Positions 1 through 64,000 of a stretch of DNA of 64,000 nucleotides are shown piece after piece. Source of the DNA: Myxococcus guangdongensis (lineage in GTDB: Bacteria; Myxococcota; Myxococcia; Myxococcales; Myxococcaceae); contig NZ_JAJVKW010000013.1 of NCBI RefSeq assembly GCF_024198255.1, forward strand, positions 186,001 to 250,000, given 5' to 3'. Below the pieces are notes generated by a model. It saw only the letters and a list, made by a program, of their open reading frames with translations, had not been told where the DNA came from and did no database searches. How positions within the stretch are numbered: position 1 is the first letter of the stretch; each line of letters opens with the position of its first letter. A program made the translations under genes and the position numbers.

Positions 1-341
1 CCGATGCCGGCCCCCTCCACATACAGCGTGACGCGGGTGCCCTGCGTCGCCGCCTGGGTGGCGCGCTCGAACAGCCCCAGACGCTCGGCCTCGCTGTACT
101 GGTAGCCCGCGGAGGAGGCGCTCGCGCCCAGGTAGTAGTAGTTGCCGACGAAGCTCCCCGTGCAGTTCGCCCCGGTGTTCACCTGCACGACCACATAACC
201 CTGGCCATACGTGAGATTGGGTTGCCGGGTGTACGTCGCCGCGCAGACGTAACCGTTCACGGTGATGGGCGCCGCCAGGGCCGTATTGGCGAACCCGACC
301 GCCACCATCACCGCCGGAAAAACGATGGACGCTCGCTTCAT
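1..341 (-). CDS. Secreted protein of unknown function (C-terminus beyond window)
   Basis: The reading frame opens at an ATG at 341, preceded by AGGGAG at good spacing, and stays open to the left edge, giving the first 113 residues. A signal peptide is clear: Lys/Arg start, hydrophobic core, and an Ala-Leu-Ala cleavage site near residue 23. The mature part is polar, with Tyr/Thr/Asn-rich stretches, Cys residues and no motif I recognise. It is transcribed divergently from the astacin gene across about 235 bases that include an AT-richer patch near 500-530. Function unknown; export is the only supported statement. Confidence 0.8.
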   Translation of the reverse strand, partial: MKRASIVFPAVMVAVGFANTALAAPITVNGYVCAATYTRQPNLTYGQGYVVVQVNTGANCTGSFVGNYYYLGASASSAGYQYSEAERLGLFERATQAATQGTRVTLYVEGAGI

Positions 342-576
342 GGTTTGACTCCCTCTGCTGTCGATTGCGATTGGAATTTCCACACCCAGGATGGACGCGG
401 AGCCCCGGAAAAGAGCCTTTGCTTTTCCAGACAGGCAAACGCGCGAGCCGCTCTTTCTTCCCCAGGGTGCGGGCTCACCCCCGCGAATCGCACTCAAAGG
501 CATATTGAACAACACTTCACAAATGGTATGAGTCCCGCCGCACATCCAAAGGGTGCGCAAAAAGGGGGCATCAACC

Positions 577-1902
577 ATGCGAAGCCATTCGAAGCCTGTC
601 CTGGCAGGGCTGTTCGTTTCGTGTCTGTTTCTCGCCGCTTGCGGTGATGAAACTTTGCAGTCGCGTCCCGGCGTCGATCCGGAGCAGGCCCGAGTGCCGG
701 CCGAGTCCCCCCTTCGGGAGGGCTACGCCTGGACCCCGGGTGGCAAGCTCACGCCGGTGAAGTATGCCGAGGTGGAGGGCCTGGCCCTCTTCGAGGGAGA
801 CATGGTGCTCGGCACGGTGGAGGAGATGGAGACCCGCCGCCAGAAGGTCGCGGCCCAGGGAGGTCTCGACGGCTCGGGGGTCCACGCCCAGGGCGTGGGC
901 ATCACCGGGGCCAACTTCCGCTGGCCCAACTACCTGGTGCCCTACACCATCGACGCGAACGTGCCGAACCAGGGGCGCATCACGGACGCCATCAATCACT
1001 GGCAGGCCCGGACCCATCTGCGCTTCGTGCTGCGCACCGCGCTCAACGCGGCGCTGTATCCGGACTACATCCGCTTCCAGACCAGCACGGGGTGCAGCGC
1101 CCACGTCGGGCGAATCGGAGGAGCGCAAGGGGTATGGCTGGCCAACGAGTGCAGCACGGGCAACACCATCCATGAAATCGGGCATGCCCTGGGCCTCTGG
1201 CACGAGCAGTCGCGCGAAGACCGCAACAATTACGTGGTCGTCCGGATGGAGAACGTCACGCCCGGCTATGAGGGCAACTTCAACCAGCAGATCGCCGACG
1301 GCGACGACATCCTGGGCTACGACTATGGCTCCATCATGCACTATTCGAGGACGGCGTTCTCGAGGAACGGGCTGCCCACCATCGAGCCCCTGGGCGGACA
1401 GGCCATTGGCCAGCGCGACGCGTTGAGCATCACGGACGCGGCCTCCGTGGCACGGATGTACTCGCGGACCATCAGCCTGCGCGCCTCGAACGGCAATTAT
1501 GTGGTGGCCGAGAACGGCGGCGGCGGCACGGTGAACGCCAACCGCACCGCCGTGGGCGAGTGGGAGCGGCTCCGGCTGATGGACCGCAACGGTGACTCGC
1601 TGATGTCCGGCGACACCGTCTACCTGCAGACGCACAACGGCAACTACATCCAGGCCCTGAATGGCGGCGGCTCGAGGACGAACGCCACCCCCACGGCGCC
1701 CGGCGAGTGGGAGTCCTTCCGCATCACCAAGCGCTCCGGAAACATCCTGACCCCCATCAACACCGGGGACTCCGTGGCCCTGGAGATTGGCGGCCTGCTC
1801 ACCACCTACTACATGGTGGCCGAGTTCGGCGGCGGCGACATCGTGAACATCGACCGCACCGCCGTGGGCGCGTGGGAGCAGTTCATCATCACCTTCGAGT
1901 GA
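577..1902 (+). CDS. Astacin-family (M12A) zinc metalloprotease lipoprotein
   Basis: A secreted zinc endopeptidase, probably anchored in the outer membrane. The N-terminus has a lipobox (LAAC, Cys22). The astacin signature HEIGHALGLWHE lies at about residues 199-210, with three zinc His and the catalytic Glu, and the Met-turn SIMHY is near 252-256, where the Tyr would complete the zinc site. Residues after about 300 form three imperfect repeats containing 'NGNY' and 'GEWE', resembling a fascin/ricin-like beta-trefoil, perhaps for binding polysaccharide or cell surface. I chose ATG 577 rather than GTG 553 because it has a GGGGG ribosome site and gives a clean lipoprotein signal. In a predatory bacterium it could degrade prey protein, but that is inference. 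Confidence 0.9.
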   Translation: MRSHSKPVLAGLFVSCLFLAACGDETLQSRPGVDPEQARVPAESPLREGYAWTPGGKLTPVKYAEVEGLALFEGDMVLGTVEEMETRRQKVAAQGGLDGSGVHAQGVGITGANFRWPNYLVPYTIDANVPNQGRITDAINHWQARTHLRFVLRTALNAALYPDYIRFQTSTGCSAHVGRIGGAQGVWLANECSTGNTIHEIGHALGLWHEQSREDRNNYVVVRMENVTPGYEGNFNQQIADGDDILGYDYGSIMHYSRTAFSRNGLPTIEPLGGQAIGQRDALSITDAASVARMYSRTISLRASNGNYVVAENGGGGTVNANRTAVGEWERLRLMDRNGDSLMSGDTVYLQTHNGNYIQALNGGGSRTNATPTAPGEWESFRITKRSGNILTPINTGDSVALEIGGLLTTYYMVAEFGGGDIVNIDRTAVGAWEQFIITFE

Positions 1903-1927
1903 GTCGCCCCCTGCCGGCCTGCCCTCC

Positions 1928-2188
1928 TCAGTTGTGGCAGGCCGCGCAGTTCGAGGCGCTGTACGCATAGCCGCCCGTCAAATCCCGGGGCCATTCGTTG
2001 TACCCCAGCATGGGGTCGAACATGAAGACATTGTAATACAAGACGTCGTAGAAGTCGACGGTCCCACTCCCGGTCCAGTCCCGGATGGGCCGGGTCACCG
2101 CTTCATTGGCTTCGACAGGCGAGGCACTGAACAGGGTGCTGAGACACAGCGTCGCGACCATCAGCTTGCTCTTCACGAGGGCTCCCAT
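1928..2188 (-). CDS. Small exported protein ending in a CXXCH haem-type motif
   Basis: This 86-residue protein has a signal peptide cleaved around residue 27 (Ala-Ser-Pro-Val-Glu-Ala) and a short Tyr/Phe/Asp-rich mature region. Its last residues are NCAACHN, so a c-type haem attachment motif sits one residue from the C-terminus. A normal cytochrome c would continue for 60 or more residues to supply a distal ligand. Start ATG 2188 has GAGG upstream; ATG 2161 is an alternative. It converges on the astacin gene with a 25-base gap. It could be a truncated cytochrome, a minimal haem peptide or a chance motif. Confidence 0.65.
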   Translation of the reverse strand: MGALVKSKLMVATLCLSTLFSASPVEANEAVTRPIRDWTGSGTVDFYDVLYYNVFMFDPMLGYNEWPRDLTGGYAYSASNCAACHN

Positions 2189-2441
2189 GTCTTGATGAAC
2201 CTCGCCATGCGCCGACCATGACGGGCTGAAGCCTATCCGCCGAACCCAGACAGATCCAGGTTGGGCGACCCCGCCATCGTGACAGCACCCGCCGGGGTGT
2301 CCCGGATGACAGCACACACACTTCTGACCCCCGTCTCCTGGGTGATGACACCCACACGGTGGGCATGGCAGTCTTTCCCGCGACGGACGGGAGGCGCGCT
2401 CTCGACAGGCCCACCCGTCACGAGGGGAAAGGAAACATGCC

Positions 2442-2957
2442 GTGCTGACGACGCTGCTCATCATCATGCTCTCCGCCGCGCGCTGTGCTCCAGGGGAAGC
2501 CCGCGACGCGTGCGACTGCAGGCAGGGGAAAGAATCCGCCTGCAAGGCCTTGCGCAAATCCAACCCGAAGCTGGCCAAGGAGCTGGAGAAGGACCAGGAG
2601 AAGCAGGCCCGGGAGCTGAAGAAGGCCGAGGAGAAGCAGGCCCGCGAGGAGGCGGAGGCCCAGAAGGCGAAGCCCACGGGGCAGGTCCACCACATCATCT
2701 CCAACAAGATTGCCCGCGAGTTGGACAAGCACCCGGTCCTGAAGGGGAAGTACAAGGGCCGCGACTCCCGCTTCGTCGCGACGGCCGTCGACCTCCCCGC
2801 CCACCGCGGCTATCAGGACTGGCATCGCAAGGTGGATGACGAGGTCGTCGAGTGGCTCCAACGCAACCCCCAGGCCACCACGAAGCAGTTCGAGAAGTAC
2901 CTGCATGACGTCTATGATCGAAAGGACCTGAAGGAGCGATTCCCCCATGGGTTCTGA
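2442..2957 (+). CDS. Exported AHH-type nuclease-like protein, candidate toxin
   Basis: 171 residues. A hydrophobic N-terminus ends at a Cys (AARC, a poor lipobox), followed by a Lys/Glu-rich coiled-coil-like linker (residues 40-80) and a C-terminal domain with Val-His-His-Ile-Ile-Ser-Asn, a downstream 'DLPAHRGYQDWH' segment and a helical tail. This His-His-Ile arrangement matches the AHH branch of HNH/Endo VII nucleases and resembles the Myxococcus paralogous lipoproteins (TIGR02269/DUF2380 type). I chose GTG 2442, placed after AAAGGAAA; ATG 2466 is possible. Its end overlaps the next gene by 11 bases. I infer a toxin-immunity pair; nuclease activity is not shown. Confidence 0.75.
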   Translation: MLTTLLIIMLSAARCAPGEARDACDCRQGKESACKALRKSNPKLAKELEKDQEKQARELKKAEEKQAREEAEAQKAKPTGQVHHIISNKIARELDKHPVLKGKYKGRDSRFVATAVDLPAHRGYQDWHRKVDDEVVEWLQRNPQATTKQFEKYLHDVYDRKDLKERFPHGF

Positions 2958-3630
2958 CGCGGCACCGGCCTTCTTCGTCCTCACGAGCCAACGGGGCTCG
3001 CCTCACGACACGGAGCTGTCCACGGTCGAGGACCAGGAGCGGGGCGATGCGCCGACGTGCCCGGCGTGCGGGGGCTTCATCGGCATGCGGACGTGGCGCG
3101 CGCCCCACCGCGTCGAGCTGAAGCTGCTGGGAGACGCCCCTGGTGACTTCATCCCGTCCAGCGGCGTGGGCTCGGACGTCATCATCTCCGAGCGCTTCGC
3201 GGACGCCTTCCGCGCGGCGGGGCTCACGGGCCTGAAGGGCTTCGAGCCGGTGGAGGTCCTCCGCGTCCGACCGGCGAAAGGCGCCTCCAAGGGCAAGGAC
3301 ACCCCCCTGCCCCGCTACCTCGCCGTCACCGCGACCTTCGGCTCGGCCCGGGTGGACGAGGCCCACAGCCACATCCTCCGGCCCGGGCCTTTCACCTGTG
3401 ACACCTGCCGCGCCGTGGGGACGGACGGCATCAACGGCTTCACCCTGGAGCCGGAGAGCTGGAACGGCGACGACGTCTTCGAGCCTCGCGGCCTCCCCGG
3501 TGTCCGGGTGGTCTCCGAGCGCTTCGCGCGCCTGGTCACCGAGCACGGGCTGACCCACGTGAGCCTCACCCCCACCGAGCGCTATGTCTGGGATCCGCTG
3601 CGACGCTTCACCCAGGCCACGGGCGGTTAG
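2947..3630 (+). CDS. Double-CXXCG motif protein, candidate immunity protein
   Basis: 227 residues, soluble, no signal peptide. Two zinc-ribbon-like knuckles are visible: CPACG (Cys38/Cys41) and CDTC (Cys151/Cys154). This layout is characteristic of the Myxococcus 'double-CXXCG' paralogous family (TIGR02264). Members are commonly next to secreted AHH/TIGR02269-like proteins, as here. Its ATG lies inside the last codons of the upstream gene (11-base overlap), implying translational coupling and tight co-expression, as expected for an immunity protein made with its toxin. The immunity role is inferred from context only. Confidence 0.8.
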   Translation: MGSDAAPAFFVLTSQRGSPHDTELSTVEDQERGDAPTCPACGGFIGMRTWRAPHRVELKLLGDAPGDFIPSSGVGSDVIISERFADAFRAAGLTGLKGFEPVEVLRVRPAKGASKGKDTPLPRYLAVTATFGSARVDEAHSHILRPGPFTCDTCRAVGTDGINGFTLEPESWNGDDVFEPRGLPGVRVVSERFARLVTEHGLTHVSLTPTERYVWDPLRRFTQATGG

Positions 3631-3672
3631 ACTCCCCGCGGGAGCCTGCCCCCGGGCTGGAAAGGCCTCACC

Positions 3673-4293
3673 ATGCCATGGCTGATGACGCTGGGCGTGG
3701 TTGCGTTCAACGCGGGCTGTGCCCATTCCACGGGCGGGACCGGAGCCCCCGAACCCAGGCAAGGGGCCACGGCGCAACAGCTGTCGGCCCAGGCGAATCA
3801 GGCCTACGAGTCCCTGGCGTTCGACGCGTGCGCCGAGGGATTCAAGGCCTCCGCCGAGGTGGAGACGGACGCGGCGGAGCGCGCCGAGTCCTTCTACCGC
3901 TCCGCGGGCTGCGCCTCGCTCGCGGGCCAGCTGGACGCGGCGGTGTCGCTGCCGCAGCGCGCGCTGACCGCCACGCAGGAGGCCGCGTCCCAGCCCGTGA
4001 TGGACCTGGCCCCGGTGGTGGACGCGGTGTCGCTGCCCACCACGACGGACCGCAACAAGTCGGTGTAACTGCTGTCGTGCCTGCTGGAGGACCTGACGGC
4101 GGACACGTTGACGGCGCAGCGTGCGGGACTCATCCGGCAACTGGGGGAGTCGCTGGTGGCGATGTCCGCGCTCCAGCAGCCCATCAATCGCGACGCCGCG
4201 ATGCGAGTGTTGCGGCGGCTCTCCGGCGAGCAGCACGAGACCGCCGAGGCGTGGCGCGCATGGCTCGCCCTCCAACCCGAAGCCGCGAAGTAG
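3673..4293 (+). pseudogene. Secreted/lipoprotein-like gene interrupted by an in-frame TAA
   Basis: The frame opens at ATG 3673 with a hydrophobic signal ending in NAGC and an Ala/Glu-rich helical body, perhaps a TPR-like scaffold. TAA at 4066-4068 ends it after 131 codons. The same frame continues without a shift for another 74 sense codons to TAG at 4291-4293, with the same GC-rich third positions and helical, Leu/Ala-rich content. A single base change from a Tyr codon would explain this. It may be a recent nonsense mutation, a sequence error, or a genuinely short protein followed by a relic. Confidence 0.6.
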
Positions 4294-4326
4294 GCGCGGG
4301 CCGGGGTCGAACCTCCGCCCCTGGCA

Positions 4327-4905
4327 TCACCACCGTCGGCGGACCGTGGCCTTCTCGCCCGTCACCAGGCTCGCGTCCGGCACGTCGTCGGCGACGATGG
4401 CGCCGGCCGCGACCACCGCGTCCCGGCCGATTCGGACCCCGGGCAGGATCATCGCCCCCGCGCCAATCCACGCGTTCTCGGCCACCTCGATGGGCGCGCC
4501 CGTGAGGAACAGCCGCCGGTCTCCCGGGTCGACGGGGTGGCTGACGGTGATGAAGGTGACCTTCGGGCCCACCATCACCCCTTCGCCCAACCGGATGCCG
4601 GCGTAGTCGAGGAACGTGCAGCCCTGGTTGATGAACACGCGCTCAGCGAGCTCCAGCCGCAGCCCATGGTCCGTGTAGAAGGGCGGATAGAGGGTGACCC
4701 GCTTGGGGAGCGGCCTCCCGAGAATCTTCTCGAACAGCGCCGCCTTGCCCGCCTCGTCCTCGAACGGCAGGACGTTGAGGCGCGACGTCAGCTCGGTGAC
4801 GCGCAGCACCCGCTGGCTCATCGCCGCGAACTCGGGGCTGAAGACCCGCTCCCCTCTCGCGAGAGACTCGGGGTCGTGGATGCGCAGGAGGTTGTCGAGG
4901 GGCAT
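4327..4905 (-). CDS. Sugar O-acetyltransferase, hexapeptide-repeat (maltose acetyltransferase-like)
   Basis: 192 residues with left-handed beta-helix hexapeptides from about residue 105 onward: 'IRLGEGVMVGPKVTF', 'NAWIGAGAMILPGVRIG', 'DAVVAAGAIVADDVP'. The catalytic His is probably in 'TVSHPVDPGDR', as in the LacA/Maa/NodL group that transfers acetyl from acetyl-CoA to sugar hydroxyls. The N-terminal helices match the Mac domain of that group. ATG 4905 (MPLDNL) gives the normal family length. The promoter region is shared with the YCII-type gene, which starts 115 bases away on the other strand. Substrate unknown. Confidence 0.85.
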   Translation of the reverse strand: MPLDNLLRIHDPESLARGERVFSPEFAAMSQRVLRVTELTSRLNVLPFEDEAGKAALFEKILGRPLPKRVTLYPPFYTDHGLRLELAERVFINQGCTFLDYAGIRLGEGVMVGPKVTFITVSHPVDPGDRRLFLTGAPIEVAENAWIGAGAMILPGVRIGRDAVVAAGAIVADDVPDASLVTGEKATVRRRW

Positions 4906-5020
4906 CCCACGAGCCTTGCGCCCCCCCCACGCCCGAGTCCAGCGCTCCCGAGCGGAAGGAAATGCTTCGGCCCGACAGGCGGATGGAGGACGCTGCGGGC
5001 CCCCACGAACGGAGTCGATG

Positions 5021-5386
5021 ATGACGTACATGCTGTTGGTCATGGAGGACAGCCAGCGCAAGCGGAGCCGGACGCCGGAGGAAGGGCGCCGCGAGATGGA
5101 GCGGATGATCGGCTTCGTCCAGGACCTCCAGGCGCGCGGACTCTGGAAGGGCAGCGACTCTCTCCGGTCCGTCTCCGAAGGCGTCCGAATCGAGGTGCGC
5201 GACCAACAACGCACCTTGCGCGATGGCCCCTTCGCCGAATCCAAGGAGGTCGTCGGAGGCTATGTCCTCTTCGACTGCGCCAGCCGGGACGAGGCGCTCG
5301 CCATCGCCAGCCGATGTCCCGCGGCCGAGTGGTCCACCGTCGAGCTGCGTGAAGTCGGCGTCTGCTACGAGGAGGAGCCGGGCTGA
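5021..5386 (+). CDS. YCII-related / DGPF-domain protein
   Basis: 121 residues beginning MTYMLLVMED and carrying the DGPF signature in 'RDGPFAESKEVVGGY', the hallmark of the YCII-related family (PF03795). These are small dimeric alpha-beta-barrel proteins, often encoded beside ECF sigma factors. No such sigma gene is adjacent here. ATG 5018 and ATG 5021 are both possible; the second sits 6 bases after GGAG. The molecular role of the family is poorly known. Confidence 0.85.
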   Translation: MTYMLLVMEDSQRKRSRTPEEGRREMERMIGFVQDLQARGLWKGSDSLRSVSEGVRIEVRDQQRTLRDGPFAESKEVVGGYVLFDCASRDEALAIASRCPAAEWSTVELREVGVCYEEEPG

Positions 5387-5437
5387 AGCCCCTCCCCTCG
5401 GACATCACCGCCACCCGCTGAGCGCGCCCACTCGCCG

Positions 5438-6883
5438 CTAGAGCGTGGCGGAGGGCTGACCGCTTCCCCGGGGCGTGACGCCCCCTCGGACGGAGCCGCT
5501 GATGAGCTCCTCCAGCGTGGAGACGATGGCGGCGTGGTAGCGGCCGAACGCGTCCACGCTCTGAGGCACGTCGCAGATGATGGAGTGGAGGTAGAGCCCG
5601 TCCGCGTTGCGGAGGAACCACATGTTCCCCGTGTTGGAGTGCGAGGACTCGGGAATCGTCTTCGGCTGCCAGGTGTGGAGCATGTCCGCGCCGGGGAGCT
5701 TCCGGTAGTCGAGGAAGGAGAAGAAGTTGACCGGGAACGGCCACGTCCGCAGGTGGAAGTACTGCGGCGCGAGCAGCTCCCAGACCTTCACGAAGGGCAC
5801 GTCGACGTTGCGCAACAGCTGCTCGAAGCCCGCCTGCACCCCTTCGACGACCTCCGGGAACTTCATCCCATCGGCGATGGGGAAGCGGATGGCCAGCGTG
5901 TTGACGAACCAACCGAAGGACTTGCGCCAGCGGGGGTCCTTGCGTTCCGCGATGGGCATGAACCCCCGGTACACCTGACTGCCGGAGATGTCCCGCAGGG
6001 CCATGCCGACGACGGCCAGCATGCCGATGAACAGCTTCGTGCCGCGCTGCTGACAGACGCGCTCGAACGCCTGGGCCCCCGCGTCGTCGAGCAACCGCAC
6101 GGTGTTGTTGACGGCCGGGTACATGCGACCGGATTCGATGCCCAGCTCGAGCGGGATGTGCGGGAACAAGTCCCCCGCGTCCGCGATGAACGCGCGCCAG
6201 TAGTCCAGCTCCGCGCTGTCCGCGGTCAGCTTGGAGTACCGGTGGCGCTGCACATCCCCGAAGTCGAGATAGCTCCCCGCCGGATGGGGCGCCGGGGTCA
6301 GCCCCTCGGACAGGGCGGCGTAGTCGCGCTGCACGTCCTCGACCGCGTACACCAGGGAGAGGCCGTCACACAGGATGTGGTCGAACCCCATGTAGACGGT
6401 GGCCTGCGACGCCTCCACCACCACGCCCATCAAGAACAACGGCCACGACAGCGTGTCGATGTCCCGGTTGAACGTGTTCTCGATGTGGGCCGTCACGGCC
6501 TCGCCTGTCGCGAAGTGACCGATGTCGGTGCGCTCCAGCCGGACCTCCGCGGGCGTCATCACGTCGCAGCGCAGGTCTCCGGCGACGAGCTGCTCGAAGC
6601 CGCAGCGCAGCACCTCGTGACGCTTCACGAAGTGCAGGAGCGCGGCCTCCAGCGCGGGCAGGTCCAGCTCGCCGGGGATGCGGAAGGACAGGCCAATCCA
6701 ATAGTTCTCCGAGACGTGCTCCTGCCGGGCGGACACCGCGCCCGCGAAGTGCTTCTCCTGGTTGAAGGAGGCGGGCCTGTCGCCAGCCGAGAGCGAGGTG
6801 AGGGTGTTCGCGGCGGGGCGAAGCCGCCATTCGTGGACGTGCCCGGCGTGGAAGCCCGCCTTCTCGAGAGGGAGCTGATGCAT
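5438..6883 (-). CDS. Stand-alone condensation-domain (acyltransferase/NRPS C-like) protein
   Basis: 481 residues spanning a whole condensation-superfamily fold (PF00668-like). The active-site motif appears as DHILCDG at residues 168-174; the first His of HHxxxDG is Asp, but the catalytic second His and the DG are kept. 'ENYWIGLSFRIPG' near the start and 'FGWFVNTLAIRFP' further on fit the N- and C-lobes. No adenylation or carrier domain adjoins it, so it may act as a free acyltransferase, like PapA or wax-ester-type enzymes. ATG 6883 has AAGGA 8 bases upstream. It is divergent from an HSL-type esterase gene. Confidence 0.8.
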   Translation of the reverse strand: MHQLPLEKAGFHAGHVHEWRLRPAANTLTSLSAGDRPASFNQEKHFAGAVSARQEHVSENYWIGLSFRIPGELDLPALEAALLHFVKRHEVLRCGFEQLVAGDLRCDVMTPAEVRLERTDIGHFATGEAVTAHIENTFNRDIDTLSWPLFLMGVVVEASQATVYMGFDHILCDGLSLVYAVEDVQRDYAALSEGLTPAPHPAGSYLDFGDVQRHRYSKLTADSAELDYWRAFIADAGDLFPHIPLELGIESGRMYPAVNNTVRLLDDAGAQAFERVCQQRGTKLFIGMLAVVGMALRDISGSQVYRGFMPIAERKDPRWRKSFGWFVNTLAIRFPIADGMKFPEVVEGVQAGFEQLLRNVDVPFVKVWELLAPQYFHLRTWPFPVNFFSFLDYRKLPGADMLHTWQPKTIPESSHSNTGNMWFLRNADGLYLHSIICDVPQSVDAFGRYHAAIVSTLEELISGSVRGGVTPRGSGQPSATL

Positions 6884-7178
6884 GGAGGAAGTCCTTTCCG
6901 TGGTCTTTCGCGTGTTCAGCACAGCGCTGACATGGGTTCGCGAGCAGTGAGCTCTGCGCGCATAGGCTGTGGTTGCCTCCCAGCTTGGACAAGCTCTCTT
7001 CAAACCAGTGTCGGATGCATCCAGTTGGGGGCGACGCGGGAGCGAAGTCGCCGTCTGCCATTGCCCCGGGATGCGGGGGAGCCCCACCACCGGGCAGCCT
7101 CAGTGTGGAGCAATTTCCACTTGGACCGGGTGACGGGGCTACGGGCTTTCCACGGGCGGTTCGGTGTATGCAGCACGC
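6884..7178. other. Divergent intergenic region
   Basis: 295 bases between the condensation-domain gene and the esterase gene. It presumably holds both promoters. I see no convincing -35/-10 pair, operator or hairpin; the open frames here are short and lack coding-like third positions. Confidence 0.5.
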
Positions 7179-8153
7179 ATGACTCATCCCGACTTCGACC
7201 CACAGCTGGCCCCGCTCCTCGCCCCGCTCGCCGGGTATGTCCCCTTGAAGATGACGCTGGAGCAGCTCGAGCACTTCCGCCAGCTGAGCCACGTGACGCG
7301 GGAGGCGCTCATCGGGGACGCGCAGGTGGACTGCGTCGACCACACCATCCCCGGCTATCAAGGGGACGACATCGTCGTCTCCGTCATCTCCCGGAAGGGC
7401 CACTCGGTGGCGGGGCCCGCCGTCTTCCACATCCACGGTGGCGGCATGGTGATGGGGACCCGCTTCGCGGGAGCCAGGCCCCTGGTGGACTGGGCGCTGC
7501 GCCATGACGCCGTCTGCGTGAGCGTCGAATACCGACGGGCGCCCGAGCATCCCGCACCCACGCTGGTGGAGGACTGCTACGCGGGCCTGGAGTGGATGGC
7601 GGCGAACGCGGAGCGGCTGCGCTTCAATCCCAACCAGCTCGTCATCTTCGGCGGCAGCGGCGGTGGCGGGCTCGCGGCGGGCACCACCCTGCTCGCCCGG
7701 GACAGGCAGGGGCCCCGGCTGCTGGGGCAGCTGCTGCAATGTCCCATGCTGGATGACCGCAACGAGACGGGCTCCGCGCATCGCTACGAAGGCGTCGGCG
7801 TCTGGGACCGGACCAGCAACCTGACGGCGTGGCGCGCGGTGCTGGGAGAGCGGCTCGGCGGACCGGAGGTCTCTCCCTATTGCGCGCCCGCGCGGGCCTC
7901 GGACCTGGGCCGGCTGCCGCCCACCTTCATCGACGTGGGCGGCGCGGAGACGTTCCGGGATGAGGCCGTCACGTATGCGAGCAGGATTCTGGCGGCGGGA
8001 GGCGAGTGCGAGCTGCACGTCTGGGGCGGCGCCTTCCACGGCTTCTACGACATCGCTCCGCAGTCGGCGCTGGCCCAGGCCTGCATCGCGGCGCGGGACT
8101 CGTGGCTCGCCCGGATGTTCGCGCGTGACACGGCCCTGCCCGTGACGCGGTAG
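7179..8153 (+). CDS. Alpha/beta hydrolase, hormone-sensitive-lipase family esterase
   Basis: 324 residues. The HSL oxyanion motif HGGG is at residues 86-89 and the nucleophile elbow GGSGGG places Ser160. 'VEYRRAPEHPAPTLVED' is typical of the family, and the catalytic His lies in 'GAFHGF' near the end. No signal peptide, so a cytoplasmic esterase or amidase for small acyl esters. ATG 7179 begins the conserved part (MTHPDF); GTG 7164 is in frame but weaker. The divergent partner is an acyl-transferring enzyme, so the two might act on the same ester, but that is speculative. Confidence 0.88.
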   Translation: MTHPDFDPQLAPLLAPLAGYVPLKMTLEQLEHFRQLSHVTREALIGDAQVDCVDHTIPGYQGDDIVVSVISRKGHSVAGPAVFHIHGGGMVMGTRFAGARPLVDWALRHDAVCVSVEYRRAPEHPAPTLVEDCYAGLEWMAANAERLRFNPNQLVIFGGSGGGGLAAGTTLLARDRQGPRLLGQLLQCPMLDDRNETGSAHRYEGVGVWDRTSNLTAWRAVLGERLGGPEVSPYCAPARASDLGRLPPTFIDVGGAETFRDEAVTYASRILAAGGECELHVWGGAFHGFYDIAPQSALAQACIAARDSWLARMFARDTALPVTR

Positions 8154-8183
8154 ACTCGAAGCCCCCTCGCTCGGAGTCCCTGG

Positions 8184-9632
8184 ATGAGACCCCTCCCCCT
8201 CGTCGTCCTCCTCCTGCCGCTGTCGGGCGCCGCCGCCACGAAGAACGTGACCACCGTGGCGGAGCTCCAAGCCGCGCTGTCCTCCGCGAAGGCGGGCGAT
8301 GACATCGTGCTCGCGGATGGAACCTACACGGTGAACGCGAACCTGAACTGCGCCGCGGAGGGCACCGACGCCCAGCCCATCACCGTGCGCGCGGCCCACC
8401 GACATGCGGCGCTCATCCGCTTCAACGCCACCGAGGGCTTCAAGGTCTCTGGGCGCGCCTGGGTCTTCGACGGGCTCACCCTCGAGGGCATCTGCGCCCG
8501 GGACCAGGACTGCGAGCACGCCTTCCACGTCACCGGCCACGCGGAGGGCTTCGTGTTGCGCAACAGCCGCGTGCGCGACTTCAACTCCCAGCTCAAGGTC
8601 AACGCGACGAAGAACGCCAGCGGCGTCTTCGAGATGCCGCACCGCGGGCTCATCGAGCGCAACGACATCTACGACACCCGCCCGCGCGTCACGGGGACGC
8701 CCGTCAACAAGATCAACATCGACACGGGGGACGACTGGGTGGTGCGCGACAACGAGGTGCACGACTTCGCCAGGCAGGGAGGCATCTCCTACGGCGCCTT
8801 CATGAAGAGCGGCGGCAAGCGGGGGCTCTTCGAGCGCAACCGCGTCCTGTGCGTCCGGGACCAGCCCGCCTCGGACACGCGAATCGGCCTGTCCTTCGGC
8901 GGCGGAGGAACGGGCGCGGCGTTCTGTGCGCCGGCCTTCGACGCGACGGTGCCGTGTGACCCCGAGCACTCGGATGGCATCATCCGCAACAACATCGTCG
9001 CCAACTGCTCGGATGTCGCCGTCTACCTGAACCGGGCCGCGCGCACGCAGGTGTTGTTCAACACCTTCATCGGCACGACGGGCGTGGACTTCCGCTTCGC
9101 GTCCTCCACCGGAGAGGCCCACGGCAACGTGCTGTCGTCCGTCATCCGGAGCCGCGACTCGGGCAGCTTCACCGCGGGGACGAACCTGACGAACGTGGCC
9201 ACGGGCACGTGGACGTCCTGGTACGTGGCGCCGGTCAAGGGCGACCTGACGCTCAAGGGCCCGGTGACGCAGCTGGTGGGCGCCGCCGCTCCCCGGACCT
9301 CCGTCACCGATGACTTCTGCCAGCGGCCCCGGCCCACCTCCGGGTCCTACACGCTGGGAGCGCTGGAGCACTCGCTGGGCAACTGCGCGCCCGTCACGGA
9401 GCAGCCCGACGCGGGCACTCCCGACGCGGGCGGCGGGACTCCGGACGCGGGCGGCGGCACCCCGGACGCGGGCGGCGGCGTGACGGACGCGGGCACGCCC
9501 CCGGATGCGGGTCCTGGCACGGGCACCCCCGACACGGAGAAGGACAGCGGCGGTTGCGGCGCCAGCCCGGGCCTGTGGCCGCTGCTCCTGGTGCTGCTGC
9601 TGCCGTTGAGCCTGCGTCGCCGGCTGCGTTAG
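8184..9632 (+). CDS. Secreted PL6-like parallel beta-helix polysaccharide lyase with MYXO-CTERM tail
   Basis: 482 residues. A signal peptide (cleavage after GAAA) is followed by 'VTTVAELQAALSSAKAGD' and 'IVLADGTY', the usual opening of chondroitinase B/alginate lyase family 6 beta-helices, then repeated 'NNIVANCSDVAVYLNRA'-type coils. A low-complexity linker of TPDAGGG units (about residues 409-445) leads to GCG, a hydrophobic helix and an Arg cluster, the MYXO-CTERM sorting arrangement. This predicts export and surface anchoring or processing. The substrate is probably an acidic polysaccharide by family, not shown here. ATG 8184 follows CGGAG. Confidence 0.82.
   Translation: MRPLPLVVLLLPLSGAAATKNVTTVAELQAALSSAKAGDDIVLADGTYTVNANLNCAAEGTDAQPITVRAAHRHAALIRFNATEGFKVSGRAWVFDGLTLEGICARDQDCEHAFHVTGHAEGFVLRNSRVRDFNSQLKVNATKNASGVFEMPHRGLIERNDIYDTRPRVTGTPVNKINIDTGDDWVVRDNEVHDFARQGGISYGAFMKSGGKRGLFERNRVLCVRDQPASDTRIGLSFGGGGTGAAFCAPAFDATVPCDPEHSDGIIRNNIVANCSDVAVYLNRAARTQVLFNTFIGTTGVDFRFASSTGEAHGNVLSSVIRSRDSGSFTAGTNLTNVATGTWTSWYVAPVKGDLTLKGPVTQLVGAAAPRTSVTDDFCQRPRPTSGSYTLGALEHSLGNCAPVTEQPDAGTPDAGGGTPDAGGGTPDAGGGVTDAGTPPDAGPGTGTPDTEKDSGGCGASPGLWPLLLVLLLPLSLRRRLR
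9409..9518 (+). repeat. Imperfect repeats encoding PDAGGG/TPDAG linker
   Basis: GC-rich repeats of 18-21 bases built on 'ccsgacgcgggcggcgg' encode the flexible linker between the beta-helix domain and the C-terminal sorting helix. Similar Asp-Ala-Gly linkers occur in other lipoproteins of this window. Such tracts change length easily by slippage. Confidence 0.8.
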
Positions 9633-9698
9633 CGGAGGTCTCCGCGGGACCGTCAACTTCACGGGGCCGAACTCGACGGGCTGGACGTCGCGGAGCCC

Positions 9699-11180
9699 AT
9701 GCCCGCCCCGGGCCAGCACACCTTCGACACCGCCACCATGGCCACCTCCACACCTGAGCCGGGCGCCGGGCGCCCACCGAGTCGACTGGCACCGCTCGCG
9801 CTGCCGCTCGTGGTCCTCCTCTGGTTGGTGCTCGTCGTCGCCCCTGTCTGGCTTCAGGCCGCGCGGGCCTGTTTCCCGAACTTCGACCTGGGCATCTATA
9901 CCCAGGCGGTAGCGCGTCTGTCGTTGTCCAACCCCAACCCGTGGATCAGCGCGCGCCAGGTCTTCATCTTCAATGACCACTTCGACCCCATCCTCTGGGT
10001 GGCGCATCCGCTGGCGCGGCTCATCCCGCCGATGTGGGCCGCGCTGCTCGTGGAGGCCCTCTTCGTGCTGCTCACCGTGGCGCCCCTGCTCTGGCTCCAC
10101 GCGAAGGGACTGCTGAGCCGCCGTGCCCTCGTCCTGCTCGCGGCGCTCCTCCTCATGAGCCCCAGCGTGGTGGAGGCCCTGAAGTACCCCGCCCACCCCA
10201 CCACGTGGTCCATGCTGCCCTGGGTGCTGACGGGCGTGGCCTTCCATCTGCGCCGCCCGGGGCTGCTGCTCGCCTCGCTGGTCCTCCTGTTCTCCTGCAA
10301 GGAGGAGTTCGCGTTCGGCGGCATCATGTTGACGCTCGCGCTGCTCCTGCGGGGCGAGCGGCGCCTCGCGGCCGGCGTGGGCGCGCTGTCACTGGCCTGG
10401 CTCGCGGGTGTCTACGGGCTGCGCCCCTGGCTCCTGGGCCCCACCGTGGACTACGGCTTCCGGCTGGGACAGGGCATGGAGGGTGGCTGGTGGCACTACC
10501 TCTCGCTCCGGCTGGCGCCGCCCCACCTGTCACGCATGGGCACCCTGGTGCTGCTGTTCGTTCCGCTGGGACTCTGGGCCTGGCGCGAGCGGGTGAGGCC
10601 AGACGGGGCCTGGCTGCTGGTGCTCCTGCCGATGCTGGGCATCCGCTTCCTCGGCATGTCCTGGCGGTTCCACTACGGCGTGTCGCTCGTCGCCGCGGCC
10701 CTCATGGGCTTCCTGCCCGTCCTGCGCGCCCGGAGACTGCCCGCGTGGGTCCTCGCCTCCACCGGCGTCCTCCTCCTCGCCAGCAACGAGCCGAACCTCC
10801 GCAAGCTCACGAGCACCCTCACCGCCCCGCAGACCTCTCCGCGCCACTGCCCCGCGACGCCGGAGCGACTGGCGAGCCTCGCTCGGGGCATGGCGCTGCT
10901 CACCCAGCACCGCGAGGGCTCGGCGCTGCTCGGCAGCAACCTCGTCGCGCCGCTGGCGGACCGCGACGACATCTACGCCGTGGGTGGCCCCCAGCCCGAC
11001 GAGGGGCGCGTCCACGAATGGGTGCTCGTGGAGAAGCCTCCCCACGGCGACGTCTGGCCTCTCACGCCCGAGCGGGTGCGGGAGCTCATCGACGTGTGGC
11101 GGAAGGACGCGGCCACCGAGGTCCTCATCGACGACGAGCACGTCTTCATGGCGAGAGGGCGCTTCACGGCGCACCGCTGA
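9699..11180 (+). CDS. DUF2079 multi-pass membrane protein
   Basis: 493 residues with about ten hydrophobic segments. The early 'FPNFDLGIYTQ', then 'FNDHFDPIL' and 'YPAHPTTWSML' match the DUF2079 family of predicted membrane proteins, which resemble GT-C glycosyltransferases (an acidic FDLGIY-like first loop). A soluble tail of about 130 residues follows. ATG 9699 is used, with ATG 9738 as an equally possible start. Its stop codon lies 17 bases inside the convergent AraC gene. Function unproven; a polyprenyl-sugar transferase is one possibility. Confidence 0.8.
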   Translation: MPAPGQHTFDTATMATSTPEPGAGRPPSRLAPLALPLVVLLWLVLVVAPVWLQAARACFPNFDLGIYTQAVARLSLSNPNPWISARQVFIFNDHFDPILWVAHPLARLIPPMWAALLVEALFVLLTVAPLLWLHAKGLLSRRALVLLAALLLMSPSVVEALKYPAHPTTWSMLPWVLTGVAFHLRRPGLLLASLVLLFSCKEEFAFGGIMLTLALLLRGERRLAAGVGALSLAWLAGVYGLRPWLLGPTVDYGFRLGQGMEGGWWHYLSLRLAPPHLSRMGTLVLLFVPLGLWAWRERVRPDGAWLLVLLPMLGIRFLGMSWRFHYGVSLVAAALMGFLPVLRARRLPAWVLASTGVLLLASNEPNLRKLTSTLTAPQTSPRHCPATPERLASLARGMALLTQHREGSALLGSNLVAPLADRDDIYAVGGPQPDEGRVHEWVLVEKPPHGDVWPLTPERVRELIDVWRKDAATEVLIDDEHVFMARGRFTAHR

Positions 11181-11907
11181 CGCGCGTCTCGAAATAGGTC
11201 CCCTCGAGGCCGTGGGTGAAGACCTTCGAGGGCGGCAGACCGAACATCCCTCGGAACAGCCGGGAGAAGTGCGCCGAGTCGTAGAAGCCCGCGGCGTGGG
11301 CGACCTCGGTGAGGCTCCGCCCCCGGAGCGCGAGCGCCGCGGCCGCCTGCATCCGGTGCCAGGCGCGAAACGCCCCCATCGGGACGCCGACCTGCTCGCT
11401 GAACCGGTGCTCGACGAGCGAAGTCGAGGCCCCCACCCGCTGCGCCAGCCTCACCGCGTCCGAGGGCGCCTCCTCACCCGTGGGAGCGGAGAGCCACGCG
11501 GCGACCCGCGCGATGCGTGCGTCGACCTCCCGCGGACAGGGCCCCAGATGCAGCGCCTCCTGGAAGAGCTCCGTCCAGGGCTCGAGGTGTCGCGCACCGA
11601 GGGCGGTCTCCACGGCCGCGCGCACCGCGCTCGCGTCGACCTGATGGCGCAGCCTCACGCCGGGCTCCAGGAACAACACCGCGGCGCGCCCACCCTGGAA
11701 GTCGAGCGCGTGCCATTGCCACCCCGGCACGAAGGCGGCCTCGTGCTGCCCGACACGGCCGTCCCCCGCGACGAGCTCGAACGCATCATCCAATCCCACG
11801 AGCACGGCGTTGGCGGCGAACCGATGCCGGGGCAGCTCCTGGAAGCGGCCGACGTAGAGCGCTCGACCTCCGCCCAGCAACAAGTGGCTCCGCATCTGCA
11901 GAATCAT
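11164..11907 (-). CDS. AraC-family transcriptional regulator
   Basis: 247 residues. The N-terminal half looks like a cupin-type sensing domain ('HEAAFVPGWQWHALDF'). The C-terminal half holds two helix-turn-helix units; 'LTEVAHAAGFYDSAHFSRLFRGMFGLPPS' is the diagnostic second HTH. ATG 11907 has AGGAG 9 bases upstream; GTG 11931 is a longer alternative. The start is only 82 bases from the divergent acyl-CoA synthetase gene, so the two share a promoter region and that gene is the likely target. The 3' end overlaps the DUF2079 gene by 17 bases on the opposite strand. Confidence 0.88.
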   Translation of the reverse strand: MILQMRSHLLLGGGRALYVGRFQELPRHRFAANAVLVGLDDAFELVAGDGRVGQHEAAFVPGWQWHALDFQGGRAAVLFLEPGVRLRHQVDASAVRAAVETALGARHLEPWTELFQEALHLGPCPREVDARIARVAAWLSAPTGEEAPSDAVRLAQRVGASTSLVEHRFSEQVGVPMGAFRAWHRMQAAAALALRGRSLTEVAHAAGFYDSAHFSRLFRGMFGLPPSKVFTHGLEGTYFETRVSGAP

Positions 11908-11989
11908 ACAAGCCGGCTCCTGGCGCCGCACCTAGCGTGGCCCGGTGAAGCACGTCGCTCACCTGCCCGCTCCGCTCCGAGGAGGCCCC

Positions 11990-13813
11990 ATGGCCGCTGC
12001 CCACCCGTCCCTCCCCCAGATGATTCTCGACCGGGCGAACACGTCGCCGCATCGCGTCGCGTTCCGCGTAAAACATGACGACACCTATGTCGACCTCCGC
12101 TGGTCGGAGCTGCTCCCGCGCATCGAGGCCCTCGCGGCGGGGTTGTTGAGCGCGGGCGCGGTGGACGACGGCGCGTGCATCACCATCGTCGGCAACACCT
12201 CGATGGCGTCGTGTCTCGTCGACTTCGCGGCCCTGCGCGTCGGCCTCAAGACGGTGCCCGTCTACGCGAGCCTGCTCCCCGAGGAGGTGGGCTACATGCA
12301 CGTGGACACCGCCGCGCAGCTCATCGTCGTGGACGACGCGAGCCAGCTCGACAAGGTGCGCGCCTTCCGCGCGGGCTTCACCTTCTTCGACCGGCACTAC
12401 GCACCCGACGCGCTCCCCGTCCGCGCCAGGGTGGTGGTCATCCATCCAGGCGGGCTGGCTCCCGCCGACGACTGGGAGAGCCTGGAGACGCTGGAGGCCC
12501 GGGGACGCGCCCGACGGGCGGAGCTGGAGGACGAGGTGCGACGCAGGGCCTCGCTGATTCGACGCGAGCACGTCGCGACCTTCACGTACACCTCGGGGAC
12601 CACCGGCGCGCCGAAGGCGGTGATTCAAACCCACGACAACATGCTGGCGATGCTCGAGGACGTCGGCGCCGCGCGGCTCCTGGATGACAACGTGCTCGAG
12701 CACGGCCTGTTCCTCTTCCTCCCCGCCGCGCACTCCTTCGGGCGCATGGTGGAGTTCGCGGGCCCCTTCTTCGGCGCGCCGCTGGTGATGTCGTCGGTGC
12801 CCACGCTGGCCGCGGACCTCGTCGCCTCGCGCCCGGGCTTCTTCCCCGCCGCTCCACGCGTCTTCGAGAAGATGATGGCGAAGGTCATGAGCGCCATCGA
12901 GGGCGAGAAGGGCTTGCGCCGCTGGATGCTGGACTGGGCCCTGGGCGTGGGACGTCGCGCCGCGACTCACGGCAAGGCGCGCCCTGTGTGGCTGGAGGCG
13001 CAGCGGGCCCTGGCGGACCGGCTGGTGCTGGCGAAGCTGCGCGCGCGCCTGGGCCTGGACCACGCCTCCGTGCTCCTGTCGGGCGCCGCCGCGCTCCGCG
13101 TCGACGTGCAGCTGTTCTTCCTCTCGCTCGGGCTCACGGTCCTGGAGGCCTACGGGCTGACGGAGACGTGTCCCGGGCTGACCATCAACCCCAGGGAGGA
13201 CGTGCGTCCGGGGACGGTGGGGCGCGCGTTCTCGCGCTGCGAGCTCAAGGTGGACGCCGATGGCGAGCTGCTCGCGCGCGGGCCGAACATCTCGCGCGGC
13301 TACCTGAACCGTCCGGAGGCCACGGCGGAGGCGTTCGATGACGACGGGTGGTTCAGGACCGGAGACCTCGCCTCCATCGACGCGGAGGGTTTCGTCCGGG
13401 TGACGGGCCGCAAGAAAGAGCTGCTCAAGACGAGCGGCGGGAAGTACGTGGCGCCGTTGAAAATCGAGGCCCAGCTCAAGCGACACCCGTTGGTCCAGGA
13501 GGCCGTCGTGCTGGGCGACGGACGCAACTACTGCACGGCCCTGTTCGCGCTCGACCCGGAGATACTCGCCGTGGTGGCACGGCGCGAGGGCATCCCCGCC
13601 GACCCCTCGCACCCGCGAATCCACGACATCCTGAAGGGCCTGGTCGAGGAGACGAACACGGGCCTCGCGTCCTTCGAGCGCATCAAGACCTTCCGCGTCT
13701 CACCCGGCCCGTTCACCGTGGATGGCGGCGAGCTCACCGCGTCACTGAAGGTCAAACGTCACGCCGTCACGCGCCAACACTCGGCGCTCATCGAGTCGAT
13801 GTACGGGGCCTAG
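11990..13813 (+). CDS. AMP-forming long-chain acyl-CoA synthetase
   Basis: 607 residues. It activates a fatty acid with ATP and CoA. The ATP/AMP motif reads YTSGTTGAPKAV, the A5-like 'YGLTETCPG' is present, 'GWFRTGDLASID' contains the conserved Asp, and 'GRKKELLKTSGGKYVAP' is the A8/A10-type hinge and Lys motif. Length and motifs suit the FAA1/FadD15-like long-chain class rather than short-chain Acs. ATG 11990 has GAGGAGG at ideal spacing. It is divergent from an AraC regulator. The product is likely membrane-associated and may serve degradation of scavenged lipid. Confidence 0.9.
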   Translation: MAAAHPSLPQMILDRANTSPHRVAFRVKHDDTYVDLRWSELLPRIEALAAGLLSAGAVDDGACITIVGNTSMASCLVDFAALRVGLKTVPVYASLLPEEVGYMHVDTAAQLIVVDDASQLDKVRAFRAGFTFFDRHYAPDALPVRARVVVIHPGGLAPADDWESLETLEARGRARRAELEDEVRRRASLIRREHVATFTYTSGTTGAPKAVIQTHDNMLAMLEDVGAARLLDDNVLEHGLFLFLPAAHSFGRMVEFAGPFFGAPLVMSSVPTLAADLVASRPGFFPAAPRVFEKMMAKVMSAIEGEKGLRRWMLDWALGVGRRAATHGKARPVWLEAQRALADRLVLAKLRARLGLDHASVLLSGAAALRVDVQLFFLSLGLTVLEAYGLTETCPGLTINPREDVRPGTVGRAFSRCELKVDADGELLARGPNISRGYLNRPEATAEAFDDDGWFRTGDLASIDAEGFVRVTGRKKELLKTSGGKYVAPLKIEAQLKRHPLVQEAVVLGDGRNYCTALFALDPEILAVVARREGIPADPSHPRIHDILKGLVEETNTGLASFERIKTFRVSPGPFTVDGGELTASLKVKRHAVTRQHSALIESMYGA

Positions 13814-13889
13814 CGTCGTCAACCCGCCAGGGTTCGCCTAATCTATCCATGCATTTCGCGCATTCCGCGCGAATCAACTGGAGATGGTC

Positions 13890-14132
13890 ATGCGAGCAAT
13901 CCTGGCAATCGCGGTGGCGTTCGGACTGACAGCCTGTGGGGGCGTGGAGGCAGGTGAGACGATGGCGCCCGAGGCCACCGAGCAGTCGTCGTCGGAGCTG
14001 GCCGGAAGCTGTGAGGCGCTCGTCGGGACCTTCTGTCGCCCCGGAGCGTTCAACTCGTGCACCTGGTCCGACGGCAACCTGGGTGAGTGCGAGTGTCAGC
14101 GCCCGCCCTTCAACAAGTGGCTCTGCTACTAG
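13890..14132 (+). CDS. Small cysteine-rich lipoprotein
   Basis: 80 residues: a signal peptide with lipobox LTAC (Cys17), an acidic Thr/Ser spacer, then a compact segment with six Cys (patterns SCEALVGTFC and ECECQRPP) ending WLCY. The even Cys number suggests three disulfides in a knottin-like fold. ATG 13890 lies 6 bases after GGAG; ATG 13884 is too close to it. The gene is monocistronic and followed by a strong hairpin. I do not recognise a family. Confidence 0.75.
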   Translation: MRAILAIAVAFGLTACGGVEAGETMAPEATEQSSSELAGSCEALVGTFCRPGAFNSCTWSDGNLGECECQRPPFNKWLCY

Positions 14133-14151
14133 CCTTCGCGACGCACCGGCA

Positions 14152-14191
14152 CCGTTGATTCCGTCCCGCCCCAGGGAAACGGAATCAACGG
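14152..14191. terminator. Perfect 13-bp stem-loop after the cysteine-rich lipoprotein gene
   Basis: CCGTTGATTCCGT at 14152-14164 pairs perfectly with ACGGAATCAACGG at 14179-14191 across a 14-base loop, starting 20 bases after the stop codon. No long T-run follows, so it may be a weak intrinsic terminator or an mRNA-stabilising hairpin. Confidence 0.65.
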
Positions 14192-14283
14192 GCCAGGCGG
14201 GGATTTCAGTAGTCAAACGTGGGTGGAAATCCCACCTCGAAAAATCTAGAGTCGGGCCTCCCCTCCGCTGAAGGTCGACTCCG

Positions 14284-15429
14284 CTGAACACCACCGAACC
14301 GCGCCACCTGGCCGGCCTGGACATGCTCCGGTGCCTGGCCATCTTCATCGTCGTCCTCTTCCACTACCCACGCCCCGAGGGACACGAGGCCTACGGGATG
14401 CTCGCCAACTTCGGTTGGACAGGCGTGGAGCTGTTCTTCGTGCTGAGCGGCTTCCTCATCGGCTCGCAGCTCCTGGAGCCGGTGTCGCGCGGCGAGACGC
14501 CGTCCCTGAAGCGCTTCTACCTGCGGCGCTCGCTGCGCATCCTCCCGCCCTACCTCATCGTGCTGGCGCTGTACCTCTTCGTCCCCGCGTGGGGCGAGCG
14601 TCCGGTGGAGACGCCCGCGTGGCGCTTCCTCACCTTCACGCAGAACTTCGGGCTGCGCCTCAATGGCTTCTCCCACGCGTGGTCGCTGTGCGTGGAGGAG
14701 CACTTCTACCTGGTGCTCCCGCTCACCGTGCTCGCGCTGCGCGGACGCGTCCGGGCCGCACACCTGCTCGTGGGCGCTGCGGGGTTGATGCTCGGCGGCA
14801 TGCTCCTGCGGGCCTGGCTGTGGCAGCGGCACTTCTCGATGCTCGGGCCGGAGGACGACGCGTGGCGCGGCTACGACACGCTGCTGTACTACCCGACGTA
14901 CGCGCGCCTCGACGGGCTCCTGTGTGGCGCGATGCTCGCGGCGCTGCGCGTCTTCCGCCCCGAGGCCTGGGAGCGCTGGACCCGAGGAGCACGCGCCGGG
15001 CTCCTGGCGGGGGTGGGCCTTGGGTGCCTGGGCGTCGTGTTCTGGCTGAACGAGGAGCACTTCCGCTACCTCGCCCACACGATGCTCGCGTTCCCCCTGA
15101 CGTCGCTGGGCTACGCGGCGCTGCTCGTGGCCATGGCGAGTCCCATCGCGTCCCGCGTGTGCGCCCGCATCCCCGGCGTGAAGACCTTCGCGCTGCTGAG
15201 CTTCACCGTGTACCTCACCCACAAGGCCCTGCAGGCCGGGGCACGCGTCGCGCTGGAGCCCTATGGCCTGGACGCCTTCCACCCGCTCACGCTGCTGGCG
15301 GGCGCGGTGGCGGTGCTGCTGGCGTCGCTCGCGCTGCACCACGGCGTGGAGCGCCCCGCGCTGAAGTGGCGCACACGCCTGGAGGCACGGCTCTCCCGCG
15401 AGCCCACGCCGGTGCCCGCCGTCCGTTAG
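14284..15429 (+). CDS. Acyltransferase 3 family membrane protein (OafA/YrhL type)
   Basis: A 10-11-helix membrane acyltransferase that O-acylates surface carbohydrates or lipids. The family opening 'LAGLDMLRCLAIFIVVLFHY' contains the conserved catalytic His; 'GVELFFVLSGFLI' and 'WSLCVEEHFYLVLP' are diagnostic. The first ATG is at 14323, but the conserved GLDxLR stretch begins upstream of it in the same open frame. I therefore suggest the non-standard CTG at 14284 (AAGG upstream) as start; from ATG the product would lack the first conserved residues. Confidence 0.85.
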   Translation: MNTTEPRHLAGLDMLRCLAIFIVVLFHYPRPEGHEAYGMLANFGWTGVELFFVLSGFLIGSQLLEPVSRGETPSLKRFYLRRSLRILPPYLIVLALYLFVPAWGERPVETPAWRFLTFTQNFGLRLNGFSHAWSLCVEEHFYLVLPLTVLALRGRVRAAHLLVGAAGLMLGGMLLRAWLWQRHFSMLGPEDDAWRGYDTLLYYPTYARLDGLLCGAMLAALRVFRPEAWERWTRGARAGLLAGVGLGCLGVVFWLNEEHFRYLAHTMLAFPLTSLGYAALLVAMASPIASRVCARIPGVKTFALLSFTVYLTHKALQAGARVALEPYGLDAFHPLTLLAGAVAVLLASLALHHGVERPALKWRTRLEARLSREPTPVPAVR

Positions 15430-15436
15430 CCCGGGG

Positions 15437-15459
15437 GCCCTTCCATGCAACGGAAGGGC
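15437..15459. terminator. Hairpin between convergent genes
   Basis: GCCCTTCC (15437-15444) pairs with GGAAGGGC (15452-15459) around a 7-base loop, flanked by further G/C runs. It lies between the stop codons of the acyltransferase and the S41 peptidase genes and could stop transcription from both sides. Confidence 0.65.
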
Positions 15460-15472
15460 TCCCTCGGCTCGA

Positions 15473-17752
15473 CTATGGACGCTGCACGGGGCGGGACATG
15501 GGCGCGGCGGCGGGCCGAGGCGTCTCCTGGAGCAACCGCAGCGCCCGCTCCAGCACCTCGTCCCGGCCCGCGCGCACGCCCGCGAGCGAGGGGCGCACCG
15601 CCACGTGCGGCGTGAGCCCCTTGCGCTGGAGCTGACCGCCGTCCGCGTGCCGGGTGTCCATCCCGGTGAAGCTCATCCAGATGCCACCGGGCAGCACCGC
15701 GTACGTCATGTTCCCGTTGGCGCCCGCGGTGGGGCTCCCGACGAAGGTCACCCCACTGGTGACCTCCAGCATCAGCCCCAGGTGCTCGGCCTGGCTCACG
15801 GCGCGCTCGTCGATGAGCGCCACGGTGCGGCCCCGGTACACCGGCACGTCCGCGGTGGGCAGCTCCTGCGTCAGGGCCATCCGGCCATTCACCAACGTGG
15901 CGCCCGCGACGACAGGCACCTCGAAGCGGGACCAGGTCTTGGCGCGCTTCACGTTGAGGTACGGCGCCAGCATGCCCGCGGTGCCTCGGGGATAGCCTCG
16001 CAGGTCGAACACCACGGCCCGGGTGTCCTGGACCTTCTTCATGACCTCCGGCACCTCGTCGGCCCCCAGCTGCGAGAGGTTCACGAGGGCGACGTTGCCC
16101 TCCATCAGCTTGAAGGGCTCATGGGGACGCTCCGGCCGGGAGAACGCGGCGGGCCGCTTCACCTTCACCTCCCGACGCCCCTTCTCTCCGAGCACCGTGA
16201 AGGTCACCTCCGAGTCCGGAGGCCCCGAGAGCGCCAGGTAGATGTGGAACAGGCGGGTCGCCGCCTCGGTGGAGGCCTGGTGGATGGCGTCGATGCGGCG
16301 GATGCGCTCGTCGATGGGCTCCGCGTCCACCTTCTCGATGACGTCCCCCACCTGGAGCCCCTGCGCGAGCGAGGCGTTGGTCAACGACGTGATGACCACC
16401 TTCCCGTCGATGTCTCGCGCCTCGACGGGCGCGGCGATGCCACCCCACAGCTCCTTGAACGCGGGATGGCCGCTGAGCGAGACGTGCCCGTCCCGCAGCT
16501 CCCGGGCGGCCTTCGCCACCTCGAGCGCATACTCCTTCGCGTCCTGGGCGGCCTCGAAGCGCTTCAGCATCCCGGGGAGCGCCTGGCCCCAGTCCGCGTC
16601 CATCAGGTGGCGATAGGGGAAGAAGAGCTCCACCACGTTCCACAGCCGCACGGCCGCCAGGAGGCGCAGCTCGCGCGAGGGGTACGGGGCCTCCGCGTAG
16701 GCGTTGTCCGGACGCCACTGGGCCTCGGGGCGCGCCGGAGCGCTCGGGCCCTTGGGCTTGGACTTCGCGTTGGCCAGCGCCATCGCGCGCGTGTAGGCCA
16801 CGTCCGGGGCGGACAGGTCCGCTCGCGCCGGCACCTCCGCGTCGAGCCCCAGGGGCAACACCGTCTCACTGGTGCGGACGGTGGCGACGAGCGTGCTGCC
16901 CAGCGGCACGTCCTGCGTGTCCACGAGCAGCGCGTTCGCCACGGGGCCCTCGCCCACGAAGAGCGCGCGCCCCGCGGCGCGCAGCGCCAGCACCTTCGGC
17001 GAGACGACGCTCTGCGAATCCAGGAGGAAGACGACGCGCGCGAACTTCTTGCCGGCGTGGCCCTCCACCACCGAGCTGACGTCCTGGTTGAAGGCCGTGG
17101 TGTAGGGCGAGTCCATGCCCGTCTGGGCCTTGTAGCCGCCGTGGAGCGAGGAGCGCGTGCCCGGCACGGCCAGCTCGCCGTCGATGAAGAGGGGCAGCAT
17201 CCAGTCCACCGCGTTGGAGACGCTCCAGGCCGCCGCCTCGTCGAAGCCCCGCCCGCGCATGTCGACGACGGCGGCGCGCGCCTTGCCCACGGGGCCCCAG
17301 AGCTTCTCACCCAGACTCCAGAAGGTCTGTGGGCCTTCGGGCGTGGTGAGGTTGCGCAGGTCCAGGACGACCACGTCCTTCTCCACGCCCAACAGGGGCC
17401 GGAGTGTCGGAGGGGCCAGCGCGGCGGGCGGGCGCGCGCTCTTCACGCGGGTGGCGGGGTCCTCGAGCGCGCCGAGCATCGACTGGATGGCCTCCGCGAA
17501 GGCCTCGTCGCTGGAGGCCGCCTCCACCTTCGGCACCGCCGACAGGAAGGCCGCGTCCCAGTCGATGCGCCGCGACAACATCCACGGGTGGCGGTAGCGC
17601 ACCTGCCCCCAGAGTTCGCCCAGCGCGGTGAGCCGCTGGAGCCGCTGCTGCGCCTCCTCCGGCTCCGCTGGGGCTTGCGCGGCCATCGCCCCCGAGGCCA
17701 GGAGAACCGCCAGACACAGTGCCAGCTTCGAGCCCAGGTCATGGTGCCGCAT
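15473..17752 (-). CDS. S41-family peptidase with PDZ domain (tail-specific protease-like)
   Basis: 759 residues with a signal peptide (cleaved after AMA). A large N-terminal domain (to about 400) precedes a PDZ-like region ('LQVGDVIEKVDAEPIDERI'). The peptidase domain includes 'AVSQAEH' (candidate nucleophile Ser653), 'GSPTAGANGN' and 'GMDTRHADG', typical of the non-CtpA S41 branch. Likely a periplasmic or secreted endopeptidase. Start ATG 17752 follows GAGGAGG. Catalytic residues are assigned by pattern only. Confidence 0.85.
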   Translation of the reverse strand: MRHHDLGSKLALCLAVLLASGAMAAQAPAEPEEAQQRLQRLTALGELWGQVRYRHPWMLSRRIDWDAAFLSAVPKVEAASSDEAFAEAIQSMLGALEDPATRVKSARPPAALAPPTLRPLLGVEKDVVVLDLRNLTTPEGPQTFWSLGEKLWGPVGKARAAVVDMRGRGFDEAAAWSVSNAVDWMLPLFIDGELAVPGTRSSLHGGYKAQTGMDSPYTTAFNQDVSSVVEGHAGKKFARVVFLLDSQSVVSPKVLALRAAGRALFVGEGPVANALLVDTQDVPLGSTLVATVRTSETVLPLGLDAEVPARADLSAPDVAYTRAMALANAKSKPKGPSAPARPEAQWRPDNAYAEAPYPSRELRLLAAVRLWNVVELFFPYRHLMDADWGQALPGMLKRFEAAQDAKEYALEVAKAARELRDGHVSLSGHPAFKELWGGIAAPVEARDIDGKVVITSLTNASLAQGLQVGDVIEKVDAEPIDERIRRIDAIHQASTEAATRLFHIYLALSGPPDSEVTFTVLGEKGRREVKVKRPAAFSRPERPHEPFKLMEGNVALVNLSQLGADEVPEVMKKVQDTRAVVFDLRGYPRGTAGMLAPYLNVKRAKTWSRFEVPVVAGATLVNGRMALTQELPTADVPVYRGRTVALIDERAVSQAEHLGLMLEVTSGVTFVGSPTAGANGNMTYAVLPGGIWMSFTGMDTRHADGGQLQRKGLTPHVAVRPSLAGVRAGRDEVLERALRLLQETPRPAAAPMSRPVQRP

Positions 17753-17884
17753 GCAAGTCCTCCTCGTGTGTCATCCAGCGCCCGCGGACTCTAGAGCGGC
17801 TCCCAGGCACAGGCGAGCAGCCGAGGCCGCGCGGAGGATGTGCTCGGAAGGAGCGACGATGCACGCCGCGGTGAGCCAGACACG

Positions 17885-17903
17885 GCGGACCGCGTGGGTC
17901 CGC
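17885..17903 (-). terminator. Hairpin after the SGNH hydrolase gene
   Basis: GCGGACC (17885-17891) and GGTCCGC (17897-17903) form a 7-bp stem with a 5-base loop, about 20 bases beyond the SGNH gene's stop on the minus strand. There is no clear U-tract. Confidence 0.5.
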
Positions 17904-17923
17904 ACGCGCCTCTCGCGCCGGGC

Positions 17924-19045
17924 TCAGGCGGCTTCGACCACGACGCCCCGGCACTCACGGCTCTTGCTGAGCTGACCGAGCTCGAACCGAGCCGAGATGT
18001 TGCGGGCAATCTCCCGCGCCATGACGCGGTAGGCGGCCTCCGTGGGGTGCTTCTTGTCGCTCGTCGCCACGGGCGTCGGCGGCAGTTGGGCGTACTGCTG
18101 GAAGGTGCGGGCGCCGGTCGGGAGGAGGTCCAGTCGGACGGGGTCGGAGGGAGGAGGCGGGAGCCGGGGAACGGGCGGGCCCCACACGAGCGGCGGTGGC
18201 GCGAGCGGACCCACGTGGGGGTAGCGCACGGGGAGCCGGCTGCCCTGCGCTCCCGCCGTCAGGCCATGCTCGGCCAGCGAGGTATTGAGCCCCTTGAGGA
18301 ACGAATACATGTCCACCAATCGCATCCCCTCATAGGTGGACGCGAACTGGGCGAGCACGGCGTTGAAGCCCATGGCGCCCTTGGTGAATCCCCACGTCGT
18401 CGGCTCCAGCTTCTTCTTCGCGAAGTATGCCGCGTCCGCGGGGTCCGGCAGGTTGATGAGCAGGAAGTGCGCCTTGCCCGGCATGGCCCGCTCCAGCTCC
18501 TGGATGAGCGCGAACATGTGGAGGACCACCTGCTTCATCGTCCCCGGGTCGCGCTTGTTGGTCACCAGGTCGTTGAGGCCGAACCAGATGATGAACAGCG
18601 TCTCCCCGACGAGAGGACACTTGGCCCGCTGCGCGTGGAACTTGTCCACCTGCTGCCGGAAGGTCCCCAGCCCCGTGCCGGGCCGGTCCGAGGCGCCCAT
18701 CGCGCCACCCTCGGCGTAGTTCACGAAGGTGATGGGACGGCCGAAGCCCGAGTCCTGATTCGAGTCCACGGTGAGCGAGCGGTGGACCTTGGTCGCCTCC
18801 ATGCTCTCGCTGTAGGCGGTCTTCTTCTTGTCGAAGGGGTCCGCGCCCCGAATCATCGACTGGCCGCCCGCCCACTCCCAGAGGAAGTCCGTCCAGTTCC
18901 GCCCGTCACTGAAGCGCCCCAGCTCGTTCACCTGCATGAGGTTGACGCCGTTGGCGAACGTGCCAAGGCCGGTGTCATGCTTGTTGCCGATGTCCGACAT
19001 GCTGTCGCCGAAGATGATGAGATTGTCGAGCTTGAGTCGGGGCAT
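17924..19045 (-). CDS. SGNH/GDSL-family esterase/lipase
   Basis: 373 residues. Block I is FGDSMSD with nucleophile Ser15. 'NYAEGGA' supplies the block II Gly, 'WFGLND' the block III Asn, and 'SDKKHPTEAAY' the catalytic Asp/His of block V. A Pro-rich insert (near residues 285-315) precedes the last block. No signal peptide is visible, so location is uncertain. ATG 19045 starts directly at the conserved strand, and no closer start exists. Substrate unknown; carboxyl-ester or carbohydrate-ester hydrolysis is typical. Confidence 0.85.
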   Translation of the reverse strand: MPRLKLDNLIIFGDSMSDIGNKHDTGLGTFANGVNLMQVNELGRFSDGRNWTDFLWEWAGGQSMIRGADPFDKKKTAYSESMEATKVHRSLTVDSNQDSGFGRPITFVNYAEGGAMGASDRPGTGLGTFRQQVDKFHAQRAKCPLVGETLFIIWFGLNDLVTNKRDPGTMKQVVLHMFALIQELERAMPGKAHFLLINLPDPADAAYFAKKKLEPTTWGFTKGAMGFNAVLAQFASTYEGMRLVDMYSFLKGLNTSLAEHGLTAGAQGSRLPVRYPHVGPLAPPPLVWGPPVPRLPPPPSDPVRLDLLPTGARTFQQYAQLPPTPVATSDKKHPTEAAYRVMAREIARNISARFELGQLSKSRECRGVVVEAA

Positions 19046-19092
19046 GGACGGAGGACTCCGATGCGGTTCGAGGAGGACGGGCGGGGTGGAGT

Positions 19093-19959
19093 CTACGCCG
19101 ATTCCCCGGAGCCGAAGTCGCGCGCCCAGTGCGCCCTCATGATTCGCACGAAGGTCTCACGTTGACGTGCCCCAGAGCGACGCAGGGAGTCGAGGTCGTG
19201 GATCCAGAAGGCATTGAACATCCTCGGCTCCTCGTCGATCCTGTCGACGAGCGCTTCGAGGAAGTTCCGGACCCGCTGGGGCTCCCGTCGCGCGGAGGGA
19301 GGCACGAGCCTCCATTCCCGCTCCACCACATCGCGGACCTTGTCCTCCTCGAAGACGACCACCCGGAAGACGATGGAGAGCCACTGGTCCGGGTCCTCCT
19401 GGGTGGACACCCAATGGAGGAGCTTCGAGTCCAACTCGAGCCTGGGCAGGCCCTCGAGGAACGCCTGGAGCGCCTCGGCCGAGAGCGTCTCGCCGGGCAG
19501 GGGCGGTTCGCTGACGCGCTCCTCCGGCAGGAGGTCGAGCGCGGGGAGGTCCGGCGTGCCCTCGGGTGAGAAGCGCACGGAGCAGAACCGCTTGCCGTCC
19601 TCGCCCACGTAGGTCGAGAACGCGTCGAGCCGCCGCGCGTCCACATCGAAGACATACACGTACGCCACGCTCCCGGTCTCTTCCGGTGAGACGGGCGGGC
19701 CCGGGTTCCCCTCCGGATTGCGCTCCCCGTCCTTCCCACCCAGGCAGGTGGACCAGCCCCAGGGGGATTCATCGATGAGCCGCCCCACCACGGCCTGGAT
19801 ATCGCCCCCGGCGCGTTCGACAGCCGCCAGGAGGTATTGCCCGAGGCCCGTGGGATAGCCATCCCAGTGATGATAGACACCACGCCAGGGCCGCAAGGAG
19901 ACGTGCTCGGGAATCCCCGAACCCGACGTGTACACAGCGATTGCAGCAGGGGTCGACAT
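19093..19959 (-). CDS. Conserved-looking hypothetical protein
   Basis: 288 residues, soluble, no signal peptide. The first half resembles an Asp/Glu-rich ligand-sensing or binding protein ('WRGVYHHWDGYPTGLGQYL', 'SVAYVYVFDVDARRLDAF'). The second half is helical and highly charged. Opening lines of this kind occur in uncharacterised actinobacterial and myxobacterial proteins, but I cannot name a family. ATG 19959 (MSTPAA) is preferred; an upstream in-frame ATG at 20007 adds 16 residues. It lies downstream of the TetR gene on the same strand with a 70-base gap. Confidence 0.75.
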   Translation of the reverse strand: MSTPAAIAVYTSGSGIPEHVSLRPWRGVYHHWDGYPTGLGQYLLAAVERAGGDIQAVVGRLIDESPWGWSTCLGGKDGERNPEGNPGPPVSPEETGSVAYVYVFDVDARRLDAFSTYVGEDGKRFCSVRFSPEGTPDLPALDLLPEERVSEPPLPGETLSAEALQAFLEGLPRLELDSKLLHWVSTQEDPDQWLSIVFRVVVFEEDKVRDVVEREWRLVPPSARREPQRVRNFLEALVDRIDEEPRMFNAFWIHDLDSLRRSGARQRETFVRIMRAHWARDFGSGESA

Positions 19960-20029
19960 GGGACCCGGAGTGTAGTGCTCGGGTTCCACGGCCTGTTGGA
20001 CAATCATTCCGTCGGAGCGGAGTCGCGCC

Positions 20030-20581
20030 TCACGGCCGGATGCCGAGCAGCGCCAGGCGCAGCACCCGGCGCGCGGTGGGGGCATCCTGCTCGTTGGCGA
20101 CCGCGATGGCGTTCGCCAGCCGTAACAGGTCCTCCGCCGTGGCGCTGGCGTGAATCGCCCCCACCGAGGACGCTCGCGCCACCAACCCGCTCAGCACCCC
20201 CAGCAGCATGTCGGTGCAGCACAACTCCTCGGGTACCAGCCCTTCCGGCCCCGCGAGCAGCGCGGCCGCGAGCCCGCGGTGCGTCGCGGTGTACACCGTC
20301 ACCTCCTCCAGCCAGGCCGCCAGCTCCGCGGCGGGATTGCGGCCCGGCTGAGCGGACGCCATCGCGCACAGCTGCGCGACCCCCTCCCGGAACACCACCT
20401 CCAACAGCGCCTGCCGCGTCGGGAAGTGTCGGTGCAGCGTCGCCGAGCCCACCCCCGCCCGCCGCGCAATCTCCTCGAGCGACGCCTGCGCGCCATCCCG
20501 GGCGACCAGCTCCGAGGCCGCTGTGACAATCCGCTCCCGGTTGCGCCGTCCGTCCGCTCGCAAGGGCTTCACTGGCTCCAC
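20030..20581 (-). CDS. TetR-family transcriptional regulator
   Basis: 183 residues. The N-terminal HTH is clear ('ASLEEIARRAGVGSATLHRHF' region, residues 35-60), preceded by 'RRNRERIVTAASELV'. The C-terminal half is helical and fits a TetR ligand domain. I favour GTG 20581 because of GAGGAG upstream; GTG 20572 is an alternative. It is divergent from the alpha-carbonic anhydrase across about 400 bases; regulation of that gene is possible, but I see no palindromic operator. Confidence 0.88.
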   Translation of the reverse strand: MEPVKPLRADGRRNRERIVTAASELVARDGAQASLEEIARRAGVGSATLHRHFPTRQALLEVVFREGVAQLCAMASAQPGRNPAAELAAWLEEVTVYTATHRGLAAALLAGPEGLVPEELCCTDMLLGVLSGLVARASSVGAIHASATAEDLLRLANAIAVANEQDAPTARRVLRLALLGIRP

Positions 20582-20989
20582 GACACCTGTCTCCTCACCC
20601 TGACGCGCCCGACAAGCGGGGGCGCCCTCCACATTCAACCACGAAACGGCGCGCGGTCCTCCACCCACGGAGGGCCGCCGTCACCCGGGCGTTTCGAGAC
20701 CCAGGGTCGCCATGCCTGGAACCCGCCTGCCCCTGTCGCATGTATCGACCGCAATGGCAGAACATGAACCTCCATTCATCCGCGCATTTCTGTCAACGAA
20801 TTGTTTCATTTCGCTTTATTTCAAGGAAGACAAACCAGTACCCATTAGACGGATTTTGCGGCAATACATCGGCGCGAGCGCTACGACAGACACAAAGCCG
20901 GGCGCGGGCGTTCGGATTCGAAAGCACCTGGCTTTGAGGTCGTGGCGCCTGGCTCACTCCTGGCGTCTTCCTTCAAGGACTCATCACCC
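20582..20989. other. 408-base divergent intergenic region with AT-rich core
   Basis: Separates TetR and carbonic anhydrase genes. Around 20785-20860 the composition drops to mainly A/T (runs such as 'tttcatttcgctttatttcaagg'), unusual for this genome and probably a promoter zone. No reliable -35/-10 pair or inverted repeat was found, and no frame here looks coding. Confidence 0.55.
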
Positions 20990-21772
20990 ATGTCATACAA
21001 CCGCACCCTCTCCGTGCGCGCCCTTCGGGGCGTGTTGCTGTCCTCGTTGTTCGTCGTCACCCCCGCCCTCGCCGAGGAGGCGCACTGGGGCTATGCGCAG
21101 ACCGTGGACCCCGAGCACTGGGGTGAGGTCGCCGGCGGCGCGCAGTGTTCCACGGGCGCCCAGCAATCCCCCGTGGCGCTGTCGACCTCCGAGTCCACGC
21201 ACACGAACGTGCAGGCGCCCAGCTTCCACTATGGCACCAGCCTGGTGCGCATGGTGAACAACGGCCACACGGTGCAGTTCAACTACGACGTGGGCAGCAC
21301 GCTGCGCCTGGGCCACCAGGAGTACAAGCTGGCGCAGTTCCACTTCCACACCCCCAGCGAGCACACCCAGAACGGCGAGCACTACCCGCTCGAGGTGCAC
21401 CTGGTGCACACCGACGCGGCGGGGACGCCGAAGGTCGTGGTGGGCGTGCTCATCGAGGAGGGCTTGGTGAACGCGGCGCTCTTCACCGCCTTCCGCCACC
21501 TGCCCCGCCACGAGGGTGAGACGAGCACGCCGGTGGGCGCGCTCATCAACGCCAGCGCGCTCCTGCCGTTCAACCGCGCGTTCTTCCATTACGCCGGCTC
21601 ACTCACCACGCCCCCGTGCAGCGAGGGGCTCCAGTGGTTCGTGATGAAGAACCCCATCCAGCTGTCCGACTCGCAGATCGCCGCCTTCGAGCGACTGCCG
21701 CACCTCAACCCGAACAACCGCCCCGTGCAGCCGTTGAACGGCCGAGACGTGGGGCTCCAGTCCGCGCACTGA
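20990..21772 (+). CDS. Alpha-class carbonic anhydrase, exported
   Basis: 260 residues. Hydrates CO2 to bicarbonate in the periplasm. A signal peptide (cleaved after TPALA) leads to the domain; zinc ligands appear as HFH (His118, His120) and the His in EVH (His137). The gatekeeper/CA signature 'SLTTPPCSEGLQW' is present, and Cys53 can pair with the later Cys as in bacterial alpha-CAs. 'AQQSPVAL' corresponds to the usual QSPI start of the fold. ATG 20990 with AAGGA upstream gives the proper signal peptide. Divergent from a TetR gene. Confidence 0.93.
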   Translation: MSYNRTLSVRALRGVLLSSLFVVTPALAEEAHWGYAQTVDPEHWGEVAGGAQCSTGAQQSPVALSTSESTHTNVQAPSFHYGTSLVRMVNNGHTVQFNYDVGSTLRLGHQEYKLAQFHFHTPSEHTQNGEHYPLEVHLVHTDAAGTPKVVVGVLIEEGLVNAALFTAFRHLPRHEGETSTPVGALINASALLPFNRAFFHYAGSLTTPPCSEGLQWFVMKNPIQLSDSQIAAFERLPHLNPNNRPVQPLNGRDVGLQSAH

Positions 21773-21796
21773 GGACGTCGCCTGGGGCGCGGGAGG

Positions 21797-22639
21797 CTAG
21801 CGGGCGCCGCCCACCAGGGTGGCGATGGCCTCCAGCACCATCGGCTCCTTGTCGTTCATGACCTTGTGAGAGCTCCCCTCGGCGAGGATGTACGTCCGCT
21901 TCGCCGAGGCGGCGGCGAACCGCTCGTGGGCCGCCCGCCATATCGCCGTGCTCTCCGGGGTGTTCTGTCCATTCGCCGCGACGATGTCGATGATGGGCAA
22001 CGACTCGGGGAGCACGAGGGCGTCGAGCCGCTGGGCCGTCTTCGGCATCGCCTCCGCCCAGGGGATGGCGACCTGGGCCAGCTGTGGCGCCTGCTTCCGG
22101 ATTTCGTCGTACTGGCCACGCATGACAATGAGATTCTTCTCCACCTCCTCTGGCGGCCACACTCCCGGCACCACCGCGTCCAGCAGCACCACGCCCTGGA
22201 CGTTGCGGTGTGTCTCCGCGAGCACGAGGCCGATGGCGCCGCCGTACGAGTGGCCCACCACCACCAGGGGCCCCTCCAGTCCGCAGCGCGCCAGCGCGGT
22301 GCCCAGGATTCGAGCATCGTTGTCGAGGCTGTATCCGGACGAGGCGTCGAGGGTGCTCCTGCCCATCCCCGCCCTGTCGTAGACGAAGGTCCGGAAGCCC
22401 TTCTCACGGACCTGCTTCTCGAGCGAGGCCCAGACGGAGGAGTCATTCCCGAAGCCGGACTCGAACACGACCGCGGGGCTGCCTGTGCCCTGGCTGTTCA
22501 CCCAGATTCCGTGGCCATCGATGTCCAGCCGAGCCCCGCTGCACGGCGCCTCGGCCACGGGCGCGGCGGCGCGTGACGAGGAAGCACACCCGCTCGACAA
22601 GGCCAGACTCATCACGACGACGGTGAGGCATCTGTGCAT
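21797..22639 (-). CDS. Alpha/beta hydrolase lipoprotein
   Basis: 280 residues. Signal with lipobox-like SSGC (Cys18). Hydrolase motifs: 'VVFESGFG' oxyanion strand, 'VYDRAGMGRS', nucleophile elbow GHSYGG, and a late 'GSSHKV' giving the His. Typical of periplasmic or outer-membrane esterase-like hydrolases of unclear substrate. It begins 27 bases after the stop of the proline-rich gene on the same strand, so it may be the distal gene of the ECF sigma operon. Confidence 0.85.
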   Translation of the reverse strand: MHRCLTVVVMSLALSSGCASSSRAAAPVAEAPCSGARLDIDGHGIWVNSQGTGSPAVVFESGFGNDSSVWASLEKQVREKGFRTFVYDRAGMGRSTLDASSGYSLDNDARILGTALARCGLEGPLVVVGHSYGGAIGLVLAETHRNVQGVVLLDAVVPGVWPPEEVEKNLIVMRGQYDEIRKQAPQLAQVAIPWAEAMPKTAQRLDALVLPESLPIIDIVAANGQNTPESTAIWRAAHERFAAASAKRTYILAEGSSHKVMNDKEPMVLEAIATLVGGAR

Positions 22640-22666
22640 GGGGTTCTCCGGGGAAGGCCCGCCGCG

Positions 22667-23506
22667 TCACTCCGGCGTGGGCGGACGCAGCAGCTTCTGG
22701 AGCCGGACGAGGTGCGAGGAGGTCGGGTACTTCGTCTGGAAGTCCAGAGCGCGAGCCTGAGCCTCGGAGCGGCGGCCCAGCAGCACCAGCGCCTCGATGG
22801 CGAGCACCTCCCGCTCCTGCGCGAGCGCGCCCCCCTGGAACCGGGACGCGTGTCTCCTCAGCAGCAAGAGCGCCTCCTCGGCATCTCCTCCCTGGAGGGC
22901 CCGGTGGGCGTCGTCGATGAGCAGCAGCTCCTCGTCCTCGAGGCGCGGGGCGCGAGCGACCGAAGGGGGCTCGGCGACGGGATTGCGCACGGGGTCGTGC
23001 GGGCGCGGTGGATTCACGCGGGGCGCGGCGGGCGCCGGTGCGCGGTCCTCGACGGGCGCGGGAGCGATGGGCTCGGGGCGCGGAGCCTCGACAACGGGCG
23101 GGGCCGGCGCGTCGGCCTCGGGAGGCACGTCGCGGCGTGGGGACTCCACCGGAGCCGTCTCCCGCTGCGCCTGGACGAGCGTCGGAGGCTGTGCGCGCTC
23201 GTAGACCCGACCCGCCTGGAAGGAGCCCACCGCCCCCGTGAGCGCGGCCACGCCCACGAGCACCTTGAGCTTGAGGCCCGTGGCCACCGTCGCGCCTCCC
23301 GTGAGCGGCGCGGTCGTGGGCGCCACCGGAGCCGGTGCGGGAGCCGGAGGAGCCGGAGGCGGCGAGAGCGGCGCCAGTCGGGCCGCGAGCGACGCCAGCT
23401 GCGCGGCGGAGGGCCCATCGCCCAGGGCGGACCCCAACAGCTCACGCAGCTCGGGCGAGGCGTCGGAGGACTCCTCCAGGAGTCGCACGGGCTCGGGCGT
23501 CCTCAT
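22667..23506 (-). CDS. Single-pass membrane protein with proline-rich region, likely anti-sigma partner
   Basis: 279 residues. A short helical N-terminus (about 45 residues, 'SPELRELLGSAL') precedes an Ala/Pro linker, one transmembrane helix near 77-95 ('LKVLVGVAALTGAVG'), a long Pro/Glu/Arg-rich periplasmic spacer and a TPR-like C-terminal helical region. The ATG overlaps the sigma factor's stop (ATGA), implying coupled translation, as for anti-sigma factors. No zinc HxxxCxxC anti-sigma motif is visible, so the role is contextual. Confidence 0.8.
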   Translation of the reverse strand: MRTPEPVRLLEESSDASPELRELLGSALGDGPSAAQLASLAARLAPLSPPPAPPAPAPAPVAPTTAPLTGGATVATGLKLKVLVGVAALTGAVGSFQAGRVYERAQPPTLVQAQRETAPVESPRRDVPPEADAPAPPVVEAPRPEPIAPAPVEDRAPAPAAPRVNPPRPHDPVRNPVAEPPSVARAPRLEDEELLLIDDAHRALQGGDAEEALLLLRRHASRFQGGALAQEREVLAIEALVLLGRRSEAQARALDFQTKYPTSSHLVRLQKLLRPPTPE

Positions 23507-24051
23507 CTCTCGCCTCCTTGCAACCGGGCCACGGCCTCCTGGACCTGCTTGCGCGCAGCGTACAGCCGCGCATACGCGGTCTGCACGGGGCACCCCACCG
23601 CCTGGGCCACGTCGGCCATGGTCCACTGCTCGATTTCGAAGAGGACGAACACCGCCCGCTTGTCCTCGTCGAGCGCATCCAGGATGCGGTCCAACCGGGC
23701 CCGGGCCTGCGTGCGCGCCACGGACTCGAGCTGCTCGGGGGGACGCGCCTCGTCGGGAGTCTCGGCGACGGAGGTCTCCCGCCGGACGTGCGCGCGCTTG
23801 CGGTGGTCCGAGGCCAACCGCATGCAGATGCCGAAGAGCCACGCGGCCACGGGCGCGCGTGGGTCGAACTCGGGGAGGCGGCGATGGACCACCAGGAACG
23901 CCTCCTGGCAGACGTCCTCCAGGTCCGCCTCCCTCACGCCCATGCGCCGCAGCGTGCGCCACACGAAGGCCGCGTGCTGGGCATGCACCCGCTCGAAGTC
24001 GAGCGGTTCCGCCCCATCGGGAGCGGGCAGGGCCTGGGGAGGTGTGGGCAT
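23503..24051 (-). CDS. ECF-type RNA polymerase sigma factor
   Basis: 182 residues. Region 2 ('DLEDVCQEAFLVVHRRL', 'PVAAWLFGICMRLASDHRKR') and region 4 ('LDEDKRAVFVLFEIEQWTMADVAQAVGCP') are both intact, separated by a short linker. Such factors direct transcription of stress or envelope genes. It overlaps the membrane-protein gene by 4 bases and is followed by an alpha/beta hydrolase. An unrelated-looking exported protein lies 76 bases upstream on the same strand. Confidence 0.93.
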   Translation of the reverse strand: MPTPPQALPAPDGAEPLDFERVHAQHAAFVWRTLRRMGVREADLEDVCQEAFLVVHRRLPEFDPRAPVAAWLFGICMRLASDHRKRAHVRRETSVAETPDEARPPEQLESVARTQARARLDRILDALDEDKRAVFVLFEIEQWTMADVAQAVGCPVQTAYARLYAARKQVQEAVARLQGGER

Positions 24052-24127
24052 CGCGCGGGAGTCCGGGGCCGGCGGACTCTAGTGAGCTTGCCGGCGCCAG
24101 GTGAAGCGCTACCCGCCCCCTGGTGCC

Positions 24128-25138
24128 TCACGGCCCCCGGAACACCAGGCCCAGCTCGACGAACACGCGCCACGGCGCCCCCAGCCGCCCCTCCCAGGCG
24201 GAGGTCATCGGCAACGTGGGACGCAGCCACCCCACCGCGGCGCCGCCCCCCACATGCAACCCGGTGGCGCCCCCCCATCGCAGCTCCAGCTGGGCTCGCG
24301 CCACCGCGTCGCCTCGGATGAGCAGGTCCACCTCGTCCACCGTCTGCCCCGTCGAGTCCGCCATCACGAACGAGAACGCCGCCGTCGCGCACGCGGACAC
24401 CTCCCATCGGGAGCCGCCCCCCACCAGCGGACACACCCCCGCCTCGGGTGTCGCCAGCAGCAGGCCCACCCGTCCGTCCTCGAGCTCCGAGCGGGCCCAG
24501 GGCACCACGGAGAGCCCCACCAGCCACGTCACGCTCCCCGCCCCCCGCCAGCCCAGGCGTCCTCCCCAGGCGAGCCCGTCCGAGAGCCCCGTCGTCGTCA
24601 GCGCGGTGAGGGACACCGTCGAGCGACCCGGCCACGGGGCCGCGCGGGTCGGCGGGGATGAGGCCTGGATGGGAAGTTCCTCCTCCACCGTCGGGTCGGG
24701 CGCTTCGGGGAGCGGGGGTGCCTCCTCGGGAGGAGCAACCCCCTCGGAGGGCACCGGGGCGGGCTCCCGGGGACTCAAGGCCTCCGGGTCGATCATCAAC
24801 GCGAGGACCAGCACCAGCCGACGCTCGATGTCCGCGCACGCGGGCGTGGCGGAGTCGATGTCGCGGCTGCCCAGGACGGTGCCCCGCGCATCCACGAGCG
24901 TGAGCCTCGCGGACCACCCCGACGAGGACGCCGGCTCCAGCACGCCATGCACGAGCACATCCGGCAGGGACCCGAACACGGAGCGCCCCAGCCTCGCCTC
25001 CACCGCGCGCGCCAGGGGCGCCGCCTGGATGCACTCCGAGGGCGCGTTCCAATGCAGCCCCCACCGCGCCGACGAAGGCTCGGGCGAAGCGGTGGCGAGC
25101 AGTGGGAGGACCACCCCCAGCAAGAGGGGCGAGGTCAT
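24128..25138 (-). CDS. Exported protein of unknown function
   Basis: 336 residues. Signal peptide (cleaved after LATA). The first 120 residues resemble a compact domain ('ECIQAAPLARAVEARLGRSVF'). A Pro/Glu-rich linker (130-165) then leads to a Gly-rich beta-strand region that may be an outer-membrane barrel or scaffold. This layout recurs next to myxobacterial ECF/anti-sigma genes, and the sigma gene is indeed downstream on the same strand. No enzymatic motif recognised. Confidence 0.75.
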   Translation of the reverse strand: MTSPLLLGVVLPLLATASPEPSSARWGLHWNAPSECIQAAPLARAVEARLGRSVFGSLPDVLVHGVLEPASSSGWSARLTLVDARGTVLGSRDIDSATPACADIERRLVLVLALMIDPEALSPREPAPVPSEGVAPPEEAPPLPEAPDPTVEEELPIQASSPPTRAAPWPGRSTVSLTALTTTGLSDGLAWGGRLGWRGAGSVTWLVGLSVVPWARSELEDGRVGLLLATPEAGVCPLVGGGSRWEVSACATAAFSFVMADSTGQTVDEVDLLIRGDAVARAQLELRWGGATGLHVGGGAAVGWLRPTLPMTSAWEGRLGAPWRVFVELGLVFRGP

Positions 25139-25186
25139 GAGGACACGCGGGCGTGCTGGAGGTGGCTCATCCGGGTGACTTCTGTA

Positions 25187-25792
25187 TCAGAGGTCCAGTC
25201 CCGCGTTCCCCGTCAGCTTGTTCGGCGCGAGCTTCACATCCGTCCCGTTGAAGATGAAGAGGGGGAGCCCGATGGCCAGCAGCGCGCCGCCACCAATCAG
25301 CGAGCCCATGCCCACCTTGCGCAGGGTGTTGTCCTTCGGAAGGGCGGAATCGGAGGGCTCCGCGCCGTCGATGGCCATCACCACTCCACCCACCACCGCC
25401 AGGGAGACGCCGAAGAGGGTGGCGAGCCAGCCAGTGGCTCGCAGTCCGGCGCTGCCCGGGTCGACCTTCAGGGACACATCCCGCCCCTGGTCCAACAGCG
25501 TGAAGCGTCGTGAGGGCGTGACCCCAGACCCCGCGATGAAGAAGTCCGTCGTCGGGTCGCGAAGGGTGACGTCACAGGGCATCGTGCACTCGCGCTGATA
25601 GTTGACGATGCCCACGGTGCCCACGCCGTCCGTGGTGGCGACGGTGCCGAACCCCTCGCTCGTGACGCGGAAGAGGCTGACTTCGGGGGCGTCCGTCTCG
25701 ATGCGCACCCGCACGGTCTCATCACGGGGCGAAGGCGGTGATTGGGCAAGCGACGTGGGCGCGACGAGACTCAGGGCAAGCAGCAGGCTCAA
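25187..25792 (-). CDS. Exported/membrane protein of unknown function
   Basis: 201 residues from a TTG start with GGAGG correctly spaced. A cleavable signal (after LAQ) is followed by a beta-rich domain ('VRVRIETDAPEVSLFRV') resembling PEGA-type envelope domains, then two C-terminal hydrophobic helices (about 128-148 and 165-185). Two Cys ('RECTMPCD') could pair. It lies upstream of the exported protein at 24128 and in the same direction (48-base gap), so the two plus the sigma genes may form one envelope operon. Confidence 0.75.
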   Translation of the reverse strand: MSLLLALSLVAPTSLAQSPPSPRDETVRVRIETDAPEVSLFRVTSEGFGTVATTDGVGTVGIVNYQRECTMPCDVTLRDPTTDFFIAGSGVTPSRRFTLLDQGRDVSLKVDPGSAGLRATGWLATLFGVSLAVVGGVVMAIDGAEPSDSALPKDNTLRKVGMGSLIGGGALLAIGLPLFIFNGTDVKLAPNKLTGNAGLDL

Positions 25793-26127
25793 GGTGTTCC
25801 TCCAGACGACATGGGCAACGTCACCCCATGAATGGAGGCAGGCACCCGGGATTTTGAAAGGCTTTTCTCCGGCGACCGGCTTTCATGCATCCAGGCCTTC
25901 CTTCATTGCCAGCGGACGGGGGTCGGAACAATGGGTGGCCATGAGCCACTCGGAGCAGACGCCACGGGAGGCCGAGGGGGACGACGCCTCGACCATGAAT
26001 GGACGGGCGCGAGCTGCGCGACGCGATGGACGCCCCCGAAGCCCGTTCCCTTGACAAACGGGGGACCCCTCCGTATTCAACACGAACACAAAACGGTGGG
26101 GCACCCCACTTCCAAGGAGCGCAGCCG
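25793..26127. other. 335-base divergent intergenic region
   Basis: Between the TTG-start membrane gene and the NmrA gene. It contains the promoter candidate at 26051-26079 and a GGGGACCCC palindrome inside it; otherwise I see no coding-like frame. Confidence 0.5.
26051..26079 (+). promoter_or_regulatory. Sigma-70-like promoter for the NmrA gene, with palindrome in spacer
   Basis: TTGACA (26051-26056) is a perfect -35, followed after exactly 17 bases by TATTCA (26074-26079), a partial -10. The spacer contains the 9-base palindrome GGGGACCCC (26061-26069), a possible repressor site. The gene's AAGGAG and ATG lie about 40-50 bases downstream. Confidence 0.55.
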
Positions 26128-27063
26128 ATGCGTCGTCACCCGACTGTCCTCGTCACCGCCGCCACGGGGCGACAGGGCGGAGCCACGGCGCGAGCGCTGC
26201 TGGCGGAAGGCAGCACCTCGGTGCGCGTCCTGGTCCGCGATCCGGAGGCCCCCAATGCCCGGGCCCTCGCGGCGGCAGGGGCCGAAATCGCGGTGGGAGA
26301 CCTGGACGACCTCCCGTCACTGCGCGCCGCCTGCGCGGGGACCCGAGCGGTCTTCTCCATGCAGTCCCCCATCGTCTCCGCGACGGGCGTCGACTTCAGC
26401 AAGGAGGTCCAGCAGGGCAAGAACCTCATCGAGGCCGCGCTGGCCGAGGGCGTCGAGACCTTCGTGCACACCGCGACGTCCGGCGTCGGGGACCACCGCC
26501 ACATCGAGGGTTGGGCGGAGGGCCGCTGGAAGGAGCACGAGGTGTACTGGGAGAACAAGCTCGCCACCTGCGAGCGCGTCCGGGGCGCCGGCTTCAAGCA
26601 CTGGACGCTCATCCTGCCCGCCACCTTCATGGACCACGCCATGCTGGACACCTCCGCCTTCGTCGATGGGCACCGGTGGGTGACGGTGCTCGAGGCGGAC
26701 CGGCCCATCCCCTGGATTGCCCCGGAGGACGTGGGGAACGCGTCCGCGGCGGCGCTCCTGAATCCCACGCGGTTCCATGGCGTCACGCTGCAGCTCGCGG
26801 GCGACGTGCTCACGCCCCGACAGCTGGCCGAGGTCCTCTCCCGCGTCGATGGGAAGACATACACCGTCCAGTCCAGCAGCATCGAGCAGGCCATCGCCGC
26901 GGGCCTGCATCCCGGCGTGGCGAGAGGGCTGACCTACATGAACGTCGCCCCGGTGCTCGCCCGACCCGAGCTCGCGCAAGCCCTCGGGCTCACGCTCATG
27001 CGCTTCGAGCCCTGGTTGCGTCAGCGCCGTGTCGAGGCAGCGACACACGTTGCGGGCCCTTGA
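26128..27063 (+). CDS. NmrA-family NAD(P)-binding protein
   Basis: 311 residues. An atypical short-chain dehydrogenase/NmrA sensor: the dinucleotide motif reads TAATGRQGG, followed by 'VRVLVRDPEAPNA' and 'VGDLDDLPSLRAAC' as in NmrA and HSCARG. The usual Tyr-x-x-x-Lys of active SDRs is not evident; 'YWENKLATCERV' is the corresponding helix. Such proteins sense NADP(H) redox state or reduce quinones. ATG 26128 has AAGGAG at 8 bases. Confidence 0.85.
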   Translation: MRRHPTVLVTAATGRQGGATARALLAEGSTSVRVLVRDPEAPNARALAAAGAEIAVGDLDDLPSLRAACAGTRAVFSMQSPIVSATGVDFSKEVQQGKNLIEAALAEGVETFVHTATSGVGDHRHIEGWAEGRWKEHEVYWENKLATCERVRGAGFKHWTLILPATFMDHAMLDTSAFVDGHRWVTVLEADRPIPWIAPEDVGNASAAALLNPTRFHGVTLQLAGDVLTPRQLAEVLSRVDGKTYTVQSSSIEQAIAAGLHPGVARGLTYMNVAPVLARPELAQALGLTLMRFEPWLRQRRVEAATHVAGP

Positions 27064-27100
27064 CGGCAGCACTCCCCCGCGGCGGGTAGAATCACTCGCC

Positions 27101-27685
27101 ATGTGGCGACATGCGGGGTGGCTCGTCGTGGTGGGTGCGTGTGCTCTGCTCGCGTGCGAGACGCAGCCGTGCGTGAAGAAAGAGGAGAACTTGCCTCCGG
27201 AGTACCTGAGCGGGGACGCGTCCGTCGTCTTCACGTGTGGAGGGACTCCCGAAAACCACACGACGCTCGAGCCGCTCGAGGGCGTCAGCCTCCACTTCTC
27301 CGACACCATGAACGTGGCCTGGAGCTACAACCACAGACGGTTCCTCCCCAACGGCATCAGCCTCCAGATTCCCATGGGCTTGCGCGACGGCACCTACGAG
27401 CTCGGGACCGCTGGTATCGCCCTGTCGATACGGACCGACTTCGGAGAGGCCGCCTCCGCCGGCACGGTCACCTTCACCCGGGACCGCGACTCGCCCCTAT
27501 TCAATGACCGGGCCCCCGAGGATGGCGTGTACCTCACCCACGCCGAGGTCACGCTGGAGGCGAGCGGAATCATGCCTCCCGCCTATTACTGTCCCGAGCC
27601 CGCGACCTTCCAGCTGGCGCCCGTCACCGTCCGACTGACGAAGCGCGTGGTCATCGGTCAGTGCGACGTCCCTTTCAATGACTGA
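27101..27685 (+). CDS. Lipoprotein of unknown function
   Basis: 194 residues. Signal peptide with lipobox-like LLAC (Cys19), followed by a beta-rich mature domain with few Cys and no recognised motif. It begins 37 bases after the NmrA stop, so it may share that transcript. It ends before a strong bidirectional hairpin at 27801-27844. Confidence 0.75.
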   Translation: MWRHAGWLVVVGACALLACETQPCVKKEENLPPEYLSGDASVVFTCGGTPENHTTLEPLEGVSLHFSDTMNVAWSYNHRRFLPNGISLQIPMGLRDGTYELGTAGIALSIRTDFGEAASAGTVTFTRDRDSPLFNDRAPEDGVYLTHAEVTLEASGIMPPAYYCPEPATFQLAPVTVRLTKRVVIGQCDVPFND

Positions 27686-27800
27686 CGTGCACGCGGTCCT
27701 GGGTCCACGGCAACGTCCCCTTGCTGGAGCTCGCATCCACGGAGGTCGTCTCGGAGCCTGGCCCCTGCGACGACCGGCGTCGACGCCCTCGACGACGCGT

Positions 27801-27844
27801 GGGGCGTGAGCGACGGGAATTGACCCCGTCCCCGCTCACGCCCC
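27801..27844. terminator. Strong bidirectional stem-loop between convergent genes
   Basis: GGGGCGTGAGCG (27801-27812) pairs perfectly with CGCTCACGCCCC (27833-27844), and ACGGG/CCCGT extend the stem inward. It sits seven bases from the SDR stop codon and also downstream of the lipoprotein gene, so it can terminate from both sides. Confidence 0.8.
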
Positions 27845-27851
27845 GGCGTCT

Positions 27852-28592
27852 TCAGTACGGGCTCGCGGTGGGGCGGATGATGATTTCGCTGACGTCCACG
27901 TCCGCCGGCTGGCTGATGGCGTAGGCGATGGAGCGGGCGACGGCGTCGGCGGGGATCGCCACCTTGCGGAACTCGCGCATCACGTCGCGCGCGTTGGAGT
28001 CGCTGATGCTCTCCGCCAGCTCGGACGTGGTGACCCCCGGCGAGATGACCGTCACGCGAATGTCCCCGCCCACCTCCTGGCGCAGCCCCTCGGAGATGGC
28101 CAGCACCGCGAACTTCGTGGCGCAGTACACCGCCGCCGTCGGGCTCACCGCGTGCCCTCCGATGGACGACACGTTGATGACCTGCCCCGCCTTCTGCCGC
28201 TTCATCACCGGCAGCGCCGCGGCGATGCCATGCAGCACGCCCCGGATGTTCACGTCGATCATCCGGTCCCACTCGTCCACCTTCAGCATCTCCAGCAGCG
28301 ACAGCGGCATCACCCCCGCGTTGTTGATGAGCACGTCCAGCCGCCCGAACTCCTCCACCGTGAAGCGCACGAAGCCCTCCACGTCCTCGCGCTTCGTCAC
28401 GTCCAACGCGCGCACCCGCGCCTCGCCGCCCGCCGCCTTCAGCTCCGCGGCCAGCACCTCCAGCCGCTCCTTGCGGCGCGCGCCCAGCACCACCTTCGCG
28501 CCCTGCTGGGCAAGCAGGCGGGCCGCCGCCTCGCCGATTCCACTGCTCGCTCCGGTGATGGCCACCACCTTGCCCTGGATGTTCGTCGTCAT
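27852..28592 (-). CDS. Short-chain dehydrogenase/reductase (classical)
   Basis: 246 residues. NAD(P) motif GASSGIG at the N-terminus, 'VLINNAGV', catalytic Ser in 'VSSIGG' and YxxxK in 'YCATKFA'. 'ARRKERL' after strand 2 suggests NADP preference. ATG 28592 places GAGGG at proper distance; ATG 28598 is too close to it. It is transcribed away from an AraC_N regulator gene 138 bases off, a common pair in which the regulator controls the reductase. Substrate unknown. Confidence 0.9.
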   Translation of the reverse strand: MTTNIQGKVVAITGASSGIGEAAARLLAQQGAKVVLGARRKERLEVLAAELKAAGGEARVRALDVTKREDVEGFVRFTVEEFGRLDVLINNAGVMPLSLLEMLKVDEWDRMIDVNIRGVLHGIAAALPVMKRQKAGQVINVSSIGGHAVSPTAAVYCATKFAVLAISEGLRQEVGGDIRVTVISPGVTTSELAESISDSNARDVMREFRKVAIPADAVARSIAYAISQPADVDVSEIIIRPTASPY

Positions 28593-28730
28593 GTGCATGT
28601 CCCTCGAGTGATTGCCCGGCGCCTGGAGGGAACCGGGGACACACACACCTTCTCAACGGAGGGCCTGGAGGCGTTATCCGGATGCTCGCCGGCTCTTGCC
28701 TAATCCTGCACGGGACGTTTGACTGCCCCC

Positions 28731-29660
28731 ATGAAGCGCGCCCCTCCTCCAGCGCCCGCCCCGAATCCCAGCCTGGCCGCGCTGGCGACGCTCCTCGAGC
28801 GCCACACGCCCACGGACGGCATCCACGCCACCGCCATCCCCCGGCTCTCGCTCATCCGCGCCTCCGAGCCCACCCCGGAGCTCCACGCGCTGCAGGCCGC
28901 CGCGCTGTGCATCGTCGCGCAGGGCCGCAAGCAGGTGCTGCTCGGTGACGACGTGTATGTCTATGGGACGGACCAGTGCCTGGTCGCCTCCATGGACCTC
29001 CACGTCACCGGACAGGTCATCGAGGCGACGCCGGACAAGCCCTACCTCTGCTTCCGGTTGGACCTGGAGCCCGGCCAGCTGAGCAGCCTGATGATGGAGG
29101 CGGCGCTGGACGCGCCCGAGGACCGCGGCGTGGCCCGGGGGCTCGCGCTGGGCCCGGTGGGGACGCCGCTGTTGGACGCGACATCGCGGCTGGTGCGGCT
29201 CCTGGAGACCCCGCGCGACATCCCCGTGCTCGCGCCGCTCATCACCCGGGAGATTCTCTACCGCCTGTTGTCCGGGGAGAACACCGCGAGGCTGCGGCGC
29301 ATCGCCCTGGGCGACAGCCGCCTGGACGCCATCGCCCGCGCCATCCACTGGCTCAAGGCGCACTACGCGGCGCCCCTGCGAATCGAAGACCTGGCGCGCA
29401 CCGTCCACATGAGCCCGTCCGCGCTCCACCACCACTTCAAGTCCGTGACGGCGATGAGCCCCCTGCAGTACCAGAAGCAGCTGCGCCTGCAGGAGGCCCG
29501 TCGCCTGATGCTCTCCGAAGCCCTGGACGCGGCGATGGCCGGGCACTCCGTGGGCTACGAGAGCCCGTCCCAGTTCAGCCGCGAGTACAGCCGGATGTTC
29601 GGCGCGCCTCCGTCGCGGGACATCGCACGGCTCCGCGAGTCGCTCGGAGCCGTGCAATGA
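28731..29660 (+). CDS. AraC-family regulator with AraC_N domain
   Basis: 309 residues. The N-terminal domain (PF06719-like) has 'CIVAQGRKQVLLGDDVYVYG' and 'YLVASMDL'-type cupin strands. The C-terminal domain has the first HTH ('IEDLARTVHMSPSALHHHFK') and the second ('AMAGHSVGYESPSQFSREYSRMFG'). ATG 28731 is preferred over TTG 28719. Divergent from the SDR, its probable target. Inducer unknown. Confidence 0.9.
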   Translation: MKRAPPPAPAPNPSLAALATLLERHTPTDGIHATAIPRLSLIRASEPTPELHALQAAALCIVAQGRKQVLLGDDVYVYGTDQCLVASMDLHVTGQVIEATPDKPYLCFRLDLEPGQLSSLMMEAALDAPEDRGVARGLALGPVGTPLLDATSRLVRLLETPRDIPVLAPLITREILYRLLSGENTARLRRIALGDSRLDAIARAIHWLKAHYAAPLRIEDLARTVHMSPSALHHHFKSVTAMSPLQYQKQLRLQEARRLMLSEALDAAMAGHSVGYESPSQFSREYSRMFGAPPSRDIARLRESLGAVQ

Positions 29661-29865
29661 CCCCGTCCGCAAGGCGGGCTCCTGACAGGTGATGTCCGGC
29701 AGGCCCTGCCCTGGTAGGCGCCCTGGGACGTCCACAAGGACGGAGAATCATGCGGTTGGCGGCGCGGGGTGCGGGCACCGCCAGGAGGGCCCCACGAGCA
29801 GGGCCCCGAGCTTCATCGAGGGCGTCGTCTTCACCGAGCACCGGCTTGCGACGTCCTGCCGGACC

Positions 29866-30819
29866 TCAGTCGGCGCCCGGCAACAGCACAGGCGCGGAGA
29901 AGAACAGCAGGCCACGGCTCAACATGGGCAGCCAGGCGCCGTAGTGGTCCTCGCCAGGGAACTCCAACAACCGCACCTCCAGGCCGCCGCCCAGGGCGGA
30001 GAGCTCGCCCGACAGCTCTCGGGTGTTGTCGACCATCCGCCGCTCGACGGCGAGCATGCCCCGCTCGCCCTGGCTCTTGCGAGGCGTCTGCTCGAGCCCG
30101 CCCACCGTGAGCAGCACCCGCGCCTTCACCGGCGTCGCCGCGTGCTGCTCGACGAAGGCCCGCTTCTCGGTGAGCACGTAGCGCCCGTTCCACCAGAGGG
30201 ACGGGCTGCCGGCGATGAACGCCTCGAACGAGGCGGGCCGCGTGAGCAGCGCGTGCACCACCAGGAGCCCGCCATAGGAGTGCCCCATCAGCGCCGTGCG
30301 CGACGTGTCCAGCGACAGGCGCGCCGCGAGCGCGGGCTCGAGCTCCTTCTTCACGAAGTCCAGGAAGCGGTCCGCCCCGCCCTGCTTCTTCGAGAACCGG
30401 TCCCCCGTGTTCGACAGGTCCGGGGCCGGCGGCGTGTAGTCCTCGCCACGCGCCTGTTCGCTCGACGCCGCGTCGCCCGGGTAGCCCAACCCGACGATGA
30501 TGGGCGGCGCGGCCGGCACCCCGAAGCCCTTCGCGAGCCTCGGGAGCGCACGCGACAGCCGCTCCAGCGTGGGGAAGTGCGAGCCCCCATCCAGCAGGTA
30601 GATGACGGGGTGGCCCTCCGCGGGCGCGGGCCCCTCCGGGATGGCCACGAACATCCGGTGGGTCCGCCCGGTGTGCGTGGACGCCAGGTCGAACTGGAAC
30701 GCGCCCGGCAACGTCACGGGCGCCCAGTCCACCCGGACCATCGAATCGGCGCGGGGCGTGGGCCCCGAGGAGCAGCTGGCGGTCAAGAGGCCCGCCGCGA
30801 GGAACAAGGGGATGCGCAT
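29866..30819 (-). CDS. Putative esterase lipoprotein (IroE/Fes-like, PF00756 type)
   Basis: 317 residues. Signal ending TASC (lipobox-like, Cys16). 'VIYLLDGGSHFPT' is the D-family oxyanion strand, nucleophile elbow MGHSYGG, and 'GEDHYGAW' provides the late Asp/His. This family includes siderophore esterases that open catecholate siderophores to release iron, and the neighbouring receptor pair makes that the best guess here. A hairpin at 30885-30915 separates it from the DUF4374-like gene, so it may be read mainly by its own promoter. Substrate unproven. Confidence 0.82.
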   Translation of the reverse strand: MRIPLFLAAGLLTASCSSGPTPRADSMVRVDWAPVTLPGAFQFDLASTHTGRTHRMFVAIPEGPAPAEGHPVIYLLDGGSHFPTLERLSRALPRLAKGFGVPAAPPIIVGLGYPGDAASSEQARGEDYTPPAPDLSNTGDRFSKKQGGADRFLDFVKKELEPALAARLSLDTSRTALMGHSYGGLLVVHALLTRPASFEAFIAGSPSLWWNGRYVLTEKRAFVEQHAATPVKARVLLTVGGLEQTPRKSQGERGMLAVERRMVDNTRELSGELSALGGGLEVRLLEFPGEDHYGAWLPMLSRGLLFFSAPVLLPGAD

Positions 30820-30884
30820 CAGGTGAACCCGTCCATTCCAGGAGAAAACGCGGGGACGCCGCCATCGCCGCCCCGATGAAACAG

Positions 30885-30915
30885 AAGGCCCCCGCCAGGA
30901 CATGGCGGAGGCCTT
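30885..30915 (-). terminator. Stem-loop after the DUF4374-like gene
   Basis: AAGGCC and CCGCCA pair with TGGCGG and GGCCTT with a single C/A mismatch, giving a 12-bp stem and 5-base loop, 19 bases past the stop at 30934. On the minus strand it is followed by CTGTTTC. Good intrinsic terminator candidate for the receptor operon. Confidence 0.7.
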
Positions 30916-30933
30916 GGACGACGGATGCGAGGC

Positions 30934-32241
30934 TTAGCGGATGCGCAGCAGGCCGCGCACCTGGCCCTCGACCACCGTCTTCGCGTCACCCAGGCCCGTC
31001 TGCGGGGTCATGATGCGGAAGCGCGTCTGGGCGTTGTCGTTGATGAACTCGGGCAGCACCAGGAACTCGCCCGGGTTCTGGGGAATGGTGCGGCCGTTGG
31101 TGGGCACCAGGTCGTCGCGCACGACGGCCGTGGCCGTCGGAGCATCGCCGAGCGTCACCTCCCACAGGCTCCACCAGGCGCCCGTGGCCGCATGGCTCCC
31201 GTGGAAGGTCCGGCCACCCGCCACCGCGGAATCCAACGCGGCCTGCGCGGCCGTCTTGTTCATCACCCGCACGTAACCCTTGCCGGGCGCGCCGGGCAGC
31301 AGCATGGACGCGATGTCTCCGTCCGTGCCGGGGGAGACGAAGGCGTCGAGCGTGGTGAACCAGTCGTCGAACGCGCCCGTCGCGGGGTCGAAGCGAATCA
31401 TGCACGGCGGCGCGGTCGTCGTGGGCGACACGAAGTGCGCGCCGGCGCCGAGCGACTCGGTGGCGTAGTAGATCTTCCCGTCCGTGTGCTTGACGCCGTC
31501 GCGCGCCCAGCCGCAGCGCGTGTCCGTCTTGACGGTGACGTCGTCGGTCTGCGTATTCACGATGACCAACGCCGTCTTCGCCGGAATCGTCTTCACGTCG
31601 CTCGAGTGCCAGCCACCGGCGATGATGACGTCATTGCCCGCGGTGACGGCCAGGCTCTGCGAATAGCGGAACGTGAACTCGCCGTCCTTGAGCTGCGACG
31701 TCAGGTCCTTGGAGCCGATGAGGGCCAGGTCCTTCGGGTTCCAGATGACCAGCTTGTAGTTCACGTGGTCGAAGTAATAGGCCTTCGACTCGCTGACGAA
31801 GTAGTGCTGGGACTGGTAGCCGTTGGTCGCCTTGACCTCCCGGCTGGCGAACGACAGCGCGGCCTCCGGCACGAGCTTCCCGGAGGCGTCGAGCGCGTAG
31901 GGCGTCATCGTCGGCTGGGCGGAGCTGCTCACGAAGAGCTTCCCGGCGCCCGGGAAGCCCGCGACGATGTACGCGTCCGCGGGCAGCTCGATGGCGTTGG
32001 CGATACCGACAGTCTTGGACTCCTGGATGTCGTCCACCGTCACCAGGTAGCTCTGGGTGTTGCCACCGGCGATGGGCACCTGGGTGATGAGCGCATAGAG
32101 CGGGTCCGGCGTCCCCGCATCCGGCGTCCCCGCGTCGGGGTCCGTCGGATTGCCAGCATCCGGCGTCGGCGTCGGGTCATCCGAATCCGAGCAGGCGGTG
32201 GCGAACAGGGCGAGAGCGAGCAGTGCGGACTTCAGCTTCAT
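30934..32241 (-). CDS. DUF4374-like (MxcI-type) beta-propeller lipoprotein
   Basis: 435 residues. Signal with lipobox ATAC (Cys17), a 'PDAGTPDAG' linker, then propeller-like repeats ('YLVTVDDIQESKTVG', 'KLFVSSSAQPTMTPYALD'). Proteins of this kind sit beside TonB-dependent receptors; in myxobacteria the myxochelin locus carries a comparable mxcH/mxcI arrangement (from memory). It starts 47 bases after the receptor stop and is probably co-transcribed. Likely role: outer-membrane accessory of siderophore uptake. ATG 32241 has AAAGGA at 6 bases. Confidence 0.75.
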   Translation of the reverse strand: MKLKSALLALALFATACSDSDDPTPTPDAGNPTDPDAGTPDAGTPDPLYALITQVPIAGGNTQSYLVTVDDIQESKTVGIANAIELPADAYIVAGFPGAGKLFVSSSAQPTMTPYALDASGKLVPEAALSFASREVKATNGYQSQHYFVSESKAYYFDHVNYKLVIWNPKDLALIGSKDLTSQLKDGEFTFRYSQSLAVTAGNDVIIAGGWHSSDVKTIPAKTALVIVNTQTDDVTVKTDTRCGWARDGVKHTDGKIYYATESLGAGAHFVSPTTTAPPCMIRFDPATGAFDDWFTTLDAFVSPGTDGDIASMLLPGAPGKGYVRVMNKTAAQAALDSAVAGGRTFHGSHAATGAWWSLWEVTLGDAPTATAVVRDDLVPTNGRTIPQNPGEFLVLPEFINDNAQTRFRIMTPQTGLGDAKTVVEGQVRGLLRIR

Positions 32242-32288
32242 CGGGATTCCTTTGGGCGATGACTTCCTGACAGGGGACTCGAAGCGAC

Positions 32289-34838
32289 TCAGAGGTCGAC
32301 GGTGAGGCGCGCGGACAGGGCGCGCCCCGGCCGCTGGACACCGACGAGGTCGAAGGCGGCGGCGTCGGTGAGGTTGTGGAGGTTGAAGGAGAAGGAGTAC
32401 GCCCGCCGCTCGTGGCGGGCGCGGTAGGTGAGCGCGGTGGAGTGCAGCACCTGCGTGTCCACGCCCGCCTTCGCGCCGCCCTGCCCCACGCTCTGCCAGG
32501 AGCGGTCGAACGAGCCGACGACGCGGGTGGTCCACTCCAGGACGAGCGCGTCGTCGCGGGAGAGCAGCCGGCTCACCTGGAAGCGCGCGGTGCCGCTGGC
32601 CTGCAGCCACGGCATGTTGGGCATGCGGTCGCCGTGGAAGCGCGCGAACTGCCCCTCCCGCGCCAGGTTCTTGAAGTGGAGCCAGGTGACGGCCCCGGTG
32701 AGCCCCACCCAGTCGCCCGGAGCGTCCCAGTCCACCCCCGCGTGCGCGCAGACGGAGCGGGCGTGGTCCACGTTCTCGTAGGCCTGCGTGGTGTCACCGG
32801 GGAACAGCTGGATGAGGTTCTCGATGTCGCGGAGACCCGCGGACGCGTTGGCGCCGAAGCGGCCCACGGGCGTCACCCACGAGAGCAGCTCCACGCCCAG
32901 GTTGGCGTTGTGGCTCGACTCGGGGGCCAGCGCCGTGTTCTCCGCCAGCAGCCCGCCGTCGCCGAAGAGCTCCTCCACCCGGGGCATCCGCGTGGCGCGC
33001 TCGTAGGACGCCTTGAGCAACAGCCAGCGCGTCAGGCTGAAGCGCAGCGTGTCGCCGAAGCCACCCGCCCAGCGGGTCTCCGACAGCCGAGCGTTCGTCC
33101 CGGAGTCGAAGCGCTGCACGTAGCCCTTCACGAACAGCGTGTTCTCCAGCCGGCCCTCCCACGCGGTCTGCCGGTGGGACAGCCCCCCGAAGCCAGACGT
33201 GAGCCCGAGCGGAATCCGCAGCGGGTCCTCCTGGCCCAGGCGCGTGAGGTAGGCGTTCTGGCCCGTCCGCTCGCTGTCGTCGGCGCCGAGCGACAGCTCC
33301 AGGTCCTCCGCGTCGAACAGCGTCCCGAGCAATCGCACACGTCCGAACAGCGCCCGGCGCTTCTGCGTGTTCTCCAGCGGGGACGAGGCAATCTCACCCG
33401 CCCGCGCCTGGGTCCCCCGGCAGACGCCATACCAGTCGTAGAGACAATTCGAGACATCGTACAGCTCGCCGATGCGCTGGTTGTATCCCGCGATGGCCAG
33501 CACCTTGAGCCGCTCGTGGGCAGACACCTCGTAGCGCAGCCCCACGCCGTAGCTCTCCTGTCCGGAGGTGACGGCGCCGTAGGGGCGAATCATCAACGGG
33601 TCGTGAGGGACCTCCTTGTCGTACTGGCCCAGGTAGCCGGTGAGCACCAGCCGGTCGAGCCCTGGGAGCGACTCGACGCCCACCTCCAGGCTCCCTCCGG
33701 AGCCCCGGTAGGCATCGTGGCTCCGGTTCAGGGAGCGCGGCCCCACCCGCCCCGTGACGGGGTCGTCCACGGGGACGGTGATTCGGTAGTCGTTCCGGGC
33801 CCGGTCATGGAACCCCGCGGCGCGAAGGAAGACATGCTCGCCCGCCCGCCACGTCGCCCGGCCGGTGCCACGGTAGCTGCCGAAGGAGCCCGCCTGCAGT
33901 GACAGCGACGCCCCCGTCTGGGCCGCCGCCAGGTCCGAGCGCAGGTGGATGGCCCCGCCCAGCGCGTCCGTCGCGAGCCGCACCGGGACGACGCCGTTGA
34001 AGACCTCCATCTGCCGGATGAGGGAGACCGGGACGCTCCCGAGCCCGTAGACATAGGGCGAGTACTCGATGGGCACGCCGTCGAGCAGGACGCGCACCTG
34101 GTCGCCGGAGAGGCCCCCCAGCGACAGCTGCGTCCGGCTTCCCAGTCCGCCCGTCCGCTGGACCTGCACGGCGGAGGCGCGCGTCAGCACCTCCGCGAGG
34201 TCCTCCGCGCGCGCATGGGCCTTCTCCAGCTCCACGACATCCACCGCCTCCGAGCCACGCACCAGCACGCGGGCCTCGGTCGCCTTGCCCCGGACAATCG
34301 ACGTGAACGCGGGCGACTTCGACTCGGCGGAGGGCTCCGCGGGCGCCTCGGCCTCGGGTGCCTCGTCCACGGTCGCGGGCGTCTCGGCGACCTCCTGGGG
34401 TGCGGACTCGGGAGGCCGGGTGAGGACGAAGTGGTGGATGAACTCGAACTGGCAGGCGACGGGGGTGCCGTCCTGCATCGCGGGCGTGAAGCGCGCCTTC
34501 GCCAGCGCGTCCACGGCCGCCTCGTCGAGCCCATGGCCGAGCCCCTCGACGACCTGCGCGCGCGTGACGCGGCCCTCCTCGTCCAGGGTCAGCAACAGCT
34601 TCACCGCGCCCTCGACCTTCGTGGCCAGGGCCTCGGGCGGATAGACGGCCTCCGGCTTGGACACGAGCACCGGCGGGACGACGCCGCTGGACGGCGCGGG
34701 CGCGGCGACAGCGGCCCCCGAGGGATCACCCGCCTCCTGGGCTCGCGCCTCCCCCACCGACAGCAGGGACAGGAGCACGAGCGCGGAGAACGAAGAGGTC
34801 GGCGCGAGGGCGCCACGCCAGCGACGAGGTGTAGGCAT
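32289..34838 (-). CDS. TonB-dependent receptor with N-terminal TonB-C domain (MxcH-like)
   Basis: 849 residues. After the signal peptide (cleaved near ARA, residue 33), residues 60-139 form a TonB C-terminal domain ('VYPPEALATKVEGAVKLLL', 'ALAKARFTPAMQDG'). An Ala/Glu linker leads to a plug ('VRVLLDGVPIEYSPYVYG') and a beta-barrel of about 22 strands, ending LTVDL. Fusion of a TonB-C module to a receptor is unusual and matches MxcH-type proteins. A Fur-box-like site lies about 40 bases upstream. Probably imports a ferric siderophore. ATG 34838 preferred over GTG 34844. Confidence 0.85.
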   Translation of the reverse strand: MPTPRRWRGALAPTSSFSALVLLSLLSVGEARAQEAGDPSGAAVAAPAPSSGVVPPVLVSKPEAVYPPEALATKVEGAVKLLLTLDEEGRVTRAQVVEGLGHGLDEAAVDALAKARFTPAMQDGTPVACQFEFIHHFVLTRPPESAPQEVAETPATVDEAPEAEAPAEPSAESKSPAFTSIVRGKATEARVLVRGSEAVDVVELEKAHARAEDLAEVLTRASAVQVQRTGGLGSRTQLSLGGLSGDQVRVLLDGVPIEYSPYVYGLGSVPVSLIRQMEVFNGVVPVRLATDALGGAIHLRSDLAAAQTGASLSLQAGSFGSYRGTGRATWRAGEHVFLRAAGFHDRARNDYRITVPVDDPVTGRVGPRSLNRSHDAYRGSGGSLEVGVESLPGLDRLVLTGYLGQYDKEVPHDPLMIRPYGAVTSGQESYGVGLRYEVSAHERLKVLAIAGYNQRIGELYDVSNCLYDWYGVCRGTQARAGEIASSPLENTQKRRALFGRVRLLGTLFDAEDLELSLGADDSERTGQNAYLTRLGQEDPLRIPLGLTSGFGGLSHRQTAWEGRLENTLFVKGYVQRFDSGTNARLSETRWAGGFGDTLRFSLTRWLLLKASYERATRMPRVEELFGDGGLLAENTALAPESSHNANLGVELLSWVTPVGRFGANASAGLRDIENLIQLFPGDTTQAYENVDHARSVCAHAGVDWDAPGDWVGLTGAVTWLHFKNLAREGQFARFHGDRMPNMPWLQASGTARFQVSRLLSRDDALVLEWTTRVVGSFDRSWQSVGQGGAKAGVDTQVLHSTALTYRARHERRAYSFSFNLHNLTDAAAFDLVGVQRPGRALSARLTVDL

Positions 34839-34875
34839 GTTCACGGGGTGCGGGTGGGGGCTCCAGGGTGATTTC

Positions 34876-34894
34876 GATATTGAATCTCATATTC
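34876..34894 (-). promoter_or_regulatory. Fur-box-like operator upstream of the TonB-dependent receptor
   Basis: GATATTGAATCTCATATTC (plus strand) matches the 19-bp Fur consensus at 13-14 positions depending on strand, and further NATAAT-like hexamers extend it toward 34905. It lies about 40 bases before the receptor ATG, in a very AT-rich patch of an otherwise GC-rich sequence. Predicts iron-repressed expression of receptor and DUF4374-like gene. Confidence 0.6.
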
Positions 34895-35113
34895 ATTATT
34901 GACACGCCTCCCGTGTCCTATCAGCGGTGGCGGTGAAGGGTCAATCGGGGAGGACGTCCCGGGTGGGGGCAGGGCGCGACGTGGAGACCTGCGCTACTGG
35001 GAGGGATAGGGACCGGACCTCCGAACACGCAATCCTTGCGCGCGGGCGCCTCGAGGCCGCATCGAGCCGCACTTCCCGCGGGAGGGCTCCGCGCAAGGGA
35101 ACCCGGGAGGTGT

Positions 35114-35190
35114 CCGGTGGTGGACTTCGTGCCCCGTCGTTTCCCGGGCAATCCCTACCCAGCCACGACAGGCCCGGACCCCTCAAAGAC
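35114..35190 (+). repeat. Leader block, copy 1, upstream of first P450
   Basis: This 77-base stretch aligns without gaps to 36516-36592 upstream of the second P450; my hand count gives 51 of 77 identical bases. Best kept parts are CCGGTGG, GGACT, GCAAT and AAAGAC. Probably a shared promoter or regulatory leader from the gene duplication. Confidence 0.65.
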
Positions 35191-35254
35191 AATCCAGACA
35201 ACCCCACCACCCACCCCCGCGGAAGCGCTCAGCGGACCTGGAGGACGTCTCATC

Positions 35255-36451
35255 ATGAGGACCCGTCTCAACTGCCTTTCTCGCGAATTCATCGAGAATC
35301 CCCACGCTCACCTGGCGGAGCTCCGACGCCAGGGCCCCCTCGTGCAGGTGGACCCGGGTGGCATGTGGGCCGTCACCCGCTACGACGAAGCCCAACACGT
35401 GCTCAAGTCGCCGCAGCTCTTCTCCTCCACGGGGATGCGTCTGGCGTTCCAGCCGGAATGGCTCGGGCGCACGAATCCCCTGGCGGAGTCCCTGCCCTTC
35501 GTGGACCCGCCCCAGCACGGCCGGCTGCGGACCCTCATCTTGAGGGACTTCACCTCCGCGGCCCTCAAGCGCTTGGAGCCGCGAATCCGCGCCATCACCC
35601 GGGAGCGCGTCGCGCGGATGCTGGAGCAACGGACGGTGGACTACATGGAGGCGCTCGCCGTGCCCATCCCCGCCACCGTCATCTGCTGGCTGCTGGGGTT
35701 GGACACCGCGCTCTTGAAGCACTTCGAGCGCTGGGCGCATGACATCGCCCTCATCGGCGGTGTCCACCCGGAGGACACGAAGCAGATGGAGCAGTGCCGT
35801 CGGACGCTCGATGAGATGGAACGGTATGTCGAGGAGGCCCTGGACGCGCGGCGCAAGACGCCGGGCGACGACTTGATGAGCGACCTGCTCCAGGCCAGCG
35901 CGGGCGGGCAGGCCCTGACTCCCGAAGAACTCATGAGCTTCTTCTTCGTGCTGTTCACCGGCGGGGTGGAGACGACGACCTACCTGCTCGGACAGAGCGC
36001 CCGGATGCTCTGCCTGCACCCGGAGCTGCTCCTACGCCTGCGAGAGACGCCCGCGCTCATCCCCCGCTTCGTCGAGGAGACCCTGCGCTACGAGCCCTCC
36101 GTCGTGGGACTGTTGCGCACGTGTCTGCAGGACGTGAAGGTGGCCGACACGGAGCTGCCCAAGGGAAGCGTGGTGCTGGTGTCCCTGGCCTCCGCGGCCC
36201 GCGACGAGAAGCTCTTCCCCGAAGGTGACAGGTTCATCCTGGGGCGGGAGAACGCGCAGCACCTCAGCTTCGGCCATGGCATCCACTACTGCCTGGGGGT
36301 GATGCTGGCGCGGATGGAGGCGAGCATCGCCTTGGAGGAGCTCATCCCCCACGTGAGCCGGCTGGAGCTGCGCACCGAGCGCATCGACTGGACGACCTCC
36401 CTCGTCGTCCGCGGGCCGAGGACGCTGCCCGTCGAGCTCTTCCCCGCCTGA
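35255..36451 (+). CDS. Cytochrome P450 (first of tandem pair)
   Basis: 398 residues. Haem-ligand loop FGHGIHYCLG, ExxR in 'EETLRYEPS', and an I-helix 'FTGGVETTT' with the oxygen-activating Thr. The N-terminus 'LNCLSREFIENPHAHLAELR' is the usual class I bacterial start, with no membrane anchor, so a soluble monooxygenase needing ferredoxin and reductase, neither encoded nearby. GGAGGA precedes ATG 35255. It is a paralogue of the next gene, equal in length and alike throughout. Substrate unknown; secondary-metabolite or lipid hydroxylation is typical. Confidence 0.92.
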   Translation: MRTRLNCLSREFIENPHAHLAELRRQGPLVQVDPGGMWAVTRYDEAQHVLKSPQLFSSTGMRLAFQPEWLGRTNPLAESLPFVDPPQHGRLRTLILRDFTSAALKRLEPRIRAITRERVARMLEQRTVDYMEALAVPIPATVICWLLGLDTALLKHFERWAHDIALIGGVHPEDTKQMEQCRRTLDEMERYVEEALDARRKTPGDDLMSDLLQASAGGQALTPEELMSFFFVLFTGGVETTTYLLGQSARMLCLHPELLLRLRETPALIPRFVEETLRYEPSVVGLLRTCLQDVKVADTELPKGSVVLVSLASAARDEKLFPEGDRFILGRENAQHLSFGHGIHYCLGVMLARMEASIALEELIPHVSRLELRTERIDWTTSLVVRGPRTLPVELFPA

Positions 36452-36750
36452 GGCCCGCTGCGCGCCCCGCAGGGCGCGTCCGCGGCCATCGTCGCGCACG
36501 GGGACCAGGAAGGTGCCGGTGGCGGACTGCGTCGCCTTCACTTTCCTGTGCAATATCCACCCGGCTCCAGCATGTTCAGATTCCGCAAAGACAAACACAG
36601 AGCCGAGACACACCTTCAACAAAGAATCTCATCACGACGACACCTGATGCGCCCTGCGGGCGAGGACGTCCCCCGCAGGAGCGCGCTCCAGGCGTGCGTC
36701 GAACAGGGTTTCGCCGCCTCATCCACCCGAGGGCATGGAGGCCATCTCCG
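36452..36750. other. Intergenic region between the two P450 genes
   Basis: 299 bases including the second leader block (36516-36592) and an AT-richer segment to about 36645. No gene-like frame; probably a separate promoter for the second P450. Confidence 0.55.
36516..36592 (+). repeat. Leader block, copy 2, upstream of second P450
   Basis: Counterpart of 35114-35190. The distance to the ATG is 158 bases here against 64 in the first copy, so the block may be a binding region rather than a leader fixed to the ribosome site. Confidence 0.65.
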
Positions 36751-37947
36751 ATGAGCACCCGTCTCAACTTCCTGTCGCGCGAGTTCCTCGAGAATCCCTA
36801 TCCACACCTGGCGACGCTCCGACAGCAGGGGCCTGTCGTCCAGGTGGAACCCGGCGGCATGTGGGCCGTCACCCGCCATGACGAGGCCCAGTTCGTGCTC
36901 AAGTCGCCACAGCTCTTCTCGTCGGAGGGGCTGCGCATGGCGTTCCAACCAGAGTGGCTCGGGCGCCTCAACCCCACGACCCGCTCGCTCCCGTTCCTGG
37001 ACCCGCCCCAGCACGGGCGGCTGCGAGCACTCATCAGCCGGGCCTTCGCGCCCGCGACCCTGGAGCGATTGGAGCCTCGCATCCGCGCCACCGCTCGGAG
37101 GCACCTGGATGACATGATGGAGAAGCGGAAGGTGGACTTCGTCGGAACCCTCGCCACCGCCATCCCCGCGGACACCATCGAGGGAATGCTTGGACTGGAT
37201 GACTCCACGCAGACGCACTTCAAGCAGTGGGCCACCGACATCATCGCGATCAGCGGCGTCCGGCCGGAGGACACCGAGCAGATGGCGCGCAGCCGCGCCG
37301 CCCTCGACGCGGTGGAGACCTACTCCCAGACGGTGCTGGACGACCGGCGCAGGGAGCCTCGCGAGGACATGGTGAGTGACCTCCTCCGGGCACGTGTGGA
37401 CGGAGAATCACTGACCCAACAGGAGCTGGTGGGCTTCCTCATCACGCTGCTCATCGCCGGACTGGAGACGACGGTCAACCTGCTCAGCCACGGCGCCCGG
37501 GTGTTCGCGATGCGCCCGGAGCTGCTGCCCCGCCTCAGGCAGACCCCCTCGCTCATCCCCCGCTTCATCGAGGAGACCCTGCGCTACGAGCCCCCCATCT
37601 CGGCCACGCTGCGCACGTGCACCCAGGACGTGACACTCGCCGGAGTCACGCTGCCTCGCGGCGCCATGGTGTTGGTGTCGCTGGCGTCCGTCTCTCGCGA
37701 CGAGAAGCACGTCCCCGACGGCGAGCGCTTCGACCTGGACCGCAAGCCCCAGCCGCACCTCTCCTTGGGCCATGGCCCCCACTTCTGCATCGGCGCGTGG
37801 CTCGCGCGACTGGAGGCGCGCGTCGCCCTGGAGGAGTTCGTCGCCCGGGTGGACCGGGTGGAGGTGCGCACGGAGCGCATCGAATGGAATCCCTCCCTCA
37901 ACGTCCGGGGTCCCCTCTCGCTGCCCGTCGAGCTCTTCCCCACCTGA
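36751..37947 (+). CDS. Cytochrome P450 (second of tandem pair)
   Basis: 398 residues, the same length as its neighbour and close in sequence ('LSREFLENPYPHLATLRQQG', 'LKSPQLFSSEGLRMAFQPEW'). Haem loop reads LGHGPHFCIG; the first Phe is Leu, tolerated in some P450s. ExxR in 'EETLRYEPP' and the I-helix 'LIAGLETTV' are intact. Differences concentrate in the B-C and F-G regions, suggesting a changed substrate. ATG 36751 is clear. Likely arose by tandem duplication that included part of the leader. Confidence 0.92.
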   Translation: MSTRLNFLSREFLENPYPHLATLRQQGPVVQVEPGGMWAVTRHDEAQFVLKSPQLFSSEGLRMAFQPEWLGRLNPTTRSLPFLDPPQHGRLRALISRAFAPATLERLEPRIRATARRHLDDMMEKRKVDFVGTLATAIPADTIEGMLGLDDSTQTHFKQWATDIIAISGVRPEDTEQMARSRAALDAVETYSQTVLDDRRREPREDMVSDLLRARVDGESLTQQELVGFLITLLIAGLETTVNLLSHGARVFAMRPELLPRLRQTPSLIPRFIEETLRYEPPISATLRTCTQDVTLAGVTLPRGAMVLVSLASVSRDEKHVPDGERFDLDRKPQPHLSLGHGPHFCIGAWLARLEARVALEEFVARVDRVEVRTERIEWNPSLNVRGPLSLPVELFPT

Positions 37948-38119
37948 ACCCCGGGACAGGGGCGTGGAGGACTCACGCCGCCGACGTGCCCCCCATCGTG
38001 CGCCGCGACAGCGAGGAGCGCCGTCGCGGCGTACACGGGTGAGCAGTCATTGCCATCGCCCATGGCCGGCGCGCGGCACGGCCGACATGCTGGAGGTCTT
38101 CCCTCACGAGGACCACGAC

Positions 38120-39454
38120 ATGTCACCTCCCCTCGTCGCGTCCCGGGCCCGCCCCGTTGCGCTGGCGCTCGTGCTCGCCGGCTGCGGTTCGACGAACCCA
38201 CCCGAGGAGCCCGCCGACGACGTCCACCCGCTGGCCGAGGGCACCTCCATCTGCGGCCGCGCGGACTTCGACGCGATGTTCCCCCACTCGCTGCGCTCGA
38301 AGACGCTGCCGGTGCTCGTCCACTACTACAAGAAGGTGGAGCGCGAGACGGCGCGACAGGTCCTCGCGCATGTGGAGAAGGGCTGGGACTACCACGTCAA
38401 TCGATTGGGCATGCGCCCCGCCCTCACCGATGGAGGCGAGTGCGGCCCCGATGAGGCCTTCGACGTCTTCGTGTGGAAGGGGCACCGGAGCTGTCTGGTC
38501 AACGTGCTCTCGGGTGAAGCCTCCACGCCCCATGACGACCGGCGCGGCTTCATGGTCGTGGACCCGTGGGGCCCCTATGGCGGCGCGGAGCTCGAGGAGA
38601 CCGTCGTCCATGAGATGGCGCACGCCTCACAGGCCGCGGATGACTGGTACGAGTCGCCCATCACCTTCGAGATGTCCGCCGTGTTCACGGACCAGGTGTA
38701 TGCCAATCGCTACATCAAGACCTATCTCGAGGACTTCCAGTCCCATCCAGATTGGGCCCTGGACCGCGATGATGGGTACGAGACCTGGTACATGTATGGC
38801 GCGTCCCTGTATCTGCTCTTCCTGAAGGACCGCTTCTTCGGGGGCAACCCCGGGTTCGTGTCACGCATGTGGCTCGCGTCCCGCAATCCGCCTGGAGCGG
38901 AGGCCGACCCCACGCTCAACGAGCCGGACTTCGTCGACGCGCTCGACACGCTGCTCGCGGACCAGGGCTCGAGCTACGTCGACACCGTCCCCGAGTTCTC
39001 GCGCTGGCGCTGGTACACGGGCGACCACGTCGATGACCGCCACTTCCAGCACTTCGCGCAGGGGCTGGAGAATCTGAAGGCCGCCCGGCTCGCGCTGGCC
39101 GTGGACCAGGAGGCCGCCTCGGGCTCCCTGCAGGTCACGAAGGATGCCCCGATGATGCTGGGCACCAGCTACCTGTCGCTGAAGAAGGGCGCTGGCACTC
39201 CGGACACCCTCTACGTGTCCCTGGCCGCGCCGGTCGATGCACGCCGTCGCTTCGTCGTGCAGGCCGTGCCGGGGCTCACGCCCGACTCCGATGGTGAGAC
39301 GCTCGACCTCGCGTCGGGCCCGAAGCTCCTGCGCTTCGCCGCGGATTCGACGCGGACCCTCATCGTCACCGTCCTACCCACCGGGCCGTATGACCCGGAC
39401 CTCCGGGACGAGGAGCGGTATCCGTTCTCCGTGGTGCTCTCGGAGAAGCCCTGA
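38120..39454 (+). CDS. Putative zinc metalloprotease lipoprotein
   Basis: 444 residues. Lipobox LAGC (Cys17). HEMAH at residues 164-168 gives two zinc His and the catalytic Glu; 'ITFEMSAVFTDQVYAN' about 18 residues later offers a third ligand (Glu), a gluzincin-like spacing. A C-terminal beta-sandwich-like region ends the protein. It does not match a peptidase family I can name; similar orphan lipoproteins occur in myxobacteria. ATG 38120 follows GAGG; ATG 38087 is less likely because the lipobox would be displaced. Confidence 0.78.
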   Translation: MSPPLVASRARPVALALVLAGCGSTNPPEEPADDVHPLAEGTSICGRADFDAMFPHSLRSKTLPVLVHYYKKVERETARQVLAHVEKGWDYHVNRLGMRPALTDGGECGPDEAFDVFVWKGHRSCLVNVLSGEASTPHDDRRGFMVVDPWGPYGGAELEETVVHEMAHASQAADDWYESPITFEMSAVFTDQVYANRYIKTYLEDFQSHPDWALDRDDGYETWYMYGASLYLLFLKDRFFGGNPGFVSRMWLASRNPPGAEADPTLNEPDFVDALDTLLADQGSSYVDTVPEFSRWRWYTGDHVDDRHFQHFAQGLENLKAARLALAVDQEAASGSLQVTKDAPMMLGTSYLSLKKGAGTPDTLYVSLAAPVDARRRFVVQAVPGLTPDSDGETLDLASGPKLLRFAADSTRTLIVTVLPTGPYDPDLRDEERYPFSVVLSEKP

Positions 39455-39497
39455 CGCAAGGCGCCGCCAGCTCGCACCCGGGTGATATAGCCCGGCC

Positions 39498-40589
39498 ATG
39501 CGATTGATCGACTGCGTGGAGTTGCTCCCCAAGCTCGCACCGGCGCCGCCTCGCGCGGCGTCCACGGTCCTCGCGAAGGACACCGTCCCCTACGTCGAGT
39601 TCCTCGCCTTCGAGCCGCGCGGCACCCTGCTCGTCATCGAAGCGCCCAACGTCGCCAAGCAGTTGGGTCGGCTGTTGCGACGCGGAGGTCCACGCTTCGA
39701 GGTCGAGGCCGAGCTGCCTGGCTTGCGAGGCCCCGGTGCACTCTCGCCCGGTGGGCGGTGGCTGCTCACGGGCGGGGAGCTGTTCTCGGGACAGGCGGCG
39801 TCCTGTCAGCTCATCGACCTGCACACCTTCCAGGTCGCGCACACCCTGCCCCTCATGCGGCCCTTCGTCTGGATTGACGAGGAGCACTTCATCGCGCAGT
39901 CGCCAAACTGGACGATTGCCGTTGGAGATGGGGCGGTGACCCGTGGGGAGAAGCGACGCGTGGACCCGGCGCTCGCGACCGCGGTGCCCTCCCTGGTGAC
40001 GCCGGAGCCGTCGATGGTTCGGGTCTCCCTGTCCTCCCTCGACTGTCAGCCGCTGCTGCCGTCCCTGCTGCTCGATGAGGAGACCTGCGCCGTGCTGTCG
40101 CCCGATCAAGACCTCCTCTACACGGCCACGTCCTTCTCCCGCGTCTCCGCGGTGAGGGTCTCCGACGGGCAGTTGCTCTGGCAGCGGCCGCCATCCCGGC
40201 TCGTCACGGAAGGCACGGTCTACGCGATGGCGCTCGATTCTTCGACGAACCGACTGGTGACGGTGGGCAACGGCGTGGACCATGACACGCTGGTGCTGGA
40301 TGCGAAGAGCGGTGACGAGCTCTCACGCCACTCCCTGGAGAAGCTCACGCGCGGAATGACCACGGGACCGAGCACCCGCGGTGACACCCTCCACTTCCGC
40401 GAGGACGGCCTGGGTGTCATCGGCACCAACAATGGCCTGGTCATCGAAATCGGAACGGATGGGCGCTGGTGCGCATTCAAGGCGGGAACCCGCTCCCATC
40501 GAGCCATCGCGTTCTCGCCTGACGGCACCACCATGATGCTCGGAGGCGCGGAGAAGAACCTGCGCGTCGTACCGCTCACGGCGCGCTGA
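39498..40589 (+). CDS. Beta-propeller (WD40/PQQ-like) protein
   Basis: 363 residues, no signal peptide. Propeller-like blades recur: 'VEFLAFEPRGTLLVIEA', 'AVLSPDQDLLYTATS', 'AIAFSPDGTTMMLGG'. Each ends in short hydrophobic strands typical of WD40-like folds. A soluble scaffold or sensor; partner unknown. It starts 43 bases after the metalloprotease gene and converges on the cytochrome operon, with a hairpin between. Confidence 0.78.
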   Translation: MRLIDCVELLPKLAPAPPRAASTVLAKDTVPYVEFLAFEPRGTLLVIEAPNVAKQLGRLLRRGGPRFEVEAELPGLRGPGALSPGGRWLLTGGELFSGQAASCQLIDLHTFQVAHTLPLMRPFVWIDEEHFIAQSPNWTIAVGDGAVTRGEKRRVDPALATAVPSLVTPEPSMVRVSLSSLDCQPLLPSLLLDEETCAVLSPDQDLLYTATSFSRVSAVRVSDGQLLWQRPPSRLVTEGTVYAMALDSSTNRLVTVGNGVDHDTLVLDAKSGDELSRHSLEKLTRGMTTGPSTRGDTLHFREDGLGVIGTNNGLVIEIGTDGRWCAFKAGTRSHRAIAFSPDGTTMMLGGAEKNLRVVPLTAR

Positions 40590-40600
40590 GACCTCGAAGT

Positions 40601-40624
40601 CCCGAGACAGGCTTCTGGCTCGGG
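40601..40624. terminator. Hairpin between convergent beta-propeller and cytochrome genes
   Basis: CCCGAG (40601-40606) pairs with CTCGGG (40619-40624) around a 12-base loop in the short gap between opposing stop codons. Modest strength, but well placed to end both transcripts. Confidence 0.45.
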
Positions 40625-42952
40625 CTACGGGCGCACCATGTTCACGGGCACAGCCCCCGTGAGGTCCTCCACGCTGTCGAAGAGCAGCTGGCCCACGTAG
40701 TTGAAGTTGTGGGCCCACGCGCCCTTGTCCTTCCGACTGAGCTGGTAGTTGTGCGTGGCCTTCACGAGCGCGGGAGTGAACGGCGCGAACGCGTTGGCCG
40801 AGACGGCCTCCGTCGCGCTGCACGTGCCGTCCTTGTCCGTGTCCTTGAAGAAGTACGGATTGACGTCGCCGTTGTAGCAGAGGCCGTTGCTCGTCACCGC
40901 GCGCATGGCGGCCAGCAGCCGCGCGGCCATGCCGTCCACCTCCGCCCGGAGCAACTCCGTCGTGTTGCCATCGCCGTCGTAGTCCTGGAGGTGGACGTTA
41001 CGAATCTGCTCCGCCGACTCCTGGTCGGCGTGGCACGTCTCACACCGCGTGCGCCACACGTCGGCGATGCGGAAGGTGTGGTTGCTCACGCCGGGGACAT
41101 GGCAGCTGGTGCACTGCGCCCCCCCCATGTGCGAGAGCCGCCCGGCGTAGGTCTTGCCCGGATACTCGTAGCCCGCCTTCGCCAGCGTGCCTTCACGCGT
41201 CCCAGCCGCGGGCATGTAGTGGACGTTCTGGAACCGGGGCGCGCCTCCCGCCGACAGGGCATTGTCGAGCGTCGCCTTCGACGCGCGTCCGATGTGACAG
41301 TTCGCGCAGAGGTTGTCCTGCCCCGGCAGACTCACCGTGGTGCCATCCGGCAGCCACGTGCGCGTGGGGACGAACACGTCGTAGTCCGGCGCGAAGCTCT
41401 CATGGCACGTGGAGCACTCCAGCCCGTTGGCCGTCTCCGGCACCGTCTGCCCCACGCCGTACTGCACGAAGAACCGGTAGCCCTGCGCGCCGCTGTGGCA
41501 GCGTGAGCAGCTCGCCTGCACCGTCTCGCTCGCGTCCCAGTTGCGTGCCGCCTTGCTCGCCCCGTTGAAGTGCCCCGGGTCGTTGCGCACCAGCAGCGAC
41601 GTATCGAAGGGCACTGTCAGCGCGCCGTTGAGCGACTGAACCGAGTCGTGCAGGAGCTGGATGATGTACTTCGCGTTGTGCGCGAACGCGCCCGGGTCGA
41701 CGCGCGCGAGCTGATAGTTGAAGGCGGCCTTCTGCAGCCGCGGCGTCCAGCTCTTGTACGCGTTGGTGCTCACGACCTCGGACGTGGAGCACGTCCCGTC
41801 GCCGTCCCCATCCCGGAACCAGTAGGGATGGGCATTGCCGTAGCAGAGGGGTTGGGCCCGCTCCGCGCCATAGCGCTGCAGGGTGGCGAGCAGCCTGTCG
41901 CGCAGCCCTTGAATCTCGAAGTAGATGCCCTCGGTGCGGTTGTTGTCGCCGTCGTAGTCCTGGTTGCGCGAGGCAATCTGCCGGATGTTCCACGCCTGGG
42001 TGACATCGGTGACGCCCGGATGGCACGTCGCACAGGCGTCCCACCGGACGCGGGTGGAGTGCGGGTCATGGCACTCGTTGCACTTGTCGAAGTCCGGCAC
42101 ATGACGGAAGCGCGTGTCGTAGACCTGTCCGGCGTACTGGTAGCCACCGGCCGCCTGCGCCGCGAAGAGCGTGGCGGCGGCCGGGTAGTAGTGGATGTTG
42201 GTGAAGCCCAGCGCCGCCGAGGCCGTGTCCTCCCCCACTCCCGCGTCGGCGACCTGCGCGTCGATGTCCTTCCCCGCGGCGCGCCCCTGGTGACACACCA
42301 TGCACCGCGCCTCCGCACCCAGCCCGGTGACCTCCTTGCCCGAGGGGAACGTGACGGCCGTCAGCCGCGAGGCCGCGGCGTCGTGGCACGTCTCGCACCG
42401 CACCACGGACTCCGTCTTGCCCGGCGCGTCCACGCGTCCCGGAGCGGAGCCGTCCCCGCCCAGGAAGTCGATGTAGCCCTCCGAGCTGTGGCAGCGCGCA
42501 CACGTCGCCGGCACCATCCCCTCCTCATTCCAGTGGGAGAAGGCCTCCGCCGTGGTGTCCGCGTGCGGCGAGCCCGCCCAGGCCACGTAATAGGGCACCT
42601 GCGACGGGTCCACGCCGGCATCCCCCGCCGACGGGCCGACGACCACCACCGCGTGACGCCCCTCCAACCGCGAGCGCGTCCCGACGACCTTCACCGCCGT
42701 CTCGCCCACGCTGACACCCGTCACCAGCCCCGAGCCGTCCACGGTGGCGATGGCCGGGTCCTCGCTCTCCCACGTGTAGCCGTCATCCGTGGCCTCGCGC
42801 GTGGCGGCGGTGAGCTGGAGCGTCTGTCCCACCAGGACCGAATGCGCCCCGCTCGTGGTGATGCCGGGGTTGGCGGCCTCCAGCTTCGCGCAGGCTCCCA
42901 GCGTGAGGAGGCAGGACAGCCCGGTGGCCAGGAGCAACGTCATTCGTCTCAT
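40625..42952 (-). CDS. Deca-haem c-type cytochrome lipoprotein
   Basis: 775 residues. Lipobox LGAC (Cys21), a bacterial Ig-like (Big_2) domain at about 30-105, then two homologous halves, each with five CXXCH sites: Cys151, 186, 217, 291, 307 and Cys482, 513, 549, 614, 637. Each half ends with 'QDYDGD', a DxDxDG-like Ca loop near a 'GTCS', and an 'AHN' motif before 'QLLxDSV'. Ten haems in two pentahaem halves on an outer-membrane lipoprotein recall MtrC/OmcA, although I see no close sequence match. Probably surface-exposed terminal electron donor. AGGAGG precedes ATG 42952. Confidence 0.88.
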   Translation of the reverse strand: MRRMTLLLATGLSCLLTLGACAKLEAANPGITTSGAHSVLVGQTLQLTAATREATDDGYTWESEDPAIATVDGSGLVTGVSVGETAVKVVGTRSRLEGRHAVVVVGPSAGDAGVDPSQVPYYVAWAGSPHADTTAEAFSHWNEEGMVPATCARCHSSEGYIDFLGGDGSAPGRVDAPGKTESVVRCETCHDAAASRLTAVTFPSGKEVTGLGAEARCMVCHQGRAAGKDIDAQVADAGVGEDTASAALGFTNIHYYPAAATLFAAQAAGGYQYAGQVYDTRFRHVPDFDKCNECHDPHSTRVRWDACATCHPGVTDVTQAWNIRQIASRNQDYDGDNNRTEGIYFEIQGLRDRLLATLQRYGAERAQPLCYGNAHPYWFRDGDGDGTCSTSEVVSTNAYKSWTPRLQKAAFNYQLARVDPGAFAHNAKYIIQLLHDSVQSLNGALTVPFDTSLLVRNDPGHFNGASKAARNWDASETVQASCSRCHSGAQGYRFFVQYGVGQTVPETANGLECSTCHESFAPDYDVFVPTRTWLPDGTTVSLPGQDNLCANCHIGRASKATLDNALSAGGAPRFQNVHYMPAAGTREGTLAKAGYEYPGKTYAGRLSHMGGAQCTSCHVPGVSNHTFRIADVWRTRCETCHADQESAEQIRNVHLQDYDGDGNTTELLRAEVDGMAARLLAAMRAVTSNGLCYNGDVNPYFFKDTDKDGTCSATEAVSANAFAPFTPALVKATHNYQLSRKDKGAWAHNFNYVGQLLFDSVEDLTGAVPVNMVRP

Positions 42953-42978
42953 CGGGTCCCTCCTGGGAGATGTGTGGG

Positions 42979-43398
42979 TCATGGCAACGCGCCTCCAGCG
43001 ATCCACGCCAGGAGCTTCTGGTACTCAGGGGTGCCGTCCGCGTAGATGGCCCCTCCGCCGTGTCCTGCGCCGGCGGCCTTTCGCAAGAGGCGGCTGCCAG
43101 CCGGCGCAGCCGTATCCGTCAGCGCGTTCGACACCTGGAAGTCCGCGTCCGCGTCGCCCGTCAACACGAAGCCCGTGTTGCCCGCGGCGCCTCCAGCGCG
43201 ATGGCAGGACTGACAACCTGATAGCAGCAAGGGATGCGCGTCCGTGGCGAACGAGGGAGCGTCTCCACCACCGTCACTCCCACCGCCGCCGTCACCGCTG
43301 GAGGGCGTGCCCGCGTCGGGGCTCGCGTCTCCGCGGTGGAAGTCCGCGCAGCCCGGGACGAGCAGGAGCGTGAGCAGGAGTCCGAGCCTAGAACTCAT
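42979..43398 (-). CDS. Mono-haem lipoprotein (planctomycete-type cytochrome domain)
   Basis: 139 residues. Lipobox VPGC (Cys17), a Gly/Asp-rich linker, then one domain with CQSCH (Cys62). The segments 'FATDAHPLLLSGCQSCH', 'SRLLRKAAG' and 'EYQKLLAWI' match both haem domains of the upstream porin fusion, so it is a free copy of the same module. The gene overlaps the porin gene by 11 bases and ends 26 bases before the deca-haem gene. Likely sits at the outer membrane and passes electrons between barrel and deca-haem protein. Confidence 0.85.
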   Translation of the reverse strand: MSSRLGLLLTLLLVPGCADFHRGDASPDAGTPSSGDGGGGSDGGGDAPSFATDAHPLLLSGCQSCHRAGGAAGNTGFVLTGDADADFQVSNALTDTAAPAGSRLLRKAAGAGHGGGAIYADGTPEYQKLLAWIAGGALP

Positions 43399-45769
43399 AC
43401 GCCACCACCAGTCGCGTGAAGTCGTCCGGCACCTCGTCCACCTTCTCCAGGTTCCAGAACTGGAAGAGGCCCACGCTCAAGCCCTTCCATCGGGCGACGG
43501 CGCCCACGTTGTGAGCGGAGGCGTCCTCGCGTGTGAGCGCGGTGGTGTCGAGTATCCGCCCGCGCTGGTTGCCGAAGGTGCGCAGGCCCTGTCGATACTG
43601 GAGGTAGAGCCAGTCGGTGGGATGGAAGCGGAGCTGGAGGTAGCTGGCGAAGTGGTAGTAGTCCGCGCCCGGACCGCCGTACCCCTCCGCCTCGCCGCCG
43701 GAGACGTCCGCGCGCAGCAGACCGACGCCCAACGAGAAGCGCTCGAGCACCGGCACACCGCGGGGCCGCCACGAGGCGACATCCAACGCCTGGAGGAACA
43801 GCCTCCGGCCATACCCCAGCGGATTGTAGTAGGCCGAATACCAGAGGCTCAGCGGGCCCCAGGCCCCCCCCAGTCTCGTCCCCACGCCCAACCGCGTCTC
43901 TTCCAACGGCGCGAAGTCCGATTGGAGGTTGAGCACGGCATCGGCCCGCCGGAGCTGATAGCCAGCGATGACGTAGACATCCGCGGAGAGCAGGAACGGT
44001 CCCTCGCGGCGCTGCACGTTCGCGGTCAGCCCCTCGCGAGCGAAGACGGGTGGCAACACCTTCTGGTCGAAGCCCGCGAGGCCGCCATAGCTGTGATGGA
44101 ACAGCGGCTCCGCGCCGAAGGGCACCAGCACCTTGCCCACCTTGGCGGAGAGCCGCACCGGCCAGTCCTCGCCGCTGAGCCGGTAGCCCACCTCCCAGAA
44201 CTGGAGCGACAACATCTCCAGCGTCAGCGTCACCGGGTCCTCGGTGGACTGGCGCGTCAGGAAGAGGAAGTGGTGGTAGCTGCGTAGCGCGTTCGAGGCG
44301 CCCTTCTGGAAGGGCTGGTCGTTGTAGCCGAGGCGCTCGTAGTTGAGGTCGAAGCGCCCGTTGAGCGTGAGCGAGCCGAGCACGGGGAAGGTGCCGAGCT
44401 GGACACCTGGCGGCGGTCCACCCGACGACGCGGCGGGGCGCTCGGCGGGAATCGGCGCCGGGGGAGCGGTGGTGGCCACGACGGGGGCCTCGAATGGTGC
44501 CTCCGCCCCACGTGCGCCCTCGTCAATCCAACGGGCCAGGAGCGCGAGTTCCGCGCTCCCGGGCTCCCACACCGCGCCGCCCTGGTGCGAGTCACCTCGC
44601 GCGCGCTGAGACAGGAGGCTCGTGTCGGCCGAGCCAGGCGTCACCAGCGCCAGCACCGTGCGCAGATGGGCCTCGGGCTCCGCGTGGGCGACATAGCGGG
44701 TGGACCCGGCGAACCCATCCGCCGCATGGCAGCTCGCACATCCCGCGAGGAGCTGCTCGTGGATGCGGGGAGCGAAGCGCAGCGTGTTCGAGGCGACGGC
44801 AGACGCATGCACGGGCTGCGCCCCTGACGCGACCTGAGTCGACGCAGGTGGCGTCGTCCCCTCGCGAGCGACATCCGGAGGTTCCGAAGGTGTCGCCCCC
44901 GTCGAGGGTGGCGACGCGGACGCATCCCCTGCACGAGCGGAAGTCGGAGATCCCGAAGGCATTGCCGCCGTCGAGAGTGGCGATGCGAGCGCCTCCCCAA
45001 CGCGAGCGGAAGTCGGAGCTCCCGAAGGCATTGCCGCCATCGAGGGTGTCGACGCGGGCCCCGCTCCCACGCGCGCGGCGGCGAGGGCCTCCGAAGGTGT
45101 TGCCGCCGTCGAGGATGGCGCCTTGGGCTCCTCGCCCACGCGCGCGGAAGCTGGAGCCCCCGAAGACGTCGCCACCGTCGACGACGGTGGCGGCACGGTC
45201 GCTGCGGGGGAAGGTCCTGGGAGCGCGCCGGATTCGACCCACTTCAGCAACGTGGCGTACTCCGGTGACTCCGCCGCGAGCGACTTCTTGCCCCCGTGCA
45301 GGACAGCGCCAGTCCCCTTCCTCAACAGAGGACTCTGCGCGGCTGCGTCCAGCTTCACGAATCGCAGCGTGGTCTCGTAGTCCGTGCCATCGCCACGCAG
45401 CACCCACTTCGACCTGCCGGCCATGCCCTCCGGGCGATGACACGACAGACACCGGGCCACGAGGATGGGCCGGGCGTCGGCGGCGAAGGTGGGCCCACGA
45501 GGCTTCGGCGCCCCTCCCGTCCGCGGCCCCGACGGAGTCGCCACCGGTGCTGGTGTCGCCTTCGTGGGCGTGGTGGGTGTCACGGAGGTGTCGGGAGCCC
45601 CCGCATCGGCGCTGCCCTCTGGAGCAGGTGGCGGCGTCGGCGGACGCTGGATGCCCAGCCGCTCCTGGAGCTTGCGGCGCCGCTCCTCCTGCGTCTGTGC
45701 GCGCGCGGGTACGACCGCGGCCACCAGGAGCACGCCCATCACCAGCCGGCCCAGGTCAGCGAGGCGCAT
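43388..45769 (-). CDS. Di-haem cytochrome domains fused to an outer-membrane beta-barrel
   Basis: 793 residues. Signal peptide (cleaved after ARA), then haem domain 1 (CLSCH, Cys107), four near-identical 23-residue linker repeats (about 205-296), haem domain 2 (CASCH, Cys344), a Pro-rich hinge, and from about 455 a run of amphipathic beta-strands ending in Phe, as in outer-membrane porins. A single polypeptide thus supplies both porin and wired haems, where Shewanella uses MtrB and MtrA. ATG 45769; overlaps the trihaem gene by 14 bases. Barrel assignment is by strand pattern only. Confidence 0.82.
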   Translation of the reverse strand: MRLADLGRLVMGVLLVAAVVPARAQTQEERRRKLQERLGIQRPPTPPPAPEGSADAGAPDTSVTPTTPTKATPAPVATPSGPRTGGAPKPRGPTFAADARPILVARCLSCHRPEGMAGRSKWVLRGDGTDYETTLRFVKLDAAAQSPLLRKGTGAVLHGGKKSLAAESPEYATLLKWVESGALPGPSPAATVPPPSSTVATSSGAPASARVGEEPKAPSSTAATPSEALAAARVGAGPASTPSMAAMPSGAPTSARVGEALASPLSTAAMPSGSPTSARAGDASASPPSTGATPSEPPDVAREGTTPPASTQVASGAQPVHASAVASNTLRFAPRIHEQLLAGCASCHAADGFAGSTRYVAHAEPEAHLRTVLALVTPGSADTSLLSQRARGDSHQGGAVWEPGSAELALLARWIDEGARGAEAPFEAPVVATTAPPAPIPAERPAASSGGPPPGVQLGTFPVLGSLTLNGRFDLNYERLGYNDQPFQKGASNALRSYHHFLFLTRQSTEDPVTLTLEMLSLQFWEVGYRLSGEDWPVRLSAKVGKVLVPFGAEPLFHHSYGGLAGFDQKVLPPVFAREGLTANVQRREGPFLLSADVYVIAGYQLRRADAVLNLQSDFAPLEETRLGVGTRLGGAWGPLSLWYSAYYNPLGYGRRLFLQALDVASWRPRGVPVLERFSLGVGLLRADVSGGEAEGYGGPGADYYHFASYLQLRFHPTDWLYLQYRQGLRTFGNQRGRILDTTALTREDASAHNVGAVARWKGLSVGLFQFWNLEKVDEVPDDFTRLVVAYEF
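44883..45158 (-). repeat. Four tandem 69-bp repeats inside the cytochrome-porin gene
   Basis: Units begin at 44883, 44952, 45021 and 45090 (each starting like 'CCGAAGG'), exactly 69 bases apart, and a fifth partial unit begins at 45159. Each encodes 23 residues of the type Ser-Gly-Ala-Pro...Ala-Arg-Val-Gly...Ala-Met-Pro. In-frame and variable, so a length-polymorphic spacer between haem domains. Confidence 0.85.
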
Positions 45770-46115
45770 GGCAGGCCTCGCAGCGCATGGAGCTCGGTGC
45801 CTTGGCGGCGCGGCCATCGTGGCAGCTTCCGCAGTAGCGGCCCTCGCGCATGTCCTGATGGGTGAAACCCAGCGGGGCCTGGGGGAACACCCCCGGGTGG
45901 CAGCTGTAGCAACGCCGCGAATCATGGGCCCAGTGCGAGAACAAGGCCGGCGCCGGTGTCTTGCGTTCCTTCAGCGGAGGGAGCCGGACGTCCTGGGGCG
46001 CGTTGACCGCGAGGATGGGCGGCGCGAAGAGCAGCGGCACGGCGAGCACCACCCGCCAGCGCCAACGATGGAGCACGGCCCACGCGCGCCAGGGCCCCGA
46101 GGGCGGAGTGCTCAT
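45756..46115 (-). CDS. Tri-haem periplasmic c-type cytochrome
   Basis: 119 residues. An N-terminal hydrophobic signal/anchor (21-37), then 'FSHWAH', CYSCH (Cys69), CGSCH (Cys95) and CEACH (Cys112) with 'FTHQDM' between, typical of c7/c3-type small multihaem proteins with bis-His haems. It overlaps both neighbours: ATGA with the upstream small membrane gene and 14 bases with the porin gene. Fits a periplasmic shuttle between inner-membrane NapC-like protein and outer-membrane fusion. Confidence 0.88.
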   Translation of the reverse strand: MSTPPSGPWRAWAVLHRWRWRVVLAVPLLFAPPILAVNAPQDVRLPPLKERKTPAPALFSHWAHDSRRCYSCHPGVFPQAPLGFTHQDMREGRYCGSCHDGRAAKAPSSMRCEACHAPR

Positions 46116-46309
46116 AGCGCCTTGCGCTCCTTGAGAACCTTCCAGACGGTCACCACGTAGAGGCCCACCCCCAGCAGCACCAGGGGCACGCCCACCGCCG
46201 TGAACACCACGAAGGTGAGCGGTGACCAGAACAGCGTGGTGAAGAGCTGGACGCACAGCCCCGCGAGCACCAGCAGGGCCGCCCTCCGGATGCGCTTCTC
46301 GTGACTCAT
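46112..46309 (-). CDS. Small two-helix membrane protein of the cytochrome operon
   Basis: 65 residues: basic N-terminus, two transmembrane helices ('ALLVLAGLCVQLFTTLFW' and 'VGVPLVLLGVGLYVVTVW') and a Lys-rich tail. No haem or metal motif. Coupled by ATGA overlaps to the NapC/NirT and tri-haem genes, so a membrane partner or assembly subunit is likely; small proteins of this size accompany NapC-type complexes in several bacteria. Function unknown. Confidence 0.8.
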   Translation of the reverse strand: MSHEKRIRRAALLVLAGLCVQLFTTLFWSPLTFVVFTAVGVPLVLLGVGLYVVTVWKVLKERKAL

Positions 46310-46905
46310 GGGCGTTGCTCCGGCAGCCAGAAGTTCCGCGCCTTGACGCCCTCCAGGTCGTGCGCGACGTCGTGACACGTGAGACACGAGCGCGCGCCGC
46401 CCTGGAGCTCCGCCTGGATGTCCTGGTGCGCGGACGCCTCCAGGAAGCTCCGTGCGTCGCCGTGGCAGTGCAGGCAGTTGTAGTTGGGATACGGCTGATA
46501 GAGCTTCGGCCGCTCGGGGATGGTGCCGAAGTAGTGGACCCAGACGTGCTTGAGCCCATTGAACTTCGCCTTCGCGTCACCGAAGAGGGCGTAGTCCGTA
46601 TGGCACGCGTAACACGTGGTGTCCCGGCTGATGAGCCGCTTCTGGTAGTGCACCGCCGCCAGCGACGCGGCGTTGTCCACGAAGAGGCTCTGCCCGTACG
46701 GCTCCATCTCGTGACAGCCCATGCAGAACTGTGTCTGGGAGGACTCACGGACGCCCACGGCGACACCCGCGCCGGTGACGACCAGCGGGAGGATGGCCAG
46801 GCCCGCGAGCAACACCAGCCGCCCCAGATGGCTCGCGCTCAGGACTCCCGCCGCGGACGCAATCAAGGCGACCAGGACCGCCACGGCGATGACAATCACT
46901 ATCAA
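46306..46905 (-). CDS. NapC/NirT-type tetra-haem membrane cytochrome (quinol oxidase subunit)
   Basis: 199 residues. The long hydrophobic N-terminus (1-50) contains one or two anchoring helices. Four haem sites follow: CMGCH (Cys61) with 'HEMEPY', CYACH (Cys98), CLHCH (Cys144) and CLTCH (Cys174). The pattern 'CMGCHEM' with a first helix anchor is the NapC/NirT/CymA hallmark for oxidising menaquinol. The called start is TTG 46905; the frame stays open upstream, where CTG codons after GGGCGAGG are other options. First gene of the operon, so it probably feeds the downstream cytochromes. Confidence 0.88.
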   Translation of the reverse strand: MIVIVIAVAVLVALIASAAGVLSASHLGRLVLLAGLAILPLVVTGAGVAVGVRESSQTQFCMGCHEMEPYGQSLFVDNAASLAAVHYQKRLISRDTTCYACHTDYALFGDAKAKFNGLKHVWVHYFGTIPERPKLYQPYPNYNCLHCHGDARSFLEASAHQDIQAELQGGARSCLTCHDVAHDLEGVKARNFWLPEQRP

Positions 46906-46935
46906 CAGGGTGGGCAGGCGGAACCTCGCCCTACA

Positions 46936-46964
46936 CCTATACAGGCCTCATGAGGGCGCGTGAA
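46936..46964 (-). promoter_or_regulatory. Candidate promoter of the cytochrome operon with a palindrome in the spacer
   Basis: On the minus strand TTCACG (46964-46959) and TATAGG (46941-46936) are separated by 17 bases, 4 of 6 matches to each hexamer. The spacer contains the perfect palindrome CCTCATGAGG (46946-46955), a possible repressor site. Start site would fall near 46929. Weak evidence, but no better promoter was seen between 46906 and 47025. Confidence 0.35.
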
Positions 46965-47025
46965 CCTTCGAATGAAAACCATCACCACTTCGAGCCATCC
47001 GCGCCATGCCCACCGGGCAATGACA

Positions 47026-47067
47026 CGCAATTCTTGCGCATCCACTCCAAGGCGCGCAGGAATTGCG
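47026..47067 (-). terminator. Extended stem-loop after the 83-residue membrane protein gene
   Basis: CGCAATTC at 47026-47033 and GAATTGCG at 47060-47067 pair perfectly, and an inner TGCGC/GCGCA continues the stem after one mismatch. It starts two bases past the stop of the gene at 47070. No U-run; still a likely terminator insulating the cytochrome operon. Confidence 0.6.
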
Positions 47068-47069
47068 CC

Positions 47070-47321
47070 CTATCGCTTGTTGACGAGATGTCGCAGGACC
47101 GAGGTGAGTCCGGAGAAGCGGAACGACGGGTCGATGTATTTCTCGAGCACGTAGAAGGCGAAGTAGTAGGCGCGGCAGAAGGCCCAGATGGCCAGCATCA
47201 ACAGGAGCAGGACGCGCCAGTCGGGCGCCTCCATGAGGAGCAGCGCCGACGACACCAGGCCGATGACGACGAAGAGGAGGGCCTTCACCCACATCCACCG
47301 GTGGGATTGCAGATCGCGCAT
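47070..47321 (-). CDS. Small two-helix membrane protein
   Basis: 83 residues beginning MRDLQSH. Two long hydrophobic helices (about 11-30 and 36-58) flank a short acidic loop; an amphipathic, basic tail follows. Resembles small DUF-type inner-membrane proteins of myxobacteria, but I cannot name a family. Divergent from the TetR gene; the TetR operator lies 32 bases upstream of its ATG, so it may belong to that regulon. Confidence 0.75.
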   Translation of the reverse strand: MRDLQSHRWMWVKALLFVVIGLVSSALLLMEAPDWRVLLLLMLAIWAFCRAYYFAFYVLEKYIDPSFRFSGLTSVLRHLVNKR

Positions 47322-47352
47322 CCGTGAATCCTATCCCGAGGCCCCGCTTGCC

Positions 47353-47376
47353 GTCATACCGACTGTACGGTATGAC
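47353..47376. promoter_or_regulatory. 24-bp palindromic operator in front of the TetR gene
   Basis: GTCATACCG (47353-47361) and CGGTATGAC (47368-47376) are perfect 9-bp arms around a 6-base centre ACTGTA. The size and arm symmetry suit a dimeric TetR operator. It ends 6 bases before the TetR ATG and faces the divergent membrane-protein gene, suggesting autorepression and control of both sides. Confidence 0.75.
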
Positions 47377-47382
47377 ACCCCC

Positions 47383-48024
47383 ATGCCACGCCCACCGAAG
47401 CACGCGCCCGAGCGCGGTGACGCCCGGACGCGATTGCTCGAGGCCGCGCGCGACACGATTCGCGCGAAGGGCTTCGCCGCGACCTCGGTCGACGAGCTCT
47501 GTCAGGTCGCGGAGGTGACGAAGGGCGCCTTCTTCCATCACTTCAAGAGCAAGGAGGGGCTCGGCGTGGCCGCCGCGGAGCACTGGCGGGAGACGACGAC
47601 CGCCTTCTTCGCGAGCGCGCCCTACCATGCCCCTGCGGACCCGCTCGAGCGGGTCCTCGCGTACGTGGCCTTCCGCAAGTCCATCATCACCGGGAGCCCC
47701 GCCGAGTTCTGCTGTCTGGTGGGGGCCCTGGCGCAGGAGGTCCACGCGAGCTCGCCCGACATCCGGGAGGCCTGCGCCGCGAGCATCTTCGGTCATGCCC
47801 AGACGCTCGAGGCGGACATCGCCGCCGCCATGCGCAAGCGCCGCGTCTCGGGAGGCTGGACGGCCGAGAGCCTGGCCCGCCACACCCAGACGGTGATTCA
47901 GGGCGCCTTCGTGCTCGCCAAGGCGGCGAACGATGCGGCCCTCGCACGCGAGAGCCTGGACCACCTGGACCGCTACATCCGCCTCCTCTTCAAGCAACTC
48001 CCTCCGGAGAAAGCCTCACCATGA
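47383..48024 (+). CDS. TetR-family transcriptional regulator
   Basis: 213 residues. HTH in 'TSVDELCQVAEVTKGAFFHHF' (residues 31-53) preceded by 'RTRLLEAARDTIRAKGF', an excellent TetR match. C-terminal ligand domain is helical with Cys residues ('EFCCLVGAL'). Its stop overlaps the next gene's start (ATGA). The palindrome at 47353-47376 covers its likely promoter. The co-transcribed GFA-like gene suggests a response to thiol-reactive aldehydes, by inference. Confidence 0.92.
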   Translation: MPRPPKHAPERGDARTRLLEAARDTIRAKGFAATSVDELCQVAEVTKGAFFHHFKSKEGLGVAAAEHWRETTTAFFASAPYHAPADPLERVLAYVAFRKSIITGSPAEFCCLVGALAQEVHASSPDIREACAASIFGHAQTLEADIAAAMRKRRVSGGWTAESLARHTQTVIQGAFVLAKAANDAALARESLDHLDRYIRLLFKQLPPEKASP

Positions 48025-48560
48025 CCCAGCCCCCACCGCTCGGCTGCGCCTGCGGAGAAGTCTCCCTGCGCGTGGAGGGAGCGCCCATCATCAGCGCCGA
48101 GTGTTGTTGCACCAGTTGCCGGACGGCCGCCGCCCGACTCCAGAAGCTCCCCGCCTCACGACTGCTGCTGGGACCTCGGGACGCGTCGCGCTTCGTGCTC
48201 TACCGCAAGGACCGCGTCCACTTCCTCCAGGGCACGGACCGCCTCGCGGAGTTCCGGCTCACGCCGGAGTCGAAGACCCGCCGCGTCGTCGCCACCTGCT
48301 GCAACACGCCCGTGTTCCTGGAGTTCCAGAACGGCCACTGGCTCAGCCTCTATGGTGGCCTCTGGCCCGAGGCAACCCTGCCCCCACTGGAGCTGCGGAC
48401 GATGACCTCCGACCTGCCACCGGGCACGGCGCTCCCCACGGACGTCCCCAACAGCCGACACCAATCCGTCGCGTTCTTCATCAAGCTGCTCGGCGCGTGG
48501 GTGGGGATGGGCTTTCGCAGCCCGAAGCTCACCTTCGTCAAGGCGCAGCTCCCGCGCTGA
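48021..48560 (+). CDS. GFA/CENP-V-like zinc protein
   Basis: 179 residues. Cys motifs 'CACGEV' near residues 9-11, 'CCCTSC' near 28-33 and 'CCNTPV' near 95 fit the zinc-binding glutathione-dependent formaldehyde-activating (GFA)/CENP-V fold, in the DUF6151-like subgroup. The C-terminal 'FFIKLLGAWVGMG' is longer than in typical GFA. Translationally coupled to the TetR gene. The role may be binding or detoxifying aldehyde-thiol adducts; not certain. Confidence 0.82.
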   Translation: MTQPPPLGCACGEVSLRVEGAPIISAECCCTSCRTAAARLQKLPASRLLLGPRDASRFVLYRKDRVHFLQGTDRLAEFRLTPESKTRRVVATCCNTPVFLEFQNGHWLSLYGGLWPEATLPPLELRTMTSDLPPGTALPTDVPNSRHQSVAFFIKLLGAWVGMGFRSPKLTFVKAQLPR

Positions 48561-48567
48561 GCTCGCG

Positions 48568-48960
48568 CTAGTGCCTTCCGAGGACGCGCCCTTCGGCCGT
48601 CACGAAGCCATCGACCACCGCGTGACCCGTGCCCTCCAGATGCAACAGCAACGCGCAGTATCGACCGGGGATGAGGAGCGGGAGCTCCAGGGGTGAGACC
48701 TGGGCGTCGAGGACCACCTTGTCCGCCACCCGGGTGCCTACCGCGTGGACCTGCACACCCCATGGCTGGGGAGCGACGAAGGCCTCGATGGTGAGTCGAA
48801 CCACCGCCCACGACCCGCCGTTGACGGAGGGGCTCTCGCCCCAGTGGACGGCGCTCAGAATCCGCCCCCAACACCGCACGCCCGCCTCGACCACCTCCCG
48901 CTTCTTCGCGTGCTGCTTGCGCCGCTGACGGATGCCGTAGGCCCCGCCACCGATGAGCAC
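48568..48960 (-). CDS. Membrane-anchored small protein, possibly frameshifted at its N-terminus
   Basis: The open frame from GTG 48960 encodes 130 residues: 'VLIGGGAYGIRQRRKQ' (tail of a hydrophobic helix), then a beta-rich domain with no known motif. The hydrophobic helix clearly continues upstream in the same frame (Trp-Leu-Leu-Leu-Phe-Leu-Pro-Leu) with no standard start. A convincing N-terminus (MSSASTPEAPRADIDPSWR, ATG 49087) lies in a frame one base off, so an indel near 49000-49015 may split the gene; the full product would be about 173 residues. Confidence 0.6.
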   Translation of the reverse strand: MLIGGGAYGIRQRRKQHAKKREVVEAGVRCWGRILSAVHWGESPSVNGGSWAVVRLTIEAFVAPQPWGVQVHAVGTRVADKVVLDAQVSPLELPLLIPGRYCALLLHLEGTGHAVVDGFVTAEGRVLGRH

Positions 48961-49151
48961 CAGCGGAAGGAACAGGAGGAGCCAGACTGCGGGCCCGCGA
49001 TGTCCCCTGGCCAGGGCGAGGAGCGGGATAGCGCCAGCTCGGGTCGATGTCCGCGCGTGGCGCCTCCGGAGTCGATGCGGAACTCATGCGCGCGGAGGAT
49101 AGAGCACGCCCTCCCTCCCAGATAGTTGGAACCCCTGGCGCGCCATGAGTT

Positions 49152-49189
49152 GTCGAAGCAGCTCACGAATTTTTCGTGAGTTCATCGAC
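49152..49189. promoter_or_regulatory. Hairpin/inverted repeat upstream of a lipoprotein gene
   Basis: CTCACGAA (49162-49169) and TTCGTGAG (49173-49180) are perfect arms with a 3-T loop; GTCGA/TCGAC at 49152 and 49185 extend it imperfectly. It lies about 18 bases before the ATG of 49207 and between divergent genes. Could be an operator or an mRNA leader hairpin. Its position before the start argues against a terminator. Confidence 0.5.
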
Positions 49190-49206
49190 TTGCTCGAGGA
49201 GTTCCC

Positions 49207-49893
49207 ATGCCCGCTCTCCGTGTATCCCTCTTTTCCACCACATCGTGCGCCACGGTCGTGCTCGCCTTGCTGTCCGGCTGTGGCGGCGGCCTCGCGACAT
49301 CCAACCCGCGCTACTTCACCGACGGGAAATGGAACGCGTTGGACAGCCCCTATTCCCTCACGCCCATGCTCGCGTGCGCCTTTCCGGCGGAGGGCAACGA
49401 CAAGGTGTATCGCAACCTCGAAGACCACCTCGCGCCCGCCATCTGGAGCGCGTACGGCAAGGACACGTCCGAAGTGAAGGTGAAGAAGCTCAAGGGCGAC
49501 AGCGAATGGTGTGACGCGTTCCCGAACATCGCCTCGGACCGCTTCATCGTCCCGCCTCGGATGAAGAAGGAGCTGGCCGAGTACGTGAAACAATCCGGCG
49601 CGAAGGGTGTCATCATCCCGGTCGCGCACCTGTACCGCTCCCCCATCATGAAGGATGTCCTGGGCCCTGACGGGTCGCCCATCGGCAGCGTGGAGACGGA
49701 CCGCTTCGGCGCCGATGGCACCGCGGGCCTCTTCGTCCACTACGTCAACGAGAGCGGCGAGCTCGTCTACACGGGACGCTCGAAGACGAATGGCCTGGGC
49801 GTGCTCGCGAACCCCATCGATTACATGCGGGACCATGCGTCCGACTACGCCCAGCAGATGACGCAGAAGGCGCCGCCCGTCACCGTCCAATAG
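49207..49893 (+). CDS. Lipoprotein of unknown function
   Basis: 228 residues. Lipobox LSGC (Cys25). The mature domain has 'KKLKGDSEWCDAF', 'GAKGVIIPVAHLYRSP' and 'YTGRSKTNGLGVLAN', and looks like a compact alpha/beta fold. I do not recognise a family. GAGGAG is positioned before ATG 49207. The upstream hairpin may regulate it. Likely outer-membrane. Confidence 0.78.
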   Translation: MPALRVSLFSTTSCATVVLALLSGCGGGLATSNPRYFTDGKWNALDSPYSLTPMLACAFPAEGNDKVYRNLEDHLAPAIWSAYGKDTSEVKVKKLKGDSEWCDAFPNIASDRFIVPPRMKKELAEYVKQSGAKGVIIPVAHLYRSPIMKDVLGPDGSPIGSVETDRFGADGTAGLFVHYVNESGELVYTGRSKTNGLGVLANPIDYMRDHASDYAQQMTQKAPPVTVQ

Positions 49894-49898
49894 CCTCC

Positions 49899-50219
49899 GT
49901 GCATGACTCTCCCCCTGGGGGGAGCGCCACCCTCCGGGCATGTCACCCACGGACATGTCTCGGAGGAAGCGCACGGCGGCGGGCCCTCTTCCAACCCGGC
50001 ACCGTGGCGCAGGTGCTGGCCTCGCGGGGCGTCACGCTCGCGCACTCCGGACCGCCGCACTCCGTGGACCCTTCCTGGGCCCGCCTCTTCGCCCGCCTCC
50101 ACGCCAAGGAGCGCACGCCAAGCGTCCCCCTCCGCGAGACCTACCTGCGCGTGGACTCGGTCCAGGGCGTCACATGGCTGAGCGAGCTCGCGCTGTCGTG
50201 GGAGGCGGGCCCGGACTGA
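49899..50219 (+). CDS. Small hypothetical protein (start uncertain)
   Basis: 106 residues from 49899, or 71 from GTG 50004. The last 70 codons have strongly G/C third positions and read as a soluble helical segment ('DPSWARLFARLHAKERTP', 'LSELALSWEAGPD'); the N-terminal third looks random. It converges on the hydrolase gene at 50221. Possibly a degraded gene remnant. If it is not a gene, 49894-50220 holds nothing else I can recognise. Confidence 0.4.
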   Translation: MHDSPPGGSATLRACHPRTCLGGSARRRALFQPGTVAQVLASRGVTLAHSGPPHSVDPSWARLFARLHAKERTPSVPLRETYLRVDSVQGVTWLSELALSWEAGPD

Positions 50220-50220
50220 A

Positions 50221-51018
50221 TCAGGGCGACTTGCGCCCGGGCGTGCGCGGGGCCGGCTGGAGCCAGCGTCGCACCTCGTCCAGGTACTCCTTCGGGAGCG
50301 CATGCCCGCTGTCGAACGTCTTGTGCGTCTTGCGCACGGACGGCGCGGACTCGAACAGGGCGCGGCTGTCCGCGACGGGCGCGAAGTCGTCCTGGTTCGC
50401 GGTCAGCAGCAACCAGTCCTGGCGAATCGTCGACATGTGCCGCGAGGGGGCGACCTCCTCCATCGACGGGTCGATGTGCGGCGGAACCATGGTGATGAGG
50501 TGGGTGACGCGCGGCTCACGCGCCGCCAGCAGGAGCCCCGCCTGCGCGCCCATGCTGTACCCGACGACGAGCACGCGGGGTGGCTTGCCCTGCGCGAGCA
50601 CCGCGGACAGCAGCGCGTGGGCATCACGCACGGTGTCGGCAATCATGCGCAGGTACCGCGCGGGCTCGCCCTTGTGGGCCAGCTTCGCGAGCGCACCGGG
50701 CTTCGATTCGGGGTTCGCCCGCTCTCCGTGCAGGCGCGCGTCGAGCAGATAGACGCGGTAGCCGGCTCGCAACAGGTCGTCCTTCAGGAGTCCGCCATGC
50801 GTGGGCCCCGCGTCCGACAGCCAGTCCTCCTTGCGGCGGGTGAGGCCGTGCAGCAGGACGGCGATGGGTGGATTCGCGGCGCCTCCCTCGGGCTCGAGCA
50901 CCCGCGTGGGGATGCGCTCTCCATCCGCGCCGCGAACGTCCAACGACGTCGTCGGGTCGTCGGCCCGGGCGAGGGGGGCGGACAGCAGCAATGCGCACAG
51001 CGACAGCCAGCGGAACAT
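50221..51018 (-). CDS. Exported alpha/beta hydrolase
   Basis: 265 residues. Signal peptide (cleaved after ARA). Hydrolase landmarks: 'VLLHGLTRRKEDW' oxyanion region, 'LLDARLHGER', nucleophile elbow GYSMGAQ, a late 'DDFAPVADSRAL' Asp and 'DSGHALP' His. This resembles dienelactone-hydrolase-like or peptidase-S9-like esterases. AGGAG precedes ATG 51018. Divergent from the two-component system, whose operator-like repeats lie in the shared upstream region. Confidence 0.85.
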   Translation of the reverse strand: MFRWLSLCALLLSAPLARADDPTTSLDVRGADGERIPTRVLEPEGGAANPPIAVLLHGLTRRKEDWLSDAGPTHGGLLKDDLLRAGYRVYLLDARLHGERANPESKPGALAKLAHKGEPARYLRMIADTVRDAHALLSAVLAQGKPPRVLVVGYSMGAQAGLLLAAREPRVTHLITMVPPHIDPSMEEVAPSRHMSTIRQDWLLLTANQDDFAPVADSRALFESAPSVRKTHKTFDSGHALPKEYLDEVRRWLQPAPRTPGRKSP

Positions 51019-51075
51019 GGTGGACTCCTGGAGGTGAGCTTCACCGTCACCCTGCCCTCCGCTGTGTCGGACAGG

Positions 51076-51107
51076 CGTCAACCCGCGGTTGACGTTCGAT
51101 TGACGTT
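51076..51107. promoter_or_regulatory. Operator-like repeats between hydrolase and response regulator genes
   Basis: CGTCAACC (51076-51083) and GGTTGACG (51087-51094) form a perfect inverted repeat, and TTGACGTT occurs twice (51089-51096 and 51100-51107) at an 11-base period. Tandem sites of this period are typical for OmpR-type dimers. It lies 51-82 bases before the regulator's ATG and 57 bases before the hydrolase's. Confidence 0.65.
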
Positions 51108-51158
51108 GCGTCGGGTAGCCTGCGACCGTCCTGCCTCCCCGAGGTCCCCTGCCCGCTC

Positions 51159-51833
51159 ATGCGAGTGCTCGTCGTCGAAGACAACCGTGACCTCCAGGCC
51201 AACATCGCGAGGTTCCTGGGCGCGGACTTCCAGCTCGACTTCGCCGCCACCGGCCCCCAGGGGCTCACGCTCGCGCTGAGCCACGAGTACGACGTCATCG
51301 TGCTGGACCTGATGCTGCCGGGGATGAGCGGCATCGAGCTGTGTCAGCGCTACCGGCAGCTCGCCGCCCGGCTGGTGCCCATCCTCATGCTCACCGCGCG
51401 CGACACGCTCGAGGACAAGGAGGAGGGCTTCCGGGCGGGCGCGGATGACTACCTCGTCAAACCGTTCTCACTGCGGGAGCTGCGGATGAGGCTCGAGGCC
51501 CTGGCGCGGCGCCCGGTGCCTCCGAGCGGGCGACGTCTGACGGTGGGCCCGCTCACCCTGGAGCCCGACACGGGCCAGGCCCGGCGTGGCGAGCGCGGCG
51601 TGCGGCTCAACCGCACCGAGGCCCTGCTCCTCAAATTGCTGATGGAGTCCGCGCCGGAGCCCGTCTCGACGGCGACGCTCGCCCATCAGCTCTGGGGAGA
51701 CGACGCACCGGAGTCCAGCGCCCTGCGCACGCACGTCTATGCGCTGCGAGGAGCGCTCGCCGAGCTGGGGATGGGCGACTGCATCACCACCCACCGAAAC
51801 AAGGGCTACAGCCTGGAGGCGCGTGAGGACTAG
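51159..51833 (+). CDS. OmpR-family response regulator
   Basis: 224 residues. Receiver domain with phospho-acceptor Asp50 ('IVLDLMLPG'), acidic pocket 'VEDN' and Lys101 ('DYLVKPF'). Winged-helix DNA-binding domain from about 125, ending 'ALRTHVYALRGAL' and 'HRNKGYSLEA'. Its last codons overlap the kinase start by 11 bases. Probably binds the repeats at 51076-51107, regulating itself and the divergent hydrolase. Confidence 0.95.
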   Translation: MRVLVVEDNRDLQANIARFLGADFQLDFAATGPQGLTLALSHEYDVIVLDLMLPGMSGIELCQRYRQLAARLVPILMLTARDTLEDKEEGFRAGADDYLVKPFSLRELRMRLEALARRPVPPSGRRLTVGPLTLEPDTGQARRGERGVRLNRTEALLLKLLMESAPEPVSTATLAHQLWGDDAPESSALRTHVYALRGALAELGMGDCITTHRNKGYSLEARED

Positions 51834-53013
51834 GTCGATACGCGGGCTCCTCCTATGGGCGATGGTGTCGTCCGCGGCGCTCTCGCTGGTCCTCATGGGG
51901 GCGTTCTTCACGCTCTTCAGCTACGACCTCGAGGACACCCTCTTCGCGCGGCTCGTCGCCACCGCGATGGACGGGCGCGGCGCCGACTCGGCGATGCCAC
52001 TCGGCGTCAGGACCTATGTGGGCCACGAGAGCCTGCCGCCGTGGCTCCGTGCGGAGGTGCCCTCGGACGCGCGCCGTGGCGAGTACGAGCTCTTCCCTCC
52101 CGGGCGTGGACACTTCCATGTCGCGGTGCGGCCGGACGCATCGACGGGACCCACGCGCTATGGCGTCCTCGACACGACGGAGCTGACCCGCACCACGCGC
52201 CAGTTGCGTCGCACGTCGGGCCTCTTGCTGGTGAGCGCCGCGCTGGCCCTGCTGGGCGCCGCCGGGCTCTCCGTGCTGGTCGCGAGGCGGCTGGGGGTTC
52301 CGCTGGAGCGGCTCGCGGCGCAGGTCCAGTCAGGCCAGGCGCCGCGCGAAGAGGGAGTCGTCGTCACCGAGGTGCGGGCCCTGTCCCAGGCCCTGAGCGC
52401 CCGGGATGTCCGCATCCAGGAGTTGCTGGAGCGGGAGCGGGCCTTCAACCGGGACGCCAGTCATGAGCTGCGCACGCCGCTCGCCGTGGCCCAGGGCGCG
52501 GTGGAGATACTGGAGCTGGACCCGCCCTCGGACTCGGCGACCTTCGAGCGGCTGCGGCAGGCGGTCCACCAGATGGGCCTGCTGACGGAGGGCCTCCTCT
52601 GGCTGGCGCGGACGGGGCGCTCGGACGAGACATGCGGACTGGTGGGCATCTCGCGCGAGCTGCTCGCGCTGTACGGCGACCACCTCGCGCGGGGCGACGT
52701 GGAGTGGGTCCTCGAGGCGCGAGACGAAGTCATTGTGCCGCTGCCTGGCTCCGTGGCGCGGGTGATGTTGGGCAACCTCATCAAGAACGCGCTCGCGTAC
52801 ACGGAGAAGGGGCGCATCGTCATCCGCGTCACGCCCGAGGCGTGGAGCATCGTCGACACGGGGGTGGGCTTCGGTCGGAGCGAGCCCGGGCAGCGAGGCT
52901 TCGGCGTGGGCTTGTCGCTGGTGGAGCGGCTGGCGCGCCGGTTCCAGTGGACGCTGGACATCCGCGCGGTGGAGCCACAAGGCACACAGGTACGACTGAC
53001 CTGGCCTTCGTGA
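51823..53013 (+). CDS. Sensor histidine kinase (HisKA/HATPase)
   Basis: 396 residues from GTG 51823 with GGAGGC in front. Helix near 8-33, a periplasmic sensor of about 100 residues, second helix near 133-153, a HAMP-like linker, phospho-acceptor His214 in 'FNRDASHELRTPLA', N-box 'LGNLIKNALAY' and G-boxes 'VDTGVGFG' and 'GFGVGLSLVERL'. Encoded with the OmpR-type regulator. Signal unknown. Confidence 0.95.
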   Translation: MRTRSIRGLLLWAMVSSAALSLVLMGAFFTLFSYDLEDTLFARLVATAMDGRGADSAMPLGVRTYVGHESLPPWLRAEVPSDARRGEYELFPPGRGHFHVAVRPDASTGPTRYGVLDTTELTRTTRQLRRTSGLLLVSAALALLGAAGLSVLVARRLGVPLERLAAQVQSGQAPREEGVVVTEVRALSQALSARDVRIQELLERERAFNRDASHELRTPLAVAQGAVEILELDPPSDSATFERLRQAVHQMGLLTEGLLWLARTGRSDETCGLVGISRELLALYGDHLARGDVEWVLEARDEVIVPLPGSVARVMLGNLIKNALAYTEKGRIVIRVTPEAWSIVDTGVGFGRSEPGQRGFGVGLSLVERLARRFQWTLDIRAVEPQGTQVRLTWPS

Positions 53014-53062
53014 GCGCGGGCGCTGGAACTCATGGCCGGGGCCATCTACAACGGGCCTCGCC

Positions 53063-54394
53063 ATGCACTCGAGCCTCCGCCGCCTGACCGCTCTCGTCCT
53101 CACCTCGCTGACGCTCGCCTGCTCGACGCGAGGTGCGGCGACCTCCCCAGGAACCTCCATGACGACGCCCTCCCCGCTGGACGCCTCCGCCGAGCAATAC
53201 GTGAAGCTGGCCCTCGCCGTGGGGCAGCACGACGGCAACTACGTGGACGCCTATTACGGACCGGAGGAATGGGCGAAGGAGGCCGAGGCCACGAAGCGGC
53301 CCCTGCCCGAGATTGCCGCGCGCGCCGCCGCGATGGTGGCGGCGGTGGAGGCGACGCCGGTGCCCGCCGATGAGCTGCTCGCGATGCGCCACCGCTTCCT
53401 GCTGACCCAGCTGCGCTCGCTCGAGGCGCGGGTGCGGATGCTGTCCGGCGAGAAGTTGAAGTTCGACGAGGAGAGCCAGGCGCTCTACGGCGCGAAGGAC
53501 CCCGGACACACCGACGCGGAGTTCGAGGCGGTGCTCGCCGAGTTGGAGAAGCGCCTGCCCGGACAGGGGCCGCTGGTCGAGCGGTTGGACCGCTTCCGCA
53601 GCGAGTTCGTCATCCCCAAGGAGAAGCTGGACGAGGTCTTCCGCGTCGCCATCCAGGAGGCCCGGCGCCGCACGCTCCAGCACGTGGAGCTTCCCGCCAA
53701 CGAGCACTTCACGCTGGAGTACGTCACCCACAAGCCGTGGAGCGGGTACAACTGGTACAAGGGCAACGCGACCAGCGTCATCCAGATCAACACGGACCTG
53801 CCCTTCTACATCCTGCGCGCCATCGACCTGGCGGCGCACGAGGGCTATCCGGGGCACCACGTCTACAACGCGTTGCTGGAGCAGCACCTGGTGCGCGGAC
53901 GCGGGTGGGTGGAGTTGACGGTGTATCCGCTCAACTCGCCCATGTCGCTCATCGCCGAGGGCAGCGCGAACTACGGCATCGACGTGGCGTTCCCGGACGC
54001 GGAGGCGTACCTGCGGGACGTCCTCTTCCCGCTCGCGGGGCTCGACCCGAAGCGCGCGGCCACCTACGTGGCCGTGGAGGCGCTGGCGGCGAAGCTGTCC
54101 TATGCGACCAACGAGGGCGCGCGTCGTTACCTCGACGGCCACCTCAGCCGCGAGGCGACGCGGGACTGGTTCGTGCGCTACGGCCTGGTGTCCGAGGAGC
54201 GGGCGACGCAGAAGATGTCGTTCATCGACGCCTATCGCGCGTATGTCATCAACTACAACCTGGGCCAGGACCTGGTGAAGCAGTACGTCGAGCGCCACAT
54301 GGGCGCCGACACCTCGCCCGAGCGCCGCTGGCAGGTGTTCCGCGAGCTCTTGTCCTCCATGCGCCTGCCCGCGGACCTGTCCCCGGAGAACTGA
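53063..54394 (+). CDS. DUF885-family metallopeptidase-like lipoprotein
   Basis: 443 residues. Signal with Cys20 in 'LTLACST'. HEGYPGHH at residues 259-266 is the DUF885 hallmark (His-Glu and His as zinc ligands), and 'IAEGSANYG' gives the third ligand Glu. The C-terminal helical part is as in the family, which includes putative zinc carboxypeptidases. It follows the kinase gene by 49 bases and may be read through from it. Substrate unknown. Confidence 0.85.
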   Translation: MHSSLRRLTALVLTSLTLACSTRGAATSPGTSMTTPSPLDASAEQYVKLALAVGQHDGNYVDAYYGPEEWAKEAEATKRPLPEIAARAAAMVAAVEATPVPADELLAMRHRFLLTQLRSLEARVRMLSGEKLKFDEESQALYGAKDPGHTDAEFEAVLAELEKRLPGQGPLVERLDRFRSEFVIPKEKLDEVFRVAIQEARRRTLQHVELPANEHFTLEYVTHKPWSGYNWYKGNATSVIQINTDLPFYILRAIDLAAHEGYPGHHVYNALLEQHLVRGRGWVELTVYPLNSPMSLIAEGSANYGIDVAFPDAEAYLRDVLFPLAGLDPKRAATYVAVEALAAKLSYATNEGARRYLDGHLSREATRDWFVRYGLVSEERATQKMSFIDAYRAYVINYNLGQDLVKQYVERHMGADTSPERRWQVFRELLSSMRLPADLSPEN

Positions 54395-54410
54395 GAGCCG
54401 CAGGCCCCCA

Positions 54411-55577
54411 TCACCGCTTCGCTCGCTTCCGGGGCTTGGGCGCGGCGCGCTTGCTCGCGTCAGCGCCCCGCAGCCGCGCGTCCAGTGTCATGGCCACTGT
54501 CCGGAGGGCCTCCAGCGAGGAGGAGCGCACGACGAGGTGCTCCCCCTCCGAGTCGAACTCCAGGGCCTCGAGCGAACCTGGAGCGCTTTGCCCCAGCTCG
54601 CGCTGGAGCCACTCCTCGACCTCCTCGTGGTCGTCGAGCTCGAGTTGCGGCGCGAGCATCTGGTCGACCCGGTACACCGGGGCGCCATCCTCCGTGTCCT
54701 TCAGGATGGAGATGCTCCCGTGCTGTTCGGCCACCTCCGGCCGCCGCTTCACGCCACGGACCTCCGACAGGAGCGGGAGCTGCGCGAGGACGGCTGCATC
54801 TCCCTCCGCGAGCGGCGTACCGATGAGCCAGAGGACCTCCAGCTTCTTCAGCGCGGCCACGGGCTTCAGCGTGTCCAGCTTCTTGAGGTTCTCGGCGGAC
54901 AGTCGTGTCAGGCCAGGGAAGCGCTCCACGCCGGCAAGGCTGTGCAGGGCCCGACATCCATCGACCTCCAGCGTCCGGAGCCCCGGCAGCCCCGGCAGCT
55001 CCCCGATGGAGGTGATGTTCGTGTTCCCGAGGTCCAGAACCTCCAGGTGCTCGAGCCGCGAGAGGTGCTCCCAGCCTGTCGCCTTGGACCCACGAAGGCT
55101 GAGTTGCTTCAGTCCCTTCGACTTCGACAACACCTCCAGGGGGACTCGAGGGTTGAAGAGAATCTGGACCTCAGACAGCTTCGTGAGGCCAGCCAGGGCC
55201 TTGAGGTTCTTGGCCGAGCCGAACAGCACCAGCGTCTCGAGCCGGGTGAGTCCTTCGAGCGGAGCAAGATCGACCTTCTCCATCCTGACGAGCCGGAGCG
55301 TCCGGAGGTTCGAACACGTCGCCAGCGGCGCGAGGTCGTGGTCCGACGTGAGCCCCGTGAGCCCGAGCACCTTCAACCCGCTCAGCCCTCGAAGGGCCTC
55401 GAGGCCCTCTGGCGACTGCTCGGAGTGGAGCCGCAAGGACTCGAGCTTCGACAACCGTTGCAGCTTCTCGCCCAGGGATGCGTACTGGCCCCCGCGGTCC
55501 AGCCGCGGAAGCTCCAGGTCCACCACATCGTCGGCGACCTCGAGAACGGTTCGCTTGCCCAGGTCGACAAAGTCCAT
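54411..55577 (-). CDS. Leucine-rich-repeat protein, candidate RHS immunity protein
   Basis: 388 residues, no signal peptide. From about 30 to 275 there are some ten LRR units ('LESLRLHSEQ', 'LKVLGLTGL', 'LRTLRLVRM', 'LEVLDLGNTN'). A C-terminal domain ('DHEEVEEWLQRELGQ') and a Lys/Arg-rich tail follow. It starts 33 bases after the RHS gene on the same strand, the normal position of an immunity gene. ATG 55577 has GGAGGG at 4 bases. LRR-type immunity is uncommon; the assignment rests on context. Confidence 0.72.
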   Translation of the reverse strand: MDFVDLGKRTVLEVADDVVDLELPRLDRGGQYASLGEKLQRLSKLESLRLHSEQSPEGLEALRGLSGLKVLGLTGLTSDHDLAPLATCSNLRTLRLVRMEKVDLAPLEGLTRLETLVLFGSAKNLKALAGLTKLSEVQILFNPRVPLEVLSKSKGLKQLSLRGSKATGWEHLSRLEHLEVLDLGNTNITSIGELPGLPGLRTLEVDGCRALHSLAGVERFPGLTRLSAENLKKLDTLKPVAALKKLEVLWLIGTPLAEGDAAVLAQLPLLSEVRGVKRRPEVAEQHGSISILKDTEDGAPVYRVDQMLAPQLELDDHEEVEEWLQRELGQSAPGSLEALEFDSEGEHLVVRSSSLEALRTVAMTLDARLRGADASKRAAPKPRKRAKR

Positions 55578-55610
55578 GACGCCCTCCTCCCTCGCGCAGA
55601 GGACCACCGC

Positions 55611-58600
55611 TCACTTACAAGGTTTGGGGCCCTGCTGTCCGTCCCTGTACCAGTTGCGCAGCCGCTCGTAGAATGCCCTTCGGCGACCCACGGCCCGAAT
55701 CTCATTGCTGAGGGTCAGGCCCGAGTCCACCGCGGCCTCCATGGCCTCCTGCTCCGCCAACCGCAAGAGTCGTCGACCATCCCGGCCCGTCGCCCCGAAC
55801 ACATCCACGGCGATCTCCGTCGCCGCGGACCGGCTCGCGAGGCGATCCGCGCGGACGTGCTCACCCAGTCGCCTGAAGGTGTCCACCGAGGACCCGATGT
55901 ATGTCTTCCCGCCCTCCACGAACTGGTACAGCCCGAAGAGCAGTCCGAGCGGGTCCAGCCAGATGAGCGGATCCGGCACATAGCCATACAGGTCCAGCCC
56001 GCCCTTCAGCCCCAGGAGGTCCTGGCTGAGATAGCGCCCCGTCGAGGGGTCGTAGTAGCGGAACCGGTTGTAATACAGCCCGGTCTCCGGGTCCTCGTAC
56101 TGGCCCGGCCAACGCCAGGGGCAGGACTCCAGCGCCACGTCCGCCCGCCCCACCCCGAGGATGTCCAACTGCATCCGCCAGGCGAGCTCTCCCTGGTCGT
56201 CATACAGCTCGGTGGGCGTGCCGAGGTGGTCCGAGACGACGTGGAAGCAGCGTCCCCCCACCTCCTTCGCCACGGGCGTGAAGGTCCCCGGCTCCCAGTA
56301 CCAGGTGACCTGCGCTCCGGTGTCCACCAACTCATGCACGACGACGTCACCATCCCAGATGAAGCGGGTCTCGGACGTCGTCGACTCGCCTTCGCCTCCG
56401 GCGTCGTGCACCGTCTGCTTCCGGGTGCGCCGCGCCAGGGCGTCATATTCGAAGCGCGTGCGCAGCCCGTCCGGGCGTACCACCTCCTTCAGGAGCCCCG
56501 CGCCGCTCCAGGCGTATCTCCAGGTCTCCCCGGTCGGCAGGCGCTTGAGCGTCACGTTGCCATCCAGGTCGTGCTCGAACAGGGTGCCGTCCGCCTCGCG
56601 AAGAAGACCTCCAGCCCCGTACCGTCGGTCCGTCCGCTCCGGGGTGCGGTAGAGGTTGCCAACGACATCCAGACCGCGGTGCACGCTCCCCCCTGCATCC
56701 CGGGAGCCCACGAGGCGGCCCCGCTCGTCATGCGCGTAGTGCCGCGTGCCAGACCTGGCGTCCCCCAGGGCGACCAGGCGGTCCTCGTGCTCCCATTGAT
56801 AGGAGAGCGATTGCTGCTCTCGCGTGGCGCCCCGCGCCCGCTTCACGATTCGACGCTGGAGCGGCCGCCCTTCCTGGTCGCGTCGCCACCACACCTCGAC
56901 GCCCCCAGGGAGCCGCCGCGCCGTCTCGCAGCCCGCCTCGTCCCGCTCGAAGCGGACCCCGGGCTCATCGACGTGCGCCTGCCCCAGGTGGAGTCCCTGG
57001 AGTTCTCCGAGTCCGTCGCGGAAGACGACCTCGCGCCCGCCCAGGGAGGTCTCCAGCAGGAAGCGCTGGCCCCCTCGCGCGTAATGGGAGGCCACGACGC
57101 ACTCCCCCTGCCGCTCGCGAATGACGCGCCCGAGGACATCTCTTTCGAGAGCGACGGACCCTGACTCGCTCTGCGCCTCCATCAGCAGGCCATCCTGGCG
57201 ATAGCGAAAGCGACGGAAGGCGCCGTCCGAGTAGGTGACCTCGATGAGCCGCCCCGCGACATCGTGGCGGAGGTTCTCCGAGCGCCCGCTGGGATGGAGG
57301 ACGCTCACGAGGCGCCGGACGGCGTCATGGCGATAGTGCCGCTCCGCGCCGTCGAAGCCCCGCTCCCGCGTCACCTGTCCCAGGGCATCCCGAACGAGTT
57401 CGTAGCGCTCTCCCGCCTCGTTGACGACCGCCGTGAGCCACCCCTCCGTGTCGTGCTGGAGCAGGACCCGGGCGCCCGCCTCCTCGCGCCACGCGAGGTG
57501 ATGGTAGCCCTCGTACCCCATCCGGAGATGCCTGGAGGGCCCCTGCTCCTCCACCAGACATCCCTCGGCGTCATACCGCCACTCCCAGGCCCCCGAGTGG
57601 GTCTCCACGCGCAGCAGACGGCCCAGCGGGTCGTGGGTCAGGCGCCCCTCGGCTCCGCCCGCATCCCGCCAATGGACGGGCCGCCCCAACCGGTCGAAGG
57701 CGACGTGCGCCTGGGCGCCGGTCGCGAGGCGGACCTGCTCGAGGTTGCCCTGGGTGTCGTAGCCAAACTCCGTCCGCGACGCTTCATCACCGTCGTCGAC
57801 AGCCGTCAGCAGCCCGTCCTTGTACGCGAACCCCCGCCTCTGCCCCAGCGGGTTCACCTCCTCCAACAAGAGGCCGCGGTCGTCGTAGCGCCATGCCCAG
57901 GCGCCTCCATTGACGTCGATGGCCGAGAGCGGCTGGTTGGAGGCGTCGTACCGCACGACCTCCACGGCGCCCTCCGGCCCCGTCGTCCTGGTGCGATTGC
58001 CTCGGGCGTCGTATTCGTAGCGGGTGGTGTTGCCCAGCGGGTCGACCTCCGCCGTCTTGCGCAGGAAGTCGTCGTACTCGTAGCGGGTGACACCGCCCAG
58101 CGCGTCCACCACCTTCACCACCGCGTTCACCGCGTTGGCCTGGTAGGTCGTCACGTGGCCCAGCGAGTCCGTCACACAGGTGACGTGGTTTCGCGGGTCG
58201 TAATCCAGCACGTGGTCGTAGATGCCGCCGTCCCCCCAGGTCCGGACGCAGTACGCGTCAGCCCCCAGGCCGTCGTAGCCGAAGTAGAAGCTGAGCCCCG
58301 TCCGGTCCGTCTCCCGCACGAGGAGGTGCGCCTCGTAGGCGCAGCGCGTGACGTTCCCCAGCGCGTCATGCACCTCCACCAGGTCTCCCTCGGGTGAATA
58401 CACATACCGCGCATGCGTGACCCAGCCGCGCTCGCGTGGACGCGGAAGCGAGACGCTGACGAGCCGGCCGTGCGGGTCATGCTCGAAGAGGACCTTGCGC
58501 CCTCCGCTGTCCGTCACCCACTCCAGGTTCCCATCCTGGTCATGGCCGAGCTGGAGGTGATGTCCCTCCCGCGTCCGCTGGGACACGAGGCGCGCCTGTC

Positions 58601-59654
58601 CGGTCCGGGTGTCTCCACGCACGGGCGCGAACACCCCCGTGAGGCCCTTGGCCGTCTCGACCTCCCAGTGCGACGCGCCCAGGCACCTCAGCGTCAGGCG
58701 ATTGTAGGGGTCCCAGCACCGGTCCCCCTTGCGCATCACATGGTCCGGGAAGTCGAAGGTGTCGAACTCGATCTCCCGCCCATCTTCCGCGCGGTACACC
58801 ACCTTGCCACGCTCCAGCCAGACCGCCTGGTCCAACGAGTGGCTCCACCCGTACCCCAGGACGGAGTCACGACCCGCCCAGCTGGAGGCGTAGTTGCGCT
58901 CGAAGCGCAGCGGCAGCGGACCGGGGAGCTCGAAGTCCGTGGCGGACGTCAGCACGCGCCCGGTCATCACATCCACCGGATGTCCCGTCAGGAAGCACAC
59001 CGCGGAGTGCAGGAAGTTTCGCAGCCGCACGTTCCGGATGCGCGACATCAACCCGTGCAGGTGATTGGCCACCCACTTGGAGCGCAGGAGCGCGCCCAGC
59101 GCCTGTTGCCAATCAATCGCGGGCGGCCCGCCCACGAGCACGGGCAGGCCCTTGGGGATGGCGAGGACCATGGAGGACGGCAGGCGAAGGGGCTCGCTGC
59201 AGCTCATGGCCAGGTCCCCCAGACGCACGGCGTTCGACCCCATGAGGGTGACCGTCTTGGAGCCCATCATCAGCACCGCGTCTCCCGCGGGCTTGACCGG
59301 CGGGTCCGGCGGCGGCACCCCGTGCTTGCCAATCTTCGGCTTCGGCGCCTTGGGCATCGGGGTCCACATCGTCCCGGGCGGGATGACGATGTGGGGGAGC
59401 ACCATGGAGTTCTTCACCTCCGTGCCCGTGTTCGTCGCGGGAACGCAGTTGACGAGGACCGGGCCGGTGGGCGGCGACCCCATCACCAGGCCCACCGCAT
59501 TCGAGACGAGCAGCCCCGTCACCAGGCCCGAGGGGTCGTACACCATCCCCACGAAGGGATGCGGGAAGGGGGTGGGCACGAGAGCAGGCGTGGGGACCAT
59601 CTCGAAATGGATGTCCACGCCAATCACCAGGTCGAAAAACGTGCTGGCAATCAC
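55611..59654 (-). CDS. PAAR/RHS polymorphic toxin with GIY-YIG-like C-terminal domain
   Basis: 1347 residues from GTG 59654 (GGAGG 7 bases upstream). The first ~200 residues form a PAAR-like/DUF4150 tip region ('TGPVLVNCVP', 'MMGSKTVTLMGSNAVRLGD'). The middle is RHS/YD repeats ('FELPGPLPLRFERNYAS', many 'YDxxGR' motifs). The core ends in 'DPLGLL' at about 1234. The tail (1239-1347) has 'GLYQF', 'TYIGSS', 'FRRLGEHVR' and a late 'EQEAMEA' and 'NEIR', fitting the GIY-YIG nuclease Tyr/Arg/Glu/Asn set. Likely delivered by T6SS to kill competitors by cutting DNA. Confidence 0.85.
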   Translation of the reverse strand: MIASTFFDLVIGVDIHFEMVPTPALVPTPFPHPFVGMVYDPSGLVTGLLVSNAVGLVMGSPPTGPVLVNCVPATNTGTEVKNSMVLPHIVIPPGTMWTPMPKAPKPKIGKHGVPPPDPPVKPAGDAVLMMGSKTVTLMGSNAVRLGDLAMSCSEPLRLPSSMVLAIPKGLPVLVGGPPAIDWQQALGALLRSKWVANHLHGLMSRIRNVRLRNFLHSAVCFLTGHPVDVMTGRVLTSATDFELPGPLPLRFERNYASSWAGRDSVLGYGWSHSLDQAVWLERGKVVYRAEDGREIEFDTFDFPDHVMRKGDRCWDPYNRLTLRCLGASHWEVETAKGLTGVFAPVRGDTRTGQARLVSQRTREGHHLQLGHDQDGNLEWVTDSGGRKVLFEHDPHGRLVSVSLPRPRERGWVTHARYVYSPEGDLVEVHDALGNVTRCAYEAHLLVRETDRTGLSFYFGYDGLGADAYCVRTWGDGGIYDHVLDYDPRNHVTCVTDSLGHVTTYQANAVNAVVKVVDALGGVTRYEYDDFLRKTAEVDPLGNTTRYEYDARGNRTRTTGPEGAVEVVRYDASNQPLSAIDVNGGAWAWRYDDRGLLLEEVNPLGQRRGFAYKDGLLTAVDDGDEASRTEFGYDTQGNLEQVRLATGAQAHVAFDRLGRPVHWRDAGGAEGRLTHDPLGRLLRVETHSGAWEWRYDAEGCLVEEQGPSRHLRMGYEGYHHLAWREEAGARVLLQHDTEGWLTAVVNEAGERYELVRDALGQVTRERGFDGAERHYRHDAVRRLVSVLHPSGRSENLRHDVAGRLIEVTYSDGAFRRFRYRQDGLLMEAQSESGSVALERDVLGRVIRERQGECVVASHYARGGQRFLLETSLGGREVVFRDGLGELQGLHLGQAHVDEPGVRFERDEAGCETARRLPGGVEVWWRRDQEGRPLQRRIVKRARGATREQQSLSYQWEHEDRLVALGDARSGTRHYAHDERGRLVGSRDAGGSVHRGLDVVGNLYRTPERTDRRYGAGGLLREADGTLFEHDLDGNVTLKRLPTGETWRYAWSGAGLLKEVVRPDGLRTRFEYDALARRTRKQTVHDAGGEGESTTSETRFIWDGDVVVHELVDTGAQVTWYWEPGTFTPVAKEVGGRCFHVVSDHLGTPTELYDDQGELAWRMQLDILGVGRADVALESCPWRWPGQYEDPETGLYYNRFRYYDPSTGRYLSQDLLGLKGGLDLYGYVPDPLIWLDPLGLLFGLYQFVEGGKTYIGSSVDTFRRLGEHVRADRLASRSAATEIAVDVFGATGRDGRRLLRLAEQEAMEAAVDSGLTLSNEIRAVGRRRAFYERLRNWYRDGQQGPKPCK

Positions 59655-60037
59655 CCCACCACCTCCGCGCTGGAGCGGTGGGGCGCGCAGGCATGCCCGA
59701 GGAGAGTCAACGCACCCCGAGCGCCCTGCTTCGTCTGGCGCCGAAACGCACGTGCAACGAAATCCATGAGTCGCCCCCCTTCGCCCGGGAATTCTCGGGC
59801 GACGGCCAGCCACCGCGAGCATGCACCGCGGGCAAACCCATCCCTGCTGTCAGGAGGAAAACACTCTCGACCGGGAGCACCAGGCCCCTCGGCTGACACG
59901 ACAACCCGCCCCCATTGACGTGTCAGGCCATGCGCCTTGACGTGTAGGCCCGAAGCATCCTCCCTCGAACACCTCCCATCCCCCCGGAATGACAGGCAAC
60001 GGGAGGGTGGCGCATCGTGTGCAAGTGGGGGGAAGGC
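59655..60037. other. 383-base divergent intergenic region with repeats
   Basis: Between the RHS toxin and Coq4 genes. It contains a near-palindrome built on CGCCCG...CGGGCG with a GAATTC centre (59782-59801), and TTGACGTGT twice (59915-59923 and 59937-59945), 22 bases apart, with an inverted CTGACACG at 59893. No gene-like frame. Confidence 0.6.
59915..59945. promoter_or_regulatory. Direct repeats TTGACGTGT, candidate regulator sites
   Basis: Two identical 9-mers lie 22 bases apart (two helical turns), with a third in inverted form at 59893-59900 (CTGACACG). The cluster sits between divergent genes, so a regulator could act on the RHS toxin, Coq4 or both. No known motif is matched. Confidence 0.4.
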
Positions 60038-60811
60038 ATGCACTCTCGTGCGGACCGTCTGTCATTCGGAGCTCCCCTGGCGGAGCCGACCACGCTCATC
60101 GAGCAGGCCCGCGACCTGGTGAACCAGCGCGTGACGCTGGGAGAGGTCATCCCCGTCCTCACCCAGCCCGAGCTGCTCGCGGCCAGTGACGCCTTGCTGC
60201 TGTCGGTGCCCGGGTTCCGCGCGCTGCATGCCGAGTCCTGGGACCCCGCCCTCCCCGAACCCGAGGCCCTCGCCACCCTGCCGGAAGGCTCGTTCGGCCG
60301 TTGCTACGCGGCCTACATGGCGCACTACCGACTGTCTCCCGACTTCTTCCCCATCCAGTCGGAGCTCGACCCGGAGGCGACGCCCACCCGCTACGCCGTC
60401 CACCGGCTCAACAAGTGCCACGACTTCTTCCACGTGCTGGGCGCCTACGAGACGTCGGACGCGGACGAGGTCGCCATCCAGTCCTTCGTGTTCGGACTCG
60501 CCCCCTCCGCGCTCGCCCTGTTCCTGGCCGCCGCCTCCGTGCACCCGGACATCCTCCGCGACAGGTACAAGCACCTGCGCGACATCTACGAAGGGCGCAT
60601 CCAGGCCCACGACTTCGTCCGGGGCGTCGCCGCCACCGCCCTCCTGGGCGCACGTCTGGAGTCCCTGCTGGAAGAGCCCCTGGACCTGCTGCGGCAGCGG
60701 CTCGGCCTCTGTGCGCGGAGCGTCTTGCGCCCCGGCCACCCGGGCGGCAACTCCTGCTCGGGCCGCTCCGTCCCCGCCTTCTTTCCCCACGCCACCGCTC
60801 AGGTGCCGTGA
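60038..60811 (+). CDS. Coq4-family protein (ubiquinone biosynthesis/zinc-binding)
   Basis: 257 residues. The Coq4 signature HDxxH-x11-E is perfect: His128-Asp129, His132 and Glu144. Flanking segments 'RCYAAYMAHYRLSPDFFP' and 'RYAVHRLNKCHDFFHVLGAYETSDADE' fit the fold, which binds an isoprenoid lipid and participates in quinone ring modification. Start ATG 60038; GTG 60017 is also open. The 3' end overlaps the convergent SDR gene by 13 bases. Myxobacteria are generally menaquinone users, so its role here is uncertain. Confidence 0.85.
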   Translation: MHSRADRLSFGAPLAEPTTLIEQARDLVNQRVTLGEVIPVLTQPELLAASDALLLSVPGFRALHAESWDPALPEPEALATLPEGSFGRCYAAYMAHYRLSPDFFPIQSELDPEATPTRYAVHRLNKCHDFFHVLGAYETSDADEVAIQSFVFGLAPSALALFLAAASVHPDILRDRYKHLRDIYEGRIQAHDFVRGVAATALLGARLESLLEEPLDLLRQRLGLCARSVLRPGHPGGNSCSGRSVPAFFPHATAQVP

Positions 60812-61701
60812 AGCTTCAGCATCCGCCGGCCCACCTCCGTGTCCGCGAAGTCCGGCAGCCCGTCCGCGTCCGTGCTGACGCTGAGCGCACGCTGGGCGTC
60901 GTCACTCTCCCCCATCTCGCGCAGCGTCAGCCTGGCCAGCGCATAGGCATCGCTCCCCAGGAGCAACCGTCGCGGCTGCTTCTCCATCGCCGCGAGCCGC
61001 AGCAACGCCTTCGCGGCCTTCTGGGGCACCCCCCGCGCGGCGCCGGGGTGGGCCCTCACGCTCGCGTTGAAGGCGCCCACCGTGCCCTGGTAGTCGGGCT
61101 TCGAGGGATGAATCGTCATCGACGCGCCCGCCCAATCCGTGGCGAAGCCACCCGGCTCGACGAGGGTCACCTGGATGCCGAGCGGCGCCACCTCGTTCAT
61201 CACCACCTCGCTGAAGCCCGCGACCGCGAACTTCGCGGCCTGATAGGCGCTCAGCCCCGGCGTGCCGCCGCGCCGCCCTCCAATCGAGCTGATCTGCAGG
61301 ATGCGCCCGTGCCGCTGCGCGCGCATCACCGGCAACACCGCCCGCGTCACGTGCACCACGCCGTAGAAGTTGGTGTCCATCTGCGCGCGGAAGTCGTCGA
61401 GCGCCAGGTCCTCCGCCGAGTCGATGTTGGCGTAGCCCGCGTTGTTCACCAGCACGTCGATGCGGCCGAAGGCCTCCACCGCCTCGCGCACCGCCCGCGC
61501 GGCCTGCTCGGGCTGGGTGACGTCGAGGGACACCGCCTTGATTCGCGCGCCGTGCTCGTGGACGAGGTCCGCGAGCGACTCGGGGTTGCGCGCGGTGGCG
61601 ACGACGCGGTGCCCGGCGGCGAGCACGGCGAGGGTGAGCGCGCGACCGAGGCCACGCGAGCTGCCCGTGATGAACCACACCTGCGAAGTGTCTTGGGTCA
61701 T
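60799..61701 (-). CDS. Short-chain dehydrogenase/reductase
   Basis: 300 residues. 'ITGSSRGLG' dinucleotide motif, 'VLVNNAGY', catalytic Ser in 'ISSIGG' and YxxxK in 'YQAAKFA'. 'ARNPESL' suggests NADP. The C-terminal extension (240-300) is longer than in classical SDRs. It follows the AraC gene in the same direction, 49 bases apart, and is probably co-regulated. Substrate unknown. Confidence 0.9.
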   Translation of the reverse strand: MTQDTSQVWFITGSSRGLGRALTLAVLAAGHRVVATARNPESLADLVHEHGARIKAVSLDVTQPEQAARAVREAVEAFGRIDVLVNNAGYANIDSAEDLALDDFRAQMDTNFYGVVHVTRAVLPVMRAQRHGRILQISSIGGRRGGTPGLSAYQAAKFAVAGFSEVVMNEVAPLGIQVTLVEPGGFATDWAGASMTIHPSKPDYQGTVGAFNASVRAHPGAARGVPQKAAKALLRLAAMEKQPRRLLLGSDAYALARLTLREMGESDDAQRALSVSTDADGLPDFADTEVGRRMLKLHGT

Positions 61702-61750
61702 GCCCTGAAGATGGTGCGTGAGCCCGCGCGCTCCAAATCCAGACGCGCCA

Positions 61751-62722
61751 CTATCTCATCGAATCGCGCCAACGGTGCGGCGTGGTGCCCTCCCAGCCGC
61801 GGAACGCGCGCGTGAAGGAGTTGAGTTCCTCGAAGCCGAGCAGGAAGGCAATCTCGTCCACGCCCACCTGCTCGGTGCGCAACAGCCGCAGCGCCGTGCG
61901 ATGCCGGACGTCATCGAGCACCTGCTGATAGCTCAGCCCGTGCTCCTCCAACCGACGCTGGAGCGTCCGGGCACTGAGCGCCAGCTCTCGCGCCACCTTC
62001 GCCACGCTGGGCCGCTCCCCCGCCATGCGCCGCGCCACCACCGAGCGGACCTGGTCGACGAGCGAGTCCTGCTCGACGGGCGCGAGCCGCTCGTCCAGGC
62101 TGGGGAGCAGCACCCGCAGCAGGTTGGCGTTGTGGGTGACGAAGGGCGTGGAGAGCACCTTCGCGTCGAAGACGAGCGCGTCACGCCGCGCCCGGAAGCG
62201 CAGCGGACAGCCGAAGAAGCGCATCAGCATCGGCTCGTCCGCGCGGGCCCGGAGAAGCTCCACCCGCTTGGGCGCCAGGGACAAGCCACTCCCGCGCTGC
62301 AGCAGCACCAGCAGAGAGGCCAGCGAGGCGTCGACGAGGCGCGCGGGCGCGGGGCTCGAGGCATGCAGATAGGTCGTGTGGACGGTGACCTCGCCCCCCT
62401 GGGTCTCGACGGCCATGTCCTTGGGGCCACACAGCCGCTTGTAGCGGGCAATCTTGCCCAGGGCCGTGGCCAGGTCCGGTGAGTGCAACGCGGCCAGCGA
62501 GGAGATGTCGTACTCGTGCACCTGCGTCTCGCGCGCGAGGCGCAAGCCGATGTCCGCGGGCGACGACTCCCCGAGCACCTCCCAGAAGCGGAAGAACTGC
62601 GCGGTGCTCATCGCTCCCACAGGAGGCACCCGCGCGGCGGCGGTGGCATGGGCCACGTTCGCGCCGAGCCGGGCAAGGCGCTCGCCCACATCGGGCGCGA
62701 GGTGGACGAAATCTCCGCTCAT
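61751..62722 (-). CDS. AraC-family regulator (arabinose-binding-like N-terminus)
   Basis: 323 residues. N-terminal 'FFRFWEVLGESSPADIGLRLA' and 'GKIARYKRLCG' match the PF12625-type domain of OruR/ArgR-like AraC regulators. C-terminal HTHs: 'SVAKVARELALSARTLQRRLEEHGLSYQ' and 'VDEIAFLLGFEELNSFTRAFRGW'. Start ATG 62722. Upstream of and co-directional with the SDR gene, which is the most likely target. Inducer unknown. Confidence 0.92.
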   Translation of the reverse strand: MSGDFVHLAPDVGERLARLGANVAHATAAARVPPVGAMSTAQFFRFWEVLGESSPADIGLRLARETQVHEYDISSLAALHSPDLATALGKIARYKRLCGPKDMAVETQGGEVTVHTTYLHASSPAPARLVDASLASLLVLLQRGSGLSLAPKRVELLRARADEPMLMRFFGCPLRFRARRDALVFDAKVLSTPFVTHNANLLRVLLPSLDERLAPVEQDSLVDQVRSVVARRMAGERPSVAKVARELALSARTLQRRLEEHGLSYQQVLDDVRHRTALRLLRTEQVGVDEIAFLLGFEELNSFTRAFRGWEGTTPHRWRDSMR

Positions 62723-62853
62723 CGTCGAAGCGTAACGGGCACGACACTGCGCGCCCAATCCAATCGCGCCAATCGCGGAGGAACCCCGGCGTGACTGGAC
62801 ACTGCCCCGGGAGGACGCTGGTCCCGGGGCACGACCGTCCGTATCCGTCCGGC

Positions 62854-63522
62854 ATGCGCGCTCGGAATGCAATCGTCGTCGGCGGAACGGGCACCATCGG
62901 CGCCGCCGTCATCCAGAGACTGAGGGCCGAGGGACTGCGCGTCGTCTGTGCATCCGTGGATGTGACCCGGGAGTCGCCCGAGTCGCTGCGAGTGGACGTC
63001 ACGGATGAGGACTCCGTGAGGTCGCTGTTCGACAAGGCGTCCGAGGCGGCGCCCCTTCATCTGCTGGTCAACTGCTCGGGCTTCGGGGCCTTCACGCCCA
63101 TCGAGGAGACGTCGCTCGAGGACTGGCGGAGGAGCCTCGAGGTGAACCTGACGGGGGCGTTCCTGTGCGCGCGCGAGGCGTTCAAGCGGATGAAGGCGCA
63201 CGGCGGCGGGAGAATCATCCACATCGGCTCGGTGAGCGACCACCTCACCCTGTCCCTGAATGGCGCGTACGCGGCCTCCAAGCACGGCCTCCGGGGGCTC
63301 ACCGGCGTGTTGAACGAAGAGGGGAAGGACCACGCCATCCGGGCGACGCTCCTCTCCTTGGGAGCCGTGTACACCGCCTTCTGGAGGACGCGTCCGGAGT
63401 TCAGCCCCTCCGACATGCTGTCGGTGGAGGACGTGGCCGAGTCCATCTGGGAAATCACCCGCAAGCCCTTGCACGTGCGCGTCGACGAGCTGCGCCTGGT
63501 CCCCTCCAAGGGAGTCCTGTGA
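62854..63522 (+). CDS. SDR-family reductase
   Basis: 222 residues. 'VVGGTGTIGAAVI' dinucleotide motif (GGTGTIG form), 'LLVNCSGFG' (NxSG instead of NNAG), catalytic Ser in 'IGSVSD', and YxxxK as 'YAASKHG'. It ends with a TGATG overlap with the next SDR, so a two-gene operon. Pairs like this often reduce beta-keto intermediates. Substrate unknown. Confidence 0.88.
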   Translation: MRARNAIVVGGTGTIGAAVIQRLRAEGLRVVCASVDVTRESPESLRVDVTDEDSVRSLFDKASEAAPLHLLVNCSGFGAFTPIEETSLEDWRRSLEVNLTGAFLCAREAFKRMKAHGGGRIIHIGSVSDHLTLSLNGAYAASKHGLRGLTGVLNEEGKDHAIRATLLSLGAVYTAFWRTRPEFSPSDMLSVEDVAESIWEITRKPLHVRVDELRLVPSKGVL

Positions 63523-64000
63523 TGACGCCGTCCTCGAACGCGGACCTGGCGCTCGTCACGGGCGCCAGCCGGGGAATCGGCGCGGCCATCGCGGAGGTGC
63601 TCGCCGGGCAGGGGCGGCGCGTCGTCCTCCTGGCGCGCGACCCGGAGGCGCTGGCGCGGCAGGAGCAGCGGCTGCGTGCCTCCGGAGCCCAGGCGTGGTC
63701 CTTCGTGTGTGATTTGACGAACGAGGCCTCGCTGCACGCGACGCTCGAGCGGCTCGAGGCCACGCTGGGCATCCCCGGTGTCGTCGTGAACAACGCGGGC
63801 TTCGGTGGGCCCTTCCACCGCGCCGACGAGGTCTCCCGGAGCGAGTGGGAGGCCTTGTTCCAGGTGAATGTGCACGCCGTCCACCAGCTCTGCCGGTGGG
63901 TGCTTCCGCGCATGAAGGCGGCGAGGTTCGGGCGAATCATCAACATCGCCTCCTCGCTCGGCCTCTTCGGTGGGGCGCTCTCCTCCACCTACGCGGCCAC
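63522..64000 (+). CDS. SDR-family reductase, partial (runs off right edge)
   Basis: The first 159 codons only. 'VTGASRGIG' dinucleotide motif, 'ARDPEAL', 'VVVNNAGFGG', catalytic Ser in 'IASSLG', and the start of the Tyr motif at the edge ('STYAAT'). Its ATG overlaps the previous stop by one base (TGATG). The motif set resembles the FabG/DltE-like branch. It has no visible stop inside the window. Confidence 0.88.
   Translation, partial: MTPSSNADLALVTGASRGIGAAIAEVLAGQGRRVVLLARDPEALARQEQRLRASGAQAWSFVCDLTNEASLHATLERLEATLGIPGVVVNNAGFGGPFHRADEVSRSEWEALFQVNVHAVHQLCRWVLPRMKAARFGRIINIASSLGLFGGALSSTYAA

Follow-up and report, generated by a model that had tools for sequence, protein, structure and literature searches.

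The six minus-strand genes A to F of Myxococcus guangdongensis probably form an operon for an outer-membrane, trans-envelope electron conduit, which is likely to work outward and to serve an extracellular acceptor. The operon lies in a stretch of 64,000 nucleotides that was analysed as a whole (the window). None of the known electron-export systems compared with it has this arrangement, and the operon may serve electron trade with extracellular partners. Myxococcus and Corallococcus are regarded as aerobic predators, and no description of a quinone-to-surface route in Myxococcaceae was found among the open-licence papers of PubMed Central. If our reading is true, a conserved conduit lets some Myxococcus and Corallococcus respire or balance redox by contact, the known outer membrane designs gain one whose barrel holds no multihaem wire, and it becomes testable how few haems suffice for crossing a membrane.

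The sequence analysis itself establishes the genes present, their conservation, the number of haems, candidate haem ligands and the families of A and C, and makes a remote relation of the barrel probable. From the gene products we infer the localisation of each component, the order of transfer, the passage through the barrel, the outward direction and the acceptor as follows. Protein A, together with B, would oxidise quinol at the inner membrane, and C, a trihaem c7 cytochrome, would ferry the electrons over the periplasm. Passage through the outer membrane would fall to D, whose porin-like barrel carries two tethered bis-His monohaem domains, a step in which the homologous lipoprotein E may assist. 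F would display its ten haems on the cell surface for the extracellular acceptor, for which the first-pass annotation had suggested minerals, phenazines or prey. The conserved cassette, an OmcA/MtrC-family gene and a multihaem locus found in related genomes (G189 and G154, below), the bis-His prediction and the relation of the barrel to known porins appear to strengthen the conduit reading.

Gene content and conservation of the operon

Table 1. Genes of the operon, with positions counted from the first letter of the window.
Gene	Position	Strand	Length (aa)	CXXCH sites	Product
A	46306..46905	minus	199	4	NapC/NirT-type tetrahaem quinol dehydrogenase, TTG start
B	46112..46309	minus	65	0	membrane protein without haem
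C	45756..46115	minus		3	c7-type trihaem periplasmic cytochrome, signal or anchor at N-terminus
D	43388..45769	minus	793	2	dihaem porin fusion
E	42979..43398	minus		1	monohaem lipoprotein, lipobox VPGC
F	40625..42952	minus	775	10	decahaem lipoprotein, lipobox LGAC

Neighbouring genes overlap by 4, 4, 14 and 11 bases from A to E, and the single gap, before F, is 26 bases long. A recount of the six genes at 40625-46905 reproduced exactly the haem counts, overlaps and gap given in the first-pass annotation. Over all six frames the window contains 23 CXXCH codon runs, 20 of which fall in genes A to F, and therefore their clustering there is not due to chance.

Synteny across Myxococcota, which that annotation had named as a check, was found: of the 16 Myxococcota genomes in which the barrel is strongly matched, 14 have all six genes in an unchanged order, two distant families included, and in the other two the locus is cut by a contig end. 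B keeps its position in 14 of the 16 operon genomes, including both distant ones. The flanks are unlike those of the window in seven of the eight operon loci that were compared with it within the stretch fetched, and purifying selection acts on each of the six genes (dN/dS 0.08-0.25), which together suggest that the set acts as a unit. Within the genus, the barrel occurs in 4 of 27 genomes. Five operon-free Myxococcus genomes have the TetR gene, and four of these five were taken into the comparison.

The inner membrane and periplasmic components belong to recognisable families. A scores 46.7 bits against PF03264 (Pfam cut-off 24.1), is the sole match to this family in the whole genome and has four CXXCH sites, which upholds its designation as a tetrahaem NapC/NirT protein, and it remains below the narrower NCBIfam cut-offs for NrfH, NapC/NirT and TorC (40.4, 37.7 and 32.4 bits vs 134.2, 310.6 and 478.2). 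Two N-terminal hydrophobic segments were read by eye in A, the first haem site has the form CXXCHXM, and the TTG start aligns with an ATG (8892) in the related locus L001. B likewise has two hydrophobic segments by eye, and overlaps each neighbour by 4 bases. The earlier description of C as a trihaem cytochrome, presumably periplasmic, was borne out in type and haem count, as its three-haem sequence exceeds the cut-offs of both PF14522 (42.2 bits, Pfam cut-off 24.8) and TIGR04257 (51.3 bits, NCBIfam cut-off 40) and matches 3ov0 in the PDB (E 2.9e-25).

The probable dihaem porin fusion and its homologous lipoprotein

D begins with a signal peptide (by eye), followed by the haem domain D1 (about 93-184), a variable Pro/Ala/Ser linker, the haem domain D2 (about 330-422) and the probable beta-barrel (about 450-793), which ends in Phe. 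The haem domain of D1 and D2 recurs in E as a third copy, as seen when E was searched by tblastn against the D of relatives and in reverse, and in the domain alignment. All 41 aligned monohaem domains of D1, D2 and E share one extra invariant His and have no invariant Met; the alignment is without E of G096, G058 and G182 and D of G061 and G065, owing to an ORF filter or contig ends. The RoxC matches of D (14.6 bits) and E (20.2 bits) lie below the NCBIfam cut-off of 900 and were rejected as relatives, as was an Acidobacteria MAG locus (L007) as a relative of the operon, its monohaem domain standing in another context.

The barrel part of D has no match in Pfam, NCBIfam or the PDB, and none among plasmid sequences. 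Porin O/P (PF07396) was not matched directly, as none of ten barrel members had a Pfam match at E<=1. A profile of the barrel together with four haemless relatives (trimmed before alignment) was compared with ten porin O/P proteins, taken from the 10 of 20 loci in which an ORF over the locus middle ends in Phe. The comparison gave a probability of 84.9% (E 6.4e-6, 260 columns), vs 0.1-0.2% for two reversed controls. The barrel profile by itself gave a non-significant 3% (hhalign) and the four haemless bridging porins by themselves 14.9%; nor could hmmsearch against single porins tell the bridging sequences from reversed decoys. The barrel is probably related to porin O/P at a distance, a link that shows up only when bridging sequences are included, and it has, besides the terminal Phe, a modest beta periodicity; by estimate it has perhaps 14-16 strands. 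Of the original description of D as a dihaem protein fused to a beta-barrel, the two haems stand and the barrel becomes probable, by way of this bridged comparison. AlphaFold models of D and F (pLDDT 34.6 and 29.5) were too poor for a fold search.

The termini of outer membrane barrels normally face the periplasm (PMC8406198, extract), so that D1 and D2 would sit in the periplasm. The membrane-crossing step is hard to explain because a barrel of the estimated size holds no MtrA-like wire. We tentatively propose, at somewhat less than even chances, a distinct class of outer membrane conduit, in which bis-His monohaem domains tethered by flexible linkers, in place of a rigid haem wire like MtrA, would load a small barrel of perhaps ~16 strands derived from haemless porins. 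With it predatory myxobacteria, crowded together and short of O2, may hand electrons from respiration on to minerals, redox-active metabolites, kin or prey.

Comparison with known systems and the direction of transfer

Judged by sequence comparison, the operon fails the tested defining features of the Mtr, Pcc and Cyc2 systems, save for one narrow pass by F. The first-pass annotation drew a parallel with CymA, MtrA/B and MtrC, and this holds mainly in role. As in the Mtr/Mto/Pio systems (CymA-MtrCAB), there are a NapC-family quinol dehydrogenase, a periplasmic carrier, an outer membrane barrel and a decahaem lipoprotein, whereas a separate MtrA-like protein for the barrel is missing here. D has no match to MtrB/PioB (TIGR03509) at E<=1; a whole-genome search with this profile was also silent, as it was in the control genomes, so that absence is not implied. 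F lies far under the DmsE/MtrA cut-off (TIGR03508, 37.3 bits vs 192.2), and OmcA/MtrC (TIGR03507) has no match in F or in the whole genome. The statement that direct Mtr homologues are lacking is thus supported by these family searches, but F narrowly exceeds the cut-off of PF22113, which covers domains II/IV of MtrC/MtrF (31.7 bits, cut-off 30), a match of doubtful specificity since the NapC-type A scores 27.7 bits. The version of the operon in a distant family (G189) has a decahaem gene of the OmcA/MtrC family (TIGR03507, 396.7 bits, cut-off 209.3) about 10 bases upstream of A and in the same orientation.

The Pcc systems (OmbB-OmaB-OmcB) also cluster a barrel with cytochromes and occur in the phylum (PMC4245776, extract). 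They have a separate periplasmic protein of 5-14 haems and barrels of 18-22 predicted segments (PMC4245776, extract), whereas this operon has haems joined to the barrel itself, which is smaller by our estimate, and its sole separate periplasmic cytochrome has three haems. An extracellular electron route had been called unexpected, which is appropriate for the family but less so for the phylum, given the pcc clusters of Anaeromyxobacter (PMC4245776, extract). The porin-like multihaem outer membrane cytochrome GM18_3465 of Geobacter sp. M18 resembles D in being one protein, but is set apart by its description (PMC4245776, extract): ten haems in the loops of a 21-segment barrel, against two in N-terminal domains of D.

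Cyc2 brings in the question of direction, as it combines an N-terminal c-haem with a porin O/P-like barrel in a single polypeptide (PMC8406198, extract), a layout that D probably shares. If the operon were an inward conduit, as has been suggested of Cyc2 and Mto pathways, F, E and D would draw electrons from Fe(II), Mn(II) or reduced organic compounds outside the cell, and A would be a quinone reductase; homologues of CymA have been proposed as either quinol oxidases or quinone reductases (PMC6295460, extract). We consider this unlikely. The motif AXPXFAR[QK][TY], which precedes the single CXXCH of Cyc2 (PMC8406198, extract), was found neither in D, which has two CXXCH, nor in the six-frame window or the collected loci, in a regular expression search run without a positive control. 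D differs further in its two haem domains on long linkers and in sharing its operon with NapC and decahaem partners, and with its ten-haem F and its c7 cytochrome the operon seems to us closer to reducers.

The decahaem lipoprotein and its proposed location

F consists of a Big_2 Ig-like domain (PF02368) and two tandem pentahaem modules of about 320 aa, which are 38% identical to each other (E 9e-57, internal repeat) and each contain an EF-hand-like loop; Pfam also gives a PF14522 match in F. Ten His outside the CXXCH sites are invariant across ten F proteins, and no Met is (alignment of 10 of the 21 genomes with F: the window, L001, L002, L003, L006, L045, L046, L047, L050 and L051). The invariant extra His of F and of D1, D2 and E, with no invariant Met, suggest bis-His wires rather than catalytic sites, and bis-His ligation is predicted for the haems of all of them.

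These ligands bear on the idea that F acts enzymatically on a soluble substrate (nitrite, hydroxylamine or tetrathionate-like), with A as its NrfH-type partner and D as an ordinary porin with haem tethers. NrfA structures are weak matches to the repeat profile of F (6v0a, E 0.0051; 3ubr, E 0.0052), and the one PDB match of A at E<=0.01 is NrfH (2j7a, E 0.0045). However, the ten invariant His leave no obviously open haem, all ten haem sites are CXXCH with no CXXCK, the repeat has its best PDB match in 6r2q_A (E 7.5e-9, again largely through haem motifs), and an enzyme would presumably have no need of a conserved fused porin. The genome has one PF02335 match, partial and at another locus, and this 8-haem protein was rejected as a relative. 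We regard an enzymatic role as very improbable.

The lipoboxes of E and F were read by eye. The mature F begins with CAKLEAA, with no Lys at +2 and with Ala at +7; Lys at +2 has been reported for inner membrane lipoproteins, and Ala at +7 as a mark of matrix lipoproteins in M. xanthus (PMC3222651, extract). Ala+7 is found in F both here and in M. dinghuensis, but is not conserved, since Corallococcus F reads CAKLETP, and E is without it. Least probable of all, and by a wide distance from likely, is a system that buffers redox or relieves reductive stress on the periplasmic side, with the haem domains and lipoproteins turned inward and the barrel as outer membrane anchor only, which agrees with the usual periplasmic position of N-terminal domains of outer membrane barrels (PMC8406198, extract) and with the long Pro/Ala linkers, but not with the Ala+7 of the two F proteins or with the G189 operon, headed by a gene of the OmcA/MtrC family, whose members are surface proteins in known systems.

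Relatives of the barrel and of F occur beside other multihaem genes. In G154 a haemless barrel relative adjoins large ORFs of 6, 13, 30 and 5 haems. A 15-haem relative of F in G150 lies 2.7 kb from an 11-haem ORF, after which come a haemless ORF of 480 aa and a 22-haem ORF. In G183 a relative of F occurs without the barrel in the stretch read, which suggests that F need not work through D.

A candidate electron conduit encoded by six genes

The predicted operon carries six genes, encoding a NapC/NirT-type tetrahaem protein (A), a small membrane protein (B), a trihaem c7-type protein (C), a dihaem porin-like fusion (D), a monohaem lipoprotein (E) and a decahaem lipoprotein (F). We propose that it forms a route in which quinol would donate electrons to A, acting with B at the entry step, from which they would pass to C and then to D, with E acting together with D; D/E would deliver them to F at the cell surface and thence to an external acceptor. 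Computation supplies the parts, their conservation, the candidate haem ligands and the family assignments of A and C. Localisation, the order of transfer, its outward direction and the passage across the barrel are inferred; that passage is the weakest step, since there is no long haem wire to carry it.

The genes overlap by 4, 4, 14 and 11 bases, with a single gap of 26 bases. From A to F they contain 4, 0, 3, 2, 1 and 10 CXXCH sites. The 64-kb window, read in all six frames, has 23 CXXCH codon runs, and 20 of these fall within A-F. A is the sole match to the NapC/NirT family in the 11.2-Mb genome (PF03264, 46.7 bits, cut-off 24.1); it lies well under the NCBIfam cut-offs for NrfH, NapC/NirT and TorC, and its sole PDB match at E<=0.01 is the NrfH 2j7a (E 0.0045). 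C matches the c7 family (PF14522, 42.2 bits against a cut-off of 24.8) and TIGR04257 (51.3 bits, cut-off 40).

Coordinates of the operon and of related or neighbouring features
Feature	Location	Strand
Operon A-F, six genes	window 46905-40625	minus
Stretch of F holding the EF-hand-like loops	window 40628-42952	minus
83-aa membrane protein, upstream of A	window 47070-47321	minus
29-aa match to the 83-aa protein (G103)	L088:8612-8698	
8-haem protein, outside the operon	L091:5761-7833	
OmcA/MtrC-family cytochrome (G189)	L045:11741-14209	
Multihaem cluster with F relative (G150)	L048:6447-17917	
Cluster with F relative (G183)	L047:4490-10965	
Cluster with haemless barrel relative (G154)	L107:2161-8030	

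The 8-haem protein is the sole PF02335 match in the genome and is apparently unrelated to the operon.

Distribution and cohesion of the operon

A DNA scan of D against GTDB contigs returned seven loci, in Myxococcus dinghuensis, five Corallococcus and one Acidobacteria MAG; the last was rejected, as it has only the haem domain in common with D and a different context. In whole-genome searches the barrel occurs in 14/145 Myxococcales genomes (4/27 in Myxococcus) and, with a wider profile, in 19 of 195 genomes of the Myxococcota, 16 of them with a strong match; F is found in 21/195 (E<=1e-30). All six genes are present in conserved order in 14 of the 16 strong-barrel genomes, the window itself counted, and in the other two (G061 and G065) contig ends cut the operon, leaving E, F and part of D visible. 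Two genomes from other families of the phylum, G182 and G189, hold all six genes, B included.

Eight of the 15 flanking window ORFs tested recur in the stretch fetched around the operon of a close relative (G099), and none in the stretches fetched for seven other operon loci. Five Myxococcus genomes that lack the barrel also have the flanking TetR gene; in each of the four of these that were fetched, TetR and its neighbour GFA stand together and the operon is absent. Across all 12 gene comparisons (A-F against G099 and G096), dN/dS is 0.08-0.25. Since the flanks vary while the order of A-F and this dN/dS range are maintained, the operon is, on these comparisons, a unit that holds together across changing neighbourhoods. 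The 83-aa membrane protein was found, among eight other operon loci, in G099 only; its 29-aa match adjoins the TetR/GFA pair in an operon-free genome.

The haem domains and putative barrel of D

The two haem domains of D, together with E, are copies of a single haem domain of ~90 aa. One extra His is invariant in 41/41 aligned domains, and no Met is invariant; the alignment omits the E proteins of three genomes and the D proteins of two others. The barrel region (~340 aa) ends in Phe in 10/10 sequences. Beta periodicity, scored as z of beta minus alpha, is 2.3 for the ten-sequence profile of this region and 1.8 for the single sequence. Ten porin O/P proteins span 2.3-3.9, which puts the region at their low edge or under it, though higher than F (0.8) and A (0.6); this offers modest evidence for a barrel.

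The barrel has no Pfam or PDB match. Weaker relatives, four haemless proteins of 398-489 aa without Pfam matches above cut-off, occur in G154, G192 and G185, and the barrel profile matches them at 98.9% (E 1.2e-17; reversed control 0.1%). A profile that joins the barrel with these relatives gives 84.9% against ten porin O/P proteins of the Myxococcota (E 6.4e-6, 260 columns; two reversed controls 0.1-0.2%). This relation is weakened by the values for the relatives alone (14.9%) and the barrel alone (3%), and by single-sequence hmmsearch, in which porins were not separable from reversed decoys. We read D as a porin that acquired two haem domains, its fold class being probable.

The decahaem lipoprotein F

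F, a lipoprotein, contains a Big_2 domain together with two pentahaem modules that share 38% identity (E 9e-57). Ten His outside CXXCH, five per module, are invariant in ten F proteins, the nine non-window members being 48-91% identical to window F; these candidate ligands would suffice to ligate all ten haems bis-His. A regular expression finds an EF-hand-like loop in the first module of 10/10 sequences and in the second of 7/10, suggesting calcium binding. The loops contain conserved Cys.

Against the PDB, the F repeat profile matches 6r2q_A (E 7.5e-9) and two NrfA chains (E 0.005), in each case largely via haem motifs, so that F may be placed, loosely, among NrfA/NrfB/Mtr-like multihaem proteins. 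PMC10654088 cites 6R2Q as the MtrAB complex; the PDB copy used labels its chain A cystathionine beta-synthase, and the matched stretches carry several CXXCH sites.

Mature F begins CAKLEAA, with Lys absent at +2 and Ala present at +7. In M. xanthus, Lys+2 has been reported for inner-membrane lipoproteins and Ala+7 for matrix lipoproteins (PMC3222651). Ala+7 is retained in F of M. dinghuensis, missing from four Corallococcus sequences and absent from E.

Relation to known systems

Judged by NCBIfam models, the operon is not Mtr/Pio: D gives no MtrB match, and F falls under the MtrA-type cut-off and has no OmcA/MtrC match. The single result pointing toward Mtr is the narrow pass of F on PF22113 (MtrC/MtrF domains II/IV; 31.7 bits, cut-off 30), where A reaches 27.7. 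Nor does the operon fit Pcc as described in PMC4245776, or Cyc2, whose motif was not found in D. The same source describes, in 2014, a multihaem porin-cytochrome fusion (GM18_3465) and records Anaeromyxobacter pcc clusters; the general type is therefore already known, and the design of A-F varies it in a new way. A literature search of open-licence papers, judged by titles and abstract starts, found no description of such a system in Myxococcaceae. Extracellular multihaem proteins have been reported in sludge Myxococcota MAGs, with Anaeromyxobacter named (PMC11495043).

Multihaem genes also lie near operon genes or their relatives in four other genomes, where neighbouring ORFs come from mechanical gene calling. 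The operon of G189 is headed by a decahaem gene of the OmcA/MtrC family (396.7 bits, cut-off 209.3), which sits ~10 bases upstream of A, in the same orientation, and carries a collagen-like GXX stretch. In G150, a distance of 2.7 kb separates a 15-haem F relative from an 11-haem ORF; after the latter come a haemless ORF of 480 aa and a 22-haem ORF, an arrangement resembling a Pcc cluster. The F relative of G183 is accompanied by a tetrahaem protein and by an Fe-S protein that resembles DsrO (180.8 bits, cut-off 200) and has a Tat-like start; the barrel is absent from the stretch read around it. In G154, the haemless barrel relative stands beside 6-, 13-, 30- and 5-haem ORFs on the other strand; this cluster also includes a 496-aa haemless ORF.
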